NCBI GenBank assembly: GCA_030526045.1
Contig: JAUNDN010000018.1
Location: 1-48,185, forward strand
Source: Bacillota bacterium
Lineage (GTDB): Bacteria > Bacillota > Clostridia > Lachnospirales > Lachnospiraceae
Direction of reading: 5' to 3'
Length of the DNA: 48,185 nucleotides
The notes under the pieces are model-generated. The model saw only the letters and a list, made by a program, of their open reading frames with translations. It had not been told where the DNA came from and searched no databases. Made by a program: the position numbers and the translations under genes. Position 1 is the stretch's first letter, and each line of letters starts with the position of its first letter. Positions 1 to 48,185 of the stretch are shown here, in pieces.

Positions 1-337
1 ATTTTTTTAGCATTGCATCCATTTCTTTTTTTGTAAAAGCACGGCTATCTAGCATAATTTTACAAATTGCCAATATCTCACTGTTACTGAACTTCGTTTC
101 ATATATTTCTTCTAAACGATACCCCTTGTTTACCCTGTCATATATAATACTTCTTTCAGCACCAGTATTAACAACTGACTGCTCTAAAAAATTTCTTATG
201 TCATCGATATCTCTTTGTATACTTCTCTCATTAACCTTAAAATTGGCAGCTTCTTCAAATTTATTTATGATGGCCCCATCCATTAATCTCGAATAAATAT
301 CAAGAACTCTTTCAATTTTATCTGCACTACAATTCAA
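1..337 (-). CDS. WYL/YafY-type HTH transcriptional regulator, C-terminus outside window
   Basis: N-terminal 112 codons of a DNA-binding regulator that runs off the left edge. The start is read as TTG at 337, giving LNCSADKIERVLDIYSRL; the sequence AGGTGG lies about 7 bases upstream and the first in-frame ATG is well inside the domain. A winged helix-turn-helix of the DeoR/YafY kind is visible (FKVNERSIQRDIDDIRNFL, the recognition helix), followed by YDRVNKGYRLEE and then FSNSEILAICKIML, which is typical of the linker into a WYL domain. WYL proteins bind nucleotides or nucleic acids through the C-terminal domain and often regulate phage-defence or mobile-element genes. It lies about 100 bases downstream of the excisionase-like gene on the same strand, with an inverted repeat in the gap. 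The target is unknown; the WYL domain itself is not in view. Confidence 0.75.
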   Translation of the reverse strand, partial: MNCSADKIERVLDIYSRLMDGAIINKFEEAANFKVNERSIQRDIDDIRNFLEQSVVNTGAERSIIYDRVNKGYRLEEIYETKFSNSEILAICKIMLDSRAFTKKEMDAMLKK

Positions 338-410
338 AAAACCACCACCTTCGTATTCATCCAAATTATCCTTGAATTATTACTTATGAAGTTAGTTTAC
401 CAATTTACAT

Positions 411-425
411 AGACACAATATGTCT
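411..425. promoter_or_regulatory. inverted repeat, possible operator of the WYL regulator
   Basis: AGACA-N5-TGTCT, a perfect 5-bp inverted repeat, with a third copy of the half-site (AGACA at 431-435). It sits in the 100-base gap upstream of the WYL-type gene, a usual place for autoregulation. The function is inferred from position only. Confidence 0.35.
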
Positions 426-438
426 TTTATAGACAAAA

Positions 439-651
439 TTAAAGATTTTCTTTTCCTTTTCTCCAGTTTTTATACTCTCCTGTTGTAACACGACCATCTA
501 CAGGTCTAATTGCATCAACCGGAATTGCCCATTCCCTTCCCAATTTAGATGCACCTTCAATCTGACCTTTTTGGCACATTGCTCTTACTCTTCTTGGAGT
601 TATATTCCATTTTTCTGCAATTTCTTTTATAGTCATATACCCTTCAATCAT
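439..651 (-). CDS. small excisionase-like helix-turn-helix protein
   Basis: A 70-residue protein made almost entirely of a MerR/excisionase-like winged helix: YMTIKEIAEKWNITPRRVRAMC is the helix-turn-helix, GQIEGASKLGREWAIP is the wing, followed by the typical tail RPVDGRVTTGEY and a basic end. Proteins of this form are common in clostridial integrated elements and act as excisionases or as small regulators of the adjoining genes. The ATG at 651 has GGAGG six bases upstream. The gene is the first behind a c-di-GMP-I riboswitch and terminator (671-770), so its expression is probably gated by that second messenger. The WYL-type regulator follows on the same strand. The exact role (excision, or transcription control) cannot be told from the sequence. 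Confidence 0.75.
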   Translation of the reverse strand: MIEGYMTIKEIAEKWNITPRRVRAMCQKGQIEGASKLGREWAIPVDAIRPVDGRVTTGEYKNWRKGKENL

Positions 652-670
652 TACTTACCTCCGTTAAACC

Positions 671-699
671 AAAAAAGCACTGCCAATATTAGCAATGCT
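671..699 (-). terminator. riboswitch expression-platform terminator
   Basis: On the minus strand AGCATTGC (699-692) pairs with GCAGTGCT (683-676), an 8-bp stem with one G-U pair, followed directly by six T residues (676-671). The 5' arm can alternatively pair with GCAATG (710-705) at the end of the aptamer, forming an antiterminator that would exclude this hairpin. Confidence 0.75.
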
Positions 700-704
700 A
701 CCCT

Positions 705-770
705 CATTGCAACTGGCTACCATTTTACAGGTCCTATAGCTTTGCGTCACACCCTTTCGAATGCTTTGCT
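705..770 (-). promoter_or_regulatory. cyclic-di-GMP-I (GEMM) riboswitch aptamer
   Basis: Read on the minus strand this stretch has the conserved blocks of the GEMM-I class: AGCAAAGC, a stem closed by a GAAA tetraloop (CATTC-GAAA-GGGTG), the signature GACGCAAAGC, then CTATAGGACC and TGGTAGCC ending in AGTTGC. GCAA of the signature pairs with TTGC at the 3' end, and GGACC pairs with GGTAGCC, as in the known fold. A sigma-A promoter ends a few bases upstream (787-816). A terminator (671-699) and then the excisionase-like gene follow. The last GC of the aptamer is shared with a possible antiterminator helix, so ligand binding should favour termination (OFF switch). The sequence blocks are seen directly; the switching direction is inferred. 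A covariance-model search with Rfam RF01051 would settle the call. Confidence 0.85.
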
Positions 771-786
771 AAATATTTATGTATTA

Positions 787-816
787 ATTCTATACCCCCC
801 AGCGGAATTATGTCAA
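787..816 (-). promoter_or_regulatory. sigma-A promoter of the riboswitch transcript
   Basis: TTGACA (816-811) and TAGAAT (792-787), 18-bp spacer; TATAGA at 794-789 is the 16-bp alternative. Transcription would start near 780, just ahead of the GEMM aptamer. Confidence 0.65.
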
Positions 817-849
817 TTTCAAAATTGGTATAATATTAAAAAGCACCTT

Positions 850-880
850 AAAAAGCACCCAAGCATTTCTGCCCGAGTGC
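850..880 (-). terminator. rho-independent terminator after the recombinase remnant
   Basis: An 11-bp stem (GCACTCGGGCA with TGCTTGGGTGC, three G-U pairs) closed by a GAAA tetraloop at 855-880 and followed by TTTTT on the minus strand. It isolates the riboswitch transcript from the recombinase remnant, which stops at 896. Confidence 0.75.
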
Positions 881-895
881 CATCAAATCCTATCT

Positions 896-1690
896 CTATG
901 CACTTACTTCAAATCCGTTCTTGAAAATAAATCTTATGCCATTCTTTGCATTTACAACCATTTCCTGAACAAGGCTATTCCAAATTCCGGCATAAAACTC
1001 TTCGATTAAGCCATTCTGCTTTTCCAAAGTGCGAATGAACCCGTTAAATAATTCTCTCTTCGCCTTCTTGCTTTCAATCTGATCTGCGATGTCATCATAC
1101 TCTGCTTTTGCCTTTACATACCTTGCTGTAAGTTCAGCATAGCATTTTTCATACTCATCCTGGTCTAATGCTACCCGGCTGTTCTCTGCAATGGCAATCT
1201 GCATCTGCTCCGAGATGATGTTAAGTTCTGCGATGCTATCCTGTAAATCCCTATCAAGCGAATCCGTCTCACAGACCATTTCCATCATAACTTTGATGTT
1301 GGCTAGAATCTCTTCCCTTTCAGAAAATAACTCATTGGCCGCCTTGATGAACAATTCCTTTAACTCATCCTCATTGATGTGTGGCGTTTTGCACTTGCAG
1401 CCATCGGAATACTTGTTATTGCATCTGTAGATGACCTTTCTGTACTTGTCATTGGAATGCCAGACCTTGGCTCCGTACCAAGAACCACATTCTCCACACT
1501 TTATTATGGAAGAAAACAATCCAACACCACTATACTTCTGCATACCTTTTCGCCCTTAAAATTTCTGCCTGAACTTGGTCGAACTGGTCAGCTGTCACAA
1601 TGCCCTCATAATGTCCCTCCACATAGTACTGTGGTACTTCGCCATTGTTAACTACCAGCTTATGAGTTAAGAAGTCCTTTGTATGTTTTT
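896..1690 (-). pseudogene. large serine recombinase remnant (C-terminal part, frameshifted)
   Basis: The intact 3' piece (896-1543) holds the zinc ribbon (CGECGSWYGAK ... YRCNNKYSDGCKC) and the long coiled coil of large serine recombinases, ending in the usual NGIRFIFKNGFEV. Upstream, in a second frame, the typical domain-joining sequence LVVNNGEVPQYYVEGHYEGI can be read at about 1676-1546, and a further shift precedes it (KTYK then DFLTHK). At least two single-base frameshifts are therefore present, and the catalytic resolvase domain and most of the recombinase domain are missing. Homology fades near 1690, where the 53-bp repeats begin. The enzyme family integrates and excises mobile elements; this copy cannot be active. 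It marks the edge of an old integrated element beside comEC. Confidence 0.8.
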
Positions 1691-1821
1691 GTCACAGCAA
1701 AATGATCATAGCCATATCTTGCTTTTCCTATTTTCTGTTTCCTGTTTTTCACTTCTTGTTTCTCGCGTTTCACTGCTAGCTTCCCCTCTGCGGGGCTTTC
1801 CCCGCGCTTCTCTTCTTTCAT
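1660..1821 (-). CDS. possible 53-aa basic small protein, chimeric with the recombinase remnant
   Basis: An ORF starting at ATG 1821 behind a strong AGGAGG nine bases upstream (MKEEKRGESPAEGKLAVKRE ... TYKGLLNS). The body is lysine- and arginine-rich and has no recognised domain. Its last residues, KTYK, read into the recombinase remnant, so it may be an accident of rearrangement. The ribosome site and start lie inside one unit of the 53-bp repeat, and the next unit upstream has ACG in place of ATG. It is kept because the ribosome site is good, but with low confidence. Confidence 0.25.
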   Translation of the reverse strand: MKEEKRGESPAEGKLAVKREKQEVKNRKQKIGKARYGYDHFAVTKTYKGLLNS

Positions 1822-1905
1822 GACACGCTACCTCCTTCCCGTGCGGGGCTTTTTCCGCGCTTCTTCTCTTTCGTGGCACGCTACCTCGCTCCCGCGCGGG
1901 GCTTG
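1768..1905. repeat. 53-bp tandem repeat with GC-rich hairpins
   Basis: GCGGGGCT recurs at 1790, 1843 and 1896, an exact 53-bp period, with matching flanks (ACGCTACCTC, CGCGCTTC). The first unit contains the perfect hairpin GCGGGG-CTTT-CCCCGC (1790-1805); the same stem is partly degraded in the second. On the minus strand each unit carries an AGGAGGTAGCGTG-like ribosome site. The array fills the gap between comEC and the recombinase remnant. The rest of 1691-1983 is pyrimidine-rich, without a gene I can support. Confidence 0.7.
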
Positions 1906-1983
1906 ATGCGAAGAAATACCTTCACCTCCTCCCTAGGCATGAATATCCCTTTCTCTTGCTTTTTTACTTTCTCTTGCTTTCAC

Positions 1984-4188
1984 TTATTTTCTCTTATATC
2001 CTGCTACCCTCACTTCCTCTCCTTTCACCTTTATTTCAATCGCACCCAATTCATCTGTTCGCAGCACCCTCACCCCTGCCCGCGAAAGCCTCTCTAGGGT
2101 GTCTTCATGAGGATGTCCATACCGGTTGCCTGCTCCGCATGAAATAACAGCATAATATGGGGAAATCTGCCGCAAAAATTCCTCAGAAGTTGAATATGCA
2201 GATCCATGATGAGCTACCTTCAAAACTGTGTAACGATAATCTCCAATGCCTTCGCCAGTTTCATAAATATCCGAAAACAGTCTTCTCTCACCTTCTCCCT
2301 CCAGGTCTCCTGTGAGCAGTGCGTGAAAATTGCCATAGCTTACGTCCAGTACCGTAGAATATTCATTTGACTCCCCTGTAACATAACCCTTCTCAGGATG
2401 CAGGCAGGTCATGGTCAGTTTGCCGGCTCTTAATTGTTGACCTGCGCTGATATATTGAACCGGGACAGCCGCCCTCTCTGCAGCCAGTTCCAGCTCATGA
2501 TAAGCGTCCTCCCTGCTCTCCTCTCCGATGTCAGGTAAAATCAAGCAATCCACATGGATTCCATGCAGCATTCCTTCATCCAGCAGCTCCTTAACGCCAT
2601 TACAGTGATCCTCATCGGGGTGCGTTACGAATACTGCTTTCAAGCAATTTGTCCCCTGATACTTCAAAAACGGAATCAGCCTGTATTCTCCCACACTGTT
2701 TACGGAAGAACTCCCACCGTCAATCAGGAATCTGCTTCCATTTCCGCTATTGATATAAATGCAGTCCCCTTGTCCCACATCCAGAAAGGTAAGTTCAAGA
2801 CTCCCTTCCGGGCGCAGAATCAAAATCAAAACTGCTGCTACCATAATCAGCCAACGCACCAAAAGTGATACCTTTTTTCGCAGCAATACTACCAGCAATA
2901 AAGCAACCAGATATAAAACACTCTGCCAGACTTCCGGTTTTCCCAGATTGAGAAGATGTGCCGGCAGGTTTTCACTGTAACCGCAGACTGTCTCGTAGAT
3001 TCTAAATACCCCACTGATCAAATAGGCAAACGGTGCAGCAATTGGTTTACATAACACTCCTAATAGAAGTACAAGTAGCCCGGCTCCCATCAGATAGCTC
3101 ATAAGCGGAATTACCAAAAGATTTAATAGAATGGAATACGGTGGAAATTGATAATAAAACCACAGATAGATTGGCAAAGTAATTACTGCCATCCCCGGCG
3201 CCGAAAGAATTGCTGCTTCGATCTTTCCATACATAGGATTTGACACAGGTTTCCTTCGCTCTGTCAACGAAGGCATCACTAATGCTATTCCAAGCACACA
3301 TCCGAAGGAAAACACAAAACCGCTGTGATAAAAATATAGTGGCTGCTCAAGGAGAAGTAATACAGCGGCTACAGCTAATGCTGTTAACAGGTCATAGGTC
3401 CGCTCTGTCACAACGGCAAGCATATGTAATGCAAACATCAGGATTGCCCGGATTGCCGATACCGAAAAGCCTGTCATGATTCCGTAAAGCACCAGCGCAA
3501 AAGCGGCTAAAACCGCTGCCGCTTTCATTGGAACTGCGAATTTTCGAAGGAGTCTGTAAAGCCCCAGACCGAGCATGGACACATGCAGACCCGAAATTGC
3601 CAGTATATGTGCAATGCCGTTCCGCTGATAAAAGGCCTTCAAGTCCCTTTCAAGATCCCCTTTTTCTCCCAAAAGCATTGTCTTGATCAGAGCGCTTTCC
3701 TTTTCCGGAAGATTCTCCGAAAGAATCTGTGAAAGAAAGCACCGGAAACGGTACAGACCTTCCTTCATATGATCGTATTCAATTGACTGCTCCAGAATAA
3801 TTGCCTGATTCAGGCGATAAGAAATTCCAGATATCTGATAAAAAGAATAAGTATCGAATTGTCCCGGATTCGTAGCTTTTTCAAACGGTTTCAGTTTTCC
3901 CGAAAGTGTTACCAAGCTTCCTATCCCGGGCTCATTCTGTCCGGCTTTTAAATAGCATACTAGCTTTTTTAAGGCCGGTTCATCTGTGGACAGATTCTTC
4001 AGATATAAAACAAGCACCTGTCCACCGGGCTGCCTTACGCGTTCCTTCTTATAGATCTTTCCCGTCAGAGTCACTTCACTGCTTGGATTTCCATAATCAT
4101 CTTCGCACTTTCTTGGACTCAACAAGCAGGCAAGATACAAAAGGAGGATCAGCGCAAGGCACCCAAAAGCCAATGGGCGTTTTGCCAT
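1984..4188 (-). CDS. comEC: ComEC/Rec2-type DNA uptake channel
   Basis: 734-aa membrane protein that carries single-stranded DNA across the cytoplasmic membrane during natural transformation. The N-terminal OB-like DUF4131 domain (residues about 35-135) follows a first membrane helix. The competence domain with many membrane helices runs from about 175 to 460 (NGIAHILAISGLHVSMLG is its signature). A C-terminal metallo-beta-lactamase-like domain (about 465-734) keeps its metal motifs: HPDEDH at 523-528, TGDLEGEG near 627, HHGS at 660 and GHPHEDT near 691. Length and architecture are complete. The ATG at 4188 has AAGGG just upstream. It is the last gene of the comEA - regulator - kinase - gerM - comEC run and lies 31 bases after the GerMN gene. 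The sequence downstream of it is mobile-element debris rather than another housekeeping gene. Confidence 0.95.
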   Translation of the reverse strand: MAKRPLAFGCLALILLLYLACLLSPRKCEDDYGNPSSEVTLTGKIYKKERVRQPGGQVLVLYLKNLSTDEPALKKLVCYLKAGQNEPGIGSLVTLSGKLKPFEKATNPGQFDTYSFYQISGISYRLNQAIILEQSIEYDHMKEGLYRFRCFLSQILSENLPEKESALIKTMLLGEKGDLERDLKAFYQRNGIAHILAISGLHVSMLGLGLYRLLRKFAVPMKAAAVLAAFALVLYGIMTGFSVSAIRAILMFALHMLAVVTERTYDLLTALAVAAVLLLLEQPLYFYHSGFVFSFGCVLGIALVMPSLTERRKPVSNPMYGKIEAAILSAPGMAVITLPIYLWFYYQFPPYSILLNLLVIPLMSYLMGAGLLVLLLGVLCKPIAAPFAYLISGVFRIYETVCGYSENLPAHLLNLGKPEVWQSVLYLVALLLVVLLRKKVSLLVRWLIMVAAVLILILRPEGSLELTFLDVGQGDCIYINSGNGSRFLIDGGSSSVNSVGEYRLIPFLKYQGTNCLKAVFVTHPDEDHCNGVKELLDEGMLHGIHVDCLILPDIGEESREDAYHELELAAERAAVPVQYISAGQQLRAGKLTMTCLHPEKGYVTGESNEYSTVLDVSYGNFHALLTGDLEGEGERRLFSDIYETGEGIGDYRYTVLKVAHHGSAYSTSEEFLRQISPYYAVISCGAGNRYGHPHEDTLERLSRAGVRVLRTDELGAIEIKVKGEEVRVAGYKRK

Positions 4189-4219
4189 ATTTTCCCTTTC
4201 CTTGAAGACAAATATTAAT

Positions 4220-5149
4220 TTATTGATCTACCAGCTCCAGATTCCGTTCAAATACTGTAGAGAGACTGATATTTTCTTTATAGCTTACATTCGTGTCACC
4301 ATTTATTGAAATCTGCACTTTGTTAACATTAGGCAATTCCACTAACGAATTCGTCAACGCATAAATGGTAACCTCCGAATTGACATTATAAATCTGCGTC
4401 AGGAAGGTATTGTCAAGGTTTACATAACAAATTCCATCCTTTGTGTTGACACTGACGATCCTGGTATCCGGATTCATGACAGGATAAACCTTATCCCCTT
4501 CCTGTGGTCCTGCGATCAACTGCTCCACTACCAGTTTTTCCATGGAGATGTTACTGCTATAAATGACTGTTCTCGTTACTTTTTCAAGTCTGTCTCCTGT
4601 TTCGTTTGCAAGATAAAGTGTCAGCTTCGCTTTTTCATAGGTATTGATTTCATTTCCGGCATTATCGACAAACATATCTGCAGTCATAACTCCAATCACA
4701 TTGCCGGAGGCATCCTTCAGCGGCTCCGTTTTGATCTGAAAGGATATATACCGGATTCCATCTATCTGCGTCAACGTCCTGACAATTGCCGCACGCACCA
4801 GAACCTCCGTGGTAACAGACTGTGTCAGATACCCTTCATCAAAATTAAGCGTCAACTGATCCTCCGTAACACTATAGCCGAGAAGCTTGAGACTTCCGGA
4901 GAGCGGGACCTTGTACTCCAGCTTTTCCGGTACCGTGCCAAGCTGCTCAATCAGTTCTCTCAAAAGAGCATCACGGTCTGTGGTTTCCGTTCTGTATTCA
5001 CCGGCAAAAATTGCCGTTTCCTCATGGTTTACATAAAATATTTCGTAGCGCCTTCCCTGTTCCTGCTTTCCTTTTTGTCCGCAGGCGCACAAACCAAGTA
5101 TCACAAGTGGCAATAAGAGGAAAAGCTTAATGCTGTTTTTTGTATTCAT
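4220..5149 (-). CDS. GerMN-domain lipoprotein
   Basis: A lipoprotein of about 309 aa with a signal peptide and lipobox (LPLVILGLCACG, Cys near residue 22-24) and two GerMN domains: about residues 60-160 (LRELIEQL, LNFDEGYLTQSV) and about 190-300 (EKLVVEQLIAGP, VNLDNTFLTQ). GerM-type proteins act in the envelope in spore formation and germination; other GerMN lipoproteins accompany two-component systems. It follows the WalK-like kinase by 13 bases, in the place taken by accessory yyc genes in Bacillus, which suggests a modulator of the kinase (inference). An upstream in-frame TTG at 5155 has AGGAG at a shorter spacing and could be the true start; ATG 5149 is preferred. Confidence 0.85.
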   Translation of the reverse strand: MNTKNSIKLFLLLPLVILGLCACGQKGKQEQGRRYEIFYVNHEETAIFAGEYRTETTDRDALLRELIEQLGTVPEKLEYKVPLSGSLKLLGYSVTEDQLTLNFDEGYLTQSVTTEVLVRAAIVRTLTQIDGIRYISFQIKTEPLKDASGNVIGVMTADMFVDNAGNEINTYEKAKLTLYLANETGDRLEKVTRTVIYSSNISMEKLVVEQLIAGPQEGDKVYPVMNPDTRIVSVNTKDGICYVNLDNTFLTQIYNVNSEVTIYALTNSLVELPNVNKVQISINGDTNVSYKENISLSTVFERNLELVDQ

Positions 5150-5168
5150 AAGCAATCATGCTCCTTTC

Positions 5169-6650
5169 CTAAGACTGCACTCTGGTCAGCGGTATTTTTA
5201 CAAGGAATGTGGTTCCCTCTCCCTCTACACTTTCCAGTTTAATGGAGCCTCTGTGGAGAAGCACGGCACTCTTGGTGATTGCAAGTCCAAGACCTGTTCC
5301 TCCGATTTCTCTTGAGTGAGATTTGTCTACCCGATAGAATCTCTCATAAACCTGACTGATACTTTCCTCCGGAATACCGATTCCCGTGTCGGATACCTGA
5401 ATGGTAAAAAACTGATGATCTGCATCCACGATCACCTCTACCTTTCCCTGTTCCTTGTTGTACTTGATTGCATTTTCGACAAGATTCGTAAGAATCAGGG
5501 AAATCTTGACCTCATCCACCTCAGCGATCACTTCACGTTTACTGATCAGGGTTACCTCAACATTGCTCTTTCTGGCAATCGGCCTCAGCCTTTTCAAAAT
5601 AATTTCCGTCAGCTCATTGATATTTACCACGCTGATATTCAACTGTGCTGCCGACTTGTCCATCTTTACCAATGCCAGAAGGTCATTGATAATCTTATCC
5701 TCACGTTCAACCTCCTGTGCAATATCAACCATAAACTCATGATAAAGCTCCGGCGGAACATCCTGCTGGGCGAGAAGCGAATCAGCCAGCACTTTTACGG
5801 ATGTAATGGGCGTCTTCAGCTCGTGAGATACATTTGCAACAAACTCCTTACGGGAATCATCCAGCATTTTCATTCTTTCCAGCAGACTATTAAAGGCATT
5901 TGCAATCTGTTCTGTTTCCAGATAATCGGATACGGTAATGGGATCATTGGTATATCCCTCCTTTACCTCGCTGATCGCACCGGATACCCGGTCAAAAGGC
6001 CATGTGATCAGCTGTGCAAGCAAAAGAGCAATTGCGAAAATACAAAAGATCATAATGCTCTCTATAATCAATGCCTTACGATTCAATATTTCCATAGTTG
6101 TGACAATGGTATCTGTTGATACACTGATCAGCATGACTCCTCTGACAACCTCAGTCCCACTTGGCATCTTTTCCGTTGCCATCTGATCAGAAACCGTTTC
6201 TACAATGGGTATGGTAATTTCAATAAATCCGTTTACCGCATCATGACTTGCTGAATTGGTTCCCTTCATACACTTAATTACTTCTTCAGAAATGACGGTT
6301 TTTCCCTCACTGATCCCGTAAGTGTCCTTCACCACCTTCAAATTTCCGTTGATGATAAGTACCCGCCCGTTATACAAATTCGATAATTGCTCCAATTCTG
6401 CATTGATTACCTCAGAAGACGGATCCTGCAGATAATTATAAGTAATCAGATGATTCGCAATAATTTTGAGCTGAGTCTGTACGTCCGAAATACGTACCGC
6501 GATTGCCCGGTCTTCATAATTTTCCATGATTCCCGCACGCATAATGAAGCTTGGGATGATTCCCACCAAAAAGAAAATAACAAACAGGCGGACCTTCAGG
6601 CTCCGCCATATCTTGAACTTATTAAAAAATTTTTTTATTTTTTCAGCCAT
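5169..6650 (-). CDS. WalK/PhoR-like membrane sensor histidine kinase
   Basis: 493-aa sensor kinase. TM1 lies at about residues 20-40, an extracellular sensor region at about 45-190 and TM2 at about 196-218. A HAMP segment follows (about 219-270), then HisKA with the phospho-accepting His276 in VANVSHELKTP and a HATPase domain (N box NLVENAIKYN, G boxes DTGIGIPEE and GGTGLGLAITK). It pairs with the OmpR-type regulator encoded 40 bases upstream on the same strand. The closest general model is the essential WalK cell-wall kinase, but the placement between comEA and comEC is different and an intracellular PAS domain is not evident. ATG 6650 has a rather distant AGAGG. Confidence 0.9.
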   Translation of the reverse strand: MAEKIKKFFNKFKIWRSLKVRLFVIFFLVGIIPSFIMRAGIMENYEDRAIAVRISDVQTQLKIIANHLITYNYLQDPSSEVINAELEQLSNLYNGRVLIINGNLKVVKDTYGISEGKTVISEEVIKCMKGTNSASHDAVNGFIEITIPIVETVSDQMATEKMPSGTEVVRGVMLISVSTDTIVTTMEILNRKALIIESIMIFCIFAIALLLAQLITWPFDRVSGAISEVKEGYTNDPITVSDYLETEQIANAFNSLLERMKMLDDSRKEFVANVSHELKTPITSVKVLADSLLAQQDVPPELYHEFMVDIAQEVEREDKIINDLLALVKMDKSAAQLNISVVNINELTEIILKRLRPIARKSNVEVTLISKREVIAEVDEVKISLILTNLVENAIKYNKEQGKVEVIVDADHQFFTIQVSDTGIGIPEESISQVYERFYRVDKSHSREIGGTGLGLAITKSAVLLHRGSIKLESVEGEGTTFLVKIPLTRVQS

Positions 6651-6690
6651 AAGCTGCTCTGCCTCTCAAACCGGAATCCGATTTACTGTA

Positions 6691-7371
6691 TTATGCAAAA
6701 TAATAGCCTACGCCCCACTTGGTATGAACATATTTGGGTTCTGAAGGATTCTTCTCAATCTTTTCCCGCAGCCTTCTGACATGTACATCTACTGTCCGCA
6801 CATCTCCCGGATAGTCATTTCCCCATACCAGTTTCAGCAGATTTTCACGACTGTATACCTTATTTGCATTAACCACCAGAAGTTCAAGCAATTCAAACTC
6901 TTTGGCTGTCAGATTGATTTCCTTGCCTGCAATATAGACTCTCCTGCCTTCACAGTCAAGTCTCAAATCGCCGCTCTCGATCACCTTTGCAGCTTCTCTT
7001 GGCTTCGGCGAAGTCCGACGGATAATTGCTTTGATCCTAGCCTTTACTTCCAAAATATTAAAAGGCTTGGTTATATAGTCATCTGCACCATATTCCAATC
7101 CCAGGATCTTGTCCATATCTTCGCCTTTTGCGGTTAACATAACAATAGGAACACCGGAAAATTCCCGCACCTGCTGGCACACTTCAAAACCGGTAAGCTT
7201 AGGGAGCATCACATCCAAAAGAATGATATCATACTCCTTATTCTTTATCATATTAAGTGCCTCTTCACCGTCATAGGCACAGTCAACTTCCATTCCATCC
7301 TGTTCAAGACTAAAGCGAATCCCCTTTACGATCAGCTTCTCATCGTCAACTACCAGCACTTTCTTCGCCAT
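6691..7371 (-). CDS. OmpR/PhoB-type response regulator (WalR-like)
   Basis: 226-aa two-domain regulator. The receiver has the acidic pair DD at 9-10, phospho-acceptor Asp53 (LLDVMLP) and Lys near 102 (DYITKPF). The winged-helix DNA-binding domain spans about 135-225 (ELLELLVVNANKVYSRENLL, VDVHVRRLREKIE). The ATG at 7371 (MAKKVLVVDD) is chosen because the receiver begins there and GGGAG lies nine bases before it; an upstream ATG at 7398 would add nine non-conserved residues. It is encoded with the WalK-like kinase and sits 28 bases behind comEA, so it is transcribed from the promoter at 8189-8217. DVRTVDVHVRRLREKIE is typical of WalR/YycF, but the target genes are unknown here. Confidence 0.92.
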   Translation of the reverse strand: MAKKVLVVDDEKLIVKGIRFSLEQDGMEVDCAYDGEEALNMIKNKEYDIILLDVMLPKLTGFEVCQQVREFSGVPIVMLTAKGEDMDKILGLEYGADDYITKPFNILEVKARIKAIIRRTSPKPREAAKVIESGDLRLDCEGRRVYIAGKEINLTAKEFELLELLVVNANKVYSRENLLKLVWGNDYPGDVRTVDVHVRRLREKIEKNPSEPKYVHTKWGVGYYFA

Positions 7372-7399
7372 TTTATTATTCTCCCACTTTTCCTGCACA

Positions 7400-8140
7400 T
7401 CACGATACAGTAATGCTGTCTCTGATTTTTTGAAACAGCCCCTCTTTTATCCCCTCGACATTCATAATATCTTCTATCTTTTGATATGCCCCATTCGCTT
7501 CCCGGTATGCAATAATGCTTTTGGCCTTGCTGCTGCCAACCCCCGGCAGCGTACACAAAAGTGACTCTCCGGCAGTGTTAATATTAATCAGCCCGCCTCC
7601 ATTGCTTCCTTCCGGCGCATGATCCGGTGATGTCTCTGCTTCCCGTTCTATGATACCCGTGCTGTCTGAGATTTCCGTCCATGCCACTTCTCTTGTTTCT
7701 TCCACTGTGGGGACATAGATTTTCATTCCATCACTGATTGAACCAGCCTGATTCAGATAATCTTCCCCGGCATCCTCCCTAAAGCCGCCTGCACACTCCA
7801 CTACCTGATAGATTCGGCTTCCGCGGTCCAAAGTATAAACCCCCGGATGATTTACTGCTCCGCAGATATGTACCACGCAAACTGCTGCCTGTTCCTTCTC
7901 AGGACTTTCCTCCTGCACGACTGCCGGCTTTATCTCCTCAGCTTCCCGCTTTGCCTCCTCAGCTGCCTGCCTTTCCTCTTCCGGTTCTGCAACAGTCTCA
8001 GATTCCTTATAAGCTGTCTGTGCCTCAACGGCAGGCGTAAGTATCAGCGTTTCTGCCTTGTTTTCTTTCCTCTCGCATCCAAACAGAATGCAGAATAAAG
8101 CAACAAAAAGCCCCGCTGCTATCTTCCATTTTCCTTTCAT
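7400..8140 (-). CDS. comEA: ComEA-like DNA receptor lipoprotein (SLBB and helix-hairpin-helix)
   Basis: 246-aa surface protein. The signal peptide has a lipobox (LFCILFGC). A Glu/Ala-rich linker (about residues 40-85) is followed by an SLBB domain (VVHICGAVNHPGVYTL ... DGMKIYVP) and a C-terminal helix-hairpin-helix pair (INTAGESLLCTLPGVGSSKA, IEDIMNVEGI). ComEA binds double-stranded DNA and delivers it to the ComEC channel. The start at ATG 8140 has AGGAG five bases upstream and puts the signal peptide at the N-terminus; the longer reading frame upstream is not supported. It is the first gene of the operon, 42 bases behind its -10 box. The linker keeps the binding domain away from the membrane. 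Confidence 0.92.
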   Translation of the reverse strand: MKGKWKIAAGLFVALFCILFGCERKENKAETLILTPAVEAQTAYKESETVAEPEEERQAAEEAKREAEEIKPAVVQEESPEKEQAAVCVVHICGAVNHPGVYTLDRGSRIYQVVECAGGFREDAGEDYLNQAGSISDGMKIYVPTVEETREVAWTEISDSTGIIEREAETSPDHAPEGSNGGGLININTAGESLLCTLPGVGSSKAKSIIAYREANGAYQKIEDIMNVEGIKEGLFQKIRDSITVS

Positions 8141-8188
8141 CGTTACTCCTTCCTGCAAAGCAGAAAGCCCCTTATAACGATACTTTAT

Positions 8189-8217
8189 ATTGTAAAATAA
8201 ATTGCGGGGCTTGACAA
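8189..8217 (-). promoter_or_regulatory. sigma-A promoter of the comEA-comEC operon
   Basis: TTGTCA (8217-8212), 17-bp spacer, TACAAT (8194-8189); transcription would begin near 8182, about 40 bases before the comEA start. The -35 box lies inside a perfect hairpin (8207-8221). Confidence 0.8.
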
Positions 8218-8221
8218 GCCC
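8207..8221. terminator. short hairpin overlapping the comEA -35 box
   Basis: GGGCTTG-A-CAAGCCC, a perfect 7-bp inverted repeat, sits 30 bases after the transporter gene stop. The T content downstream on the minus strand is weak, so it may be a poor terminator for the transporter gene, an operator over the comEA promoter, or both. Confidence 0.4.
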
Positions 8222-8253
8222 TAAGGAGATTTTGTTGTAATGCGTTGCAGCAT

Positions 8254-8685
8254 CTATTTCCATTTGAAAATAATGATTCCCGCAATGGCAATTATCATTC
8301 CGATTATCTTACGCCATTCAAGAGGCTGCTTTTCCACACCGAACCACCCGAACAGTTCAATCACGTATGCCACGATGAGCTGGGCGATCACGATCAACAT
8401 GACAGCCCTGGCCGGTCCCAGCATTTCCATGCTTTTGATTACGGTATAGGTAATAAAAGCGCCGATTGCACCTCCAAGCAGCATATACTTGGGCTCCACC
8501 TTAAAGAGTGCTCCAAAGGACGAACGATCGGCACACAGCCATGCGCCAAGGCAAACCAAAAGGGCTGTCAGCTGCACAAAGACATTTGCTACCCAGATAC
8601 TGGAATCCTTGGTCACCTGCGTATTGAACACTCCCTGGATACTCATTAGGGCACCTGAAATAAGCGCAATAAAAAATCCAATCAT
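8254..8685 (-). CDS. YdcZ/DUF606-family DMT small membrane transporter
   Basis: 143-aa protein with five hydrophobic segments (FFIALISGALMSI, WVANVFVQLTALLVCLGAW, MLLGGAIGAFITYTVI, VMLIVIAQLIVAYVIEL, IIGMIIAIAGIIIF), the size and layout of the DUF606 half of the drug/metabolite transporter superfamily. The motif GAFITYTVIKSMEMLGPARA is typical. These proteins often work as pairs; only one is encoded here, so a homodimer is likely. The start is ATG 8685 with GGAGG five to six bases upstream; a longer in-frame reading lacks a ribosome site. The substrate is unknown. It sits between the solute-binding protein gene and comEA, with no sign of belonging to either. Confidence 0.85.
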   Translation of the reverse strand: MIGFFIALISGALMSIQGVFNTQVTKDSSIWVANVFVQLTALLVCLGAWLCADRSSFGALFKVEPKYMLLGGAIGAFITYTVIKSMEMLGPARAVMLIVIAQLIVAYVIELFGWFGVEKQPLEWRKIIGMIIAIAGIIIFKWK

Positions 8686-8779
8686 ATGGGCCTCCTTGCT
8701 GTTTCTCAATACTTCATCATACCCACATGATTGGAAATTTATTCTTATCCGGTTCTATTTGGTCTCAATTCTTTGACAT

Positions 8780-10321
8780 TTATTCGCTCTGAGAATTCTC
8801 TTGCGCGTTCTCTTGTGAATCCTCTTCAAAATATTCGTCGTCGGAATACTCATCCTCCTGATCCTGTTCCTCGTATGTCACCTCAAGATATTCTTCTTCG
8901 TATGCTTCTCCCGTAACCTGACTCTTGATCTGCTCAGACAATGCCTTCAACTCCTTGTTAGCATCCGCCCCGTTCCAGATTTCAGAGAAGGAAACCTCAA
9001 GCTGAACCCAGAAATTACTCGTCTCGAGCATCTTTGGCATGGAAATCGACTTTTCATATTCTTCCGCAAACCGGTCAAGGGCTTCATACCCGTAATCCAC
9101 ATCCTTTGCAGCGGATACCTTTCCTGTCCGTGCATACAAAATATCAATATAATCATTGGTCAGGAAATAGGCGAAGTCATTGGCAGCCTCTTTATTTGCA
9201 GAATAACCGTTGATCACAACACAGCTTGTCACGGAAAGAGGTCGGGTCTTCATTCCATCCTTAATATCCGGTGTCATCGTAATTCCATACTCATATTCAA
9301 ACAAGCCGTCTGCCATTGCATGCTCCAATGCAAACACCGCATCCGTTGTGGCTACCGTAAATACCATCTTTCCTGCCATGAACTCATCCAGAATTCCTTC
9401 ATAGCTGATCTGACTGGTATCAATGGAAAAGAACTGATTCAGCTCCTGATATGCCTCCATACTTCTAATGGCATTCTCATTGTAAATATCAATTTGGGAA
9501 GTGTCCCAGCCGGCTTCGCCGCCCATCCTGATCGCGTCCCCCACAAAGAAGTAATTGTAGAAGATATCCGTTACATCCCACTTAAATACACCTTCCACCT
9601 GCTGTGGTGCATCATAGCTGTCAGCAAAGGTTCGGATATCCTCAATGGTATCCGGAAGAAGCTCCTGCATTTTTGCCTCGATCTGTTCCTCTGTAAACTG
9701 CTCCTCCTTCACTGCACTGCCTTCTGTGCTCTCCTTTGCCTCAATCTTATCTTCCTCTAAAAGACCGGCATCCTCCTTAGCCTGCACAGCTTCTGCCTCC
9801 AGACGGCTTACTGCCAGATCCCGTAAATAGGTTTTATTATATAACAAAGCGCTTGTCTCAAAATAGAAGGGATAACCAATCAGATTGTCCTTGTAGGTAG
9901 CTGCCTGAAGACCGGTGCCGATATATTCATCCTCCATCACAATCCGGTCAGGGGGCGTCACCTCACTTGCAAGACCCGCCAGATAAGCCTTTTCAAGCGA
10001 ATCATGTCCCAGAATATAAAGATCCGGCACATTTGCTTCAAGCGAATTCTGATTGATCTTTTCCAGATATTCCAAACCGGATTCCAGTACCGGAACAATC
10101 CTCACGTCATGACTTTCATTATAAGTCACTGCAGCACTGCTCAAATACGAAGTAAGCGCTTCATCCGTATACCACAGATAAAGCGTCTCCTTCTCGCTTG
10201 TAAACACCGTATTATCCTGTTTTTCCGTAATCTGACGTCCCGATTTGGCTATTCCAAAGGTAAGTACTGCGGCTATGGCAATGATTCCCACTGCCGTCAG
10301 TCGTTTTTTCAGACTCATCAT
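8780..10321 (-). CDS. extracellular solute-binding protein, family 1, with acidic tail
   Basis: 513-aa protein. A hydrophobic N-terminal segment (AVGIIAIAAVLTFGIA) lacks a lipobox cysteine, so it is either cleaved by ordinary signal peptidase or stays as a membrane anchor. The fold of type-1 binding proteins is recognisable (LYLWYTDEAL, VPDLYILGHDSLEKAYLAG, YPFYFETSALLYNK, DEFMAGKMVFTVATTDAVF, CVVINGYSANKEAANDFAYFL). Two features are unusual: a Glu/Ala/Lys-rich insertion at about residues 168-225, and a strongly acidic C-terminal tail of about 40 residues. No permease or ATPase gene is near. It starts 11 bases after argD and is the last gene of the arginine operon. The ligand (amino acid, sugar or other) cannot be told. 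Confidence 0.8.
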   Translation of the reverse strand: MMSLKKRLTAVGIIAIAAVLTFGIAKSGRQITEKQDNTVFTSEKETLYLWYTDEALTSYLSSAAVTYNESHDVRIVPVLESGLEYLEKINQNSLEANVPDLYILGHDSLEKAYLAGLASEVTPPDRIVMEDEYIGTGLQAATYKDNLIGYPFYFETSALLYNKTYLRDLAVSRLEAEAVQAKEDAGLLEEDKIEAKESTEGSAVKEEQFTEEQIEAKMQELLPDTIEDIRTFADSYDAPQQVEGVFKWDVTDIFYNYFFVGDAIRMGGEAGWDTSQIDIYNENAIRSMEAYQELNQFFSIDTSQISYEGILDEFMAGKMVFTVATTDAVFALEHAMADGLFEYEYGITMTPDIKDGMKTRPLSVTSCVVINGYSANKEAANDFAYFLTNDYIDILYARTGKVSAAKDVDYGYEALDRFAEEYEKSISMPKMLETSNFWVQLEVSFSEIWNGADANKELKALSEQIKSQVTGEAYEEEYLEVTYEEQDQEDEYSDDEYFEEDSQENAQENSQSE

Positions 10322-10332
10322 TTACTCCGTTT

Positions 10333-11526
10333 CTATTCATCCAGACAGGTCTTTAAAATTGCAAGCATCTCGTCAACATGCTTCCTCTCAATAACAAGCG
10401 GTGGCACAAAACGAATAATGTTCGTGCCGGCATTGATCAGAATCAACCCCTGATCAAGTGCTTTGGTGATGATCTCCCCTACCGGCTTGCTAAATACCAG
10501 TCCCTGCATCAATCCCAGACCACGTCTTTCTTCAATACAATCATATTCAGTAACCAGCTCATCCAGTTTTTCCTTCAGATAAGCCCCCACTTCATTTACA
10601 TTATCTATTATATGGTTCTCCTCGAATAAATCAAGCACAATATTTATGGCAGCTGTGGCAAGCGGATTCCCTCCGTAGGTGGTTCCGTGATCCCCACTGG
10701 AAAGAGAGTTCTGTCCTACCTTCTCCGTCATCAAAAAAGCGCCTACCGGCACACCGCAGCCAAGCGCCTTGGCTGTTGTCATGATATCCGGCTTGATACC
10801 GTATTTCTGCCAGGCAAACATAGAGCCGGTACGTCCCATACCGCACTGAATCTCATCCAGGATCAGCAAAATATCTTTTTCCTCACACAGAGCCTTTACC
10901 TGCTTTAAAAAGCCCTCCTGCGCGGGATAGATTCCGCCCTCTCCCTGCACCGTCTCAAACAGGATGGCACAGGTTATGTCAGTCACATTGGCAAGCACGC
11001 TGTCAAAATCATTCATCCTTGCAAAGCGGATGTTTCCGATCATCGGCTGGAAGGCTTCCCTGTATTTGGGGTTTCCCGTCACCGACAATGCTCCCATGGT
11101 TCTTCCATGGAAGGAATGCTCCATGGCAATGATCTCATGATCGGTTCTTCCGTCCTTCAGATACGCATATTTTCTTGCCGCCTTAATCGCACCCTCCACA
11201 GCCTCTGCACCGCTGTTGGTAAAGAATACCCTGTCCATGCCGGATACCTTTTTGATCTTTTTGGCCGCTTCAATCGCCGGCACATTGTAATAATAGTTTG
11301 AAGTATGGATCAGCTTGTCGATCTGTGCCTTCAAGGCATCATTATATTTCCGGTTATTGTATCCCAGGGCAAAAACCGCAATCCCTGCACAAAAGTCCAG
11401 ATATTTTTTCCCTTCGATATCATAAAGATAAACACCGTCACCCTTATCAAGTACCACCTGATAACGGTTGTAGGTATGGAGAAGTGCCGCTTCTGCCTCC
11501 TCAATATATTCCTTCATTGTTTCCAT
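10333..11526 (-). CDS. argD: acetylornithine aminotransferase
   Basis: PLP enzyme of about 397 aa that converts N-acetylglutamate semialdehyde to N-acetylornithine in arginine synthesis. Class-III aminotransferase features are clear: YLDFCAGIAVFALGY near the start, NSGAEAVEGAIKAARK, ILDEIQCGMGRTG with the cofactor-contacting Asp, and the Schiff-base lysine in TTAKALGCGVPVGAF. The start is uncertain: ATG 11526 (METMKEY) has GGAGG about 13 bases upstream, while an in-frame ATG at 11556 has GAGG almost touching it. The gene lies in argC-ybaK-gnat-argJ-argB-argD, and its upstream gap contains an 11-bp triple repeat. The gene symbol follows from operon context as well as sequence, since ornithine aminotransferases are close relatives. 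Confidence 0.93.
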   Translation of the reverse strand: METMKEYIEEAEAALLHTYNRYQVVLDKGDGVYLYDIEGKKYLDFCAGIAVFALGYNNRKYNDALKAQIDKLIHTSNYYYNVPAIEAAKKIKKVSGMDRVFFTNSGAEAVEGAIKAARKYAYLKDGRTDHEIIAMEHSFHGRTMGALSVTGNPKYREAFQPMIGNIRFARMNDFDSVLANVTDITCAILFETVQGEGGIYPAQEGFLKQVKALCEEKDILLILDEIQCGMGRTGSMFAWQKYGIKPDIMTTAKALGCGVPVGAFLMTEKVGQNSLSSGDHGTTYGGNPLATAAINIVLDLFEENHIIDNVNEVGAYLKEKLDELVTEYDCIEERRGLGLMQGLVFSKPVGEIITKALDQGLILINAGTNIIRFVPPLVIERKHVDEMLAILKTCLDE

Positions 11527-11573
11527 ATCTTTTTGTTTTCCTCCATTTAAAGTCATCCTCGCGGGTAACTTTT

Positions 11574-11606
11574 TTACTGCTCCATTACTGCCCCGTTACT
11601 GCTCCA
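11574..11606. repeat. 11-bp tandem repeat, three copies, over the argB stop codon
   Basis: Three head-to-tail copies of TTACTGCTCCA (the middle copy reads TTACTGCCCCG) at 11574, 11585 and 11596. On the coding strand each copy ends in GCAGTAA; the copy at 11596-11606 contains the ArgB stop codon and the other two extend into the argB-argD gap. Confidence 0.85.
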
Positions 11607-12492
11607 TGGTATTCTTGTCTTCATCCCTGATGATTGCAGTTCCCACACCGGAATTGGTGAAAATTTCAAGCAACAGACAGTGGGGAATCCGTCCATCCAG
11701 AATATGGACTCTGTTAACACCATTCTCAATCGCAGAGGTACAGTTATTCAGCTTCGGAAGCATCCCGCCGCCGATAAAGCCATCCTCAATCAGTTTGTTT
11801 GCCTCCGATGCCGTAATTCTTGAAATGAAAGAATCTCTGTCATTGATATCCTTATATAATCCCTCTATATCCGTGAGAAATACCAGTTTGTCGGCGCCTA
11901 CCGCCTTGGCGATGGCACAGGCTGCGTCATCCGCATTGATATTGTAAGTCTGAAAGCTTTCGTCCAGTCCGATGGGCGCAACAATCGGCAGATAGTCGTT
12001 TTCCAGAAGGTCATAAAGTATTTTGGCATTGACACTCTTCACATCGCCTACAAAGCCGATGTCCTGTCCGCCGGAATACTTTTTCTCCACATTTAAAAGC
12101 TTTCCGTCCTTTCCGCTGACACCAACTGCCTTAACCCCCAGCTCTTCCACCATGGTCACAAGACTTTTATTTACTTTATTTAACACCATTTCGGCTATTT
12201 CCATGGTCTCCTCATCCGTCACACGAAGACCGTTTATAAACTGCGCTTCCTTGCCGACCTTGCCGACCCAGCGGCTGATCTCTTTGCCGCCACCGTGAAC
12301 AATGATAGGCTTAAACCCTACCAGCTTAAGCAGTGTAACATCCTTAATGACATTCTTTTGAAGTTCCTCATTACTCATAGCCGATCCACCGTATTTTACC
12401 ACAATGATCTTCCGATTGAACTTCTGTATGTAGGGAAGGGCTTCAATCAGCACCTCCGCCTTCTTTAAAACCTCCTGCATATCCTTATCCAT
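11596..12492 (-). CDS. argB: acetylglutamate kinase
   Basis: 298-aa amino-acid kinase that phosphorylates N-acetylglutamate, the second step of arginine synthesis. The glycine-rich loops VVKYGGSAM and [13 protein letters not shown] are intact, as are the substrate loop GLRVTD and the ATP-site region [12 protein letters not shown] ... [14 protein letters not shown]. The N-terminal helix found in arginine-inhibited hexameric kinases is represented by residues 1-22 ([20 protein letters not shown]), so feedback inhibition by arginine is likely (inference). ATG 12492 is chosen because GGAGG lies about seven bases before it; longer readings would overlap argJ. It follows argJ by 16 bases. Confidence 0.95.
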
Positions 12493-12508
12493 TTCTTCCT
12501 CCATTCTA

Positions 12509-13732
12509 CTAGCTGCGGTAATCCGCATTAATCTTTACATAATCATAGGTCAGGTCACATCCCCACGCGGTAGCGCTTTCCTCTCCCATTTTCATATCAA
12601 CCAGAACAGTTACCTCCGGCTGCGACAAAATTTTGGTTGCCTCCTCTTCATTGTAGCCTGTAGATACCCCATCCTGATAAATCTTGATGCGTCCTGCCTT
12701 GCTTTCAAAATAAAGATCTATCTTTTCCGGGTCAAACTGTACCCCCGAATAGCCAAGGGCACACAAAACTCTTCCCGCATTCGCATCGTGTCCGTAAATC
12801 ATTGCCTTGACCAGACTGGAGCAGACTACAGATTTACTTAATATGCGTGCATTTTCCTTCGTGTCAGCTCCGATCACCTTGGTTTCCAGCAATGCTGTTG
12901 CTCCCTCCCCGTCTCCTGCCATCATTTTGGCTAAGGACTCATTTATGTAATGAAGAGCCGCCTTGAATTCTTCGTATTCCGGTGTGCCATCCTGAATCTC
13001 CGGATTTTCAGCCATTCCGTTTGCCATCACCAGAAGGGTATCATTGGTGGATGTATCTCCGTCAACAGAGATCATATTAAAGGTATCAACCACATCCTCC
13101 TTCAAGGCTTTGGTAAGAAGTTCCTTGGAAATCACTGCATCAGTGGTTACAAACCCGAGCATCGTACACATATTGGGATGGATCATTCCCGAGCCCTTGC
13201 ACATTCCACCAAGGGTTACCTTCACGCCCCCAATCTCAATTTCCACTGCCGCCTGTTTGGAGCGGGTATCTGTTGTCATAATGGCTTCTGCCGCCTGGGT
13301 TCCCGCATCCAGAGTCTCTGCCTTAGCCTTGGCAAGCTTCTCAATACCGGCTTCAATCCGGTCCATGGGAAGCTGCATGCCGATGACACCTGTAGAAGCA
13401 ACCAGCACTGCATCCTCCGGAATATTCAGAAGCTCTGCCGTCTTCTTTGCCGTCCTGCTGCAATAGTCAAGTCCTTCTTTTCCCGTACAGGCATTGGCAA
13501 TTCCCGCGTTAATGATCACTGCCTGCCCAAAGGGTGATTCCTCAACCACCTTCTTATCCCACAATACAGGAGCCGCTTTCACCACATTGGTGGTAAAGGT
13601 CGCTGCCAGTGTGCAGGACTTCTTACTGTAAATGATTGCCATGTCCTTTCTGTTCTGATATTTGATGGCAGCCTCTGCGCCTGCTGCCTCAAAGCCTTTT
13701 GCTGCTGTTACGCCGCCTGTTCTGATCTTCAT
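12509..13732 (-). CDS. argJ: bifunctional ornithine acetyltransferase / N-acetylglutamate synthase
   Basis: 407-aa enzyme that moves the acetyl group from N-acetylornithine to glutamate and so recycles it in arginine synthesis; bifunctional forms also make N-acetylglutamate from acetyl-CoA. ArgJ cleaves itself before a threonine in the motif [10 protein letters not shown]-x-TML. Here the residue before Thr is Cys (NMCTMLGF) instead of the more usual Ala, while the nucleophilic Thr is kept. Other conserved parts are present ([50 protein letters not shown]). ATG 13732 has GGAGG six bases upstream; ATG 13744 overlaps that ribosome site and is less likely. With argJ present the linear-pathway deacetylase ArgE is not needed. 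Confidence 0.95.
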
Positions 13733-13766
13733 AGCTTCCTCCATTCCAAGGCACTATCCGTCCTTT

Positions 13767-14237
13767 TTATCCGTTAAATCTTACAATATTTTCCTTATTT
13801 AGAACAAAATCGTAATAGTTAAGATCCTCTCTCCCTGTCCAGCCGATTTCCTTCCAGAAGGCATTTCCGATGTCATTTTTCGTAAAGGCTATCAATGAAA
13901 CTTTGCTGATCTTTTCTCTCTGAAGTGCTTCCATGCAGTGCACTACCATGCTCTTTCCGATTCCGTTCATCCGATAATCCTCATGCACACACACATGATA
14001 CAGACATCCCCGTCTGCCGTCATGTCCACACAGAATGCTGCCCACAATCTTTCCATCGCACACCGCCACAACGCTGGTACCGGGATTTCTCTTAAGGAAT
14101 CTCTCCACACCCTCCCGGGAATCATCAATACTCCTGATTGCAAAGCCTGAAATACTCATCCAAAGCTTGTGAACACCTTCATAATCTTCAATTGTCATGG
14201 GACGAATCATTATCTCTTCCAGATTTTTCTTTATCAT
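13767..14237 (-). CDS. GNAT-family N-acetyltransferase (YpeA-like)
   Basis: 156-aa acetyltransferase. Fold motifs: MIRPMTIEDYEGVHKLW at the start, VVAVCDGKIVGSILCGHDGRRGCLYHVCVHEDYRMNGIGKSMV (split across motif C/D and the acetyl-CoA loop NGIGKS) and NAFWKEIGWTGRED near the end. It lies between the ybaK-like gene and argJ inside the arginine operon, six bases after the former. A role in making N-acetylglutamate is possible because ArgA-type activities are often supplied by GNAT proteins, but its sequence is closest to general YpeA-like members, so the substrate is open. ATG 14237 has AGGAG nine bases upstream; ATG 14210 with GGAAGAG is a reasonable alternative. Confidence 0.85.
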   Translation of the reverse strand: MIKKNLEEIMIRPMTIEDYEGVHKLWMSISGFAIRSIDDSREGVERFLKRNPGTSVVAVCDGKIVGSILCGHDGRRGCLYHVCVHEDYRMNGIGKSMVVHCMEALQREKISKVSLIAFTKNDIGNAFWKEIGWTGREDLNYYDFVLNKENIVRFNG

Positions 14238-14243
14238 TTCGTT

Positions 14244-14813
14244 TTACTCCTCTCGAAGTTGCACTGCCCGATATTCATGCTTCACATAAGGGAGAAACTT
14301 ATAAAGCACATCACTCGTCCTAAGCCGCAAACTTGCCGTATTGACACAGGGATGACAGCCAAGATATTCCTCTGCAAGAAGCTCCTCATCAATCAAAAGG
14401 TTCACATGCATTTCCTTGTCATTCATCAACCCCATAACACTGACAGCTCCCGGTGAAATATGAAGGTATTCCTCCATAAATTCCTCCGGCGCAAAGGAAA
14501 GTCTTGCTACGCCGAGCTGCTTCGACACTTCCTTTGTCTTAAATTTCTTTTCTCCGGGCATCATTAAAAGATAAAAAACCGTCTTCTGGGTATTACACAA
14601 AAACAGATTCTTGCACATGCGGATTCCCAAAAGCTCATCCACTCCATGACACGCCTCAATGGTTGCCATAGGTTCATGATCCATTCTTTTAAAAGGAATA
14701 TCCAATTTGTGAAGCAGTTCATACACCGCCATCTCTCTTTGGAGTCTCCCCTCCCCGGAAGGAATATCCTCATACAAAGTAGGATCATGTATCAATTCGT
14801 TGATTTCGCTCAT
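14244..14813 (-). CDS. YbaK/ProX-type aminoacyl-tRNA deacylase (prolyl-tRNA editing-like)
   Basis: 189-aa free-standing editing domain of the ProX/PrdX kind, which removes wrongly attached amino acids (typically Ala on tRNA-Pro) in trans. Recognisable parts are KRMDHEPMATIEACHGVDELLG, KNLFLCNTQKTVFYLLMMPGEKKFKTKEVSKQLGVARLSFAPEE (two adjoining stretches with the catalytic-site lysine region), HISPGAVSVMGL and the C-terminal GCHPCVNTASLRLRTSDVL. The length is normal for the family. ATG 14813 has GGAGA about six bases upstream. It is 26 bases after argC and in the same operon, an odd place for a translation-quality gene. No proS gene is nearby. Confidence 0.9.
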   Translation of the reverse strand: MSEINELIHDPTLYEDIPSGEGRLQREMAVYELLHKLDIPFKRMDHEPMATIEACHGVDELLGIRMCKNLFLCNTQKTVFYLLMMPGEKKFKTKEVSKQLGVARLSFAPEEFMEEYLHISPGAVSVMGLMNDKEMHVNLLIDEELLAEEYLGCHPCVNTASLRLRTSDVLYKFLPYVKHEYRAVQLREE

Positions 14814-14839
14814 CTTGTCTCCATTCCTAAGGGATCCTC

Positions 14840-15793
14840 TTACAGATTAAGTCCCTTGCTTTCTTCACATCCGAGCATAATATTCAGACACTGGATAGCC
14901 GCACCTGATGCACCCTTTCCAAGGTTATCAAACTGTGCATGCAAAACAACTCTTTCTTCATTGCCGGTCACAAAAATCTTCAGTCCGTCCCAGCCGGAGC
15001 ATCCGTTTCCTGCCATCATGCCCTTAAGTTCTTCTTCCGCTCCGTAAGGCATGACCTTGATAAACTGCTCACCCGCATAATATTCCGCAAAGAATTTTGC
15101 CAGCTTTTCGGGTGATGTCTCTTTTTTCAGATAGTCAATATAAAGAGGAAGGCTTACCACCATACCACTGTAATAATCTGCAACGATGGGAGAAAACAGC
15201 GGTTCTCTTGAAAGACCTGTAATCTTCTTCATTTCCTTTAGGTGCTTATGTTTCTGAGTTAATGCATATTCTCTGGGCGCATCAAGCTCTACCGGACGTT
15301 CATCAGATTCATACTCAGCAATCATCTTTTTCCCGCCACCACTGTAGCCGGTAAGGGAAAAAGCAGCCACTGGATAGTCGGAAGGCAAAATCCCCTGTGA
15401 AACAATCGGATATGCCAGTGAGAGAAAGCCTGTAGCATGACAGCCCGGCACAGCAATCCTCTTTCCTTCTTTAATTCTATTTCTATGTACCGGCGAAAGC
15501 TCCGGGAAACCGTATGCCCATCCATCCTCCGTTCTATGTGCAGTGGAGGTATCAATAATTCTTACATTTTCATTTTCCACAAGAGAAACGGACTCCCGTG
15601 CTGCTGCATCGGGAAGACAAAGGAAAGTAATATCCGACTGATTGATCAGGCGCTTTCTCTCCTCCACGTCCTTACGCAATTCTGCTGAGATGGGAATGAG
15701 TTCAATATCGTCTCTTTGCCCGAACCGTTCGTGGATTCGCAGTCCCGTTGTTCCTTCACTTCCATCTATAAAAATCTTTGTTTTGCTGCTCAT
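14840..15793 (-). CDS. argC: N-acetyl-gamma-glutamyl-phosphate reductase, short type
   Basis: 317-aa NADPH-dependent reductase, third step of arginine synthesis. The short form (class 2) begins KIFIDGSEGTTGLRIHERF, where the dinucleotide loop differs from the GxSGYxG of the long class. The catalytic cysteine is in VPGCHATGFLSL, and TAHRT, PELSPVHR, SLTGYSGGGKKMI and the C-terminal DNLGKGASGAAIQCLN are all in place. It is first in the arginine operon. The ATG at 15793 has GAGG about 11 bases upstream. The leader from the extended -10 promoter (15978-15986) is roughly 180 bases and carries an ArgR-like box. Confidence 0.95.
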   Translation of the reverse strand: MSSKTKIFIDGSEGTTGLRIHERFGQRDDIELIPISAELRKDVEERKRLINQSDITFLCLPDAAARESVSLVENENVRIIDTSTAHRTEDGWAYGFPELSPVHRNRIKEGKRIAVPGCHATGFLSLAYPIVSQGILPSDYPVAAFSLTGYSGGGKKMIAEYESDERPVELDAPREYALTQKHKHLKEMKKITGLSREPLFSPIVADYYSGMVVSLPLYIDYLKKETSPEKLAKFFAEYYAGEQFIKVMPYGAEEELKGMMAGNGCSGWDGLKIFVTGNEERVVLHAQFDNLGKGASGAAIQCLNIMLGCEESKGLNL

Positions 15794-15829
15794 AAGCTTT
15801 TTTACCTCTCTTCTTTATTACTGTTTATT

Positions 15830-15847
15830 ACTGCAAAATCATGCAAA
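15830..15847. promoter_or_regulatory. argR box: ArgR/AhrC-like ARG box in the argC leader
   Basis: ACTGCAAAATCATGCAAA matches 11 of the 14 fixed positions of the 18-bp ARG consensus TNTGNATWWWWATNCANA. It lies between the argC promoter and the start codon. Confidence 0.45.
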
Positions 15848-15977
15848 TTCTCTTTGGTTTTCCCTTTGCTTTTCTCTTTGGTTTGCGCCTAAAGTGCCCT
15901 TGAATTGGGTGCGTGGCTTTTCTCACCTTTTTCGCCGTCTATGACACGCTTGCAAAAATGGTTTCCCTCAAAGGCTC

Positions 15978-15986
15978 ATTATATCA
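15978..15986 (-). promoter_or_regulatory. extended -10 promoter of the arginine operon
   Basis: TGATATAAT on the minus strand (TG at 15986-15985, TATAAT at 15983-15978) is a perfect extended -10; the -35 region (TGTTCT) is poor. Transcription would start near 15971. The remaining gap 16014-16272 holds no gene I can support; it is AT-rich with the repeated ATGCA elements listed next. Confidence 0.55.
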
Positions 15987-16109
15987 TCTTATTGGAGAAA
16001 AGAACACCTAAACTTGTTTCTTGAATATCTCATCGCGCTTTACCTCGCCACTTTCCCTGCGGTAGATAATATCGCTGTGCATCTGATTCATCAATTAACT
16101 CTGCTACAT

Positions 16110-16185
16110 TGCATTTTTAAACATTTTTATGCACTTTTCTCGTTTTCATTTTTTATAATTATGCATCTTTTCTCATAATTATGCA
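16110..16185. promoter_or_regulatory. ATGCA-rich operator-like cluster upstream of argC
   Basis: TGCAT (16110-16114) faces ATGCA (16129-16133) as an inverted repeat, and ATAATTATGCA occurs twice at 16155 and 16175, exactly 20 bp (about two helical turns) apart. TGCAT/ATGCA is the half-site of clostridial ARG boxes, so upstream ArgR binding with DNA looping to the box at 15830 is plausible. Confidence 0.4.
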
Positions 16186-16272
16186 ATACTTTTTTGTTTT
16201 CCTCTCATAAATTCATCAAAATCTTATATAATAGCAAATAGAAAGAGTCCGTCACAAAATTTATGAATTCAA

Positions 16273-16310
16273 AATCCCTATGCAGTTTGTTTCTTTACCG
16301 CATAGGGATT
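16273..16310 (-). terminator. rho-independent terminator after the lipoprotein gene
   Basis: AATCCCTATGC pairs perfectly with GCATAGGGATT (11 bp, loop of 16), followed on the minus strand by a short TTTT run. It lies about 50 bases after the stop at 16362. Confidence 0.75.
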
Positions 16311-16361
16311 ACTGGTTTACATAAAGTATTATGAATATTCTTCCGATTTATTTCACTGATT

Positions 16362-17717
16362 CTACTTTACCGATTCTACAAACATTGCCGCACCTTTCAC
16401 ATGGGATAGCAGTTCTTCATCTTCATAAACTTTGATTGTACCCTGATGCTCATCGCCGGCTTCTACCGTTTCATCCACATAATCACAGCCAACTGCCATG
16501 ATGTTACCCTTCTCATCAAGTAATGCTATGGTAACCAACCCGGGCTCAATTGCTTCTTTTGTGGCAGAATAAACTGTATAGGATACTGTCAAACTTCCCT
16601 CGGCAGGATTTCCACTTACCTCATAGTCGCCTTCCCAAGGAATATACTCCTGAAAAGTATCTAAGGTGATATCGCAATCCTCCCACCTGATTCTTCCGTC
16701 AGGCATTCCATCCCGGCAAGCAATACTGGAAACTACTGTATTTCCGCTTCCGATTGCTGAATAGTATAAGAAGGTATCTCCTACAACCGCATCATTCTCT
16801 CCCAACGCACTTGCACTTGCAGTAAATGACACTGCCTTATCATACAAATTTGTTATAGCGACCATAAGATTCACCTCATCATAGGCTATGTACGGCGCAA
16901 TACTGATCACCAGCCCCTGTGACTGCTCATCAACCGGATATACAACGCCCCAGTTAATGTTGCTGTAATCACTTCCAAGGTTTTCCAATAACATTTTTGC
17001 ATCTTCGCTTAACAGGTTTGTGGCATCAGCACTCTTTGCTTCTGCAGTTTCGCCTTCTGATATTTCATTTTCTGCTGTTTCAGCTTCCAAAGGCTTCTCT
17101 TCTTCCTCTACGGTAGCTTCCTGCTCCTCTTCCACATTATCAGAAGCTTCCGGTGACTCTCCTTTATAATAGTAGATATCCGAATTTGCATTTTCTATTG
17201 GTGTCCCGTCAAAGGCTACCAATCTGAGTATTTCAGGATCCTCATATGCTTCCAGAATGATACCACAATCCATACCGCAATCAGCCAGATAGGAAACTGC
17301 ATGGTATACCTTTTTCTCATCATTATCCATCACAAAGAAATCGCGACCATTGATTGTTCTTACCGAATTTATTTCCGCTGTTACCTGTTTATAGACTGAT
17401 GGATCCAGTACATAGGCATGCAATACCTCTTTCCCTGATTCATCATTAATGAAAAATCCACCATTTTCAGAATCAACCTTGAAGGAATGTCCCTCCGATG
17501 TGTCCACATATACCTTCATCTCACCAAAGTTACCTGCCGTGAAATCGTACGCCATATATCCCGTTTTGTAAGCAAATCCCTGCTCTGATGCCCTGTCAGG
17601 GAAAATTTCCTTATAGTTTTTGTTCTCCGACTTGCTGCCACCACCAATTGAAAAACTACACCCCATCATTCCAATTGCCATAACAGCACACAAGAGTAAC
17701 GTAATTATCTTTTTCAT
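16362..17717 (-). CDS. lipoprotein of unknown function
   Basis: 451-aa predicted lipoprotein: signal MKKIITLLLCAVMAIGMMGC with lipobox Cys20, then a Ser/Gly/Lys linker. The N-terminal half (about residues 35-190) looks like one compact domain. A Glu/Ala/Ser-rich low-complexity linker follows (about 195-250), then a C-terminal beta-rich domain from about 265 (NINWGVVYPVDEQSQGLVISI ... LLSHVKGAAMFVES). I do not recognise either domain. The start at ATG 17717 has AGGAG seven bases upstream and puts the signal peptide first; a longer reading adds 27 residues of no value. It is a single-gene unit with its own promoter (17758-17786) and terminator (16273-16310), divergent from argG. Confidence 0.75.
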   Translation of the reverse strand: MKKIITLLLCAVMAIGMMGCSFSIGGGSKSENKNYKEIFPDRASEQGFAYKTGYMAYDFTAGNFGEMKVYVDTSEGHSFKVDSENGGFFINDESGKEVLHAYVLDPSVYKQVTAEINSVRTINGRDFFVMDNDEKKVYHAVSYLADCGMDCGIILEAYEDPEILRLVAFDGTPIENANSDIYYYKGESPEASDNVEEEQEATVEEEEKPLEAETAENEISEGETAEAKSADATNLLSEDAKMLLENLGSDYSNINWGVVYPVDEQSQGLVISIAPYIAYDEVNLMVAITNLYDKAVSFTASASALGENDAVVGDTFLYYSAIGSGNTVVSSIACRDGMPDGRIRWEDCDITLDTFQEYIPWEGDYEVSGNPAEGSLTVSYTVYSATKEAIEPGLVTIALLDEKGNIMAVGCDYVDETVEAGDEHQGTIKVYEDEELLSHVKGAAMFVESVK

Positions 17718-17757
17718 TTCTTTTCTCCTTTTCTCCCTCAATTTGAATAATAAATAC

Positions 17758-17786
17758 ATTCTATCATAAATACTATCCAAGTGCAA
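17758..17786 (-). promoter_or_regulatory. sigma-A promoter of the lipoprotein gene
   Basis: TTGCAC (17786-17781), 17-bp spacer, TAGAAT (17763-17758), about 40 bases before the start codon. Confidence 0.7.
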
Positions 17787-17818
17787 AAAAGGTTTCATGT
17801 GTATATAAATTCGTTATA

Positions 17819-17901
17819 TCTGCATATTATTCATATATATTTCGTTTTTATGCAATAATATCTGTATTTTTCTTTTAAATATGCAAAAATAACTATTGCA
17901 T
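17819..17901. promoter_or_regulatory. ArgR-like sites upstream of argG
   Basis: Several ARG-box-like elements: TCTGCATATTATTCATA (17819-17835, palindromic but with a 3-bp rather than 4-bp centre), TATGCAATAATATCTGTA (about 17849) and TATGCAAAAATAACTATT (17880), the last running into the -35 box. They are individually imperfect but clustered, and share ATGCA/TGCAT with the argC upstream region. Confidence 0.4.
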
Positions 17902-17924
17902 TCTCTTCTGATTTGTAGTATATT
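17896..17924 (+). promoter_or_regulatory. sigma-A promoter of argG
   Basis: TTGCAT (17896-17901), 17-bp spacer, TATATT (17919-17924); start near 17931, leaving a 50-base leader. Confidence 0.75.
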
Positions 17925-17983
17925 GTGATTTGTCAACAACAAAACAAAAATTTTAATAAAAATACACATGGAGGCATTCTATT

Positions 17984-19204
17984 ATGAAAGAAAAAGTTAT
18001 CTTAGCGTATTCAGGTGGACTTGATACTACAGCAATCATCCCCTGGCTGAAAGAAAATTTCGATTACGAGGTAGTATGTGTCTGCATCGATTGCGGACAG
18101 GGCGAAGAACTGGACGGTCTTGAAGAAAGAGCAAAATTCTGTGGCGCTGAAAAATTATACATACTTGATGTAACGGATGAGTTCTGCGACGAATATGTTG
18201 TTCCCTGTGTTCAAGCTCACGCTGTCTATGAAAACAAGTATCTTCTGGGTACCTCCATGGCAAGACCTCTGATTGCAAAGAAGCTGGTTGAAATTGCCCG
18301 TAAGGAAGGCGCCGTTGCAATCTGTCACGGTGCTACCGGCAAGGGAAATGACCAGATCCGCTTTGAGCTTGGAATTAAAGCACTTGCCCCTGACTTAAAG
18401 ATCATTGCTGCATGGAGAAATGACAAGTGGACACTTGATTCCCGTGAATCTGAAATTGAGTATTGCAAGGCACATGGTATCGACCTTCCCTTCTCCGCAG
18501 ATTCCAGCTACAGCCGTGACCGCAACTTATGGCATATCAGCCATGAAGGTCTGGAATTGGAGGATCCTGCAAACGAGCCTAACTTCGAGCATCTGCTTGT
18601 TCTCGGTGTAACTCCCGAAAAAGCTCCCGATGAGGGCGAATATGTTACCTTGACCTTTGAAAAAGGTGTTCCTACTTCCGTAAACGGCAAGAAAATGAAG
18701 GTATCCGACATTATCCGTGAATTGAATAAATTAGGCGGAAAGCATGGTATCGGTATTGTTGATATTGTAGAAAACCGTGTTGTAGGTATGAAGTCCAGAG
18801 GTGTTTATGAAACTCCCGGCGGAACCATCCTGTATGAAGCTCATCAGCAGTTAGAGGAGCTGATTCTTGATCGTGATACTTATGCCGTTAAAATGGATAT
18901 GGGCAACAAGATGGCACAGATCGTTTACGAAGGAAAGTGGTTCTCCCCGCTTCGTGAAGCAGTTCAGGCTTTCATCGAGTCCACACAGCAGTATGTAACC
19001 GGTGAAGTAAAGTTCAAGCTTTACAAGGGCAATATTATTAAGGCCGGCACTACTTCTCCTTATTCATTATACAATGAAAGCATTGCTTCCTTCACAACCG
19101 GTGATCTGTATGACCACCATGATGCAGAAGGCTTCATCAATCTGTTCGGTCTTTCTACCAAGGTTCGTGCTATGAAGATGCAGGAGCGCGGTGAACTGAA
19201 ATAA
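17984..19204 (+). CDS. argG: argininosuccinate synthase
   Basis: 406-aa ATP-dependent ligase that joins citrulline and aspartate to argininosuccinate, the step before ArgH. The N-type ATP pyrophosphatase loop AYSGGLDTTAIIPWL is at residues 8-22; CHGATGKGNDQIRFE, the citrulline/aspartate-site segment SADSSYSRDRNLWHISHEG and the C-terminal GVYETPGGTILYEAHQQLE are complete. GGAGG lies nine bases before ATG 17984. It is on the opposite strand from argC-argD and has its own promoter with ArgR-like sites. argH and a carbamoyltransferase gene are not in this window. Confidence 0.97.
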   Translation: MKEKVILAYSGGLDTTAIIPWLKENFDYEVVCVCIDCGQGEELDGLEERAKFCGAEKLYILDVTDEFCDEYVVPCVQAHAVYENKYLLGTSMARPLIAKKLVEIARKEGAVAICHGATGKGNDQIRFELGIKALAPDLKIIAAWRNDKWTLDSRESEIEYCKAHGIDLPFSADSSYSRDRNLWHISHEGLELEDPANEPNFEHLLVLGVTPEKAPDEGEYVTLTFEKGVPTSVNGKKMKVSDIIRELNKLGGKHGIGIVDIVENRVVGMKSRGVYETPGGTILYEAHQQLEELILDRDTYAVKMDMGNKMAQIVYEGKWFSPLREAVQAFIESTQQYVTGEVKFKLYKGNIIKAGTTSPYSLYNESIASFTTGDLYDHHDAEGFINLFGLSTKVRAMKMQERGELK

Positions 19205-19237
19205 CTTTCTGCAAAACTATGGAGGTCAATCACCTTT

Positions 19238-19531
19238 ATGGACGTAATCACACTGTTACTGGTTTATTTTGTTTCAGTAAATCTGATTGGTTTTGCCTTT
19301 ATGGGCATCGACAAATATAAAGCGAAAAAAAGGGCCTTCCGGATTCCGGAAGCTACCCTTTTTATCGTTGCAATCATTGGCGGAAGCATAGGTTCCCTAT
19401 TGGGAATGTATGCTTTTCGTCATAAAACAAGACATCGCCGTTTTACCTACGGAATGCCTTTCATTTTATTAGTGCAGATTGCGCTGATCATTGCATTCTT
19501 AACTGCACCTATTGAAATATCTATTATTTAA
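19238..19531 (+). CDS. DUF1294 small membrane protein
   Basis: 97-aa membrane protein with three hydrophobic segments (about 3-23, 38-58, 72-92). The conserved DUF1294 core is present: GIDKYKAKKRAFRIPE and GGSIGSLLGMYAFRHKTRHRRF. The function of the family is unknown. ATG 19238 follows GGAGG by 12 bases; part of the ribosome site (AGGT) can pair with ACCT just before the start. It is 33 bases after argG and 14 before the LytTR regulator gene, so may be co-transcribed with both. Confidence 0.85.
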   Translation: MDVITLLLVYFVSVNLIGFAFMGIDKYKAKKRAFRIPEATLFIVAIIGGSIGSLLGMYAFRHKTRHRRFTYGMPFILLVQIALIIAFLTAPIEISII

Positions 19532-19545
19532 CGGGGGAAAACATC

Positions 19546-20283
19546 ATGCACATCGCAATCTGTGACGACAATGTGGCTGATCGAAAACAATTAGAACGAT
19601 TGTTGGGACGTGAATCGGATAAACGAAAGTCAGATACCGGTGTGTTTTACACAGATTCCTACGGTGACTGTGAGGTTCTTGGCAGGAATCCCATGCCCTA
19701 CGATCTTTTTTTTATAGATCTTACCGAAAGTGAACCGGATGGTCTTACCTTTGCCTTGCAGCTGCGCCGCTTCGGTGTGACTGCTCCTATCATCCTTTGC
19801 TCCTCCAAAATTGACTACAAGGCTGCCTATAAAGCACTTCCCGAATGTCCCTATGAATTCCTGTTCCTTGAGAAAGCAATCCGTACCGCTGATCTTTCCC
19901 TTATGCTTGATCATACGATAGAAATCCTGGAACAACGTATTCCTACCATCGAACTGCGTTCCGATACAGATACCTATTATGTGCAGGAGGATGATATCAT
20001 CTATGCTGTTACGAAGGGACAATATGTTCATGTCTTTCTGAAAGACGGAAGAGATGTCTTAATTCTCACTGACATGCTCAACTTCTACTCTACCGTTAAT
20101 ATGTATACCCATATGGTTCTTCTTACCAACAAGACACTGATCAATATTGCCTATCTGGGAAGCTATACGCCCTTTAAGGTAAAACTAAAGGACGGGACTT
20201 CGCTCAAGTCCACGCCCTTTGCAGTCAGTCTTATCAAAGCAGCGCTTACTATGCTTCTGGCCGAGGAATCGCCTACAAAGTAA
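19546..20283 (+). CDS. LytTR-family response regulator (AgrA/VirR-like), orphan
   Basis: 245-aa regulator. The receiver domain spans 1-120 with the acidic pocket IAICDDN and probable phospho-acceptor Asp58 (LFFIDLTESEPDG). The usual switch lysine motif is altered (PYEFLFLEKAI instead of DYLLKP), so phosphorylation may be unusual. The LytTR DNA-binding domain covers about 135-238 (IELRSDTDTYYVQEDDIIYAV, MLTNKTLINIAYL-like, FKVKLKDGTSLKST). No partner kinase gene is near. GGGGG lies about seven bases before ATG 19546. Its last 11 bases overlap the end of the convergent degV gene. Confidence 0.88.
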   Translation: MHIAICDDNVADRKQLERLLGRESDKRKSDTGVFYTDSYGDCEVLGRNPMPYDLFFIDLTESEPDGLTFALQLRRFGVTAPIILCSSKIDYKAAYKALPECPYEFLFLEKAIRTADLSLMLDHTIEILEQRIPTIELRSDTDTYYVQEDDIIYAVTKGQYVHVFLKDGRDVLILTDMLNFYSTVNMYTHMVLLTNKTLINIAYLGSYTPFKVKLKDGTSLKSTPFAVSLIKAALTMLLAEESPTK

Positions 20284-21109
20284 CGATAACCCCTCCGTCA
20301 TTTGCATACATACTGCTGACCCCTTTGGTATCCATAATCACTACATCCTTTACCTTAATCTTATCCAGAACCATTTTCCGGACGCTTTCTGCTCGTTCCA
20401 GGCAATTGCAATGTGTGATCATCAACGTTTTTTCTTCCGGATGAACTGCTTCCTTTGCTACGGTTTCCGCCATCTTCGCCAGTGCCTTCTTAATTCCGAT
20501 TGCCTGCCCCAGCTGAATGATCTCACCTTTATTTGCTCCCATAACCGGCTTGATGCTCAGAGTGGAAGCAACCAGAGCCTTCACACCGGTCAGTCTTCCA
20601 TTCTTTCTTAAGGTTTCCAGATTATCAAGAACAAAATAAGTATTCATGTTATCTCTGTATTCTGACAGTTTCTTACAGATTTCTTCAAAAGGAAGACCTT
20701 CTTCCGATAACTGTACTGCCTTAAATGCCTGCTGCGTTTCCCCGCAGCTTGCAGATTCCGAATCAAGAATAAAGATATTCTTTTCACCGAACTTTTCATG
20801 GTATAACTTTTTGCCGAGTTCTGCACTGTTGTAGCTTCCGCTCAGCTTGGAGGATAACGTGAATACAAATACATTATCAGCATCTGTCTTGTAGGCCTCC
20901 ATGAACTTTTCGGGGGAAGGACAAAATGACTTTGGACATTTGGGTGATGCTGCCACTTTCTTAAGGAAATCTGCCTGGTCAAAAGTTTCATCATCCATAA
21001 TCAGTTCATCGTTCACTTCAAGTCCCAGCGGCACACGCTCATACCTCGGATTATTTTCATATTCTACCGGGAATTCACAACAGCTGTCCGCTACAATCTT
21101 ATAACTCAT
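20273..21109 (-). CDS. DegV-family fatty-acid-binding protein
   Basis: 278-aa member of the DegV/FakB family: VADSCCEFP at the start (the DSxxD/E-like motif), VFVFTLSSKLSGSYNSAEL for the carboxylate-binding loop, ILDSESASCGETQ, LETLRKNGRLTG, LSIKPVMGANKGEI and the C-terminal MITHCNCLERA. FakB-type proteins bind a fatty acid and present it to the kinase FakA for phosphorylation. FakA is not encoded here. ATG 21109 has GGAGG five bases upstream. It has its own promoter (21175-21203) with an inverted repeat at the start site, and its tail overlaps the convergent LytTR gene. Confidence 0.93.
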   Translation of the reverse strand: MSYKIVADSCCEFPVEYENNPRYERVPLGLEVNDELIMDDETFDQADFLKKVAASPKCPKSFCPSPEKFMEAYKTDADNVFVFTLSSKLSGSYNSAELGKKLYHEKFGEKNIFILDSESASCGETQQAFKAVQLSEEGLPFEEICKKLSEYRDNMNTYFVLDNLETLRKNGRLTGVKALVASTLSIKPVMGANKGEIIQLGQAIGIKKALAKMAETVAKEAVHPEEKTLMITHCNCLERAESVRKMVLDKIKVKDVVIMDTKGVSSMYANDGGVIVTL

Positions 21110-21153
21110 AATAACCTCCAAAACCGTTTCATATGTTTAGTCATATCCACTCA

Positions 21154-21203
21154 ATGTAGTTTTCATTACTACATATGATAGCATACCATAAGTAAGGTGT
21201 AAA
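21154..21203 (-). promoter_or_regulatory. degV promoter with operator-like inverted repeat
   Basis: TTTACA (21203-21198), 17-bp spacer, TATCAT (21180-21175). Immediately downstream, ATGTAGT-N7-ACTACAT (21154-21174) is a perfect 7-bp inverted repeat covering the expected start site, well placed for a repressor. Confidence 0.65.
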
Positions 21204-21240
21204 CCCCCTAATTGCAATTCCATGAACCAATCATGCTGCT

Positions 21241-21481
21241 TCCCTGACGGTGTATCTGAAAAATCCTCGCTGTATACCGCCTGCCAACCAGATAAAGCGT
21301 TCAAGAAAAATCTGCTCAGTCTATTTCAGAGATTTTATTAGCAACCGGATTTCAAACTTGCTTCGCTTCGAACAAAGAAATCCGGTTGCCAATTATCTGA
21401 AATAGACTGAGCGATTTTTTACGAACCCTTTCATGCCTTGCAGGCAGTACACAGCGAGGGCTCCAGCTTTGACACCAGGGA
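21241..21481. repeat. 240-bp imperfect palindrome with terminator-like core
   Basis: Two arms of about 110-120 bases face each other. Matching blocks are TCCCTG(AC)GGTGT outermost, CCTCGCTGTRTACYGCCTGC, an A/T run with GCTCAGTCTATTTCAGA, and GCAACCGGATTTC next to a short loop. The inner part (21303-21420) is flanked by AAAAA on the left and TTTTTT on the right, giving terminator form on both strands. It lies between the divergent degV and malic-enzyme genes, where no transcript should need terminating. A MITE-like element, an attenuator or a small RNA gene are all possible. Confidence 0.75.
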
Positions 21482-21511
21482 TAGCAAACAAGCATTTGTG
21501 AGTCTTTATCC

Positions 21512-21540
21512 TTGCACCTTCCCCGGAAATATTATAGAAT
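21512..21540 (+). promoter_or_regulatory. sigma-A promoter of the malic enzyme gene
   Basis: TTGCAC (21512-21517), 17-bp spacer, TAGAAT (21535-21540). Start expected at about 21547, exactly where the first leader hairpin begins. Confidence 0.65.
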
Positions 21541-21546
21541 GTAATA

Positions 21547-21708
21547 GGCGCAAAGGAAAACCGAGCGACGCCGTAGGCGGCATTTGGTTTTCTTGCGCCA
21601 TTAACGAGCAAACTGTCTGCGCAGCAGACGGGTAAGCACCGCAGGTGCGGGTTTGCGAGTCTAAACCGCAAAGCAGACCAAGCGACGCCGTAGGCGGCAT
21701 TTGGTTTT
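21547..21708 (+). promoter_or_regulatory. highly structured mRNA leader of the malic enzyme gene
   Basis: The leader contains: a hairpin with 14 bp of pairing (GGCGCAA..GAAAACC 21547-21562 with GGTTTTCTTGCGCC 21586-21599) whose loop holds the small stem GCCG-TAGG-CGGC; then a three-way junction closed by GCAAAC (21608-21613)/GTTTGC (21651-21656) and carrying GTCTGC-GCA-GCAGAC (21615-21629) and GCACC-GCA-GGTGC (21636-21648); then a second copy of a 28-bp sequence (21564-21591 and 21681-21708 are identical). No known riboswitch class is recognised. It could be a regulatory leader or dispersed palindromic repeats that happen to lie in the leader. Confidence 0.5.
21564..21708. repeat. 28-bp direct repeat pair
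   Basis: Identical 28-bp copies at 21564-21591 and 21681-21708, 117 bp apart, each with the inner palindrome GCCGTAGGCGGC. Upstream flanks are also alike (CGCAAAG). Probably a dispersed family in this genome (inference). Confidence 0.85.
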
Positions 21709-21735
21709 ATTAAAATAAAAAGTGAGGTATCAGTC

Positions 21736-22890
21736 ATGACCACAAATGAAAAAGCATTAATGCTGCATGAACAATGGAACGGCAAACTGGAAACCGTCTC
21801 CAAAACCCCGGTGAAATCCCGTGAAGATCTGTCACTAGCCTACACGCCCGGCGTGGCAGAGCCCTGCAAGGTAATTGCACAGGATAAGGAAGCAGCTTAC
21901 AAGTATACCATGAAGGCTAACACTGTGGCAGTTGTTTCCGACGGAAGCGCTGTTCTCGGCCTTGGAAATATCGGTCCCTATGCGGCTATGCCTGTTATGG
22001 AAGGGAAAGCTGTTCTCTTTAAAGAATTCGGTGGGGTCAACGCAGTTCCCATTTGTCTGGATACCCAGGACACAGAGGAGATCATCAAGGCTGTCACCTA
22101 CCTTGCTCCCGGCTTCGGCGGAATCAATCTGGAGGATATCAGTGCTCCCAGATGCTTTGAAATTGAAGAACGCCTGAAGGAAATCCTGGATATCCCGGTT
22201 TTCCATGATGATCAGCATGGCACAGCTATCGTTGTTCTTGCCGGTATCATCAATGCTTTGAAGGTGGTCGGGAAAAAGAAAGAGGATTGCCGCGTGGTCG
22301 TAAATGGCGCCGGAAGTGCCGGTGTCGCTATCACGAAGCTGCTTCTGACCTATGGTTTTCCCAACATCATCATGTGTGATAAGGTGGGAATTGTATCTAA
22401 GGATACGGAAGGTCTTAACTGGATGCAGAAGAAAATGACCGAAGTTACCAATTTAAATAATGAGAAAGGGTCTCTTGCCGATGCCCTGAAGGGTGCCGAT
22501 ATCTTTGTAGGCGTCTCTGCTCCCGGTATTGTTTCCAAGGAAATGGTTGCATCCATGAATAAAGATGCCATTCTCTTTGCCATGGCAAACCCGGTTCCCG
22601 AAATCATGCCGGATCTTGCTAAGGAAGCCGGGGCACGCGTTGTCGGAACCGGCAGAAGCGACTTCCCGAATCAGGTAAATAACGTAGTTGCTTTCCCCGG
22701 AATCTTTAAAGGTGCTCTGGAAGGCCGTGCTTCCCAAATCACTGAGGAGATGAAGCTGGCCGCTGCAAATGCCATTGCTTCTCTTGTTCCTGATGATGAG
22801 CTGAATGAGAACAACATTATGCCGGAAGCTTTTGACCCGAGAGTTGCCGAGCTTGTAGCACAAGCAGTCAAGTCCCACATTAAGAAATAG
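21736..22890 (+). CDS. malic enzyme (oxaloacetate-decarboxylating malate dehydrogenase)
   Basis: 384-aa short bacterial malic enzyme that converts malate to pyruvate and CO2 with NAD(P). The N-terminal catalytic domain has SLAYTPGVAEPCK, the catalytic lysine region YTMKANTVAVVSDGSAVLGLGNIGP and GINLEDISAPRCFEIE (metal ligands). DDQHGTAIV leads into the dinucleotide domain with VVNGAGSAGVAITKLLL. The length is that of the single-domain form without a phosphotransacetylase fusion. NAD versus NADP cannot be decided from sight. ATG 21736 follows GTGAGG by eight bases. The promoter is at 21512 and the long structured leader is described separately. Confidence 0.95.
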   Translation: MTTNEKALMLHEQWNGKLETVSKTPVKSREDLSLAYTPGVAEPCKVIAQDKEAAYKYTMKANTVAVVSDGSAVLGLGNIGPYAAMPVMEGKAVLFKEFGGVNAVPICLDTQDTEEIIKAVTYLAPGFGGINLEDISAPRCFEIEERLKEILDIPVFHDDQHGTAIVVLAGIINALKVVGKKKEDCRVVVNGAGSAGVAITKLLLTYGFPNIIMCDKVGIVSKDTEGLNWMQKKMTEVTNLNNEKGSLADALKGADIFVGVSAPGIVSKEMVASMNKDAILFAMANPVPEIMPDLAKEAGARVVGTGRSDFPNQVNNVVAFPGIFKGALEGRASQITEEMKLAAANAIASLVPDDELNENNIMPEAFDPRVAELVAQAVKSHIKK

Positions 22891-22920
22891 TCATAAATGC
22901 CTCCGAGGTGAGATTTCAAT

Positions 22921-23991
22921 ATGACAGGCAATGAAACAGGCATCCGCGAGAGCTGGCATGGAAAGCCATACTACTCGCTGGATGCCTATTGTAAAAATAC
23001 TTATGGAGAAAAACTGTATAAGACTTCCCTGGATGCCGGACTATCCTGCCCTAACAGAGACGGCACTCTGAGTACCGGCGGCTGCATTTTCTGCAGTGCC
23101 GGGGGAAGCGGCGATTTTGCTGCCAGAATCTCCTGTAGCCGCGATTTTGCTGCCGGGATTTCCTGCAACACGCCTTCCGGCCCAGAAACAGACAAGGATG
23201 CTGCCCTTAAAGCCTCTTTCCATCATGCTTATGCGCAAAGTCTGTCCCTACTTCAAAAGAAAGAAACCGGACATAAGTTTATTGCCTATTTTCAAGCCTA
23301 TACCAACACCTATGGTCCTGTTTCCTATTTGGAAAAAATATTTTCTCTTGCCTTAGAAGAGCCTACTGTTGCGGGTATTTCTATTGCGACCAGACCGGAT
23401 TGTATCAGCCCGGAAATTATGGAGTTGCTGATCCGATTAAAATCATCTTATGCCCCTAAATTTATCTGGATTGAGCTGGGGTTGCAGACAATTCATGAAA
23501 AAACCGCTGCCTTTATACGGCGCGCTTATACGCTTTCCTGCTTTACGGAATGCCTGAATCGTCTTCATGATGCAAATATTCCGGTAATCGTACATGTCAT
23601 TCTGGGACTGCCCGGTGAGACCAAAAGCAATATGCTTGAAACCATAGAATATCTGAACACTACTCCTGTTTCCGGCATCAAGCTGCAGCTCCTTCACATT
23701 CTGAAAGGCACCGATCTGGGACAACTGTATTTGGGAGCTCCCGATCAATATTGCAAGCTGAATTCCCTGGAAGAGTACCTGGATATCCTGATACCATGTA
23801 TCACCCACTTAAGACCTGATATCGTCATTCATCGTCTGACCGGTGATGCGCCGCGCGCTCTTTTGCTTGCTCCGCTCTTTAGCAGGAACAAACGCCTTGT
23901 TTTAAACACTCTTCATAAAAAAATGAAAGAGCAGAATGCATTTCAGGGGCAGTATTTTGAAGAAAGGAAGAAACCATGCACGATCCTTTGA
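22921..23991 (+). CDS. TIGR01212-family radical SAM protein (YhcC-like)
   Basis: 356-aa radical SAM protein. The iron-sulfur cysteines are in CPNRDGTLSTGGCIFC (about residues 43-58), the spaced form typical of this family. GISIATRPDCIS, WIELGLQTIHEKT and VIVHVILGLPGE follow, then the elongator-type C-terminal region (GIKLQLLHILKGTDL). The exact reaction is not established; related proteins are tied to tRNA or small-molecule modification. Directly after the cysteine motif, residues about 64-83 contain a ten-residue in-frame tandem duplication (GDFAARISCS then RDFAAGISCN), adding two cysteines. GAGGTGA precedes ATG 22921. The last 16 bases overlap the DUF4364 gene. Confidence 0.92.
   Translation: MTGNETGIRESWHGKPYYSLDAYCKNTYGEKLYKTSLDAGLSCPNRDGTLSTGGCIFCSAGGSGDFAARISCSRDFAAGISCNTPSGPETDKDAALKASFHHAYAQSLSLLQKKETGHKFIAYFQAYTNTYGPVSYLEKIFSLALEEPTVAGISIATRPDCISPEIMELLIRLKSSYAPKFIWIELGLQTIHEKTAAFIRRAYTLSCFTECLNRLHDANIPVIVHVILGLPGETKSNMLETIEYLNTTPVSGIKLQLLHILKGTDLGQLYLGAPDQYCKLNSLEEYLDILIPCITHLRPDIVIHRLTGDAPRALLLAPLFSRNKRLVLNTLHKKMKEQNAFQGQYFEERKKPCTIL
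23111..23170 (+). repeat. 30-bp in-frame tandem duplication in the radical SAM gene
   Basis: GCGATTTTGCTGCC occurs at 23111 and 23141, exactly 30 bp apart, with matching continuations (..TCTCCTGTAGC, ..TTTCCTGCAAC). Each unit encodes DFAA-x-ISC-x, so it adds ten residues without breaking the frame. Confidence 0.8.
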
Positions 23992-24488
23992 CGCTTTACA
24001 AATTGATTGTTCTATATATGCTCACCAGAGTTGATTTTCCTTTGACCAAGGCACAGGTTGGTGACTTTATTCTTGGAAAAGAATACACAAACTTCCTGAC
24101 TCTTCAGCAGGCGATCGGCGAGCTGATTGACGCAGGACTTGTCATGGCACAATCTATCCGCAACCGCACCCACCTTACCATCACCCGGGAAGGCCGGGAG
24201 ACATTAAGCTTCTTTCAAAATCAGATCAATGACAGTATCAAGACTGACATTGATGATTTCTTCCGCGAAAACGAAATTGAGCTTCGCAATGAAGTCTCCA
24301 TTCTGGCTGATTATTACAAGTCAACCTCCGGAGAATACGAAGCCCATCTTGTTGCAAAGGAAAAAAATATTGATTTGGTTAACATAACTATATCTGTTCC
24401 ATCCGAGGAGACTGCTGTTACTATCTGTGATAACTGGCAAAAGAAAAATCAGGATATTTATCAGTATCTGATCAGTCAGCTTTTCTGA
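23976..24488 (+). CDS. DUF4364 family protein (winged-helix-like)
   Basis: 170-aa protein matching the clostridial DUF4364 family: MHDPLTLYKLIVLYMLTRVDFPLTKAQ at the start, then a PadR-like winged helix (LQQAIGELIDAGLV ... RTHLTITREGRETL) and an alpha/beta C-terminal part (EVSILADYYKSTSGEYEAHLVAKEK). Likely a DNA-binding or regulatory protein; targets are unknown. AGGAAG precedes ATG 23976, which lies inside the end of the radical SAM gene, implying translational coupling. Only five bases separate its stop from the end of the convergent hybrid kinase gene, and I see no strong terminator between them. Confidence 0.88.
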   Translation: MHDPLTLYKLIVLYMLTRVDFPLTKAQVGDFILGKEYTNFLTLQQAIGELIDAGLVMAQSIRNRTHLTITREGRETLSFFQNQINDSIKTDIDDFFRENEIELRNEVSILADYYKSTSGEYEAHLVAKEKNIDLVNITISVPSEETAVTICDNWQKKNQDIYQYLISQLF

Positions 24489-24493
24489 TCAAA

Positions 24494-27214
24494 TTACAGC
24501 ATACCTTTAATCTTCTCTAATACAGTCTGATATAAGCTCAAAAACCTATCCCAGTTTTCATACAGGAAAGCTTCATCCTGCTCCTTTGCTGCCATTTCAT
24601 GCTTTAACGCCATTTTTGACAGTTCTTCGGCGCCTATCTGCAGTGAAGTGCTTTTGATTGCATGTGCAATAATGGCATAGTTCTTCCAATCACCCTGCCG
24701 GTAAAAATCAGGCAATTGTTTTAGATACTCCTGCCCCTGCTCCCAATAGGCCTTGAGCACTTCCGCATACATTGATTCATCACCATTGCAATACTGTATT
24801 GCCATATCCTTATTCAGATTTACCTTTTCTTCCTTCAACTCAGAAGGAATATAACGATTCAGGATCTGTTCAAGTTCCTCACCGTTTATCGGCTTGGACA
24901 AGTAGTCTGTAAAGCCTTCGCACAGATATCTCTTCCTGCTTCCGGAAACTGCGTTTGCCGTGAGTGCAATTACCTCTGTCTGCACATTCAAACCATCCTT
25001 GTCCTGTCTGAGCATATGAAGGGTTTCGATTCCATCCGGATCAGGCATCATGTGATCCAAAAATATTAAGTCATACTTTTTGGTTCTGCAGAGTTCAAGA
25101 CATTCCTGCCCTCCTGAGGCGGATTCTACTTTACTCCCTGTTCGTTTCAGCAAAGCTCTGAAAACCACAAGATTCATTTCATTGTCATCAACAACCAGCA
25201 CTGTGGCCTTAGGCGCATATAGCGGTACAGGAACTTCTGCCGGAGCACTGTTCCCGGAATCTTGTTCTTCCGCAATCACTGTTTCAATCTTTGATGCCTC
25301 TTGTGTATATTCCTCCCCATTCCCGCAAACAATTCCCTGCGGAAGCTCTACGGTAAATCGCGATCCCTTGCCATACTCACTCTGTACATTGATGGTTCCG
25401 TTCATTAGCTCCACAAGACGCTTTGTTATATTCAACCCCAGACCAGTCCCTTCAATCGAGCGGTTACGATTTATGTCCAATCTGGTAAAACTATCAAACA
25501 GCCTCTTTTGGTCCTCTTCGCGGATTCCCATGCCGGTATCCTCCACCGCCATGACAAGCCAATACAGATCATCCACTTCTTGCTTTCCGCTCACCTCAAG
25601 AGTAACACTTCCACCGGGCGTATACTTCACTGCATTTGTCAACAGATTATTCAGAATCTGTTTGATCCGCACCTGATCACCATAAAGAGTCTTCGGTATT
25701 TCCCCGTCAATCTTCACCTGTACCTGCAGCCCCTTCTTCTTCGCCTTCATCTGCAGAGTCTGACAAACATCCTTAAGGAGCTCATCCACTTGATAGTTTG
25801 CCTCTACTATTTCCAGCTTCCCGGCATCTATCTTTGAGAAATCCAGCACATCATTGATCAGAGCAAGTAGCATATCACCGGCCCGCCGAATGCTTTGCGC
25901 ATACTCACTGATGGTTTCATCCCTGTTTTCCCTCAGGATCATCTCGTTCATTCCCATGATCGTGTTGATAGGCGTTCTGATTTCATGAGACATGCTTGCT
26001 AAGAAATCCGCTTTGGACTTACCCATCATAACGGCAAGCTGTTTTTCCTTCTCCAGTCTGATAATCTCCTGCGCCGTCTGAATCGATGCCATGACGACCA
26101 AAATGAAAAGACCGAAGTTCATCATAATTCCTGTGGTTTTAATAAAACGTTGATACTGCCAGATCAGTTCCACGATCCCGCATACGATCATACCTAAAAA
26201 GCCTAACGAAATTAAATGGTATTCAGTAAGTCCTTTATGCCAGTCAATTATGATTGTGAGTGTCACAAAAAGGATTTCGATCATCAGAATAATATAGGTA
26301 AGCATTATCGTATCAATAAAATCATAGATCTCCAAAACCTGCAATCCCGTACTGATCACAAAATCAGCCACATTAGCAACACAAAGCAGCACATACCATT
26401 TTTGATATCTATGTGCCTGAATATAGTTAATATAAATCAGAAACGGCATCGGCAGCAGCATCAGGTAAAAGACTGCCATGTTCGCAATAATCGATGCATT
26501 GGGAAGGAAAAATTGACGAAGCTTGGATTCACTGAGAATCCACAAAGCGGCCAGCATAATGCCCCCTCCAAGGTACTGCAGTGCTATATTTCTGTGAAAG
26601 TAATACCGCAGAAATAGACCGATCATAATGCAGGCAACACTTAATATAAGCATGCAAAGGGCACACATTGTTTCTACTCCGTATACACGAAACAAATAAT
26701 TCCGAATATCTGCTCTTTCTCCAATATATACTTGATTCAAAAGGCCTGTATACCGGGAATCCGTCACGGTAACAAGACGCAATGTCTTTCCGGCATCACC
26801 GCTGTCAAGTACTGCAAACACATAGCGGCCTACGCTGTTCTTTCCAAACGGTCTGGTATCCTTAGTCGTATAGCTCTGGCGCAGCTTTCCATCTACAAAA
26901 ATTTCCATATCCTGCATGGCGCTGCGAAAGCACAGGCTGGTTTCAGGGGCAAGATTCTCCGGCAGCACAGTTTCCACAATAACAGCTTCCCCCCTCTGTG
27001 CCTCACATTCTCCCGGTACACTCACCGGCACACGCGTCCCATCCGGCAATAGCTGCTCCCACTCACCTTCAAAAAGCCTGCATCCTGCTGAACCGGATAC
27101 ATTTTCTGCCGGAAGCAGGCACTCTGCCAGCACAAGAAAAGCCAAAGCACCTGTAAGCAATACAATAAATATCCATTTGATTCCACACATCAAAGCATTT
27201 GTATTTTTACCCAC
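24494..27214 (-). CDS. hybrid sensor histidine kinase with 7TM/DISM-like sensor, receiver and HPt
   Basis: 906-aa phosphorelay kinase. TM1 (about 13-32) is followed by an extracellular DISM-like beta domain (about 45-170) and seven membrane helices (about 178-375). HisKA with His410 ([21 protein letters not shown]) and HATPase (NLLTNAVKYT, DTGMGIREED, EGTGLGLNITKRLV) come next. A receiver (about 670-790) has Asp720 (LIFLDHMMPDPDG) and Lys774, and an HPt domain (about 805-900) has His851 (AHAIKSTSLQIG). All phosphotransfer residues are present. Translation starts at GTG 27214 behind GGAGG. It follows the DUF5722 gene by 24 bases and probably shares its transcript. The 7TM/DISM fold often binds carbohydrates or carboxylates, which fits a neighbour that looks like a glycosidase (inference). 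Confidence 0.9.
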   Translation of the reverse strand: MGKNTNALMCGIKWIFIVLLTGALAFLVLAECLLPAENVSGSAGCRLFEGEWEQLLPDGTRVPVSVPGECEAQRGEAVIVETVLPENLAPETSLCFRSAMQDMEIFVDGKLRQSYTTKDTRPFGKNSVGRYVFAVLDSGDAGKTLRLVTVTDSRYTGLLNQVYIGERADIRNYLFRVYGVETMCALCMLILSVACIMIGLFLRYYFHRNIALQYLGGGIMLAALWILSESKLRQFFLPNASIIANMAVFYLMLLPMPFLIYINYIQAHRYQKWYVLLCVANVADFVISTGLQVLEIYDFIDTIMLTYIILMIEILFVTLTIIIDWHKGLTEYHLISLGFLGMIVCGIVELIWQYQRFIKTTGIMMNFGLFILVVMASIQTAQEIIRLEKEKQLAVMMGKSKADFLASMSHEIRTPINTIMGMNEMILRENRDETISEYAQSIRRAGDMLLALINDVLDFSKIDAGKLEIVEANYQVDELLKDVCQTLQMKAKKKGLQVQVKIDGEIPKTLYGDQVRIKQILNNLLTNAVKYTPGGSVTLEVSGKQEVDDLYWLVMAVEDTGMGIREEDQKRLFDSFTRLDINRNRSIEGTGLGLNITKRLVELMNGTINVQSEYGKGSRFTVELPQGIVCGNGEEYTQEASKIETVIAEEQDSGNSAPAEVPVPLYAPKATVLVVDDNEMNLVVFRALLKRTGSKVESASGGQECLELCRTKKYDLIFLDHMMPDPDGIETLHMLRQDKDGLNVQTEVIALTANAVSGSRKRYLCEGFTDYLSKPINGEELEQILNRYIPSELKEEKVNLNKDMAIQYCNGDESMYAEVLKAYWEQGQEYLKQLPDFYRQGDWKNYAIIAHAIKSTSLQIGAEELSKMALKHEMAAKEQDEAFLYENWDRFLSLYQTVLEKIKGML

Positions 27215-27238
27215 TTTTCCCCTCCGGTTTACGATCCT

Positions 27239-29080
27239 TTATCTGATGATTTCGCTCCAGCTTGAAATTCCGATCAAGGCCTTTGCAAAATCCGTATACT
27301 GTGCATGCTGTGGCGTATCAATGTACTTAAACACATTATAGATCTGTCTCTGTCCACCGCCCGAATTGTAAAGGCCGAAGGACAGCCCCTGGGCAACCTC
27401 CTCAGGTGCATCTGTCTGGCGGTTCAACAGGAATCCGTCAATTTCCGGATACGCCTCCATCTTATAATAAGCATATGCATAAGCTGCTGCCTGAACTGCT
27501 TCACCTGCCTGTGCCGTGTAGCCAAGCTCACTTAGCAGAATGCTTCTGGTCCTTCCGTCAGAAGTCTTGAATTGATCCTGCCGCAGATAATTGACCAATA
27601 CTTCTATATTCGCCATTGTCATCATAGAGCTGCCTGCATTGTGTTGCACATATTTGGAGGCCTTCCATATCCTTGCCTCTGTCAGCGGCACATTGTAGGG
27701 GTGCTGTGCCATTCCCCAGTCAATATTTCCCTTGGAAGATATATTCGCATTAAACACATCCAGGACATCTCTCGCATCATAGTTGGTGTTATTCTTAATA
27801 TTGCGGTCCCATTGCTGGTCAAGGGAAATATAGACCCTTGCACTGCTGCTCATACTCTTAATCGCCGTATAGAACACACGGAACGCCTTGGCGTACTCCT
27901 CCACATAGGTGTTGATGTCCGTATGCGCCATATAGTTCCATTCCTTGCGGGCATTAATCTCATTGGCAATGACCCAGTTGGAAATTCTTCCATGCGTATT
28001 ATCGGAATAGCGGTCAGCAAGGAAAGCACCAATTGCAGCCATATACTCTACCCCTGATTCTTCAGCACCGTTGAATGCATAATAGGGCGCTGAGCCCCCG
28101 CTTCTGGCATTGGGATGAATCAGCTGCGGATAGGCCGGGGAATAATTATTCAGAAGAATCGCCGTTGAGGTAATTCCCTTGGCAGTCAACGTACTGAATA
28201 CCAGATCATATTCTGCCACCACCTGTCCGTTAAAGGTATAGGTCTTTCCATTATAGGTATATTGAATCGTCGGATAGGCAGGATTGCTGGTAGGTCCCAG
28301 CAGTCTTGCAACCGGAATATTGTAAGCTGCCTGTTTGACTCCCAGATTGTCAAGTTCATTGCCCCTCAGCTTATTGGGATCAACCAGAAGTCCCTTGATA
28401 GAGGCAGGCTGCATATATACTGAGGAGTGCTTAGCAATCGCCTCCGGATTGGTGATATAGCTGGGTGTGCTGACCTGTACATACTTTCCGTCGAGCTTCA
28501 CTGCCACCACAAATTTCTTGTACAAACGGCTGCCGGACATATTATGATTAAGTGCCGCGGTCAGTACGATCTCAGTATCCTTATATTCTCTGTCAAGATA
28601 TTCGCTGTCCTCTGAAATCCCATTCTCATAAGTGTTCAGCGCAAACAGATAATAATACTTATCATCACTCTTAGGGATTCCGTCTCCTGTGACAGTAACA
28701 GAAACTCTTCCTGTTTCCGTTTTGATCACGCACTCAGTGATTTGGGCAAAATTTGCCCGATTCTCTTCTGTCAGTTCATGAGTTGCCGGTCTTTGCTTAA
28801 AGTTGTCAAGTACTGCACCTCCTGCCGTAACAATGTGATTCACGACATCACTACCAAGATCAGGTCCTACCGGCTCAGGCTGTGTTTCCTCCTGTGCTAC
28901 GGGCTGTTCCGGTTCCGGAAGCGGTTCCGGTTCTTCTCCCCGAAATACAAAAAATACGGTGAGCCCCACTCCCGCCAGTAGGATTACGCCTGCCAAAAGG
29001 AGCGCGATAATCAAAAGCTTAGGCTTACGTTCAACTCTATTCTTCGCCGGTTTTCTTTTCTTTCCGGTGTTTAATTCCAT
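27239..29080 (-). CDS. DUF5722 membrane-anchored glycoside-hydrolase-like protein
   Basis: 613-aa protein with one N-terminal membrane helix (about 25-50, preceded by KKRKPAKNRVERKPK) and a Glu/Pro-rich spacer (about 52-75). A beta-sandwich region (about 95-215) leads into a TIM-barrel-like domain (about 240-610). Likely catalytic acids are the Glu in WVIANEINARKEW (acid/base) and in ILLSELGYTAQ (nucleophile), as in clan GH-A glycosidases. WGMAQHPYNVPL and IDGFLLNRQTD are further conserved parts. The substrate is unknown. The lack of a lipobox suggests a signal-anchor, holding the enzyme outside the cell. It is 23 bases after rarA and 24 before the hybrid kinase gene. Confidence 0.85.
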   Translation of the reverse strand: MELNTGKKRKPAKNRVERKPKLLIIALLLAGVILLAGVGLTVFFVFRGEEPEPLPEPEQPVAQEETQPEPVGPDLGSDVVNHIVTAGGAVLDNFKQRPATHELTEENRANFAQITECVIKTETGRVSVTVTGDGIPKSDDKYYYLFALNTYENGISEDSEYLDREYKDTEIVLTAALNHNMSGSRLYKKFVVAVKLDGKYVQVSTPSYITNPEAIAKHSSVYMQPASIKGLLVDPNKLRGNELDNLGVKQAAYNIPVARLLGPTSNPAYPTIQYTYNGKTYTFNGQVVAEYDLVFSTLTAKGITSTAILLNNYSPAYPQLIHPNARSGGSAPYYAFNGAEESGVEYMAAIGAFLADRYSDNTHGRISNWVIANEINARKEWNYMAHTDINTYVEEYAKAFRVFYTAIKSMSSSARVYISLDQQWDRNIKNNTNYDARDVLDVFNANISSKGNIDWGMAQHPYNVPLTEARIWKASKYVQHNAGSSMMTMANIEVLVNYLRQDQFKTSDGRTRSILLSELGYTAQAGEAVQAAAYAYAYYKMEAYPEIDGFLLNRQTDAPEEVAQGLSFGLYNSGGGQRQIYNVFKYIDTPQHAQYTDFAKALIGISSWSEIIR

Positions 29081-29103
29081 ATTGTCTCTCTCTTTCGTCT
29101 GAT

Positions 29104-30444
29104 TTATCTCCGGTCAGAGCCTTCCGCTTCCTTCTTAATTCGCTTCATATGCTCTTTTATCTTGATCTCATATCCGTTCCCCGACGGATGATAGAATTCT
29201 TTTCCGGTAAGTTCATAGGGCAAATATTGCTGGCGCACATAGTTATTGGGATAATCATGGGCATATAAATACCCCGTACCATGTCCCAGCTTAGCAGCTC
29301 CTTTATAGTGGGCATCCTGCAAATGGGTAGGAATGGGCAGATTTCCGGTTTCCTCCACCGTCTGCATCGCTTCCCCGATGGCACACACACAGGCGTTGCT
29401 CTTAGGCGCACTTGCAACATACATTGCTGCCTGTGCCAGAATGATCTGTGCCTCCGGCATTCCGATCCGCTCCACTGCAAGGGATGCATTGGTTGCCACC
29501 ACAAGAGCCTGCGGATCTGCAATTCCCACATCCTCCGCCGCGCAGATCATGATTCTCCTTGCAATAAAAGTAACACTTTCTCCCGCATAGAGCATCCGTG
29601 CAAGATAGTAGACTGCCGCATCGGGATCAGAACCTCTCATGCTCTTAATAAAGGCCGAAACCGTGTCGTAATGGTTGTCACCGGTCTTATCATATCGCAC
29701 CGCCCGCTTCTGAATACATTCCTGTGCAACATCAAGCGTGATATGTATTTTACCGTCCCCACTGCGCTGCGTCGTCATGATGCCAAGCTCTATGGCATTC
29801 AGGGCATGCCTTGCATCCCCTCCTGCAAGGTCTGCAAGGAATTCCATAGCATCCTCTTCCAGTACCGCATCATAGGAGCCCATACCCTTCTCCTTATCAT
29901 AGACAGCCCTTTTGAGCAGTTCCTTGATATCCTCACGGCTTAAGGGCTTTAGCTCAAAAATAATGGAACGGGAAATTAATGCGCTGTTTACCTCGAAATA
30001 GGGGTTTTCTGTGGTTGCACCAATCAGAATAATGGTCCCGTCCTCCACAAACGGCAACAGATAATCCTGCTGTCCCTTGTTAAACCTATGAATCTCATCG
30101 ATAAAGAGGATCGTCTTTTTCCCGTACATGCCCTGGGTATCCTTGGCTGCGTTAACGACCTCCTCCATATCCTTTTTGCCTGCAACTGTTGCATTGATCT
30201 GCGTAAATTCCGCACTGGTTGTATTGGCAATGACCTTCGCCAGCGTTGTCTTGCCGGTTCCCGGCGGGCCATAAAAAATGATGGAGCTTAGCTTATCCGC
30301 CTGAATGGCACGGTAAAGGAGCTTGTCCTTACCGATGATATGCTGCTGCCCCACCACCTCATCCAGTGTCGTCGGCCGCAATCTCGCCGCCAGCGGAGAC
30401 TCTTTTTCCATGTTAGCAGATCGCATATATTCAAACAAATCCAT
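29104..30444 (-). CDS. rarA: replication-associated recombination protein A
   Basis: 446-aa AAA+ ATPase of the RarA/MgsA/WRNIP1 family, which acts at stalled replication forks. Walker A is GPPGTGKTTLAK near residue 60, Walker B ILFIDEIHRFNKGQQD near 113, sensor 1 IGATTENPYFEVN near 140, and the C-terminal tetramerisation region contains RGSDPDAAVYYLARML and HYKGAAKLGHG. AAGG lies about 11 bases before ATG 30444. Its own promoter (30476-30504) overlaps the end of the phosphopantetheinyl transferase gene. Confidence 0.96.
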   Translation of the reverse strand: MDLFEYMRSANMEKESPLAARLRPTTLDEVVGQQHIIGKDKLLYRAIQADKLSSIIFYGPPGTGKTTLAKVIANTTSAEFTQINATVAGKKDMEEVVNAAKDTQGMYGKKTILFIDEIHRFNKGQQDYLLPFVEDGTIILIGATTENPYFEVNSALISRSIIFELKPLSREDIKELLKRAVYDKEKGMGSYDAVLEEDAMEFLADLAGGDARHALNAIELGIMTTQRSGDGKIHITLDVAQECIQKRAVRYDKTGDNHYDTVSAFIKSMRGSDPDAAVYYLARMLYAGESVTFIARRIMICAAEDVGIADPQALVVATNASLAVERIGMPEAQIILAQAAMYVASAPKSNACVCAIGEAMQTVEETGNLPIPTHLQDAHYKGAAKLGHGTGYLYAHDYPNNYVRQQYLPYELTGKEFYHPSGNGYEIKIKEHMKRIKKEAEGSDRR

Positions 30445-30475
30445 AAATCATCAACCTTTACTGCATATATACAAG

Positions 30476-30504
30476 ATTATACCTTATTTATAGTCTGTCG
30501 CCAA
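30476..30504 (-). promoter_or_regulatory. sigma-A promoter of rarA
   Basis: TTGGCG (30504-30499), 17-bp spacer, TATAAT (30481-30476); the start codon of rarA is about 25 bases after the predicted transcript start. Confidence 0.6.
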
Positions 30505-31164
30505 TAAGGTTTTGGTCAGTTTTTCGGCTATTTTGGGTGCTGCGGCGCAGCAGGCATAGCAGTAGCCGTCCTTAATATCGTATTCCCTGAAAAAATAATC
30601 TCCATCAGTCCCGTTATACTGCTTCACAGAAATTCCATTTTCCCGGATATCAATGCAGAAGCTGTCAAGCGGAAACGACATTCCCTGTCCTGTCACCTTC
30701 AAAAAGCTTTCCTTCAGTGTCCAGAAACGAAAAAACAATTCCTGCCTCTCCCGTACCGACCCCGGACGAAGTATCTGCTCATATTCCTCCTCGTGGAAAA
30801 AGCGTTTGGCTATCTTAAAATCTGTATCCTTGATTTTCTCGACGTCACACCCCACCTCACAGTCTCCGATGGCACACATAACACGCTCTCCCGAATGGGA
30901 AAGATTAAAAAAAACAGAAGGATAATCCCTAAGAAAAGGTTTGCCGTTCTCCCCGTAGGAAAGTGCAGGCTCTCTGTCACAGATTCCCCAATCCCGAAGT
31001 CCCTTTTGCAAAAGAGCAAAGGCTCCAAGGGATAGCCGTTTGTCCTTTTCAAATCGCATTCTGTCAATCTTCTTTTGACGATGCTCCGGTACCAAAGCAT
31101 ACAGCCTTTCAAAAAGAGCAGAGTTATTTAATTCCTCCACATTTGCAACGTAAGTCTTAATCAT
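30484..31164 (-). CDS. Sfp-type 4'-phosphopantetheinyl transferase
   Basis: 226-aa enzyme that moves phosphopantetheine from CoA to a serine of carrier proteins. Both family motifs are intact: the Mg-binding GCDVEKIKDTDFKIAKRFF (about residues 109-127) and FRFWTLKESFLKVTGQGM (about 146-163), and SLGAFALLQKGL, SYGENGKPFL and FNLSHSGERVMCAIG complete the fold. The length fits the Sfp pseudo-dimer type used for secondary metabolism or for all carriers. No NRPS or PKS genes are in view. GAGG lies seven bases before ATG 31164. Confidence 0.92.
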   Translation of the reverse strand: MIKTYVANVEELNNSALFERLYALVPEHRQKKIDRMRFEKDKRLSLGAFALLQKGLRDWGICDREPALSYGENGKPFLRDYPSVFFNLSHSGERVMCAIGDCEVGCDVEKIKDTDFKIAKRFFHEEEYEQILRPGSVRERQELFFRFWTLKESFLKVTGQGMSFPLDSFCIDIRENGISVKQYNGTDGDYFFREYDIKDGYCYACCAAAPKIAEKLTKTLLATDYK

Positions 31165-31204
31165 GAAATTTCCTCAAGCCATTTTAAATTTATCTGTATT
31201 TTCC

Positions 31205-31239
31205 CTTAAAAAGGGGCAGGCTTCTTTGCCTGCCCCTTT
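31205..31239 (-). terminator. strong rho-independent terminator after the chemoreceptor gene
   Basis: A perfect 12-bp stem (AAAGGGGCAGGC with GCCTGCCCCTTT, 6-base loop, 31210-31239) followed by T residues on the minus strand. It ends the chemoreceptor transcript before the phosphopantetheinyl transferase gene. Confidence 0.9.
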
Positions 31240-31282
31240 CAGATCCTGTTCCTTACTATCCGATTGCAAGGCTTACCGGCAA

Positions 31283-33286
31283 CTATAAATTAAACTGTGC
31301 CACTGTAGCCTGCAGGGAAGTAATGCTCTTCATAACATCCTTTGTTTCTGTTGAAACATTCTCACTTGCATTTGTAATCAACTGTAGATTTTCATTAACC
31401 GACTGAACAGCTCCATCCAATTCCTTCTGGGAAGCATTAATCGTATCAATGATCTGATTGATATTAGCAATAGATGTACTTAAGTTTTCGGTATGATTCC
31501 CTAACACATTGCTGACCTCAACATAATAGGACGCATCCGCCTTGTAGCTGTCTGCAAGTATCTCCAGCTTATCATAATCCTTGAGTACGATTTCATCCAG
31601 AAATGAAACAATTTTATGACTCGCATCAGAAAGCTTATTAACGCTTTTCATTACCTTGTCAACCAATTCGTTTACTTTATCGATCTCACTGCTAGTCGTA
31701 TTACTTAACTGCTTAATTTCATCTGCAACCACTGCAAAACCTCTTCCGGCTTCTCCTGCTCTTGCTGCCTCTATGGAAGCGTTAAGCGCAAGCAGATTGG
31801 TCTGACCTGCAATGGCACTGATTGCCTGGGAAACCTCCACGATCTTACCGATTACCTTTGTTTCCTCAATGGCACTCTCAAGGCTCTGCTTACTGTCTAA
31901 TGTGATCGCAATGGCGTTTTTCTTATCCTCCAGCAGCTCCGGAACTGTCTGTTCCACTCTCCTAATAATCTCGTTTGCACGCTCAGTGATGGTCTTGGCA
32001 TTCTTTGCCAGCTCATCCATAGCTTTGGCAACCTCCTGACAGTTCTCGTCAATGTCACTGATGCTAGCCGTCTGTGTGGTCACACTTGCACCCGTTTCCT
32101 CCATGAGAGCACTGATTTCCATAATGCTGCCGCTCATGTCAGATACATGGCTGTCCGTTCCCGATATCATCTCCCGTATCAGACCGGTTTCCTGCTGGGT
32201 TTTCTGTATGGTGGAAATCAACCTGCTCTCCAGTTCCCCAATCAGATAGCTGATCTCTTTAACCTCATTCTTCTCCTCTTTACAGTTATTTACACCGATT
32301 ACCTTTTCCTTAATGAAGGCTTTCATTGTCGTCATCGGCTTTAACAGTCTGTTAACTACAATATTTAACAGGATAATGAACGCGGCAAGGAGCACAAGAT
32401 CAGTTACCAGCGGAAGAATCAGATTGCTTCTGATCTGGCTGCTGATGACAGAGGTAGGCTGCGTGATTCCAATTCGCCATCCGGTACTTTCAATTTCACG
32501 TACCACATAGTACTTGGAAACACCGTCATAATCCTTGAAGATGGATACACTCTCGCTAGCAAGATCCATATCCAGCACATCAGACAAAATTGTATTCCCT
32601 TCTTCTTTGGGCAGATATTCCTCATTTTCATGAGTAATGACGCTGTTATCGCTTGCAAGGAGAAAGGTCTGGACACTCTCATCCGTTCCGGCATTTTGCA
32701 CCATTTCGATCAGACTGTCAATGGTAATATCTGCAAGAACAACAGCCTGTTCCCCATCCATGATAAAAGGGGTTGCAATGGAGATAACCATCTGACCTGT
32801 CACGAGATCTGTATATGGCTCTGTATATACGATGCCTCCTGTCTCTACAGCATCAATCCACCAGCTTCTGGTAGTCGGATCAATCGGAATGGTAGTATGA
32901 TCTGCAGGATAGGCACCGTTTTCATAGGCAAGGCAGCAATAGTACATAAGTGCATCCGGATTCTCTGCAAGGTTTACCTCCAGATAATCCATAACAGCTT
33001 CCATATCATCCGTCTTCATTGTTGCAAGGGCACTCTTCATCGTGTCCACTATGTAGGCCTGACGGATCAGCCATTCATCAATCAGATTGCCCGTATTCTC
33101 CGCTTCCTCGGTGAGAGTATTGTGCCCATCGGTTATCAGCACGTTTCTCATCACAATGCTGTTCAGCGTTGCCGTCACCGCAATGATGATTACCGTACAG
33201 ATTGCTACATAGGAAATAATATTTCCCTTAATGCTCCAAAAAAAACTACTGTTTTTCACAATATCCGCCTGCCTGTGTTCTCTCAT
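31283..33286 (-). CDS. methyl-accepting chemotaxis protein with dCache sensor
   Basis: About 667 aa. TM1 (about 23-43) is followed by an extracellular double-Cache domain (about 50-280; [25 protein letters not shown] is typical of the ligand pocket), TM2 (about 290-312) and a HAMP-like linker. The cytoplasmic signalling domain has its hairpin tip at [31 protein letters not shown] (split around the E-A-A-R-A-G core). There is no C-terminal pentapeptide for tethered methylation enzymes. ATG 33286 has GGAAGG upstream and places TM1 correctly; a longer reading adds 11 residues. Its promoter (33359-33387) overlaps the end of the hybrid kinase, so it is expressed separately although it may serve the same sensory module. 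Confidence 0.93.
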
Positions 33287-33358
33287 AGTTCTTCCTTTCC
33301 TTTTGAGTCCTTTGTTCACATGATATTATCTCAACTTATGTAAAGAAATGTTTTTTTC

Positions 33359-33387
33359 ATTATAATTTGTCGCCTTTTAAATATCAA
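33359..33387 (-). promoter_or_regulatory. sigma-A promoter of the chemoreceptor gene
   Basis: TTGATA (33387-33382), 17-bp spacer, TATAAT (33364-33359). It has sigma-A form; no flagellar sigma-D motif is seen. Confidence 0.75.
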
Positions 33388-35895
33388 GCATTGTTTTCGC
33401 TTCCCTGACGGTAATACGATACAAATCCATAACAGCCTTGTGATGCTCCTTAATAAAAGTCTTATTCTCATCAGTATGTTCAGATTCCTCGATTGCTTTT
33501 CCTGCAAGCTCGAGCTCCTTGGCGGCCTTTGACAACTGCACTCCTCCAATATTCATTGATGTGGATTTGAGCGCATGAACAAGGATCGTGTAGTTCTTCC
33601 AGTCTTCCGCTTCCAATGCTCCTTCGATCTTGGCCACCTGTTCCTCGTAGCTACTGCAGAACAATTCCAGAACTTCTTCATAGAACTCCTTGTTGCCGGT
33701 ACAATACTCTAATCCTATTCTTTCATTTATAACGGACTGTTTTTTGGGCGTTTCTGCCTGAATATTAACGCTGTTATCTCTGTTCTCCTGCTGCATAATT
33801 CTGACCTTTTCCTGCGGTAAATACTGCAGCAGCATGCTTTCAAGCTCTGTCCCTTTAATCGGCTTGGATAAATAATCCGAGAAACCTGCTTTTAAATATT
33901 CTTCCCTGGCACCCACAATGGCATTGGCAGTCAATGCGATAACGGGTGTAGCTTTGCATTGATTCTCAGACTGTTTTAATCTGGCAAGTGTCTCAATGCC
34001 ATCCATTTCCGGCATCATATGGTCAAGCAGGATCACGTCATACTGTTCTTTTGCTGCAAGTGCAAGACATTCCCTGCCACTCATACACGTTGTAACCTGA
34101 ATGCCTGTATTTTTCAAAAGCGCCTTCACAACCGCCAGGTTCATCCCGTTATCATCTACCGCCAGCACCTTTGCATCCGGCGCAACAAAGCTTTCCCTGT
34201 ATCCCTTTTCCTGTTTAGCCATAGCCTCAAATTTCAGTCTGAAATCACCCACCGGGCTCTCATCGATAACCTCCTGTGTCAGATAAACAGTAAACACAGA
34301 ACCTTTTCCATATTCGCTGGATACCTCCATGCGTCCGTTCATCTGTTCCACCAAATTATGGGTGATTGCAAGACCGAGTCCTGTACCTTCTATGTTACGG
34401 TTCTGTTCCAGATCCAGTCGCGCAAAACCTTCAAAAAGCTTTTTCAAATCCTCCTCTTTAATACCGATTCCGCTGTCCTTCACCTGCATCTTTAGAATAA
34501 ATGCATGCTCCTCCCGTATTCCTTCTACAAGGAACCGGACCATTCCCGCTCTCGTATACTTTACGGCATTATTCAGAATATTCACAATAATCTGTCGGTT
34601 ACGGACTTCATCACCATAAAGAACTGATGGCAGCTTTGAATCGATTTCCACTCGAAAATCAAGTTGTTTCTGTTTTGCCTTAATGCTTGTCATATTTACT
34701 ACGTCATTTAGGAAAGCAGCCAATTCATAAGGTGCCCGGACAATTTCCATTTTCCCCGATTCTATTTTGGAAAAGTCCAATATATCATTAATCAGTGATA
34801 ACAAAGTCGTACTGGCACTTTGAATATTCACTGCATACTCTCTGATTTCCTCATCCTTACTTTCCCGCAGTACCATTTCATTCATGCTATGATTGCATTA
34901 ATCGGTGTACGGATTTCGTGAGACATATTTGCAAGGAAATCACTCTTGGCATGATTTGCCTGCTCTGCCATGTTTTTTGCCTCTCTAAGCTCATCGCTTT
35001 CTCTTACTTTTTCTTCTGCACTGAATAGATACGCCATACCCACGGCAAACATCAGGATCAATAATCCAAACACCCATAGTATCAGCACCGTAATTGTCGT
35101 AATCCCATCCGCTACCGCTGCCTCAGGTGCAGTACCGACTAAATACAGCCCCAACTGCTTTACTTCTGATACAAACAGAAAATGTTCCCCGGTGCTGTCC
35201 TTGTAGCAAATCGCTGCCGCCGTATCAATATTCATTCTTTCCGCTAATTCCGACAGTCCTGTCCGTACAACAGAAAGCTCCAGAAACTCTGTTGCGGAGT
35301 GCCCAGAATCAGTGAACGGAATTACCACCTGTCCTTCCATATCTATAATTACTACCTCACCCCGGCCACCGTAACAGGTTATACCAAATTTGCCAAGCAA
35401 AACACTTTCATCATATAACTTATACAAAACATATTTCACATTTTCTTCATCATAAACAGGAGTTGTAAAAAGAATGCCCTGACCCTCCTTATAGCATAAA
35501 ACGGAATGTCCATGAAATGCCTTCTGTATTCCCGGAAAATCTGCAAAGCTTAAGGGGCTGCCTGTCAAGGCTGTCCCATCAAGGCAAAGGATTCCCATTG
35601 TCGCATTCTCATTGTCACCAAGGACAATTTTTATAATCGTTTCAGCCGCATCAGCATCGATATCTGACGGAATATTTTGGGCAATACTTTCCAGATTATG
35701 TATCTCAAATTCAAATTGTTCAGCGGAAAGAGCAGCCAGTGTTTTCGCCTGCTCAGTGACCTGTTTTTCCGTATAGCCAAGCAGCAGGCTTTTCAATCTG
35801 AAATTCATCAATACGCCTACACTACTCATAATCATGATAACGATAATCAGTACCGCAACAATCCTGCGTTTCCCGTTAGTCCACTTACTCTTCAT
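33377..35895 (-). pseudogene. hybrid sensor histidine kinase, split by a one-base frameshift
   Basis: Two reading frames together make one kinase of about 839 aa. The upstream piece (35895-34882, 337 aa) has TM1 (about 12-32), an extracellular Cache-like sensor (about 40-270), TM2 (about 270-295) and the start of HisKA with His326 ([17 protein letters not shown]). It then meets a TGA. The downstream piece (34885-33377) resumes exactly where the family continues (MNEMVLRES): HATPase (NILNNAVKYT, EGTGLGLAITHNLVEQ), receiver (VILLDHMMPEMDG) and HPt (LVHALKSTSMNIG). ATAGCATGAAT replaces an expected ATAGGCATGAAT, so one G is missing near 34887. Stop and restart overlap as ATGA, but no ribosome site precedes the restart. 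Either a disabled gene, a sequencing error, or two coupled proteins. The first gene piece overlaps the BMP gene upstream by 11 bases. Confidence 0.85.
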
Positions 35896-36985
35896 AGAAT
35901 TCTACGCCCTCAACATACCAATCAAACTGCTCTAATAAAAGTTCATCTCGAATCGCCTGATTTTCCTTACAACGAAGGTTCCCTTCATTGTCGTATATCA
36001 CTCCCGAAAAGACATCCTGCCCTGCTAATATTTCATTTGTCGCTCTTTTCACTTCTGCCTTGATATCCTCTGAAACAGCACCGGAAAAATCAGTCAGTTT
36101 CACCGCGTTTTCATCTATTCCTATCCAATACACTTTTACGTTCGCTGAATTTCCTCGCAAATACTGTCTGATGATTGCTTCATAAGTTAATTTCCAATCT
36201 CCCACCACCGTTGTAAGGTATTTATCAGAGCAATTCTGAAGACTTTGGTGATAGCCGATGGAATAAATACCAGCTTTTTCTGCTTCTTCTGCCACATAAG
36301 CCTGATTCTGATGATAAGTGATGACGTCCACTCCTGCCTTTTCAATGAGATTGTCTGCCTGTCTCTTTTCTTCTTCCTCGTTGTCCCATGCATTGCTCCA
36401 TGCCACTGTTACGGTTGCATCCTGATTCACCCGTCTTACCCCTAATGTGAATGCACTGATACCTCGATTGACTTCAACCGCCGGCATAGCTGCCACATAG
36501 CCAATCTTATTCGTTTTCGTCTGCATTCCCGCCACAATTCCTGCCAGGTAACGTGCCTGATACATTCTTGGGAAATAAGAGGTTACATTATCTGCGTGAT
36601 ATTCAAACGAGCTAATATAAAAGGATATCTCCGGATTTTTTTCTATAATATCCTTCACTTCCTCTGCATAACCATAGCTTGACAAAATAATCATCTTACA
36701 GCCCTGATTCACAAGGTCTTCAATCGCCGGTCCGCATTCTCCCTGAAATTCCTTAATGTTTTCCTTTACCAGGAGCTCCACATTAAGATCGTTACCGGCT
36801 TCTGACACTCCCTCATAATGCATCCCGTTCCAGCCCTCTTCCCCAATGCTTCCCGTCATGATAAATCCGATTTTCTCTTTTTTTGAGAAGGTTCTTCCTG
36901 TTAAAAGCAATACCGCAATCAATATTGCCAGCAATATTACAAATAATATCAAAAGTACAATTCTTTTTTTCTTATTCGGCTTCAT
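35885..36985 (-). CDS. BMP/PnrA-family binding protein, membrane-anchored, second copy
   Basis: About 366 aa, basic medium-protein (BMP) family, whose members bind nucleosides or similar ligands. An N-terminal hydrophobic helix ([20 protein letters not shown]) has no lipobox cysteine, so it is a membrane tether. Family motifs: [64 protein letters not shown] and [13 protein letters not shown]. No transporter genes are nearby. The gene sits between a frameshifted paralog and the hybrid kinase, overlapping the latter by 11 bases. ATG 36985 with AGGGG upstream is preferred to the longer reading, which would run further into the preceding gene. A ligand-sensing subunit for the kinase is likely (inference). 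Confidence 0.85.
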
Positions 36986-38071
36986 CAATGACCACCCCTT
37001 CCACATACCAGAAGAAATCATTTAGCAGACTATCGTCAGTCATGCTTTGCCCGTCCTTTACCCGAACATTCCCCTCGTTATCGGTGATCGGTCCGTAAAA
37101 CACATCAAAGGTTCCGCTCATCAGGCGTGCTCTCTCTTCTTCCACTTTTTCTGCTATTTCCGGCTTTACATTCTCTGTAAAGGGTGACAGATCCACAATG
37201 CCGGTCTCAACGCCCTCCCAATAATGAATGCCTTGGAACTTTCCCTGCAGGCACTCTAAATTCTCGGTTCATAGAAGCATTCCCAGTTCCAGATTGGTGC
37301 AGTCAAAAAGCTATCAGGAAACTTATCACTGTTGTCTACATTATAGCCAATCATCCATATCCCGTTTTCATCAGCAATTTCCAAAGGAGAAATCGCATTA
37401 GAATGCATGGCAAGCACATCAATATTATGATCATTTATCAGTTCTGAGACTGCCTCGGCATTTTCCTCTTCTCCGGTCCAGGAATTGCTCCATTTCACAT
37501 AGACAGATGCATCCGGATTTGCGAATCGGACACCCAGCGTGAAGGCATTAATTCCTCTGTTTACCTCTGCAATCGGAAAGGCAGCCACATACCCGATCTC
37601 ATTCGTTTCGGTCTGCATTCCTGCCACGATTCCGCTCAAATACCGCATCTGATAGATTCGTCCAAAATAAGTAGACAGATTGTCCAATTGATCCACGCCT
37701 GTGGCATGAAAGAAATAAACCTCCGGATGCTCCTTCGCACACTTTAATTCCCACTCGCCGTATCCAAAGGAATTGCAAATGATAATTTTACATCCGTCTG
37801 CGATTAAGCCTTCTATCGTTTCCACGCAGGCTTCATTCTCCGGAACCTCTTCCTTATATATGACATCCAGGTTTAACTCCCTTGCGCTGATCTCCATTCC
37901 ATTGTAATGAGACTCTCCCCAGCTATGGTCATCAAGCTTACCGTTTAATATAAAACCAACTTTCGTTTGCGTCTTTGTAACATCTGTTTCCTGATGGTTA
38001 ATATGTATCAGACAAATACCTGCAACGATGATACATACAAATATAAGCATTGTCATTAGTATTTTTTTCAT
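36972..38071 (-). pseudogene. BMP/PnrA-family binding protein, first copy, frameshifted
   Basis: The 5' piece (38071-37256, 271 aa) has an N-terminal membrane helix (about 5-24), KVGFILNGKLDDHSWGESHYNG, GLIADGCKIIICNSFGYGE and [23 protein letters not shown], then stops at TAG after FYEPRI. Reading two bases further along, the expected sequence continues at once (LECLQGKFQGIHYWEGVE) through VDLSPFTENVKPEIAEKVEEE to [12 protein letters not shown] at 36972. The break is in a T run on the coding strand near 37258-37260, so one T is probably missing. The 5' piece starts at ATG 38071 behind GGAGGAG. It is about 40 percent similar by eye to the next gene, so a tandem duplication is likely. If real, the mutation removes the last quarter of the binding domain. 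Confidence 0.85.
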
Positions 38072-38109
38072 CTGATCTCCTCCGGCAGTGTTTTTTCATA
38101 TTCCAATAT

Positions 38110-38139
38110 ATTATACACAGCCCGTATAGAATAAGTAAA
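38110..38139 (-). promoter_or_regulatory. promoter of the BMP-BMP-kinase cassette
   Basis: TTTACT (38139-38134), 18-bp spacer, perfect TATAAT (38115-38110). The -35 box overlaps the hairpin at 38137-38158. Confidence 0.65.
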
Positions 38140-38158
38140 CTACCCAAAAGGATAGTTT
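38137..38158 (-). terminator. hairpin after the deacetylase gene
   Basis: AAACTATCC-TTTT-GGGTAGTTT, a 9-bp stem with one G-U pair, directly after the stop region of the neighbouring deacetylase gene on the map but upstream of the BMP promoter. The T run after it is weak. It may be an operator rather than a terminator. Confidence 0.35.
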
Positions 38159-38165
38159 TTACATT

Positions 38166-38846
38166 TTAGTCAAACAGCAGCTCGTCTACCGTGACAAACT
38201 CATATCCCTTCTTAGTCAGTTCGTCCACGATTTTCAGGGCTGCTGTCACCGTCGTCTTATATTGGTCATGCATTAAAATAATATCATTTTCCTTTGCTTT
38301 GCTACAGACACTCCGCACAATGCGGGACGCATCGCTGCTGCACCAGTCAAGGGGGTCCACAGTCCAAAGCACGGGAAACATGTTCAGTTCCTTCTCAAAT
38401 TCCTTGTTCCAGCTGCCGTAGGGAGGACGGACATAGATGGTGTCCTGCCCTGTCACTTCCTTGATTGCTTCATTCGTTCTCACGATTTCCTGCTTAAAGC
38501 TTTCTTCATTCTTGCTGGTCAGCTGGATATGACTGTAGGTATGATTACCGATTAAATGTCCCTCCGCATAGATTTCCTTCACAATTTCCGGATAAGCCTC
38601 TACATTTTGTCCCGTAATGAAGAATGTAGCCTTTACATTACGTTCCTTCAGGCCCTTCAATAGCTGCTGCGTATAGTATGGATGAGGACCGTCATCGAAG
38701 GTCAGCGCTATCTTTTTGCCACCTGCCTCCTGTATAGCACTTCCCATAGCAGGAACGCTTCTTTGGGAAAAAGCTCCGATCATACATATAACCGCCAGGA
38801 ATAACAATAAAATAATGCATGCCAGAATCCTCTTTTTCAAATTCAT
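38166..38846 (-). CDS. polysaccharide deacetylase (NodB/CE4 family)
   Basis: 226-aa CE4 esterase that removes acetyl groups from peptidoglycan or other N-acetylated glycans outside the membrane. An N-terminal membrane helix (about 6-25) is followed by the NodB domain with all five motifs: LTFDDGPHP (catalytic base Asp and metal-binding Asp), HTYSHIQL (metal-binding histidines), RPPYGSWN, DPLDWCSSDA and the C-terminal ILMHDQYKTT. ATG 38846 is chosen; a TTG at 38852 is in frame, and both have only a weak AGAAAG ribosome site. It is the last gene of the carboxypeptidase - transglutaminase - deacetylase run, consistent with cell-wall maturation or spore cortex work. Confidence 0.93.
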   Translation of the reverse strand: MNLKKRILACIILLLFLAVICMIGAFSQRSVPAMGSAIQEAGGKKIALTFDDGPHPYYTQQLLKGLKERNVKATFFITGQNVEAYPEIVKEIYAEGHLIGNHTYSHIQLTSKNEESFKQEIVRTNEAIKEVTGQDTIYVRPPYGSWNKEFEKELNMFPVLWTVDPLDWCSSDASRIVRSVCSKAKENDIILMHDQYKTTVTAALKIVDELTKKGYEFVTVDELLFD

Positions 38847-38902
38847 ATACAAAGTTCTTTCTGATCCCTTATTTTATCTATATTCCATATAGCTTCCCAT
38901 CA

Positions 38903-40363
38903 TTACCGGATTGTCACAGTATGAGTAACCAGATATTTTTCTCCCTGCAGCGGCTCTGTCTCAAGCGTCATTTCACAGGAAGACGCATCGATTGCCGTAA
39001 GTGCACTTTCCATATAGGCCTGTCTGTAACTGTCATTCTGATAATTCTGTCTCCATTGTTCAAACAGTTCTTCGCTCTCTATCACATTTGTAAAGCTAAA
39101 AGTGCCAATTCCGTTCTGTACGATCTGATTGTAGCAGTCCTCATAATATTTCTGTAGGTCAGTGATGACCTGCTCATTAGTCATGCCCACATCCTCAAGG
39201 CTTCTTAGCCCGTCATCCTGCGCCTCAGTCTGTTCCTGATTCCGATAGACCTGTCCGTTGCAGGGAGGCAGATATACCGACAGTTCCCTACGGATATGAG
39301 TACTTGCATAATCCGCATCCGTCTTGTTGAAGTAGTCATAGATGCCATTGCCGGTATCATCCCATGTGGTATCTACATTGTAATACCCATCCTCCAGCGC
39401 CACAATATTCCAGGCATGATTTTCACCGGCATAGCCCGTGCAGTAATAGCAGGGAACCCCAAGCTGCATAAGAAGATATTGAAATGCCCGTGCATACCCG
39501 GCGCACACCGTCTGTCCGTTTACCAGCGCACTGTAGGCGCTCTGGTTCATTTCTGCTCCCAGATTATAGGTGATTCTGTCAATCAACACATCATGGACAA
39601 ATTTCTCCTTCTCATAATTTCCGAGCAGGCTTTGCGCCTGTGCCAGAATCTGATCTGCATTCTCACGAAAAGCCGCCTTGGCATTCTCAAAATCCTGTGC
39701 TGTGCGGTTAAACTGCAAATCAATCTCCACGCACTGCCCGTTCCCCATAAATTTCCCTGAATAAGCCGTGTCCATCCAGAATAGCTCCGGGTGGTCGCCA
39801 TATACAGCTGAAAAAACATTTTTCAATTCTCCGGGCGTCACTGCCTCTATGGGAGCAAAAACCGGATACAGATCGTTTGCATTGGCATAAATCTGGCGAT
39901 ACAAATGCTTCCCTGTCTCATCAAGCATATTATAATAAGGATAATAGACCGGGTCAAAGGTAAGCTCATCTCCGGTATTTCCCACATCCAGCTGCTTTTG
40001 AAGGCGGTCGGCTTCCTGTTCGTCGACCTGTTCCTGTTTATCCTGAATTTCCTGGTAACCGCTTTTGCCGGATACCTCCTTAGGGATCACGATTTCAGAC
40101 TGACTGGGCGGGAGATATTCGGAAGAAGTATCTGATGCGAGCCCTTCGTTTGCAGTCTCCGTCAGGCTGCTATTTCCCGGCTCCTGTTCCAAACTGCCTT
40201 TGTCCTGAACCTGCTCCTGTTCCCCGCCGGTTTCCTGCATGGGTGCAGTGGTCTCCGGCTTAGGAACATGGCTCTCAGGCTTTAAGGCATATAAAAGAAT
40301 CAAACCGCAAAGCAATATTATGAAAGCCAATATACAATACAAGATTCTTCTTAAAATTTTCAT
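38903..40363 (-). CDS. transglutaminase-like membrane-anchored protein
   Basis: 486-aa protein with one N-terminal membrane helix (about 6-26) and a Gln/Glu/Ser-rich spacer (about 30-125). The transglutaminase-like domain spans about 240-340 with an intact triad: Cys in GQTVCAGYARAFQYLL, His in GENHAWNIV and Asp in VDTTWDD. The C-terminal part contains a DUF-like beta domain ending in EKYLVTHTVTIR. Bacterial members act as proteases or cross-linkers in the envelope. AGAGG lies before ATG 40363. It lies between the carboxypeptidase and deacetylase genes on the same strand (55-57 base gaps) and is likely co-transcribed with them. Confidence 0.9.
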   Translation of the reverse strand: MKILRRILYCILAFIILLCGLILLYALKPESHVPKPETTAPMQETGGEQEQVQDKGSLEQEPGNSSLTETANEGLASDTSSEYLPPSQSEIVIPKEVSGKSGYQEIQDKQEQVDEQEADRLQKQLDVGNTGDELTFDPVYYPYYNMLDETGKHLYRQIYANANDLYPVFAPIEAVTPGELKNVFSAVYGDHPELFWMDTAYSGKFMGNGQCVEIDLQFNRTAQDFENAKAAFRENADQILAQAQSLLGNYEKEKFVHDVLIDRITYNLGAEMNQSAYSALVNGQTVCAGYARAFQYLLMQLGVPCYYCTGYAGENHAWNIVALEDGYYNVDTTWDDTGNGIYDYFNKTDADYASTHIRRELSVYLPPCNGQVYRNQEQTEAQDDGLRSLEDVGMTNEQVITDLQKYYEDCYNQIVQNGIGTFSFTNVIESEELFEQWRQNYQNDSYRQAYMESALTAIDASSCEMTLETEPLQGEKYLVTHTVTIR

Positions 40364-40418
40364 TGCGTTCCTCTTTTGTGTTTTGTCTCTTCATTAAGCT
40401 CTGGCTTATACGCCGACC

Positions 40419-41615
40419 TTACCCCAGAAACTGCTTGTAAATATCCACATGGTCATAAATACACTTCCAGACATGATTGGCTCCGGCGGTCACGCAGATG
40501 TAGCCATTTCCCCCTACATCCTCCGCATAGCTGGCGGCACAGTTTCCCGACTGCACCACATAACCGGTCTTGGCATAAAGCACCTCACCGCCGGCATCCT
40601 TGTCCTCGATCCGGCGCAGAAACCAGTTAGAAATCGTGATTCCCTCCGGGTGCTGCTCTGTTGCAGAGGTGGTGTAGGTATGTGCCGAAAGCACCTCCCG
40701 GCACAGTTCATTATCTGCTGCCGCCTCCAGAATAATCGCCATATCATAGAGCGTACAGTAATGCTCCTCATCATAAATGCCTACGCAGTTAGTAAAGTTT
40801 GCCGTGTCTGAAAGGCCAAGCTCTTTCAGCTTTTCATTCATCATCTCCACAAAGGCTTCCTGGCTTCCAGCAACATAGGTGGCAAGTCCCACCGCCGCAT
40901 CTGCTCCCGATGGCAGGATCGTCCCATAAAAGAGGTCTCTCACCGTGACCACCTCATCCTTCAAAAAACCCACACTGCTGCAGTCATGAACATAACCATA
41001 ATCCGTAATTTCAAGCGTCATGGTAAAGGTATCGTCAAGAGCCTCCCTGTCGATATGCTCTGCTGCCACCAGAACCGTGAGAATTTTCGTCATGGATGCC
41101 GGATTGATCTTCGTTTTTGCACCCTTCTGTGCCAGAATCTCTCCGCTGCTGACATTGATCAGCACCGCGTTACTGCTGACAATTTCTTCCCCCAGCTGTC
41201 TGGTAGCTTCTGTTTCTCTGGCTGAATATTCTTTCTTTGGTGCAGAGTCTGCTGTATCCCCGTTCTCCTCCTCATTGATGGTCCCCACTGCCGCACCTCC
41301 TGTGGCTGCCAGTTTCTTTTCTGCCTCCGAAATGCCTGTATTTTCTGTATTTCCTATATTTTCTGCATTCCCTGCATCTTTTGTATTCTCTGTAACTTCC
41401 GTATCTTTCGGGTTCTTCGACGTGAATCCGTTTACCACCTTCACGCCGGCAAAAAGAATTACGAAAACCAGTACAGCGCCGACTGCAAGCGGAGCAAGCT
41501 TTTTGATCTGCTTCCGGCGCCTGCGTTGTCTTTCTTTTTCCTCCCGCATCTGCCGGATCCGCTGTGCGCGGCGCGCACTGATTTCTTCTTCCCTGTTTGT
41601 CAACTGTTCATTCAC
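40419..41615 (-). CDS. D-alanyl-D-alanine carboxypeptidase (peptidase S11, DacF-like)
   Basis: 398-aa penicillin-binding enzyme that trims the terminal D-Ala from peptidoglycan stem peptides. A basic cytoplasmic start (RRAQRIRQMREEKERQRRRRK) precedes one membrane helix (about 45-65) and a repetitive Asn/Glu/Thr/Gly linker (about 78-108). The S11 domain follows with SMTK (nucleophile Ser), PSGADAA in place of the usual SGN motif, and KTG in YAKTGYVVQSG. Ala-Asp in place of Asn in the second motif is found in several clostridial members. Translation starts at GTG 41615 behind AGGAG. It is first of a three-gene envelope operon driven by the promoter at 41688-41716. Confidence 0.92.
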   Translation of the reverse strand: MNEQLTNREEEISARRAQRIRQMREEKERQRRRRKQIKKLAPLAVGAVLVFVILFAGVKVVNGFTSKNPKDTEVTENTKDAGNAENIGNTENTGISEAEKKLAATGGAAVGTINEEENGDTADSAPKKEYSARETEATRQLGEEIVSSNAVLINVSSGEILAQKGAKTKINPASMTKILTVLVAAEHIDREALDDTFTMTLEITDYGYVHDCSSVGFLKDEVVTVRDLFYGTILPSGADAAVGLATYVAGSQEAFVEMMNEKLKELGLSDTANFTNCVGIYDEEHYCTLYDMAIILEAAADNELCREVLSAHTYTTSATEQHPEGITISNWFLRRIEDKDAGGEVLYAKTGYVVQSGNCAASYAEDVGGNGYICVTAGANHVWKCIYDHVDIYKQFLG

Positions 41616-41683
41616 CTAAAACATACTCCTTTAATCTGTGCCATTCCATTGTTGTCATTCCCACTCTGCGGGAGAGCGTACCT

Positions 41684-41716
41684 TTTTAGTATATGCTAAA
41701 ACAGTTTTTGTATCAA
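41684..41716 (-). promoter_or_regulatory. sigma-A promoter of the envelope operon with operator-like palindrome
   Basis: TTGATA (41716-41711), 17-bp spacer, TATACT (41693-41688). The -10 box is in the centre of the inverted repeat TTTTAG-N6-CTAAAA (41684-41701), a likely repressor site. Confidence 0.75.
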
Positions 41717-42622
41717 TTATTTCTTGTCACAATCCGTTTCCAGAAGGCGGATATAGTGGTTTGCCTCACGCAGTACATGATCTGCCAGCAGCGGTAAAAT
41801 AATGGAGGCAATCTTGCAGTCCAGAATACCGTCTGCTCCTGCCGCCTTAATATCTCGATATTTCAGTGTTTCCTTGAGTGTCTCTTCGGTCAGCCCCATC
41901 GCACGACAGTCCTGCTCTCTGGACTTTTCCAGAAGCTTTCTGTAATCCATGGCAAACTGATCTGCTGTCATGATCAGTTCTTCCTCACTGGGATCCAGCA
42001 GTCCTCTGATAAACAGGGCATGCTCCATCATGATCCGGTTCCAGAATTCCTCTGTTTTTTTCAGGTTTTTGTAAGAAAGCTCTTTGTTTTCCAGCAGTTC
42101 CATAACCGTAGCGCGGTACAGCTTCGCTTCCCTCTGAATATGCTGAATAAGCAGAGGGTAATTGGCATTAAAAAGCCTCCCTCTGCTTACTTCTTCAAGA
42201 ATATTTTCTTTAAAGTCAATCAGACCATCCAGAAGACGCAGTGCTCTTCGGTTGATCTCGGTAACCATTCCGTCTGTTTCCATGAAATCCTCTGAGCAGG
42301 ACCGGGAACGAAGCCTTAATTCTTCCTCCGTGATATTGCTGTCAATAAGAACCCCACTCAGCTGCTGGGTTCTTCTTTCTGCGGGTATGGTAAACTCCGT
42401 CACCAGCTCGCCGGATTTAAGGACCTCCTGATTCACTCTTCTGTTGCTGATCGTAACCACATCACGGAGCAGATCTTCAAACTGTTCCCTGAAGTAATCC
42501 GCTCTTCGAATCCATGCTATATCTGCGCAGGGAAAGCCTGCCGCCAGAAAGAGTCCATGCTCCTTCATGATTCTTGCAAAAAATAAATGTGTTTCTAACG
42601 ATAATGCTGCATAATTTTCCAT
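41717..42622 (-). CDS. DUF2935 tandem helical-bundle protein
   Basis: 301-aa soluble protein with two copies of the DUF2935 fold (about residues 8-140 and 160-295). Each copy has a metal-type E-H pair in matching places: FFARIMKEHGLFLAAGF and FWNRIMMEHALFIRGLL near the start of each half, and HIQREAKLYR and HVLREANHYIRLL later. This suggests a di-metal hemerythrin/ferritin-like four-helix bundle; the function is not known. ATG 42622 has AAAGG about 11 bases upstream, which lies in one arm of a long inverted repeat (42630-42680). The stop codon is adjacent to the -35 box of the next operon. Confidence 0.85.
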   Translation of the reverse strand: MENYAALSLETHLFFARIMKEHGLFLAAGFPCADIAWIRRADYFREQFEDLLRDVVTISNRRVNQEVLKSGELVTEFTIPAERRTQQLSGVLIDSNITEEELRLRSRSCSEDFMETDGMVTEINRRALRLLDGLIDFKENILEEVSRGRLFNANYPLLIQHIQREAKLYRATVMELLENKELSYKNLKKTEEFWNRIMMEHALFIRGLLDPSEEELIMTADQFAMDYRKLLEKSREQDCRAMGLTEETLKETLKYRDIKAAGADGILDCKIASIILPLLADHVLREANHYIRLLETDCDKK

Positions 42623-42629
42623 ATTTCTT

Positions 42630-42680
42630 CATACCTTTTATTTATAGCTTTTTACTATCATACGAAAAATAAAAGGTATG
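42630..42680. promoter_or_regulatory. 14-bp inverted repeat covering the DUF2935 ribosome site
   Basis: CATACCTTTTATTT (42630-42643) and AAATAAAAGGTATG (42667-42680) are perfectly complementary, 23 bases apart. In the minus-strand RNA the AAAGG of the DUF2935 ribosome site is buried in the 3' arm. It may also serve as terminator for the yeiH transcript, although no T run follows. Confidence 0.55.
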
Positions 42681-42685
42681 GTGCT

Positions 42686-43714
42686 TTAAAAAATCCCTAA
42701 TAAACGCTGCATGAAAATGCTCACACACGCAATACCGATCCAGCAGCAAAGCCCCATCAGAATCGGCTTTCCCCCTGTTTTTACCAGCTTTACAATATTG
42801 GTATTTAATCCGATTGCCGCCATCGCCATTACGATAAAGAACTTGGACAATTCCTTAAAGGGCTTGAAAAATGCCACATTCACGCCCGCCATCACGGAAA
42901 TCGTGGTGATTACGGAAGCAAGAACGAAAAACAGAATAAAGAACGGAAATACCTTTTTCAAGCTGAAATTGCCATCCCCCTTCTGTCCTGCCTTCTTCAT
43001 CTTGGCGGTGCGCCAGAAGGCAAGCACCAGTGTGATCGGGATAATGGCAAGAGTACGGGTCAGCTTCACAATGGTTGCCGTATCCAGCGCATTTGCTCCC
43101 GGGTGCATCCCATCCCAGGCAGCAGCTGCCGCTGTTACGGAGGAAGTATCATTGACAGCCGTACCTGCAAACAGTCCGAAGCCTTCATTAGTCATGCCAA
43201 GCAGACCTCCCAAAGAGGGAAAGATCAAGGCTGCAATTACATTAAACAGGAAAATAACCGAAATTGACTGGGCAATCTCCTCATCATCTGCGCCGATGAC
43301 CGGTGCTGTTGCCGCAATGGCAGATCCCCCGCAAATGGAAGAACCTACACCAACCAACGTTGAAATATTGGAAGGCATCTTCAGCAGCTTTTGCAGTACA
43401 AACGCAATTACCAGTGATGTTGTGATTGTTGAGAGAATAATCGGCATAGACTGCAGTCCCACCTTGGCAATCTCTGATAAATTCATGCCAAAGCCAAGCA
43501 AAATTACCGCATACTGCAAAATCTTTTTGGAAGTAAAGGTAATACCCCCCTGTAATCCTGATTTATCCTTGATCAACAAAGTAATCACCATCCCTGCAAG
43601 GATTGCAAATACAGGGCCTCCGATCACCGGAAGCAGCTTGCCCAGATACCAGCAGGGCAATGCAATCACAAGGCATAGCGCCAGTCCGTAGCCGTACTTT
43701 TTTAGAAAGTTCAT
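42686..43714 (-). CDS. YeiH-family putative sulfate exporter
   Basis: 342-aa membrane protein with about ten helices, of the UPF0324/YeiH family. Signature segments: [65 protein letters not shown] (two pieces), [22 protein letters not shown] and the final [19 protein letters not shown]. The inverted two-fold repeat of such carriers is visible. The substrate (sulfate, sulfonate or other anion) is suggested by family annotation only. GTGAGG precedes ATG 43714. It is 38 bases after the DUF4250 gene on the same strand and probably shares the promoter at 43978-44006. Confidence 0.92.
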
Positions 43715-43752
43715 CTTCTGTACCTCACTTATTCTTTTGTATTCATCTTACT

Positions 43753-43932
43753 TTATTTTCCGACAAACTGATTGCTCTGTCTGTCATAAAAATATCCGAT
43801 CCCGTTTAGCTTCTCCTCTGTTTCCGCAAGGCTGATATCAAGATCATCACACATCTCTTCAAAGCTTCTATAGTAGTCGCGGAGCTTAAGGTTTACATAA
43901 CTAAGCAGCATGGTAGGTTCCTTCGGTATCAT
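43753..43932 (-). CDS. DUF4250 small protein
   Basis: 59-aa protein of the DUF4250 family: MIPKEPTMLLSYVNLKLRD at the start, FEEMCDDLDISLAETEEKL in the middle (HTH-like helices) and GYFYDRQSNQFV at the end. The function is unknown. ATG 43932 has GGAGG eight bases upstream; the longer in-frame reading starts ahead of this ribosome site and is rejected. First gene of a two-gene unit with yeiH. Confidence 0.88.
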   Translation of the reverse strand: MIPKEPTMLLSYVNLKLRDYYRSFEEMCDDLDISLAETEEKLNGIGYFYDRQSNQFVGK

Positions 43933-43977
43933 TAATATTTCCTCCTCTTCCAATCATTGGCAATCTAATCGTAATAT

Positions 43978-44006
43978 AATATAGCAGTCCTTTGGCAGTT
44001 TCACAA
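43978..44006 (-). promoter_or_regulatory. sigma-A promoter of the DUF4250-yeiH unit
   Basis: TTGTGA (44006-44001), 17-bp spacer, TATATT (43983-43978). It stands back to back with the YitT promoter, the two -35 boxes being six bases apart. Confidence 0.7.
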
Positions 44007-44011
44007 GCCTC

Positions 44012-44071
44012 TTGACCAAATTGTTCTTTCATAATATAGTAGGGGAACATGAACCGATATCGGGTTCCATG
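44012..44071 (+). promoter_or_regulatory. promoter of the YitT gene with palindrome at the start site
   Basis: TTGACC (44012-44017), 17-bp spacer, TATAGT (44035-44040). The imperfect palindrome CATGAACC-GATATC-GGGTTCCATG (44048-44071) begins at the expected transcript start; its core CCGATATCGG is perfect. An operator or a 5' stem-loop. Confidence 0.6.
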
Positions 44072-44101
44072 AATTGAAATGTAAAAAAGTGAGGTTTTAT
44101 C

Positions 44102-44719
44102 TTGTTTCGAAATATTAAGGTTTCATCCTGTATCATCGGACTGACCGGCAGTATCATTCTCGCCTTCGGACTCTATCACGTCCACTCCTGTTCCGGCGTA
44201 ACAGAGGGCGGGGTTCTCGGCATGACGCTGCTGCTACAATACTGGTTTCATATCTCCCCGGCGGTAACAGGCTTTGTTTTAAACTCTGCCTGTTACCTGT
44301 TTGGGGCTAAGCAGCTTGGAAAGGAATTCATCTTCTATTCGGCTCTGTCCACCGCAGGCTTTTCCCTTGCCTACAAGATCTGTGAACAGTTTGACCCCCT
44401 GTGGCCGCAGCTTTATGAAATGCCGCTGCTTGCTTCCGTTGCCGGTGCCCTGTTTGTGGGCGTAGGCGCCGGACTGTGCGTCCGCATCGGCGGGGCGCCG
44501 AGTGGTGACGATGCCCTTGCCATGAGCCTTTCAGAACTTACCCATATCAGGATCCAATGGGTTTATCTGCTGTCAGACTTTCTGGTGCTGGCACTTTCCG
44601 TCACCTATATTCCCCTTCAGAGACTCGGTTATTCCGTTCTGACCGTGATTTTGTCGGGCCAGATCATCGGATTGATCCAGCGGATCAAGTTTAAGCCTGC
44701 TTTAAGGCACCAGCCATAA
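44102..44719 (+). CDS. YitT-family membrane protein
   Basis: 205-aa integral membrane protein with five or six helices. [30 protein letters not shown] and [25 protein letters not shown] (each in part) are the paired glycine-rich motifs of the YitT/YczE group. It lacks the C-terminal DUF2179 domain of full-length YitT proteins. The function is unknown. Translation starts at TTG 44102 behind GTGAGG with seven bases between. Its 3' end overlaps the end of clpB on the other strand by 29 bases, so the two transcripts converge. Confidence 0.85.
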
Positions 44720-47282
44720 GTGCCTCATTCTCCACAGAAATCAGGATCGTATCTCCCTGATCCACCTGATCAGCCAGAATCAACTTAGCGGAAAGGGTTT
44801 CCACATACTTCTGAATATATCGCTTCAAAGGTCTTGCACCGTAAACCGGATCATAAGCATTTTCTACGATAAAGGCCTCTGCCTCAGGCGTCAGCTTGAC
44901 GGTCAGTTCCCTGTCTGAAAGCCGTCTGTTGAGGTCATCTATGATCAGCTTGATGATGCCGGTAATATTGTCCTTGGTCAGCGGCTTAAAGAGGATCGTT
45001 TCATCCAGACGGTTCAAAAATTCCGGTCTGAAATGTGCCCTAAGGTCATCCATAACCAGCTTTTCGGCTTCTTCATCAATCTGACCATTTGAGTCAATTC
45101 CATCAAGCAGATAGGAAGCACCGATATTGGAGGTCATGATCAGAATGGTATTTTTAAAGTCTACCGTCCTTCCCTGGGAGTCTGTAATACGTCCGTCATC
45201 CAATACCTGAAGAAGAACGTTAAATACATCCGGGTGTGCCTTCTCAATCTCATCAAAGAGTACCACCGAATAAGGTTTTCTTCTGACTGCTTCAGTCAGT
45301 TGTCCACCCTCCTCATATCCAACATATCCGGGAGGTGCCCCAATCAGTCTGGATACAGAGTACTTCTCCATGTATTCACTCATATCGATTCGAACCATAT
45401 TATTCTCATCATCAAACAGGGATGCTGCCAGTGCCTTTGCAAGCTCCGTCTTACCTACACCGGTAGGTCCGAGAAACAGGAAAGAACCGATGGGCTTGGT
45501 AGGGTCTTTGATTCCTGCCTTTGAACGGATAATGGCCTCCGTCACCTTGGTGACACCCTCATCCTGTCCTACCACCCTCTTGTGAAGTTCCTCATCCAGA
45601 TGGAGCGTTTTATTTCTTTCACTCTCCGTCAGCTTGGCAACAGGGATCCCTGTCCATCTGGAAATTATTCTTGCAATTTCTTCCTCTGTCACACTTTCAT
45701 GCACCAGGGACAGATCTTTGTTCTTAACCTGCTCTTCCTCGATTTCCAATTGCTTTTTCAGTGCCGGAAGTCTGCTGTAGCTCAATTCTGCTGCCTTCTC
45801 GTAGTCACCCTCTCTCTGGGCAATTTCAATCTGGCTTCCGATGGCATCAATCTCCTCACGCAGCTTGGAAAGCTTCTCAACGGAAGCCTTTTCATTTTCC
45901 CACTGTGCCTTGCGATTGTTCAGCTCTTCCTTTAACTCAGCCAGTTCCTTCTGAAGGGTCTCAAGCCGCTCTTTACTCAACCGGTCATCTTCCTTCTTCA
46001 GCGCTGTCTCCTCAATTTCCATCTGCATCACCTTACGCTGAAGCTCATCCAGCTCGGTTGGCATGGAATCCAGCTCTGTCTTAATCAGTGCGCAGGCTTC
46101 ATCCACCAGGTCAATTGCCTTATCAGGAAGGAAACGATCCGAAATATAGCGGTTAGACAGTACCGCAGCGCTTACCAGTGCATTGTCCATGATCTTTACA
46201 CCGTGATAGACCTCATAACGCTCCTTCAGACCACGAAGAATGGAAATGGTATCCTCAACAGTAGGTTCCTCCACCATAACAGGCTGGAACCTACGTTCCA
46301 GTGCCGCATCCTTCTCAATATACTGTCTGTATTCATCCAGGGTGGTCGCGCCGATACAGTGAAGCTCACCCCTTGCCAGCATAGGCTTTAACATATTGCC
46401 GGCATCAAGCGCACCGTCTGTCTTTCCGGCTCCCACGATGGTATGCAGCTCGTCAATAAACAGAATGATCTGTCCGTCGCTGTTCTTCACATCCTCAAGG
46501 ACTGCCTTCAGTCGTTCCTCAAATTCACCACGGTACTTGGCACCTGCCACCAAAGCCCCCATATCCAGTGCAAAAATCTTTTTATCCTTCAGGCCCTGGG
46601 GCACATCTCCTCGGACGATACGCTGTGCCAGTCCCTCTACCACTGCAGTTTTACCTACACCGGGCTCACCGATCAGTACCGGATTGTTTTTCGTCTTCCG
46701 CGACAGAATGCGGATGACATTTCGGATCTCATTATCCCTGCCGATCACGGGGTCAAGCTTTTGATCTCTCGCCTTTTCTACCAGATCCTGTCCGTATTTG
46801 GCAAGCGTGTCATAGGTTGCCTCGGGATTGTCAGAGGTCACTCTCTGATTGCCTCTCACCGTAGAAAGTGCCTGTAAAAAACGTTCCCTGGTAATACCAA
46901 ACTCCTTAAAAAGTTCCTTGATCGCCTTGTTGGGATATTTTATCATGGCAAGGAACAGATGCTCTACCGATACATATTCATCCCCGAAGGTTTTCAGCTC
47001 ATCCTCCGCAGAGATCAGCACCTTATTCAGATCCTGTCCCACAAAAGGCTGGCTGCCCTGTACCTTGGTCCTTCTGCTGATCGCTTCCTCTACCTTATTC
47101 ACAAAGTACTGGGGATTGATCTCCATTTTTTCAATCAGCTTCAGAATCAGGCTGTCCTCCATCGTAAGCAGGCTGTAAAGCAGATGCTCCTGCTCAATTT
47201 CCTGATTCCCGTATTCATAGGCAAGCTTCTGGCATCCCTCCACAGCTTCCATTGATTTCTGGGTAAATTTATTGATATTCAT
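44691..47282 (-). CDS. clpB: ATP-dependent chaperone ClpB
   Basis: 863-aa Hsp100 disaggregase that works with DnaK/DnaJ to recover aggregated proteins. The N-terminal Clp_N repeats (about 1-145) are followed by AAA domain 1 (Walker A GEPGVGKT, Walker [15 protein letters not shown]) and the long coiled middle domain (about 400-525), which separates ClpB from ClpC/ClpA. AAA domain 2 has Walker [16 protein letters not shown] and Walker [15 protein letters not shown], followed by the C-terminal domain. ATG 47282 has AGGTGG six bases upstream; the longer reading would begin inside the CIRCE operator. The gene is controlled by a perfect CIRCE element overlapping its promoter, so it belongs to the HrcA regulon. 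Confidence 0.97.
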
Positions 47283-47317
47283 AACTTGCCACCTCACTTT
47301 CCCTTTGTTATAGTCAC

Positions 47318-47346
47318 AATATAGCACCGGTATTAGCACTCGTCAA
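47318..47346 (-). promoter_or_regulatory. sigma-A promoter of clpB
   Basis: TTGACG (47346-47341), 17-bp spacer, TATATT (47323-47318). The -35 box overlaps the left arm and spacer of the CIRCE element. Confidence 0.85.
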
Positions 47347-47359
47347 TAGAGAGTGCTAA
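47333..47359. promoter_or_regulatory. CIRCE: CIRCE operator (HrcA binding site)
   Basis: TTAGCACTC-N9-GAGTGCTAA, a perfect match to the CIRCE consensus including the 9-base spacer. It covers the -35 region of clpB, so HrcA binding would block RNA polymerase until heat shock. Confidence 0.97.
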
Positions 47360-47388
47360 CAATTTATAAAAATTTTATTCCTATAAAC

Positions 47389-48185
47389 TTATGCGACTCT
47401 GGACGCATCGTAAAATTCCTTCAGCTTCTTCTTGGCCTCCGGATTTAAATGTCTTGGCACCTGAATTTCCACAGTCACGTACTGATCCCCTTTTACGGAA
47501 GGATTTTTCATGGAAACAATGCCTTTGCCCCGAAGCCTGATCTTGGTTCCTGACTGAGTGCCTTCCTTAATCTTACAGCTGACCTTTCCGTATAATGTAT
47601 TCACAATTACTTCGCCGCCGAGCACTGCCGTGATAAACGGAACGTTGACTGTCGAATAAACATCCATGCCTTTTCGCTCAAAGCTTGCGCTCTCCCGGAC
47701 CAGTACCTCCAAAAAAAGGCTGCCTGCCTCGCCGCCATTTCTGCCGGGCATTCCCTTCCCCCGAAGCCTAACCTTCTGTCCATGATCGATCCCGGCAGGG
47801 ATGTGGACCTGCAGCGATTGCATAGTTCCGTCAGGATGCTGAAAACGAATGGTCTTTTCACAGCCAAGAGCAGCCTCCTCGAAGCTTACCTCCACGCAGG
47901 CTGTCACATCCTGCCCTTTTCCCGAAAAAGCCTCCCGTCGGAATCCTCCTCCAAAATGATCACCGCCAAAGCTGCTGTCAAAATGACTACTCTTAAATCC
48001 CTGACCATGCCCGAAAAGATCACCAAACAGATCATCAAGATCTACATCAGCACCATTAAAATAGAACTCCTGATAGCTGCCTTGCGGATCACCATGAAAA
48101 TGGCCATCGCCTGCTCCCTCTTCAAAGGCTGCATGACCAAACCGGTCATATAACTTTTTCTTCTCTTCATCACTCAGCACATTGT
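47389..48185 (-). CDS. DnaJ-like co-chaperone without zinc finger (CbpA/class II type), N-terminus outside window
   Basis: At least 264 residues, cut by the right edge. The last helix of the J domain is seen (VLSDEEKKKLYDRFGHAAFEE). A Gly/His/Phe-rich linker follows (DLDDLFGDLFGHGQGF, GGDHFGGGF), then two C-terminal peptide-binding domains (VEVSFEEAALGCEKTIRF ... RLRGKGMPGRNGG; VNVPFITAVLGGEVIVNTLYG ... RLRGKGIVSMKN) and the dimer helix NPEAKKKLKEFYDA. The four CxxCxGxG repeats of class I DnaJ are absent: the linker passes straight into the first C-terminal domain. It is therefore a class II/CbpA-type partner of DnaK. It lies directly upstream of clpB on the same strand, but clpB has its own promoter. 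Confidence 0.9.
   Translation of the reverse strand, partial: NVLSDEEKKKLYDRFGHAAFEEGAGDGHFHGDPQGSYQEFYFNGADVDLDDLFGDLFGHGQGFKSSHFDSSFGGDHFGGGFRREAFSGKGQDVTACVEVSFEEAALGCEKTIRFQHPDGTMQSLQVHIPAGIDHGQKVRLRGKGMPGRNGGEAGSLFLEVLVRESASFERKGMDVYSTVNVPFITAVLGGEVIVNTLYGKVSCKIKEGTQSGTKIRLRGKGIVSMKNPSVKGDQYVTVEIQVPRHLNPEAKKKLKEFYDASRVA

Follow-up and report, generated by a model that had tools for sequence, protein, structure and literature searches.

Most known c-di-GMP riboswitches belong to genes of motility, adhesion or the matrix, and in C. difficile there is also the case of a prophage antitoxin. What, then, would one of them control on an accessory segment, in front of a small helix-turn-helix (HTH) gene? 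This question is raised by one end of a 48,185-nt contig from a Lachnospiraceae bacterium, called the window below, where such a riboswitch had been predicted at positions 671–816. We propose that a c-di-GMP-I family riboswitch probably controls, via termination, an HTH gene and a WYL regulator gene heading an accessory operon, and that the three together constitute a mobile regulatory cassette.

The riboswitch is confirmed by its Rfam family model and looks intact, as judged from its sequence. A cmscan of the 48-kb window, the check named in the original prediction, gave RF01051 at 780–705 of the minus strand as the sole Rfam match at the gathering threshold. The alignment spans all 87 model positions with a score well over the cut-off of 35 bits (Table 1) and an E-value of 1.2e-7, or 7.7e-10 when a 301-base stretch is scanned alone. 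The predicted GAAA loop, GACGCAAAGC and TGGTAGCC are all present. Of the predicted extent, only 705–780 is the aptamer proper, and 671–816 comprises the promoter, the aptamer and the terminator. No other RF01051 match was found in the draft genome (G000), which has 2.68 Mb and is about 90% complete. A second model, R1, scores the aptamer at 74.9 bits. Its 30 aptamer rows include the window, L060, L063, L069 and L066 (the L117 site), so these five match it by construction.

Table 1. Features at the riboswitch end of the window, in window coordinates
Feature	Position	Strand	Basis
WYL regulator, N-terminal part, start codon uncertain	2..364	-	PADLOC WYL 2.5e-6
HTH_17 protein, 70 aa	439..651	-	PF12728, 35.1 bits vs cut-off 27
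Intrinsic terminator hairpin, then T6	676..699	-	10 pairs; -12.7 kcal/mol
GCAATG, aptamer 3′ end, complementary to CATTGC of terminator arm (antiterminator 2)	705..710	-	constrained fold
c-di-GMP-I (GEMM-I) aptamer, 76 nt	705..780	-	RF01051, 53 bits, full model
GCAAAGCTAT of aptamer core, can pair with terminator 5′ arm (antiterminator 1)	736..745	-	folding
A at base equivalent to G20 of Vc2 / A14 of cGAMP riboswitch 4YAZ	770	-	alignment
Sigma-A-like leader promoter (TTGACA ... TATAGAAT)	787..816	-	11/12 consensus positions
Large serine recombinase, C-terminal remnant (zinc ribbon)	896..1543	-	PF13408, 53.3 bits
comEC-like gene, bordering the putative island	1984..4188	-	

The sigma-A-like promoter, TTGACA-18-TAGAAT, was found just upstream of the aptamer as predicted. 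In the region 400–1000, both strands taken together (601 bases), there are 3 promoter-like sites versus 1.8 expected in shuffles, the best being 816–787 of the minus strand. The match is thus weak alone, but its position just upstream of the aptamer counts for a putative promoter. By eye, TTGTTCGAG is common to the leaders of L143, L174, L175, L097 and L219 between their −35 and −10 boxes, and is a possible operator for autoregulation.

The terminator is the single terminator-like site in the same region and strands (699–676, minus strand; 0.2 expected per shuffle). A terminator follows the aptamer in all 11 leaders compared, 10 with intact aptamers and 1 with a decayed one, as located by script in 10 and by eye in L181.

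Folding predicts two antiterminators. In the RNA preceding the terminator's 3′ arm, the minimum free energy fold of −20.1 kcal/mol pairs the terminator's 5′ arm with GCAAAGCTAT, and when two aptamer stems are held (−18.3 kcal/mol), the arm pairs with GCAATG. The full leader amounts to −27.0 kcal/mol as the aptamer stems plus the terminator and −23.9 kcal/mol with antiterminator 1 forced. The folded aptamer excludes either antiterminator, therefore the ligand should bring about termination. The same outcome had been predicted from the overlap of GCAATG with the aptamer end, and by folding it is expected via the pairing of either GCAATG or GCAAAGCTAT.

With the arms picked by eye in 11 leaders and compared with shuffled arms, the arm–aptamer pairing has p of 0.056 in the window and below 0.1 in 4 of the 11, but 0.90 in L117 and 0.77 in L181. 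Because this signal is modest, we only infer that the ligand favors termination. Most type I c-di-GMP switches of C. difficile terminate with ligand (PMC7699646). As to the window, the terminator's 5′ arm would pair with the aptamer in the absence of ligand, and RNA polymerase would read on into the HTH gene, the WYL gene and the cargo. With ligand, the folded aptamer would free the arm, the terminator would form and the operon would be off.

The two regulatory genes foreseen downstream are both there. The 70-aa HTH gene lies on the aptamer's strand and passes the cut-off of its family (Table 1). The gene of a WYL-type regulator follows, incomplete in the window since base 1 is also the contig end, and its remainder is on contig C75 (G000:C75:6–524), matching residues 145–317 of the L100 relative. 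The window and C75 pieces are 66% and 64% identical, respectively, to that relative, a 319-aa WYL protein that passes PF13280 (29.1 versus 21.8 bits), while the window's N-terminal part has no Pfam match.

The HTH protein had been labeled excisionase-like. Were it the excisionase, or recombination directionality factor, of the element, the riboswitch would tie excision to c-di-GMP. The protein does belong to the HTH_17 family, and in C. difficile the prophage phiCD630-1 is excised through the action of an HTH_17-like protein, CD0912 (PMC7699646), a precedent for this reading. Moreover, one phage relative is annotated as excisionase (H9, 54% identity), and only 245 bp separate the HTH start from the recombinase remnant upstream. 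However, the protein scores 22 bits with TIGR01764 (NCBIfam), under the cut-off of 28.8 bits, and the neighboring recombinase is truncated. Window positions 1700–899 match residues 300–343 and 349–566 of the 566-aa L111 recombinase in two frames, and residues 1–299 have no match in the window and C75:1–14000 searched with serine recombinase queries. An excisionase would be expected beside an intact recombinase, but the same search shows the remnant only.

Relatives of the HTH protein also argue against excision. Their genes adjoin a WYL gene, in 14 distinct pairs with the window counted, or precede ABC-transporter-like, EAL/Wzz, AAA or AbrB/HU-like genes. Since the HTH protein is under the excisionase cut-off, the recombinase is truncated and the relatives pair HTH with WYL ahead of cargo, we prefer control of an accessory operon and regard excision tied to c-di-GMP as very improbable.

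The decayed mobile element of the original prediction holds as an accessory segment with a broken recombinase, but not with the HTH gene as its excisionase. The genes beyond WYL, to which the prediction had also pointed, are on C75: a 419-aa protein gene and a 755-aa protein gene (L116), both in the same strand as WYL, with holA further on. Because comEC and holA are neighbors in many Firmicutes, the segment between the comEC-like gene on one side and holA on the other looks like an island. The 419-aa and 755-aa proteins have no Pfam family above its cut-off; the former has a weak match to PDC-M09B (7e-5) and no match in plasmids. The putative link from HTH to this cargo crosses the contig break. 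At L116 4939–5730 on C75, there is also a 263-aa open frame without a Pfam match. By eye it resembles a 7TMR-type protein in its N-terminal portion, with the sensor and membrane regions, and seems to be truncated.

The recombinase remnant beside the riboswitch may instead mark the latter as a relic in a decaying element, its functional target lost. The cassette aptamers can decay, as at L175 (39 bits with R1), L086 (24.9 bits) and L179 (by eye), none of which reaches the Rfam cut-off. In the window, however, the aptamer core, the promoter and the terminator are kept, and no internal stop interrupts the HTH gene or either WYL piece, so a relic is an unlikely reading.

The unit of riboswitch, HTH and WYL is a recurrent cassette, not an isolated curiosity. 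Among 299 genomes of the family, RF01051 occurs in 110 (241 matches) and an HTH relative (E <0.001) in 178. Among the HTH loci listed outside the window's own, 4 of 29 have an R1 match, always just upstream of HTH, strong at L063, L066 and L069 and weak at L086. The aptamer is also found at L097 and L103, two loci of lower HTH identity.

A scan of the genome contigs with WYL gave the same association from the other gene. Among the 80 WYL loci listed of 354 relatives, HTH lies 240–272 nt upstream of WYL in 12, and 6 of these 12 have the R1 aptamer, that of L175 being the decayed one. No aptamer was found in front of WYL in the other 68 listed loci, which lack HTH, although in at least three of them (L148, L161 and L182) the 63 nt or less of DNA ahead of WYL is too short to show one. 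One other R1 row among the 80, L155, is on the opposite strand with E of 0.33. The chance of an aptamer upstream is about 5.5e-5 per gene, from 241 matches in 299 genomes with an assumed 2.9 Mb each, 400 nt and the same strand.

An order-level search found matches in 50 of 392 genomes. Scanning 33 sources, 30 loci among the matches listed and 3 viral ones, added one new riboswitch locus, L219, while L217 (the same place as L100), L218 and L222 duplicate known loci. With the duplicates dropped and the window counted, there are 14 distinct HTH–WYL pairs among the matches listed. Seven have an intact aptamer: the window, L117 (Muricomes intestini), L143, L219, L166 (Inconstantimicrobium porci), L174 ([Clostridium] aminophilum) and L181, where the DNA of L143 and L219 is 88% identical so the two are not fully independent. 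As to the rest, L175 has its decayed aptamer, L179 has a remnant leader by eye, L171 is at a contig edge, and L124, L125, L130 and L147 have no aptamer trace. Since four pairs are without a trace and two with decayed ones, the riboswitch is dispensable.

Four more riboswitch–HTH loci, L095, L096, L097 and L103, have no WYL in the stretch fetched. The intact riboswitch–HTH loci are thus 11 in all, every one above the Rfam gathering score. Besides the window, L063 (in L095), L066 (in L100/L117) and L069 (in L096) score 51–71 bits and the other seven, including L060 (in L103), 48–72 bits. L143, L166, L174, L181 and L219, all confirmed by Rfam, are outside the R1 rows.

In a WYL tree of 84 rows, where the window is represented by the C75 piece only, the intact riboswitch rows fall in four separate places with 5 changes. 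This clustering is no better than that of shuffled labels, 350 of 500 shuffles having as few changes, and the bootstrap is not settled. The scatter may reflect reassortment or repeated loss but is not proof of them. The DNA of window 1–1700 matches three plasmid records, in the aptamer only. HTH relatives occur in 11 phage records and WYL relatives in 2 phage and 17 plasmid records. No aptamer was found at E <0.1 in 3 of the 17 plasmid WYL loci or in a phage record that has a HerA-like relative, and none of 8 viral contigs, with 3 HTH and 5 WYL relatives, has an Rfam aptamer match.

Near-identical 76-nt c-di-GMP-I aptamers are seen in several genera, at L042–L045, L047, L048, L050, L052 and L053, with two copies in two genomes. 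Such aptamers were considered as the same cassette and rejected, HTH being present at only 1 of 20 loci (L060).

The cargo behind the cassette varies, from a dynamin GTPase, HerA-like ATPase and nuclease/SUKH set to a PDC-M40B-like protein plus AAA ATPase or unassigned genes. Downstream in L181 (8956–16889) are a dynamin GTPase, a 198-aa protein, a HerA/FtsK-like ATPase, a WHH/colicin-DNase-type nuclease and a SUKH protein; upstream are a phage-type cell-wall hydrolase (amidase plus glucosaminidase) and genes that on inspection resemble tail and holin genes. The dynamin is also in L166 and L175, the HerA-like ATPase also in L175, and the cargo of L143 and L174 resembles the dynamin-type sets by inspection only. 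L100/L117 has a 564-aa protein matching PDC-M40B (1.5e-16), a coiled-coil protein and an AAA ATPase.

The loci without a WYL gene seen carry other genes: VanZ, a MotA/ExbB–EAL fusion, a SpaA-type protein and a Wzz/kinase in L095, a DUF4143 ATPase and PDC-S01 in L097 and, by inspection, ABC-type transporter genes in L096 and AbrB/HU-like genes in L103. A defense or toxin role of the cargo is suggested by names only. No paper on a WYL domain with dynamin and HerA was found among the titles and abstract openings of the open-licence literature. The riboswitch–HTH–WYL unit would move with different cargo on accessory segments, including at least one prophage-like region, and a single transcript may run through HTH and WYL, the presumptive regulators, into the cargo.

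The A at position 20 of the window aptamer, a point absent from the original prediction, makes c-di-GMP a probable and not a certain ligand. In the alignment, the conserved GACGCAAA with A47 is present, as is C92. Position 20 is A where GEMM-Ib leads one to expect A and RF01051 leads one to expect G. This G touches one of the guanines in c-di-GMP but is not strictly defining, as 26 of the 299 family genomes have A20 copies. The Geobacter GEMM-Ib or 3′,3′-cGAMP riboswitches (4YAZ) likewise have A at the specificity position and C at C92/C75, whereas in the GCAAA junction and GACGCAAAGC the window aptamer agrees with the other aptamers aligned. The G20/A14 numbering of the specificity base follows PMC6274999 in part. 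Among the 11 intact cassette aptamers, A20 is in 3 (the window, L095/L063 and L181) and G20 in 8 (L117, L143, L219, L166, L174, L069/L096, L097 and L060/L103).

An A20 aptamer may sense 3′,3′-cGAMP in the GEMM-Ib way, and the signal might be made by a CBASS-type cyclase, for example, or by a GGDEF enzyme of the Hypr type. The cGAMP riboswitches have A20; with A20G, a GEMM-Ib aptamer changes its ligand from cGAMP to c-di-GMP (PMC6456294), and a c-di-GMP-I G20A mutant binds cGAMP (PMC7288161). The SMODS nucleotidyltransferase domain, present in 12 of the 299 family genomes, has one match in L181's host and one in the window's host, the latter adjoining a small membrane-type protein by inspection. 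L095's host has one GGDEF (L258, G129:C37:52695–53177) reading FKQFNT, in which Thr replaces the usual Asp, a substitution we take to be Hypr-like.

On the other side, Asp is kept in 12 of the 13 readable GGDEF loci (22 in all) of L095's host, and its A20 switch heads EAL-domain and Wzz-type genes, which are usual for c-di-GMP. The window's host keeps Asp in all 17 readable of its 25 GGDEF loci, two of the 17 being the same protein, and its cyclase has CdnD as the only PDB match. The G20 majority among the cassette aptamers points the same way. A20 as a mark of the hosts with CBASS-type cyclases was also considered, with SMODS in 2 of 3 A20 hosts versus 0 of 9 others. This link was rejected because over the 299 genomes, A20 aptamers whose stem is paired are in 26 and coincide with SMODS in the window's own only, 1 versus about 1.0 expected. 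To be counted there, an A20 aptamer had to match over 30 nt and form 5 or all 6 of the stem pairs, an exact pattern that misses aptamers with other letters.

On contig C8 of G000, the SMODS gene (L215 685–1554, minus strand; CdnD at 3.4e-7) is followed by a gene for a 184-aa protein (L215 119–673, minus strand) with membrane stretches by eye, forming a CBASS-like two-gene pair.

GGDEF is found at 25 places of the window's host genome (E <0.001), some two per protein, and c-di-GMP is therefore very likely made. c-di-GMP appears the likelier ligand of the window aptamer, and its sensing of cGAMP is rather unlikely. That the A20 cassette reads 3′,3′-cGAMP and a nucleotide from the host's CBASS-type cyclase or Hypr GGDEF switches the island's HTH–WYL operon is highly improbable, although if true, the RNA of a mobile element would sense an immune second messenger.

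The window riboswitch resembles the others of RF01051 in the full-length match above the gathering score and the terminator platform, and differs from them in A20 and in the target: in place of genes for motility or adhesion, it precedes HTH–WYL of an accessory segment. The WYL regulators of the defense-associated loci (PADLOC WYL models) likewise head cargo operons, but the cassette has an HTH gene and an RNA switch ahead of WYL. Its nearest precedent is the prophage riboswitch pair of C. difficile. Cdi1_4 and Cdi1_5 in the phiCD630 prophages control the antitoxin RNA of a type I toxin–antitoxin pair (PMC7699646, PMC3649979 and PMC11477304); they too are c-di-GMP-I switches on mobile elements, with antitoxin RNA as their target. 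A description of the riboswitch–HTH–WYL cassette was not found in the open-licence literature, as seen in titles and abstract openings.

In the 299-genome survey, the cassette hosts are six. No other c-di-GMP-I match is present in four of them (G000, G038, G129 and G297), and the other two have 5 (G120) and 4 (G004) matches. Through the riboswitch–HTH–WYL unit, the accessory genes would follow the host's second messenger. For the study of ligand choice, the cassette also offers A20 and G20 aptamers that occur naturally in the same regulatory setting. If it recurs in several genera ahead of the dynamin/HerA/nuclease or PDC-M40B/AAA sets, the lifestyle messenger of the host would tune mobile cargo.
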